The position numbers and the translations under genes are program-made. DNA of 16,581 nt from a bacterium (GTDB lineage: Bacteria; JAHJDO01), in assembly GCA_030611945.1 (NCBI GenBank), contig JAUWOV010000039.1:1-16581 (forward strand). Reading direction: 5' to 3'. Below the pieces are notes generated by a model. The model had not been told where the DNA came from. It worked only from the letters and a program-made list of their open reading frames with translations, and did not search any database. How positions within the stretch are numbered: position 1 is the stretch's first letter; every line of letters begins with the position of its first letter. Below are positions 1-16,581 of this stretch, piece by piece.

Positions 1-10
1 ATAAGATAAG

Positions 11-127
11 GTGCCGAATCTGGACAAGCGCTTGCTTATGATTCCTCCTATTGACCTTGATACTGCGATTAGATTAGATCAGTCTTTTTCTGCCCAGGGG
101 GGTAATGATGTGTTGACCGTTCCCTAA
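11..127 (+). other. Short plus-strand reading frame at the window edge, possible gene tail
   Basis: A plus-strand frame closes with TAA at 125-127 and encodes about 38 residues from a GTG at 11, including IPPIDLDTAIRLDQ. An in-frame stop at 2-4 lies just upstream, so this is not simply the open end of a longer gene in this frame. It is either a very short gene, a frame-shifted tail of a gene starting left of the window, or chance. Its position just before a stem-loop and convergent with the long minus-strand operon favours a real plus-strand gene end. I do not recognise the product. Confidence 0.2.
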
Positions 128-143
128 TTACTACTACATAAAA

Positions 144-178
144 GCAGGCACCAACTGCCTTGTGCAACCGGTGCCTGT
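144..178 (-). terminator. Stem-loop terminator at the end of the organelle-like operon
   Basis: An 8-bp perfect inverted repeat, CAGGCACC at 145-152 and GGTGCCTG at 170-177, has a 17-nt loop. Read on the minus strand the second arm is followed by CTTTTAT, a short U-tract, which fits termination of the leftward operon ending at 216 or 293. On the plus strand the U-tract is poorer, but the hairpin may also stop a convergent transcript ending at 127. The stem and position are seen; the function is inferred. Confidence 0.55.
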
Positions 179-215
179 CTTATGCTTTTATAAGATTTAA
201 CCAATTGGCTTTTTC

Positions 216-409
216 TTACGAAGATTTTTTGACCATTACTGGTTTCAATTTCTTGAAAAAGCTTACGATTTTAGGCCAGTTTGCGTCAATACTTACTTTT
301 TTTTCTTCTTATCTTTTGTTTTCATGTAAGCTTCAGCAAATTTTGCTATCTTTTGCCAGTTTTTCCCCACTACTGCGCCTACTGCGAAAACCAATATTGC
401 ATTCAACAT
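216..409 (-). CDS. Possible -1 frameshift product (64 aa) with two NW motifs
   Basis: If the ribosome slips back one base on A AAA AAG (302-296), just before the TAA of the 38-aa gene, translation continues for 26 residues to a TAA at 216-218. This adds IDANWPKIVSFFKKLKP, a second copy of the operon's NWPKI signature. The added stretch has no ATG, GTG or TTG of its own before the motif (only a rare ATT), so it is readable mainly through a shift. The alternatives are a homopolymer miscount (eight A, where nine would fuse the frames), transcriptional slippage, or a decayed second gene. The motif match makes coding meaning likely; the mechanism is unproven. Confidence 0.35.
293..409 (-). CDS. 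38-aa GxNW-signature membrane peptide, last gene of the operon
   Basis: A 38-residue protein opens with ATG at 409, preceded by a GGGGG ribosome-binding site like those of other genes in this operon. It has one N-terminal hydrophobic segment (about residues 2-15), immediately followed by GKNWQKIAKF and a very basic tail ending in five lysines. This is the same layout as the proteins starting at 7859, 6571, 5458 and 1013: a short membrane helix ending in a Gly-x-(Asn/Lys)-Trp signature, then a cationic cytoplasmic part. The stop codon at 293-295 directly follows the heptamer A AAA AAG in the correct phase for -1 frameshifting, and the -1 frame continues with another NWPKI motif to 216 (separate entry). 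Molecular function is unknown; membrane localisation with the operon's other products is inferred. Confidence 0.6.
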   Translation of the reverse strand: MLNAILVFAVGAVVGKNWQKIAKFAEAYMKTKDKKKKK

Positions 410-423
410 AATTCCCCCTTTTT

Positions 424-909
424 TTATATTTTAATTATTGTCCATACAATTGTGATAAGTGTTCCGAAACCAAGCAAACATCCGGACATCTTGCCCATAG
501 AGATACTTAACGGAGTCCTGTCTTCAACAATGCCTCGTTTTCTTAATAACTCAGATGTCTTTCCCTCAAAAATTCCTGCAAAAGCGTCTGTAATAGAATC
601 TCCTACGCCTGCGCCTATAATTCCTCCTATAATTCCTGCAAGGCTTGCTCCTGTTAATGCAAAGATACCCATTATCCCGGTATCTAACATTCCATATATA
701 ATATCAGCTCCTGTAGTCCTTACTTTTCTTCCAGCGAGTTTCAGCACAACCAAAGGTAAAAAACCCAAAAATATTATTACCGGACCAATAAAGCTTTTCC
801 ATCTGGCTACAGAGATAGTAGCTGCAACTGCTATAACACTTAAAACTAAAGTATAGATCAATGCTTTGCGGCCACCTTCTCCTTTTATTAAATTAATTCT
901 TTTTTTCAT
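424..909 (-). CDS. 161-aa glycine-zipper multi-span membrane protein
   Basis: This is an integral membrane protein of unknown function. Hydrophobic segments lie at about residues 16-36, 39-60, 75-102 and 138-160. The third is a glycine-rich zipper (GIIGGIIGAGVG, about 92-103) of the kind that packs helices tightly or bends membranes. A polar stretch with charged residues (about 104-135) separates it from the last segment, and the N-terminus is basic (KKR, KGEGGRK). The start ATG overlaps the stop of the preceding 35-aa gene as ATGA, so the two are translationally coupled, and a GxNW peptide follows 14 bp after the stop. I recognise no named family. Within this operon a role in the membrane of the proposed metal-storing compartment is a context-based guess. 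Confidence 0.7.
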   Translation of the reverse strand: MKKRINLIKGEGGRKALIYTLVLSVIAVAATISVARWKSFIGPVIIFLGFLPLVVLKLAGRKVRTTGADIIYGMLDTGIMGIFALTGASLAGIIGGIIGAGVGDSITDAFAGIFEGKTSELLRKRGIVEDRTPLSISMGKMSGCLLGFGTLITIVWTIIKI

Positions 910-1013
910 TTCCTTTTTTGCTTTCTGGAATTACGAGATCGAATGTACTTTCTAATCTCCGGCCATTTTGCTCCAACATACGTTCCTGTCAAAAACACCA
1001 CTAGCGCAACCAT
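906..1013 (-). CDS. 35-aa GxKW-signature membrane peptide
   Basis: This gene is small but well supported. ATG at 1013 is preceded by a GGGGG ribosome-binding site, and the TGA overlaps the start of the 161-aa gene as ATGA. The product has a single hydrophobic segment (residues 2-14), then GAKWPEIRKYIRS and a basic tail ending KQKRK. The signature closely matches GANWPKIRK of the proteins at 7449-7859 and 6314-6571, so it is a minimal version of the same anchor. Its start overlaps the end of the preceding 35-aa frame by 13 bp. It probably sits in the membrane with a cationic cytoplasmic end; its biochemical function is unknown. Confidence 0.65.
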   Translation of the reverse strand: MVALVVFLTGTYVGAKWPEIRKYIRSRNSRKQKRK

Positions 1014-1108
1014 AATTTACCCCCTTTTTTTATTCTAAGAAAAATAGTTATTACACCTAAAGCAATGATAGAGATAGCTATTCCTCGTACTACTGTTATT
1101 GCTCTCAT
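1001..1108 (-). CDS. 35-aa single-span membrane peptide
   Basis: A reading frame of 35 codons begins with ATG at 1108 behind a clear GGAGG ribosome-binding site, 23 bp after the symporter gene. The product is one hydrophobic helix (about residues 9-24, GIAISIIALGVITIFL) flanked by arginines and lysines. It lacks the GxNW signature of its neighbours. It overlaps the next small gene by 13 bp in another frame, which suggests translational coupling. No family is recognised. The strong ribosome-binding site and tight packing are the main support, and function is unknown. Confidence 0.5.
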   Translation of the reverse strand: MRAITVVRGIAISIIALGVITIFLRIKKGGKLWLR

Positions 1109-1130
1109 ATTTTAATTTCCTCCGTCATGA

Positions 1131-2444
1131 TTAGTTTTTCTTTTTTAGCCATCTATTATGATACAATTTATTAAGCGCTATAGCATAGAGCCCGTTATCC
1201 GTAACATTAGCTCCTGTTCTGAATGAATCGGGCAAGCCAATCTGTAGCGCTAGATACAAAGCCATAAATAATGGGATAATTGGCTCAGGAGGATTAAGTA
1301 TCTTCATCATAGGTATAGCAAAAAAGACTAATTCTCCGGGAATACCCGGAACGCCAAATCCGATCAAAGCTACTATGGGTATACTTAAAAGCAGCTGAAA
1401 AAGCGAAAATTCATGACCAACCAGACAGGAGACTATACCAGCCAGAAGAATAACATGCATAGTAGTGCCATTGATGTTGAGATAAGCGCCCAGACCTACT
1501 ACCAATTTTCTTACAGAAGAAGAGATATGCGGATATTTCTTTTTTATCAAGCTCATATTCAGAGGCATACTTAGCGCTTCAGAGGAGGTAGACCATGCCA
1601 AAGGATAAACCTTGACCCAGTAGTTCTTAAAAAAGCCTCTTATAAAAAATGGATTTCTCACATAAGTTTTTAAGAGAAGTATTTGCATTCCCTGCCAGAT
1701 AAAGCAACCTATACCAATCAAAACTGACCCGGCAAGATATATCCAGACAAGTCCAAACTCTCCATTCATGCTCAAATGAAAGCCTAAAATATTCAAATTC
1801 CCCAATCCTGAGTTGTTTAAGGAAGAGACAACTTCTTTGGATAAAGAACCATTAAGTGTCTTGGGAAGAGAATAGATATAGGCGCCCAAAAGACACATTA
1901 GAAGAGGAATTACTGGTTCTATCCACTCCCCTAATTTCTCTATACCAGAGGTTACCTTCTCTAAACCAGAAAAGAGTCCCTTTTTGTAATAGGCAATAAT
2001 TCCTACAATGATAGAAGCCCAGATTGCCCAGAAGAAAGGGCTTTTCAACAAAAGGTCCCTCAAAACAATGAGGTTCTCATGAAATAACTTGCCAAAAGTA
2101 AAAGCACTGTCTTTTGGAAAGATAGGAAGCCCCAAGATAAAAGTAGTAAATATTGCAGCCCAGATTCCTGCCATAATTCGCGAGAAACTAAACCAGCCGA
2201 TAACAAGTCCGGCGAAGCTTGATTCCTCTCTTGAGCGCATCATCTTGGCAACATTAGGGGCGAGGATAATAAAGATAGCCACAGGCGCCAGAAGGCAGAT
2301 CCCTTCAATAGAAAAAGAAACTATCTTGTCTGCCGCATTCATAACCGTAGGAATATATTTTGCCAGCATTATTCCCACAGGGAGAGCTAAAATTATACTA
2401 AGAGCTAAATATCGCTCATAAAAACTAATCAGTCTTGCTTTCAT
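1131..2444 (-). CDS. Divergent DAACS-family (dicarboxylate/amino acid:cation) symporter
   Basis: This 437-residue polytopic protein belongs to the glutamate/dicarboxylate symporter family (SDF/DAACS, GltPh/DctA fold). The re-entrant HP1 serine-rich region is at about 284-292 (WSTSSEAL), the TM7 motif is NINGT at 323-327 where the family has NMDGT, the HP2 tip is GVPGIPG at 364-370, and the TM8 substrate motif DSFRTGANV spans 406-414. The aspartate, arginine, threonine and asparagine that bind substrate in GltPh (D394, R397, T398, N401) are kept. Two sodium-site aspartates appear changed to asparagine: the D of NMDGT (N325) and the one four residues after the conserved Asn (N417). This suggests altered cation coupling. 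The substrate is unknown; an organic acid or amino acid is most likely. The gene sits 15 bp after the 100-aa gene in the operon, so it may serve the metal compartment, perhaps by moving a counter-ion or chelator. Confidence 0.85.
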   Translation of the reverse strand: MKARLISFYERYLALSIILALPVGIMLAKYIPTVMNAADKIVSFSIEGICLLAPVAIFIILAPNVAKMMRSREESSFAGLVIGWFSFSRIMAGIWAAIFTTFILGLPIFPKDSAFTFGKLFHENLIVLRDLLLKSPFFWAIWASIIVGIIAYYKKGLFSGLEKVTSGIEKLGEWIEPVIPLLMCLLGAYIYSLPKTLNGSLSKEVVSSLNNSGLGNLNILGFHLSMNGEFGLVWIYLAGSVLIGIGCFIWQGMQILLLKTYVRNPFFIRGFFKNYWVKVYPLAWSTSSEALSMPLNMSLIKKKYPHISSSVRKLVVGLGAYLNINGTTMHVILLAGIVSCLVGHEFSLFQLLLSIPIVALIGFGVPGIPGELVFFAIPMMKILNPPEPIIPLFMALYLALQIGLPDSFRTGANVTDNGLYAIALNKLYHNRWLKKKN

Positions 2445-2459
2445 TGCCTTCTCTTCTTG

Positions 2460-2762
2460 CTATTTCATTAATCGGGTTATATCTTTCTTTAGCATCTTAA
2501 CCATCTCTTTCTTGTGTGAATCCAACATAAATTTAAGATAAAAAGGATATTCTGCGTAAATTTCCAATTTGTTCTTTAAGAAGATCACATCCCACGAAAG
2601 CTGATCTGTCTTAACGGAAAGCTTATCCTTCTTCTTATTCCAGCGATAATGAATATCATATTCGCTATCTCTTTTTAAGTCCTTTAGCCACTTGCCTATA
2701 TTTTTGCGTATGGGTTCAGTAAGCGGGTTATTTAATCTCTTTTCTAAGACCTTTTCTCTCAT
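2460..2762 (-). CDS. 100-aa soluble protein, faintly like polyhydroxyalkanoate-system family
   Basis: A short, charged, soluble protein whose ATG overlaps the stop of the P-type ATPase gene as ATGA, which ties its synthesis to the ATPase. After an N-terminal helix (about residues 15-33) comes a pattern of short beta strands (YDIHYRW, KLSVKT, LSWDVIFL, KLEIYAEYP) and a C-terminal helix ending KKDITRLMK. This order, especially the central strands followed by a hydrophobic step and a helix of the form (K)(K)(E)MVKMLKKDI, resembles the PHA_gran_rgn 'polyhydroxyalkanoic acid system' family as I remember it. That is a weak, by-eye resemblance. If right, it would suggest a granule- or surface-associated protein. 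No transmembrane segment or metal-binding motif is seen. Confidence 0.65.
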   Translation of the reverse strand: MREKVLEKRLNNPLTEPIRKNIGKWLKDLKRDSEYDIHYRWNKKKDKLSVKTDQLSWDVIFLKNKLEIYAEYPFYLKFMLDSHKKEMVKMLKKDITRLMK

Positions 2763-5182
2763 TTCTCATCTGATGGCTGGTCAGCCACATCCTCTAGTTT
2801 AGCCATAGGAAGCGTTCCGTTCAAAGTGGCAAGAAAATTAGTTCCGTTATTGCAGACTATAGAATGAGCAAGACCAAAGACCCCTGTCATTGCTCCTAAG
2901 ATGCAGATAGTATTAGGCACGGCAATAAGGAGAAAACTGCGTCTGACATTTTTCTGTAAATCTCTTGAGATATCCAGAAGCATAGGGATTTTTTTCAAAG
3001 CGCCATCCATAAACACAATGCTGGCTGTATCTGTGGCAATAGACGAAGCCCCTCTTAATGAGATAGAAACATTCGCGCGTCCTAAAGCGATTGAATCGTT
3101 GATCCCATCTCCAACCATAGCTACCTTATGTCCTTTTCTCTGGATTCTTTTAATGTGATTTGCCTTATCATGAGGAAGCACCTCGGAATAATACTCGTCA
3201 ATTCCTATTTTTTTTGCCAGATTTCGTGTTGGACCTTCATGATCTCCTGAGATCAGGACAATGTTTTTTACATCCCTTTGCCTCAGATCCTGAACAACGT
3301 CATAAGCCTCCAGTCTTGTGGAAGCCTCAAGATCAATAAGCCCGACCAATTTATTATTGACTGCCAGCATGATATTAGAGCCGCCGCGATTTTGGATCTC
3401 TTCCGTCCTTGTTCTGAGAGAAGAAGAAATCTTAATGTTTTCCCTTTGCATGAATCGTGTGCTTCCAAGCTTAACCGTATCTCCGTCAATACCCAGTTCA
3501 ATGCCAAAACCTACGTGGTATTTTGATTTATCCATTTCAGGAAGTTTAAGGTCTAATTCCTTAGCTTTATCTAAAATTGCGCTTGCAATAGGATGGGAGA
3601 ATTTTTGCTCTGCGCAGGCGGCATAGGCGAGAATTTTCTCTTCGTTGAAGCTTCCGTTACCGGCAATAATCTCCTTTACTTCAGGCGCCTCCTGAGTTAA
3701 TGTCCCTGTCTTATCAAAAACAAAAGTATCAACTTCCTGGAGTGTTTCCAGAGCAACACCCTCTTTAACCAGAATCCCCTCTCTTGCCGCATAGGTAAGA
3801 TAAGAAAGCAAGCCCATAGGCGCAGCAATACGGATACCTGTTCCATAGTCGCAGTTGATAATTGCTAAGGCTGCGCTCTGTCCTCCTGTCAGGTAACCAA
3901 GACCAGCTACTCCTACAGTAGGTAAAACCGCTTTATCAGCGATTCGTTCGCCGGTAGACTGAATCTTTACTTTATAATTTGCTGAGCGAATGATCATTTT
4001 TTTGATCTTTGCAGCAGCAGTTTCTTCTCCTGATTTCTTGACCTTGACATATATCTTACCTGCAAGGACCATAGTAGAAGCAAAAACCTTGTCTCCTTCT
4101 CCCTTTTCTACAGGAGCCGATTCTCCTGTTAAGATGTGCTGGTCTACTGCAGCTTCTCCTTTTGAGACTTCGCCGTCAATTGGAATTGCCTCGCCTGTTG
4201 AAACAACAATTACATCGTCCTTTTTAAGGCTTCCGACAGAAACCTCTATTTCCTGACCATCCTTAAATAACCAGGCAAAACGCGCCTCTTTACCAAGTAC
4301 CCGCGTTAAAAGTTCTTTTGACTGCTTATGAGTCTTGTCCAGGATATTCTTCCCAAAACTAAGACACCAGACCATAAGAGCGGCTGCAAATATCTGCCCT
4401 GTTGCCAGGCAGGCAAGAGTGATTACTGTGTCTAATGCGTCAACATTCAGCTTTCTCTCCTTAACGACTCCATCAATGGCATCACTATAGGATGGATGGG
4501 CATTATAAAAAATCAATGCGGCATTAAATGGTATCAATGCGGGGAAATAAGGACCTAATGTAGCCAATCCCAAGCATCCCGTAGAAATAGAAAGGTTTAA
4601 GCTGGGTTTACTCCCTCTTTGAGGTTTATGAAAGGATTCCCTTAAAGCATCATCAACAATTCGTATCAACTTTTCCTTATCCAATTTTGTCTCATTGTAA
4701 AAAACAAGAACACTGCAAGTAGTAGGATTAAGATTGAATAGACCTACGCCGGGAGTATTAAATAAGGTCTTTTCTATATGCTGGCAGGACGATGGCTTTC
4801 TATAGAGTTCCGGGTGTTTTAGCCGCAATCTTCCCCGCAGGTTAGAAACGACTTGCCATTCACTTATCAGTCTGCCAATCCGCCTGAATTCAATCTTTCG
4901 CTCATTCGGAGAAGAAGGGAAAAGGGAATGTCCTTTTTTGCCTCTTCTCTTTTCCCTTGCCTTCTCCAGAATTCTATCAGGAAAGTGATTTTCTCCTGCT
5001 GCGTCCGGATTGTAGTGTATAAGACACGTTCTGGTAAGAGGGTTTACTTTGACAGTTTCTATGCCTTCAATAGTAAAGACCTCTTCTATGAACTTTTGGC
5101 AGGATACGCTTTGGGGATTTCCGAACAGGTGATCATGAGCTATTCTTAAACGACCTTCAATATTATGTAGAATTCTAGGCAT
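2759..5182 (-). CDS. P1B-6-like metal-transporting P-type ATPase (ferrosome FezB-like)
   Basis: This 807-residue membrane ATPase pumps a transition metal, probably iron, across a membrane using ATP. Two N-terminal HMA_2-like domains (about 1-60 and 108-180) carry GRLR (10-13, 117-120) instead of the CxxC of copper-type HMA domains. Then follow membrane helices (about 200-280), the actuator domain with TGES (352-355), the metal-site helix, the phosphorylation site DKTGT (490-494), the P1B HP dipeptide (530-531) and the hinge GDGIND (691-696). Two C-terminal helices end with a NNGTN segment (778-782). In the metal-site helix the usual CPC is absent: INCDYGTGIRIAAP (442-455) aligns with DYSCxLKLATP of HMA_2-containing P1B ATPases, with Gly-Thr where Ser-Cys is usual. 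The start is 3 bp after the preceding stop. The ferrosome link comes from family, HMA_2 domains and neighbours; metal identity is inferred. Confidence 0.88.
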   Translation of the reverse strand: MPRILHNIEGRLRIAHDHLFGNPQSVSCQKFIEEVFTIEGIETVKVNPLTRTCLIHYNPDAAGENHFPDRILEKAREKRRGKKGHSLFPSSPNERKIEFRRIGRLISEWQVVSNLRGRLRLKHPELYRKPSSCQHIEKTLFNTPGVGLFNLNPTTCSVLVFYNETKLDKEKLIRIVDDALRESFHKPQRGSKPSLNLSISTGCLGLATLGPYFPALIPFNAALIFYNAHPSYSDAIDGVVKERKLNVDALDTVITLACLATGQIFAAALMVWCLSFGKNILDKTHKQSKELLTRVLGKEARFAWLFKDGQEIEVSVGSLKKDDVIVVSTGEAIPIDGEVSKGEAAVDQHILTGESAPVEKGEGDKVFASTMVLAGKIYVKVKKSGEETAAAKIKKMIIRSANYKVKIQSTGERIADKAVLPTVGVAGLGYLTGGQSAALAIINCDYGTGIRIAAPMGLLSYLTYAAREGILVKEGVALETLQEVDTFVFDKTGTLTQEAPEVKEIIAGNGSFNEEKILAYAACAEQKFSHPIASAILDKAKELDLKLPEMDKSKYHVGFGIELGIDGDTVKLGSTRFMQRENIKISSSLRTRTEEIQNRGGSNIMLAVNNKLVGLIDLEASTRLEAYDVVQDLRQRDVKNIVLISGDHEGPTRNLAKKIGIDEYYSEVLPHDKANHIKRIQRKGHKVAMVGDGINDSIALGRANVSISLRGASSIATDTASIVFMDGALKKIPMLLDISRDLQKNVRRSFLLIAVPNTICILGAMTGVFGLAHSIVCNNGTNFLATLNGTLPMAKLEDVADQPSDEK

Positions 5183-5185
5183 GCT

Positions 5186-5458
5186 CTAAACTTTAGCTGT
5201 CTTGGCTTCTACAGGACTGTCTATCTTCTCAGCTTTTTTTGTTCTTGGCTTGGCGATCATATCCTCAATTTGCTCCTTACGTTTTGCCACGAACTTAGCT
5301 GTCTCTTTATATGCCTGCTGAGATTTTTTCATTACTATCTTCATTGCCTTCTTTGCAATAGGCTTTGCCTTCTTCTGTATTTTTATCCAGTTTCTGCCTA
5401 TTATTATTCCTGCGATCAGTAATGCTGGTCCTGTCATATGTCTTAAACTTATTCTCAT
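5186..5458 (-). CDS. 90-aa GxNW-signature membrane protein with basic helical tail
   Basis: A small membrane protein with an N-terminal hydrophobic helix (about residues 10-20, GPALLIAGIII), directly followed by GRNWIKIQKK and a long lysine-rich, probably helical tail. It is a paralogue of the 85-aa protein at 6314-6571. Both share the GxNW anchor, and both have a matching stretch later in the tail: AKFVAKRKEQIEDMIAK here against SKFIAEQKENFEDRMVASK there. A GGAG ribosome-binding site precedes the ATG. It lies immediately upstream of the P-type ATPase gene (3-bp gap), so the two are almost certainly co-translated. It is a candidate structural membrane protein of a ferrosome-like compartment; no enzymatic motif is seen. 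Confidence 0.75.
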   Translation of the reverse strand: MRISLRHMTGPALLIAGIIIGRNWIKIQKKAKPIAKKAMKIVMKKSQQAYKETAKFVAKRKEQIEDMIAKPRTKKAEKIDSPVEAKTAKV

Positions 5459-5502
5459 TTTTACATCTCCTTTTTTTAAATTATCTTACGAACGTTTATT
5501 TA

Positions 5503-5634
5503 CTATTTCTTTTTTCCTATCCTGTCTATGAGTTTATCGCCCAAACGAAATCCGACAGACAGAAGAATGCCGGTTGCAACTAGCTGGGCGCAGACTATAG
5601 AAAAAACACCTAGAACCTGTCCTATCTTGCTCAT
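5503..5634 (-). CDS. 43-aa single-span membrane peptide
   Basis: This small gene has a strong AAAGGAGGTGG ribosome-binding site, and its ATG (5634) overlaps the stop of the HMA_2 gene as ATGA. The product has one hydrophobic segment (about residues 8-29, with CAQLVATGILLSVGF), then RLGDKLIDRIGKKK, an amphipathic basic end. It lacks the GxNW signature but shares the size and polarity of the operon's other small proteins. Translational coupling and the clear ribosome-binding site make it convincing despite its length. Function is unknown; it may be a subunit or regulator of the adjacent metal ATPase or a membrane-shaping peptide. Confidence 0.65.
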   Translation of the reverse strand: MSKIGQVLGVFSIVCAQLVATGILLSVGFRLGDKLIDRIGKKK

Positions 5635-6305
5635 GTTTTACCACCTCCTTTCGATTTTTGTTTTTCGCCATCTCTTTTGGATTGCCAGTAGAACATGTTT
5701 ATTCCATACCAGATAAGATCATCCCAACTGGGTAGCTCAGGCCTGCGGAAAAGGTCTACAATCCCGGTTAGCACTAAAGCGGAAGCAATAAGGGAAGGAA
5801 TATCCGCTTTATCCTTTGTGCCTTTGCGAAAAAGCGTATCAACGTCCTTTGATACTTTATAGACCTCCTGAAATAAGCGGCTTCCTTTATCACTAACCGG
5901 AGCCCGGGAATCTACTTTCTTTAATTTTTCACGAGCTACGTCTACACCCTTGCGGAAAAAGACATCAATATTCTTTGTTGCTTCATATATATCCTGCAGC
6001 AAACGACTATCTTTGCTGCTGTCTGAAAACAAAGAATCCGCCTCCTTTGATTTTCCGCGGGCTTGAACTATATTTACGCTTGGAATTTTCTTCAATACCG
6101 CTGTCTTTAGCTTCGTCAGAGACAGAATCTTCTCATTGTAAAGGATGACAAGAGACTGAGTAGTCTTATTATATACTACCTCTTCTATTCCAGATATCTC
6201 TAACAACTTACCTACGTCCGGAATTTTTATACCCTTAGCTTTATAGCGAAACCTTACTCTTCCAGGTATTGAATGCAGGATTAGTAGCTGGTTTTTCTCT
6301 GCCAT
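5631..6305 (-). CDS. HMA_2-domain membrane protein with internal repeat (FezC-like)
   Basis: This 224-residue protein has an N-terminal HMA_2-like domain (about 6-75) whose opening HSIPGRVRFR matches the two domains of the P-type ATPase (HNIEGRLRI, SNLRGRLRL). It lacks a CxxC copper site. A linker contains two copies of a 26-residue unit: 98-123 (KDSRLLQDIYEATKNIDVFF) and 138-163 (DKGSRLFQEVYKVSKDVDTLF). The C-terminal part has a hydrophobic stretch (about 170-185) and a tryptophan-rich one (194-208), ending in a lysine/glycine-rich tail. HMA-domain accessory proteins next to a P1B-6 ATPase are a mark of fez clusters, so it may bind the ATPase's own HMA_2 domains or help target it to the compartment. 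Start is supported by GAGG 8 bp upstream. Biochemical role is unproven. Confidence 0.75.
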   Translation of the reverse strand: MAEKNQLLILHSIPGRVRFRYKAKGIKIPDVGKLLEISGIEEVVYNKTTQSLVILYNEKILSLTKLKTAVLKKIPSVNIVQARGKSKEADSLFSDSSKDSRLLQDIYEATKNIDVFFRKGVDVAREKLKKVDSRAPVSDKGSRLFQEVYKVSKDVDTLFRKGTKDKADIPSLIASALVLTGIVDLFRRPELPSWDDLIWYGINMFYWQSKRDGEKQKSKGGGKT

Positions 6306-6313
6306 TTAAATCC

Positions 6314-6571
6314 TCACTTTGTTTTTACCGCTTTTTTTACGGGTTTTGCTTTCTTAGCCATCTTGCTTGCAACCATGCGGTCTTCAAAATTCTCTTTTTG
6401 TTCAGCTATGAATTTACTTACAGAATTAGAAACCTCAGCCGTCTTAGTCCCCAGAGAATCCAGAAGAGGTTTTATGCGTTTCCTTATCTTCGGCCAGTTT
6501 GCCCCTACTGCTACCCCGCCAACAAAGAGTATCAGCAAAGGAAGTATACTGTTTTTTTGACCTTCAGCCAT
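6314..6571 (-). CDS. 85-aa GxNWPKIRK-signature membrane protein
   Basis: A small membrane protein with an N-terminal hydrophobic helix (about residues 9-23), followed by GANWPKIRKRIKPLL and a helical, lysine-rich tail ending KPVKKAVKTK. It has a perfect GGAGG ribosome-binding site. It is paralogous to the 90-aa protein at 5186-5458 over both anchor and tail, and its anchor is identical over GANWPKIRK to the winged-helix protein at 7449-7859. It sits between ParA and the HMA_2 gene, with 62 bp to ParA and 8 bp to the next start. The tail may form an amphipathic or coiled-coil helix on the cytoplasmic face. Likely a structural or recruiting protein of the proposed compartment; function inferred from context only. 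Confidence 0.75.
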   Translation of the reverse strand: MAEGQKNSILPLLILFVGGVAVGANWPKIRKRIKPLLDSLGTKTAEVSNSVSKFIAEQKENFEDRMVASKMAKKAKPVKKAVKTK

Positions 6572-6633
6572 AATTACACCTCCAATAGTTGTTAATATTC
6601 GTTATAGTTTAGTTACGGTTAAAAAAATTATCT

Positions 6634-7419
6634 TTATGCTGCCACTCTATATCTTTGAATCACCTCCCTCGTCAAACTCATATATGCTGTTGCTCCATGA
6701 CAATCTTTATCGTAATAGATAATTGGAGCGCCCTCCTTACCGCTTTCTACGAGTTTTATATTCATTCTGATAATGCTCTTGAAAAGTTTGCCAGACACCT
6801 GTTTATCCTTCTTTAATATATCCAAAGCATCCTTAGAGACATTAGCCCTTGAATCAAACATGGTTACAACTACACCCAAAAGAGATATCCCTTCGTTCAT
6901 CTCCTCCTTAACAATGTCAAACATGTCCATTAGTTTTGTCAATCCTCCCAAAGCGAAATGATGAGCCTGCACTGGAATAATCAACTCACTGGCGGAAGTT
7001 AAGGCGTTTACCGTAAGAAGAGATAGAGACGGAGGACAATCTATCAGGATAAAATCGTAATCATCCTTTATATTCTCTAACGCTTTTTTAAGTACAAACT
7101 CCCGCCCATACAAAGGGACCATTTCAATCTCAGCGCCCGCAAGATTTATATGGCTTGGCGCAACATCTATGCCTTTAAATCTTGTAGAATGAATGATTCT
7201 CTTTATTCCTTTTTTTGGCTCTATCAGGACATTGTAAATAGATTCATTCAATTCCTCAGAATTAATACCAAGTCCGCTTGTCAAATTAGCCTGAGGATCC
7301 ATATCTATTGCTAAGACCCTTTTCCCCAATTTCCCTAAACAAGCGCTTACATTGATCGCAGTTGTAGTTTTGCCGCAGCCGCCTTTCTGATTTGCTATGG
7401 CAATCACTTTACAAAACAT
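6634..7419 (-). CDS. parA: ParA/MinD-superfamily partition ATPase, without a ParB in the window
   Basis: This 261-residue ParA ATPase dimerises with ATP, binds DNA non-specifically and positions cargo on the nucleoid. The deviant Walker A is KGGCGKTT (12-19), with Cys where Val is usual and the signature lysine K12 present. The Walker A' motif DMDPQAN is at 39-45 and Walker B ILIDCPPS at 124-131. Length and lack of an N-terminal DNA-binding domain match small (type Ib/Soj-like) ParA proteins. No ParB or parS is visible. The gene sits inside the metal-compartment operon, 29 bp after a membrane-anchored winged-helix protein. That suggests organelle partitioning, as McdA does for carboxysomes, with the upstream protein as adaptor. 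The alternative is a chromosome-partition Soj, since the origin lies about 7 kb away. The ATPase family is certain; the cargo is inference. Confidence 0.93.
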   Translation of the reverse strand: MFCKVIAIANQKGGCGKTTTAINVSACLGKLGKRVLAIDMDPQANLTSGLGINSEELNESIYNVLIEPKKGIKRIIHSTRFKGIDVAPSHINLAGAEIEMVPLYGREFVLKKALENIKDDYDFILIDCPPSLSLLTVNALTSASELIIPVQAHHFALGGLTKLMDMFDIVKEEMNEGISLLGVVVTMFDSRANVSKDALDILKKDKQVSGKLFKSIIRMNIKLVESGKEGAPIIYYDKDCHGATAYMSLTREVIQRYRVAA

Positions 7420-7448
7420 GTTTTAACCTATCTCAATTTTTGAACTAA

Positions 7449-7859
7449 CTATGCTGGTAAATAAAGTTTCTCTTCCTTACGCACTTTGTTTTCACTAAGA
7501 AGTTTCTTCATCGGCGCGCCCAGTTTTACAAAATGAACTCCCATGATACCAGCGATTTCCACCAGGCTTTTTCCCTTTGGAGCGTCCTGGACAACAGAAA
7601 GTATCTGTCCTTCAACCGTAACTGGTTTCGCCTTAATTGGTTCAGGTTTAACCTTAACAGCCTTAACCAGCTTTGGCTTTACTTCTTTTTTCACTGTCTT
7701 CTGTTTGCCTATGGACGCAATCGCTTTACTATAAACAGCGGATGCCTTTTTGCTCACAACGGTCCAGCAAGTAACGCTTGATTTTCTTATCTTAGGCCAG
7801 TTTGCGCCAATCAAAGTTCCGGCTACAAGCCACAATAACGCTTGTGCTCTATTATTCAC
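7449..7859 (-). CDS. Membrane-anchored GANWPKIRK protein with C-terminal winged-helix-like domain
   Basis: First gene of the operon, 136 residues from a GTG start at 7859 behind AAGGGGGTGAT. Three parts are visible. A hydrophobic anchor (about 6-19) runs into GANWPKIRKSS, shared with the other GxNW proteins. A basic, proline-containing linker (about 52-82) is rich in KVKPEP-type repeats. A C-terminal region of about 54 residues (83-136) reads like a winged helix: ILSVVQDAPKGKSLVEIAGIMG, then a recognition-like helix and a wing ending KVRKEEKLYLPA. Such a domain could bind DNA or protein. Lying just upstream of ParA, this protein is a candidate cargo adaptor linking the compartment membrane to ParA. 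It could instead be a membrane-tethered regulator of the operon. I see no precedent that fixes the choice. Confidence 0.7.
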   Translation of the reverse strand: MNNRAQALLWLVAGTLIGANWPKIRKSSVTCWTVVSKKASAVYSKAIASIGKQKTVKKEVKPKLVKAVKVKPEPIKAKPVTVEGQILSVVQDAPKGKSLVEIAGIMGVHFVKLGAPMKKLLSENKVRKEEKLYLPA

Positions 7860-7882
7860 TTTTCATCACCCCCTTTCCACAA

Positions 7883-8005
7883 ATTAACAATAAAAAAACT
7901 CCAGCCTCACTGCTCAAATACCAGCAAAACCAGAGTCTCCAAATCATTGCTAATTTTAACACTGGCTATTATTTGCGCTTGTTGTGTGAGGCTTTCACAC
8001 AGAAA
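7883..8005 (-). promoter_or_regulatory. Operon leader with mutually exclusive inverted repeats and a U-tract
   Basis: The 184-bp gap ahead of the operon has two overlapping pairings. A tight 7-bp palindrome, TGTGTGA (7983-7989) and TCACACA (7995-8001), has a 5-bp spacer. One arm region also forms GTGAGGCT (7986-7993), which pairs with AGCCTCAC (7903-7910). On the minus strand the distal element is followed by GGAG and seven U, as in a terminator. The two pairings cannot form together. This could be an operator for a dimeric regulator (it resembles TGTGA-N-TCACA sites but with N5), an attenuator, or the terminator of the upstream DUF3870-like gene. No convincing -35/-10 was found here. Confidence 0.4.
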
Positions 8006-8043
8006 CAAATAACTCAGAATCTTTCAACGCTTAACTTAGTATT

Positions 8044-8406
8044 TTATCTTTTTTCTCCTCTATCTTTGATATAATCAACATACCTTCTGTGAGCATCTTC
8101 AATCGCTGCTATAATTGATCTCTTTGTCGTGCTAAAAAATCTATTTTCTATTTCACCTACCGCATTTTTTATTCCTTCTTCAATCCTACAACCTATTAAT
8201 GCGTTGACCAATATTTTCTCACCAAGCGATGGCAATAGAGTACAGGAAACATCTATAATTTTAAAGTCTACCGGGTCAACTTCTAATTCAACAGAAAGAT
8301 GTCCAAAAACATGTTTTGCACTTACATTCTCAGGTAATCTTGCGTTACCAGAGAATATTAATGTCTTTGGTCGCGGAATATATTTGTCTTCTTGTGACTG
8401 TTGCAT
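8044..8406 (-). CDS. DUF3870-like protein
   Basis: A 120-residue soluble protein that matches the DUF3870 pattern as I know it: an early GNARLPENVSAKHVFGHLSVELEVDP segment, then VDVSCTLL-like 'IIDVSCTLLPSLGEKILVNALIG', a short acidic helix (RIEEGIKNAVGEIENRF) and a C-terminal helix with IAAIEDAHRRYVDY. In brief, strands with a conserved LPEN..AK start, a D-x-x-C-T-L centre (position about 53-57) and an RY end. The family's function is not established. A good promoter lies upstream (8453-8481), so it is expressed independently. It lies 184 bp ahead of the metal-compartment operon; a functional link is not evident. The start ATG at 8406 has a weak GAAGG upstream. Confidence 0.7.
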   Translation of the reverse strand: MQQSQEDKYIPRPKTLIFSGNARLPENVSAKHVFGHLSVELEVDPVDFKIIDVSCTLLPSLGEKILVNALIGCRIEEGIKNAVGEIENRFFSTTKRSIIAAIEDAHRRYVDYIKDRGEKR

Positions 8407-8452
8407 TATATCTTGCCCTTCTCTTATTATATTTCCAAACTTTTAGAACTAT

Positions 8453-8481
8453 ATTATATATTCCTAGCTTTTGCAACACAA
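8453..8481 (-). promoter_or_regulatory. Sigma-70-type promoter for the DUF3870-like gene
   Basis: On the minus strand a -35-like TTGTGT (8481-8476) and a perfect -10 TATAAT (8458-8453) are separated by 17 bp. Transcription would start near 8446, about 40 bp before the ATG at 8406. The hexamers and spacing are seen; activity is inferred. Confidence 0.55.
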
Positions 8482-8552
8482 AAATATTTTTCCATGATGC
8501 AGGCACATAGAACGCATAAACTTCTTTAGTTTAACCAGTTCCTTTCAAAATA

Positions 8553-8726
8553 CTACTTTATGAAAAATGGAATATTCACTGCCAACAATTTTTTCCATTG
8601 TTGACTGGCTTTCCTGTTAAAAGTGTGCTTTAAATGCAAATTAACAAATTTTAAATAATCATCCATAGAAAGCCATTTTGCTTCTGGCACAGTTTCTCGA
8701 ATAATTGGTAGATTAAGTTTTTTCAT
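8553..8726 (-). CDS. 57-aa hypothetical protein coupled to the ORF6N gene
   Basis: A 57-codon frame starts with ATG at 8726, overlapping the ORF6N stop as ATGA. The product begins MKKLNLPIIRETVPEAKWLS, continues with MDDYLKFVNLH and a basic C-terminal half (HTFNRKASQQWKKLL), and ends in FFIK. It is soluble, with no transmembrane helix. I recall similar short proteins with a 'W-L-S-M-x-D-Y-L-x-F-V' core in bacterial genomes, often near mobile or toxin-antitoxin-like genes, but cannot name a family. The four-base overlap is the best support that it is real. Confidence 0.6.
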   Translation of the reverse strand: MKKLNLPIIRETVPEAKWLSMDDYLKFVNLHLKHTFNRKASQQWKKLLAVNIPFFIK

Positions 8727-9274
8727 TGCTTAGTCCTGCCATCTTCTTTTTCCCATCCTCCTATAAATCCAATTCTTCCTTTAGGTTTTTCTGGCGCTGG
8801 TGGCGGTTCTAATAACTGCCTTATAACTTCAAAGACAATTTTAAACTGCTGATCATGCTGTTTATATTTCCCCTCTAATGTTTCGATTTTTCGCTGTAGA
8901 TCTTTATGGTTTGCAAGTATTTCCCTAATCTTAGTGAATGTTATCATGATTTGAATATTTACTTGGATAGCTCTCTTGCTTTTTAATACACTCGAAAGCA
9001 TTGCTACTCCTTGCTCTGTAAAAGCATAGGGTAAATACTTTCTATGCTGTCCTCTCTTTAAGCTTCCAAATTGGAATCTTAAAGAACCTAACTCATTTTT
9101 AGTTAGTTGAAACATAAAAATTTCAGGAAATCTTTCAATATTCCTTTTTACAGCCTTGTTTAAGTTCCCGGTAGTTACTCTGTACAACTCTGCCAAATCT
9201 CTATCAAGCATTACCTTCTTGTCTCTAATTAGGAATATTTTATTCTCTATTGTATTTTGTAACGCCATTGTCAT
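8723..9274 (-). CDS. ORF6N-domain (KilA/antirepressor-type) DNA-binding protein
   Basis: This 183-residue protein has an N-terminal ORF6N domain (about 8-95), seen in IFLIRDKKVMLDRDLAELY, in VKRNIERFPEIFMFQL and in the YAFTEQGVAMLSSVLKSKRA segment that are typical of this family. A coiled-coil-prone stretch follows (about 118-140), then a proline-rich region and GFIGGWEKE near the end. ORF6N proteins are phage-type antirepressor or DNA-binding proteins that are widely scattered on bacterial chromosomes. The first ATG (9274) is favoured over the one two codons later because AGGAGG lies 8 bp upstream. That ribosome-binding site abuts the argH stop, so the gene may ride on the gyrB-argH transcript. 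With the 57-aa partner it forms a two-gene cassette that could have been acquired horizontally. Confidence 0.85.
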   Translation of the reverse strand: MTMALQNTIENKIFLIRDKKVMLDRDLAELYRVTTGNLNKAVKRNIERFPEIFMFQLTKNELGSLRFQFGSLKRGQHRKYLPYAFTEQGVAMLSSVLKSKRAIQVNIQIMITFTKIREILANHKDLQRKIETLEGKYKQHDQQFKIVFEVIRQLLEPPPAPEKPKGRIGFIGGWEKEDGRTKQ

Positions 9275-9286
9275 AACAATAGCCTC

Positions 9287-10660
9287 CTATTTAAGCAAAC
9301 TCTTTGCTTTTTCTATCTGAGCTTTTACATTTTTCAGGCATGTACCGCCGGGAGAGGACTTGGATTTTATTGAGGAACGGGGGGAAGTGAAATCCACTAT
9401 ATCGTTTGAAAATAAGCTTGAAAAGCTCTTAAATTCTGAATAAGTGAGGTCTCGTAAATATTTTTTATTATCTATGCAGTATCTAACTATCCTGCCAACC
9501 AGTTTATGCGCATCCCTGAAAGCCATGCCCTGTCGGACAAGATAATCAGCTATTTCTGTTGCGCATGAAAAATCTTTATCTAGAATATTTTTCAGTCTAT
9601 TTTTATTAAGTTTTATATTACTTAAAAGCTTTGCCCCTGCTTTCAGACACATCTTGACTGTTTCAACAGCATCAAACAGAGCCGGCTTATCCTCCTGCAT
9701 ATCTCTGTTATATGATAGAGGCAGCGCTTTCATTAACGTAAAAAGCGTCATAAGCGACCCATACACTCTTGCGCTTTTCCCTCTTATCAGCTCAGCAACA
9801 TCAGGGTTCTTCTTTTGAGGCATCATACTGCTTCCCGTACAAACACTATCGTCCAATTCTATATACCCAAACTCTTCTGAAGAATAGATGACAATATCTT
9901 CAGACAATCTTGAAAGATGCATCATGAGAATGGAAGACCAGGATACAAATTCCAGAATAAAATCCCTGTCACTAACTGTATCTATGCTGTTTTCTGTGAC
10001 AGCGGGAAAGCCTAACAGCTTAGCCGCGTATTCACGATCAATTTGGAACGAAGTCCCTGCGATCGCGCCTGCGCCCAGAGGCATAATGTTTACTCTTTTA
10101 AAACAATCCTTGAGTCTGTCCTTATCCCTGTCCAGCATATTAAAATAAGCCATCAAATAATGCGAGAAAAGAACCGGCTGCGCATGCTGCATATGAGTGA
10201 GCCCTGGAATAACAACATCAATGTTTTTCTGCGCTATATTAATAATTGTTTTTTGAAACCCTTTAATGAGTTCTGATACCTCCGATATTTCATCACGCAG
10301 ATATAACCTTTCGTCAAGCGCAATCTGATCGTTTCTAGACCTTGCTGTGTGGAGTTTATTGCCAATCTTCCCTATTTTTTCTACAAGCCTGCGCTCAATT
10401 GCCATATGTATATCTTCATCTGTGGACGTATATTTAAGCTCTCTCTTGGAAATTTCTTGAAGAATTTCTTCCAGTCCGTGAAGTATTTTTTTTGTGTCGT
10501 TCTTGGAGATTACATTAACCTTGCCAAGCATTTTAATGTGGGCAATACTGCCTTGAAGATCATATTCTGCCAGCCTTACATCAATATCTATTGAGGATGA
10601 AAACTCTTCAATAAACGGATCTAAAGTTTTTTTAAACCTTCCATCCCATGATTTTTTCAT
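9287..10660 (-). CDS. argH: Argininosuccinate lyase
   Basis: ArgH cleaves argininosuccinate into arginine and fumarate, the last step of arginine synthesis, as a cytoplasmic homotetramer. The 457 residues are the usual length. Superfamily signatures are in place: SRND at 108-111, THMQHAQP at 155-162 with the catalytic-region histidine, and GSSMMPQKKNP at 276-286 with the catalytic serine loop. The N-terminus (KKSWDGRF) is also typical. GAGG sits 8 bp before the ATG. The gene follows gyrB after 15 bp and is probably co-transcribed with it, which is an uncommon partner for a replication gene; no other arg genes are visible. Confidence 0.97.
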   Translation of the reverse strand: MKKSWDGRFKKTLDPFIEEFSSSIDIDVRLAEYDLQGSIAHIKMLGKVNVISKNDTKKILHGLEEILQEISKRELKYTSTDEDIHMAIERRLVEKIGKIGNKLHTARSRNDQIALDERLYLRDEISEVSELIKGFQKTIINIAQKNIDVVIPGLTHMQHAQPVLFSHYLMAYFNMLDRDKDRLKDCFKRVNIMPLGAGAIAGTSFQIDREYAAKLLGFPAVTENSIDTVSDRDFILEFVSWSSILMMHLSRLSEDIVIYSSEEFGYIELDDSVCTGSSMMPQKKNPDVAELIRGKSARVYGSLMTLFTLMKALPLSYNRDMQEDKPALFDAVETVKMCLKAGAKLLSNIKLNKNRLKNILDKDFSCATEIADYLVRQGMAFRDAHKLVGRIVRYCIDNKKYLRDLTYSEFKSFSSLFSNDIVDFTSPRSSIKSKSSPGGTCLKNVKAQIEKAKSLLK

Positions 10661-10675
10661 AATACCTCTATATCT

Positions 10676-13135
<2,460 letters not shown>

Positions 13136-13146
13136 TTAATTCTAAC

Positions 13147-13482
13147 TTAGCCATTATTTAATTTAATCTTTATGTCCTTTACAACATCCTCTTTAAATTT
13201 CACATTAATACTATTCTTTAAATCCTGTTTCATTAAGCTCAATTCCTGCAGCCATGCTGAGTTATTAACGCTTATATATAAATTTCCCTTCTTTAATCCG
13301 CTCACCTCTACATGCTCCCTGCTTTGCTCTCCTAAAGTCTTAGCTATATATTCTCCTATTTTTACTTTCTTTTTCTTGCTTTCTTTTTCTTTTATCCCGG
13401 ATATTATATCATTAACAATACTCTTTATGTGTTCAGGTTTAGCATACCTTGCCACTAGACTTTTATCGGCATTATTACACAT
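13147..13482 (-). CDS. DUF721 / DciA-like protein
   Basis: This 111-residue protein of the DUF721 family, whose characterised member DciA helps load the replicative helicase DnaB, has a basic N-terminal half (KEKESKKKKVKIGEYIAKTLG). It is followed by the family core LYISVNNSAWLQELSLMKQDLKNSIN (strand, then W-x-x-E-L and helix). It lies between dnaN and gyrB, a common place for this family. The ATG at 13482 overlaps the dnaN end by 28 bp. A GTG at 13455 that overlaps the dnaN stop by one base is an alternative start, and neither has a good ribosome-binding site. Confidence 0.85.
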   Translation of the reverse strand: MCNNADKSLVARYAKPEHIKSIVNDIISGIKEKESKKKKVKIGEYIAKTLGEQSREHVEVSGLKKGNLYISVNNSAWLQELSLMKQDLKNSINVKFKEDVVKDIKIKLNNG

Positions 13483-14570
13483 AGATAGTTATCTGAATTT
13501 ACTGGCCTGATAACACCTGGATTTTCACTATCTATAAAATCAAAGTAAATTTCTTCATCTCCAATATTCTTTAAAACATCCATTATATAATTAGGATTAA
13601 ATGCTGTTGTTAGTTCTTCTCCTTTATAATCTATTTTTATTTCCTCTTGTGCCTGACCTACTTCAGGCGTTTCTATTGATAAAAGCATCACATCTTTCTT
13701 AAGACTTAATTTTATATAATTAGTCTTATTGTTTATTAAAAGAGCAACTCTCTTTACCGACGTAAGAAATTGTTCAGTATTTAATTTAATCCTCTCCTTA
13801 TATTTCTTTGGTAATATCTGATTATAATCTGGGAAATGCCCTTCTATTAGTCTGGACGTTATTACAATATCATCTGTTTCAAAATTAATCTGTTTTTCTC
13901 CTATTATAATCTTAATATTTTCCCATTCATCTATAATTCTTGATATCTCATTTATTGTTTTTGATGGAATTATTACCTTTTTCGTGTAATTATCAGGTGC
14001 GTTTACATTATTAAATATACATGCCAACCTTTTTCCATCTGTAGCTACAGCCTTTAATAAAGTCTTATTCTTATCACCTTTCTCTATTTCCAAACAAACT
14101 CCATTCAATACATACCTTACTTCATCATGTGACATAGCAAATGCTGTCTTATTTATCATATTCTTTATAACACTTGTATTTATATTAATACTTTGTTTTT
14201 TGGGTGAGCTCGGAAATTTAGGAAATTCGTCTTTTTTAAGACTGTTAATTCTAAATAATATCTTACCGCTCTTTATATTAATTATATTATTTTTTTCCTC
14301 TATTATCTCTACTTCCCCTTCAGGCAATTCCTTTACTATATTAGTTAAGTGTCTTGCAGGCAGTGTGATAATGCCTTCTTTTATTACATTGCATTTAACA
14401 GTATATTTCATCCCTATCTCTAAGTCAGTTGCAAATATTGTAATTTTATCCTTCTTGGTTTCTATTAAAATGTTCGCCAAAATAAGTAATGTTGTTTTTG
14501 GGGTTATTGCGCCAATAATAATTTGAGTAGCTTTAAGTAAATCCTTTCTTAAACAGCTTATTTTAAACAT
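13455..14570 (-). CDS. dnaN: DNA polymerase III beta subunit (sliding clamp)
   Basis: DnaN forms the ring that tethers DNA polymerase III to the template. The 371-residue product has the standard three-fold clamp layout: the N-terminal MFKISCLRKDLLKATQIIIGAI, a central VRYVLNGVCLEI segment, and a C-terminal YNPNYIMDVL-like 'FNPNYIMDVLKNI' before the closing VNSDNYLCVIMPIKV. I choose the ATG at 14570. A GTG nine bases upstream lies inside the AAGGAGTG ribosome-binding site and so is not a sensible start; from the ATG the spacing to that site is a normal 8 bp. The gene follows dnaA after about 200 AT-rich bases and is strongly A/T-biased in codon use. Confidence 0.96.
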   Translation of the reverse strand: MFKISCLRKDLLKATQIIIGAITPKTTLLILANILIETKKDKITIFATDLEIGMKYTVKCNVIKEGIITLPARHLTNIVKELPEGEVEIIEEKNNIINIKSGKILFRINSLKKDEFPKFPSSPKKQSININTSVIKNMINKTAFAMSHDEVRYVLNGVCLEIEKGDKNKTLLKAVATDGKRLACIFNNVNAPDNYTKKVIIPSKTINEISRIIDEWENIKIIIGEKQINFETDDIVITSRLIEGHFPDYNQILPKKYKERIKLNTEQFLTSVKRVALLINNKTNYIKLSLKKDVMLLSIETPEVGQAQEEIKIDYKGEELTTAFNPNYIMDVLKNIGDEEIYFDFIDSENPGVIRPVNSDNYLCVIMPIKV

Positions 14571-14776
14571 ATTAATCACTCCTTTTATTATTTATATTTA
14601 TATATTTATAAAACTAATAATAATAGTAAGGCTGTTAATTATGTGAAAAACTCCATAACTTACTACTATAATTTAAGATATATAACTTATAACCTATTAA
14701 TAAAAATTATACTTATTCAATAAATATACATAGAGAATATTTTTATTGATAATTATCCACACTTATAAACAATTTA
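14571..14776. other. dnaA-dnaN intergenic region, AT-rich with a DnaA box (possible unwinding element)
   Basis: This roughly 200-bp gap is extremely AT-rich. It contains a perfect DnaA box TTATCCACA at 14753-14761. Nearer dnaN are runs of three-base TAA/TAG repeats: TAATAATAATAGTAAG around 14614-14630 on the plus strand, and TAGTAGTAA at 14668-14660 on the minus strand. These look like the DnaA-trio elements of other origins. The arrangement box, trios, AT-rich DNA toward dnaN recalls the second lobe of bipartite origins such as that of Bacillus, but the trios are further from the box than usual. Confidence 0.45.
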
Positions 14777-16135
14777 TTAACAATTTATAATATCTTTAAT
14801 TTTAACTATTATTTCTCTAAAGTTATTACTGTTATTTATCTTCTCTTTTATTTTAGCGCATGCATGCATTACAGTAGTATGGTCTTTCCCGCCAAATGAT
14901 GCACCGATTTCTGGGAGAGATAAGTCTGTCAACTCCCTTGATATATACATAGCAATCTGTCTTGGCAGAACAATATTTCTACTTCGTCTATTAGAAGTAA
15001 GGTCAGAAAGCCTTATTTTAAAATAATCCACTATTTTTTCTTTAATTAAATCAACATTTATCTGCTTGTTCTCATTAAGATTAATTATATCTTTTAAAGC
15101 GTTATTAGCAAGGTTAATATCAATTTTTTCCCCGGTTAGAGAGGCAAATGCGATAAGTCTAACCAGCGCGCCTTCTAATTCTCTTATATTTGCTTTTATA
15201 TTATCTGCAATAAGGTATGCAACGTCATTGGGCATAGACATTCCCTCACGTTCAGCTTTTTTCTGCAATATAGCTATGCGGGTCTCAAGGTCTGGAGGCT
15301 GAATATCTGTAATCAATCCCCACTCAAATCTTGAGATAAGACGATGTTCCAGAACTGGAATGTTTTTTGGATGTTTATCGCTTGATATAACTATCTGTTT
15401 ATGAGCATCATAAAGGTCATTAAAGGTGTGGAAAAATTCCTCCTGCGTACTTTCCTTACCAGCTATAAAATGAATATCATCTATTAGAAGTATATCCGTG
15501 TTTCTATATTTTCTTCTAAATTGATTTATTTTTCCATTTCTAACAGCGTCTATAAACTGGTTTGTAAACTTCTCACTGGATATATACACGATTTTTTTCT
15601 TTGGATTTTTACTAATAACAAAGTCGCCGATCGCCTGCATTAAATGTGTCTTTCCCAATCCTACGTCGCCATAGATAAATAGAGGGTTATAAGCTTTTGC
15701 CGGAGATTGCGCTACAGCGAGGCATGCGGCATGCGCAAAACGATTGCTGGAGCCCACCACAAAACTATTAAAGGTGTATTTAGGATTAAGTACGCTGCCC
15801 ATGCTGAAAGCATGTAATTTGTCTTCAGAGATAATTTTTTTAATACTATGAGTTCGTTTCTGTTTTGGAGCATATTTAACATCTGGCGCAGTAAATTTAA
15901 TAGAAGAAGATTCACCCGTAACGCTTGTAATGGATTCTATGAGTAAATCCATATATTTCTCTCTTAACCAGCTTTCAATAAAATCACTAGGCACCTCTAA
16001 AACAAGTTCGTTTTTAACAAAGGATACAGGCTTTATTGTTTTTACCCATATTTCAAAACTTTGCCCTGTGGATTTTTCCTGAATATACTTAACCATTTCC
16101 TGCCAAAGAAGTTCTGGGTTCATGAAGTTATCCAC
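14777..16135 (-). CDS. dnaA: Chromosomal replication initiator protein DnaA
   Basis: DnaA is the AAA+ initiator that binds DnaA boxes and melts the origin. Its 452 residues include domain I (about 1-75, with WLREKYMDLL), a short linker, and the AAA+ core with Walker A GDVGLGKT (156-163), Walker B ILLIDD (215-220) and box VII RLISRF (265-270). The C-terminal DNA-binding domain carries the signature GGKDHTTVMHA (415-425). The annotated start is GTG at 16135, which lies within a perfect DnaA box (TTATCCACA, 16128-16136); an ATG at 16123 (residue 5) is the alternative, and neither has a strong ribosome-binding site. The box over the start suggests autoregulation by DnaA. Confidence 0.97.
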   Translation of the reverse strand: MDNFMNPELLWQEMVKYIQEKSTGQSFEIWVKTIKPVSFVKNELVLEVPSDFIESWLREKYMDLLIESITSVTGESSSIKFTAPDVKYAPKQKRTHSIKKIISEDKLHAFSMGSVLNPKYTFNSFVVGSSNRFAHAACLAVAQSPAKAYNPLFIYGDVGLGKTHLMQAIGDFVISKNPKKKIVYISSEKFTNQFIDAVRNGKINQFRRKYRNTDILLIDDIHFIAGKESTQEEFFHTFNDLYDAHKQIVISSDKHPKNIPVLEHRLISRFEWGLITDIQPPDLETRIAILQKKAEREGMSMPNDVAYLIADNIKANIRELEGALVRLIAFASLTGEKIDINLANNALKDIINLNENKQINVDLIKEKIVDYFKIRLSDLTSNRRSRNIVLPRQIAMYISRELTDLSLPEIGASFGGKDHTTVMHACAKIKEKINNSNNFREIIVKIKDIINC

Positions 16136-16362
16136 AAATATATAAACAAATAAGGAGTTATAAATATAAAGCCTTGAAAGTATAGAAATTTGAATGTCTC
16201 ATTTTTAAACATAATTCACCTTAAGGGACTTAACTTGTTGGATAGTAAGAAGTTAGCGGAATGGAAAAACAAAACAAGAGTTTGGCTAACGCCAACGCAT
16301 ATGCCTCTTACATAGAAAGAACACATAACCGCGCAAGAAAAGTTATCCATAAGTTATCCACA
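16128..16362. other. Candidate replication origin: DnaA boxes upstream of dnaA
   Basis: Three DnaA-box sequences lie upstream of or at the dnaA start: TTATCCACA at 16128-16136, TTATCCATA (one mismatch) at 16343-16351 and TTATCCACA at 16354-16362. The last two are in tandem, 11 bp apart and in the same orientation. With the box at 14753-14761 they flank dnaA, as in bipartite origins. The stretch 16136-16581 holds no convincing gene, so it is the best origin candidate in the window. No measured origin function; strand-skew analysis would be decisive. Confidence 0.6.
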
Positions 16363-16489
16363 ATATAAATTCAACAGGGTAAAAAGACTAGTAAAGTCTA
16401 TCAAAAAGATATTTTTCAGGCAAGGGTTTTTTCTGTAAGTCCTGGAAATGGTAAGATACATCCTTACCCCCTAGGTGGAGGATACAAGG

Positions 16490-16521
16490 GACCCCATCCC
16501 GAAAGCTTTCGGGATGGGGTC
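16490..16521. repeat. 32-bp perfect palindrome, possible dispersed repeat
   Basis: Positions 16490-16521 form a perfect inverted repeat, half-arm GACCCCATCCCGAAAG followed by its reverse complement, in an otherwise AT-rich region. No U-tract follows on either side, so it is not a plain rho-independent terminator. Such GC-rich hairpins with a GAAAGCTTTC centre look like REP/MITE-like dispersed elements. Only one copy is seen here, so the repeat status is a guess. Confidence 0.6.
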
Positions 16522-16581
16522 AGGAAAATATTAATAGTATCTACGGGAATATTTAAGGAGATAAAGAAAGAAGCATCATGT
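16522..16581 (+). other. Right edge: possible plus-strand gene start
   Basis: An AAGGAG at 16555-16560 lies upstream of an ATG at 16578-16580, and this would begin a plus-strand gene diverging from dnaA, where rpmH is often found. The 17-bp spacing is too long for a good ribosome-binding site, and only one codon is visible, so no product can be named. Confidence 0.15.

Follow-up and report, generated by a model that had tools for sequence, protein, structure and literature searches.

A ParA ATPase and a membrane-anchored winged-helix protein at the head of a FezB-like metal ATPase operon: a possible compartment-positioning pair

Gene organization of the operon

The window analysed here (16,581 nucleotides) is the entire contig C66 of the genome of an uncultured bacterium (G000; 1.66 Mb in 119 contigs, 91% complete). 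Eight genes run along the minus strand below dnaA–dnaN–gyrB–argH; in order, they encode an adaptor candidate, ParA, an 85-aa protein, a 224-aa HMA_2 protein, a 90-aa protein, an ATPase, a 100-aa protein, and an SDF transporter, with intergenic gaps of 29, 62, 8, 172, 3, −4, and 15 bp. The features are as follows.

7449..7859, minus strand: candidate adaptor of 136 aa with a GTG start, made up of a membrane anchor, a Lys/Pro linker, and a winged helix
7782..7859, minus strand: anchor part of the adaptor, residues 1–26 (...LIGANWPKIRK), common to the 85-aa, 90-aa, and Kiritimatiellaeota 81-aa proteins
7620..7706, minus strand: Lys/Pro-rich disordered linker of the adaptor, residues 52–80 (pLDDT <50)
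7452..7619, minus strand: winged-helix tail of the adaptor, residues 81–136, homologous to the tails of GvpC-like gas-vesicle proteins
6634..7419, minus strand: ParA ATPase, 261 aa, type Ib, KGGCGKTT
6314..6571, minus strand: 85-aa anchor protein, GANWPKIRK; orthologue in locus L041 (Kiritimatiellaeota)
5631..6305, minus strand: 224-aa HMA_2 (heavy-metal-associated) protein; orthologue in locus L041 (Kiritimatiellaeota)
5186..5458, minus strand: 90-aa anchor protein, GRNWIKIQK
2759..5182, minus strand: FezB-like heavy-metal P1B-type ATPase, 807 aa, with an N-terminal HMA_2 domain and no CPC site (NCDYGTGIR)
2460..2762, minus strand: PHA_gran_rgn-like protein, 100 aa (E 5e-5, below the cut-off; the L041 orthologue is above it)
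1131..2444, minus strand: SDF-family (dicarboxylate symporter-like) transporter; orthologue in locus L041
7983..8001, no strand: perfect palindrome TGTGTGA-GGCTT-TCACACA, candidate operon operator

No reading frame of the operon is broken, the gaps are short, and the ribosome sites are good; the GTG start of the adaptor gene is preceded by a strong Shine-Dalgarno sequence, GGGGGTGATGAAAAGTG. The sequence-only reading had put at the head of the operon a protein combining a membrane anchor, a Lys/Pro linker, and a winged helix, with ParA following after 29 bp and the origin about 7 kb away; the open reading frames, coordinates, anchor identity, and AF2 model agree on the first point, the gene coordinates (7859–7449 and 7419–6634) on the second, and the position of dnaA (14777–16135, ~7 kb from the adaptor and ParA genes) on the third. 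The adaptor/ParA arrangement is real, tightly built, and unusual; its function is what we infer below. The ATPase matches TIGR01525 (3e-131), carries an HMA_2 domain, and is a candidate FezB-type enzyme. PADLOC gave no relevant match, and Rfam gave no match at all.

An orthologous operon is found in a genome of another phylum, Kiritimatiellaeota (G005, C300:1146–6675; L041/L075), in which the genes for an 81-aa anchor protein (GMNWPKIRK), the HMA_2 protein, the ATPase (51% identical), the PHA_gran_rgn-like protein, and the SDF transporter follow in the same order. Because the last two are present there as well, sequence comparison suggests that they belong to the operon core.

The anchored adaptor and its winged-helix tail

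The adaptor adjoins the ParA gene and carries the same anchor as the other small membrane proteins of the operon, the string GANWPKIRK being identical in the adaptor and the 85-aa protein. Alignment of its anchor with those of the 85-aa, 90-aa, and Kiritimatiellaeota 81-aa proteins gave shuffle Z values of 11.9, 8.8, and 11.2, respectively; neither the adaptor nor the anchors are represented in Pfam. In the AF2 model of the full-length protein, a helix at residues 3–19 and a second at 21–58 are followed by disorder at about 59–80 and a winged helix-turn-helix (wHTH) domain at 82–136. The N-terminus is thus a hydrophobic helix, and the basic disordered stretch is internal (about residues 52–80; 11 Lys and 4 Pro in residues 52–86). 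Since the hydrophobic stretch is short (~14 residues, ALLWLVAGTLIGA), the adaptor likely, though not certainly, spans the membrane fully. The make-up had been considered suited to a ParA cargo adaptor, and the anchor, basic linker, and wHTH domain are indeed all present, but the basic stretch is not N-terminal.

The wHTH domain, which was also modelled alone, has a pLDDT of ~80–88 and in a fold search superposes on winged helices of the MarR/IclR/Zalpha type (~1 Å over ~55 residues); such matches between a model and known structures indicate the fold, not the function. By sequence, the tail matches the C-termini of two coiled-coil proteins (306 and 343 aa) from two genomes of the same genus (G001 and G003), the wHTH alone being 46–49% identical (shuffle Z, 23–25). 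Chance likeness is ruled out by the shuffles for both anchor and tail, because the Z values lie far above those of shuffled sequence. As in the adaptor, the C-terminal winged helix of the two proteins follows a Lys/Pro-rich linker, and the protein that carries it is assigned to an organelle, whereas their body is a gas-vesicle coiled coil in place of a membrane anchor; the linkers themselves are alike in composition only (Z about 1, not significant). Both are encoded between gvpA and gvpN, in operons with GvpF/L, Hsp20-like genes, and an ArsA-type ATPase, and are called GvpC-like because of their repeats and of where they lie, Pfam having given no match to GvpC. Unlike the window operon, these operons have no ParA and only the ArsA-family ATPase, homologues of which are known from gvp clusters (PMC2963123). 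Two further small proteins that resemble winged helices (~100 and ~70 aa) are encoded in the gas-vesicle locus of G003 (L026:1182–1706). No gas-vesicle genes were found in G000; neither the adaptor nor its tail had a match in plasmids, nor the tail in viral contigs.

Since the tail is found on both the GvpC-like proteins and the anchored adaptor, one tail type is, as judged by sequence, shared in this lineage by proteins of two organelles that are not related to each other, a recurrence that fits an organelle-surface adaptor. That the tail works as a ParA partner does not follow, however, because G003 carries it while its sole ParA-like match is Mrp. An anchored winged-helix protein acting without ParA, either as a nucleoid tether or as a membrane-bound regulator of its own operon with ParA merely co-located, therefore has to be weighed. 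Besides the G003 tail, the similarity of the fold to DNA-binding MarR/IclR/Zalpha-type domains points in this direction, as does the perfect palindrome with 7-bp arms and CRP/FNR-like half-sites (positions 7983–8001), located ~124 bp upstream of the adaptor start codon. With up to three mismatches allowed, the palindrome has two matches in the window, one of them perfect (0.32 expected; 9 of 200 shuffles reach two), and it may have a regulatory role; its reading as a terminator was rejected because it has no T-run. However, a spacing of 29 bp to ParA points to a pair, the tails in the sister genomes are on structural gas-vesicle proteins and not on obvious regulators, a search of gas-vesicle loci did not turn up the palindrome, and wHTH domains serve protein binding as well as DNA binding. 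We consider a ParA-independent role credible, if on the unlikely side.

Distribution of the pair and nature of the ParA

Three ATPase loci could be compared for co-occurrence. Both ParA and the adaptor are missing from the orthologous G005 operon, from a distant ATPase locus (46% identity) in the phylum sampled around a Planctomycetia genome, and from an ATPase locus on a Methylobacterium plasmid (40%); the proposed co-occurrence of the pair with FezB-like genes elsewhere was therefore not borne out at these three loci, and the pair is an accessory of the window's lineage. The anchor DNA pattern GGNNNNAAYTGGCCNAARATHMRNAAR gave 28 matches in genome contigs, among which only L041 is a real anchor, and its two viral matches were dismissed as chance. 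A scan of genome contigs with the single ATPase protein gave no match, the patterns chosen being poorly conserved.

It is conceivable that the pair reflects a recent operon fusion without joint function, in which a rearrangement near the origin brought a mobile ParA, together with a chimeric gene for anchor and tail, to a site upstream of the ATPase operon. The ATPase operon is indeed sporadic (one of 5 genomes in its own phylum, and one of 387 and one of 392 in two other phyla), and the pair was found at no other locus in the sequences searched. The intact frames, short gaps, and good ribosome sites nevertheless speak against such an event, as does the operon's own anchor on the adaptor, which would not be expected in a chance neighbour, and we regard it as improbable.

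The window ParA matches Pfam AAA_31 (2e-65), has an intact deviant Walker A motif (KGGCGKTT) near its N-terminus, and is of type Ib (KGGxGK[ST] with the signature lysine and no N-terminal HTH). It is ~40% identical to Soj of T. thermophilus and H. pylori, and Soj structures are among its best PDB matches. A second ParA in the genome (C30:861–1616; L002/L027), 48% identical to the first, is encoded in a pilus operon between prepilin-like and PilM-like genes. KGGCGKTT is common to these two and absent from the other 13 ParA sequences compared. No ParB was detected in the window or in the 91% complete genome by TIGR00180 or PF02195, the latter being positive in the sister genome G001, which upholds the claim that parB is absent; parS gave 0 matches with up to three mismatches in the 16.6-kb window. 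True ParA is lacking in three of the four sister genomes, the "ParA" matches in G002–G004 having been rejected as Mrp-type.

In likeness to chromosomal ParABS (Soj/Spo0J), the window ParA is Soj-like and near dnaA, but a membrane-anchored neighbour stands in place of ParB. With ParB missing by two profiles and parS missing from the window, Soj/ParABS was rejected as the plain answer and, the genome being incomplete, is best called unlikely. The Soj-type alternative that the sequence-only reading had kept beside its own proposal is thereby weakened, also because the other ParA of the genome belongs to a pilus operon and not to a chromosomal Soj system; a small tree of 15 ParA sequences neither puts the window ParA among Soj nor excludes it. 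A variant in which the nearby origin is the target of ParA and the wHTH protein takes over DNA binding from ParB, tying the origin region to the membrane or compartment, would find a precedent in archaeal AspA (5k5q, a weak structural match), a wHTH protein through which a ParA system binds DNA, and would suit the short distance to dnaA and the likeness to Soj, but is quite improbable in view of the missing ParB and parS, the sister genomes without true ParA, the lack of firm placement in the tree, and an anchor that is the compartment operon's own.

A possible module for compartment positioning

The reading that we prefer, at a probability of about 0.4, is that a lineage-specific pair of ParA and cargo adaptor was added at the front of the FezB-like metal-compartment operon and positions the compartments. 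It is supported by the order and spacing of the operon, the anchor common to the operon's small proteins and to the Kiritimatiellaeota operon, the occurrence of the tail on two cargos, and the intact ParA, and further by the absence of ParB and of parS in the window together with the assignment of the second ParA to a pilus operon. It is weakened by the G005 operon and the two distant ATPase loci, which do without the pair, and by G003, which has the tail with only Mrp as a ParA-like match. The pair thus fits, without proving, a compartment-positioning module. In such a module, the adaptor would be fixed by its anchor in the membrane of the compartment, on the cytoplasmic side, and ParA-ATP would cover the nucleoid. 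Through its linker and winged-helix tail, the adaptor may then contact the ParA-nucleoid surface via ParA, DNA, or both, and this contact would stimulate ATP hydrolysis by ParA, so that a Brownian ratchet could distribute the compartments and secure their inheritance, by analogy with McdAB.

As in the carboxysome-positioning system McdAB, the gene of a ParA-family ATPase adjoins that of a small protein, here a candidate for binding to the cargo, that contains a disordered basic region, and ParB/parS are missing. The two systems differ in that the window ParA keeps the signature lysine (KGGCGKT), whereas the McdA motif is SGGQGKT (PMC9178275), in that the partner has a membrane anchor at one end, the N-terminal one, and a winged helix at the other, and in that the cargo here is a predicted membrane compartment. 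ParA partners are very diverse and often unidentified (PMC10241942), and in those that are known a disordered, basic N-terminal region makes the contact with ParA (PMC10241942, PMC12204374). This calls for a reservation on the positioning model, because the adaptor lacks an N-terminus of the McdAB type and has its anchor there. A broader proposal, that the portable winged-helix tail serves within this small phylum as a surface handle on both gas vesicles and the metal compartment and at least in the latter is the partner of a dedicated positioning or partitioning ParA, is doubtful.

From the FezB-like ATPase alone, we infer by sequence that the compartment may be a ferrosome. The operon resembles ferrosome (fez) clusters in joining a heavy-metal P1B-type ATPase to small anchored membrane proteins, and differs from them in having the SDF transporter and the PHA_gran_rgn-like protein in its conserved core and in being without a DUF4405 (FezC-type) cytochrome, no match to which was found among its proteins; we know of no requirement for DUF4405 in all fez clusters. 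No ParA system for ferrosomes or gas vesicles is described in the literature searched, as the sequence-only reading had stated for ferrosomes. If the positioning reading is true, metal-storing membrane organelles would be actively segregated like carboxysomes, a single tail type would flag organelles of widely different kinds to the ParA machinery, and the tail would offer a direct sequence handle for finding cargo adaptors. Among the more distant FezB-like sequences, one locus (L074:3298–9546) encodes two FezB-like P-type ATPases of 867 and 847 aa in tandem, with a Ca/H-antiporter-like gene nearby.
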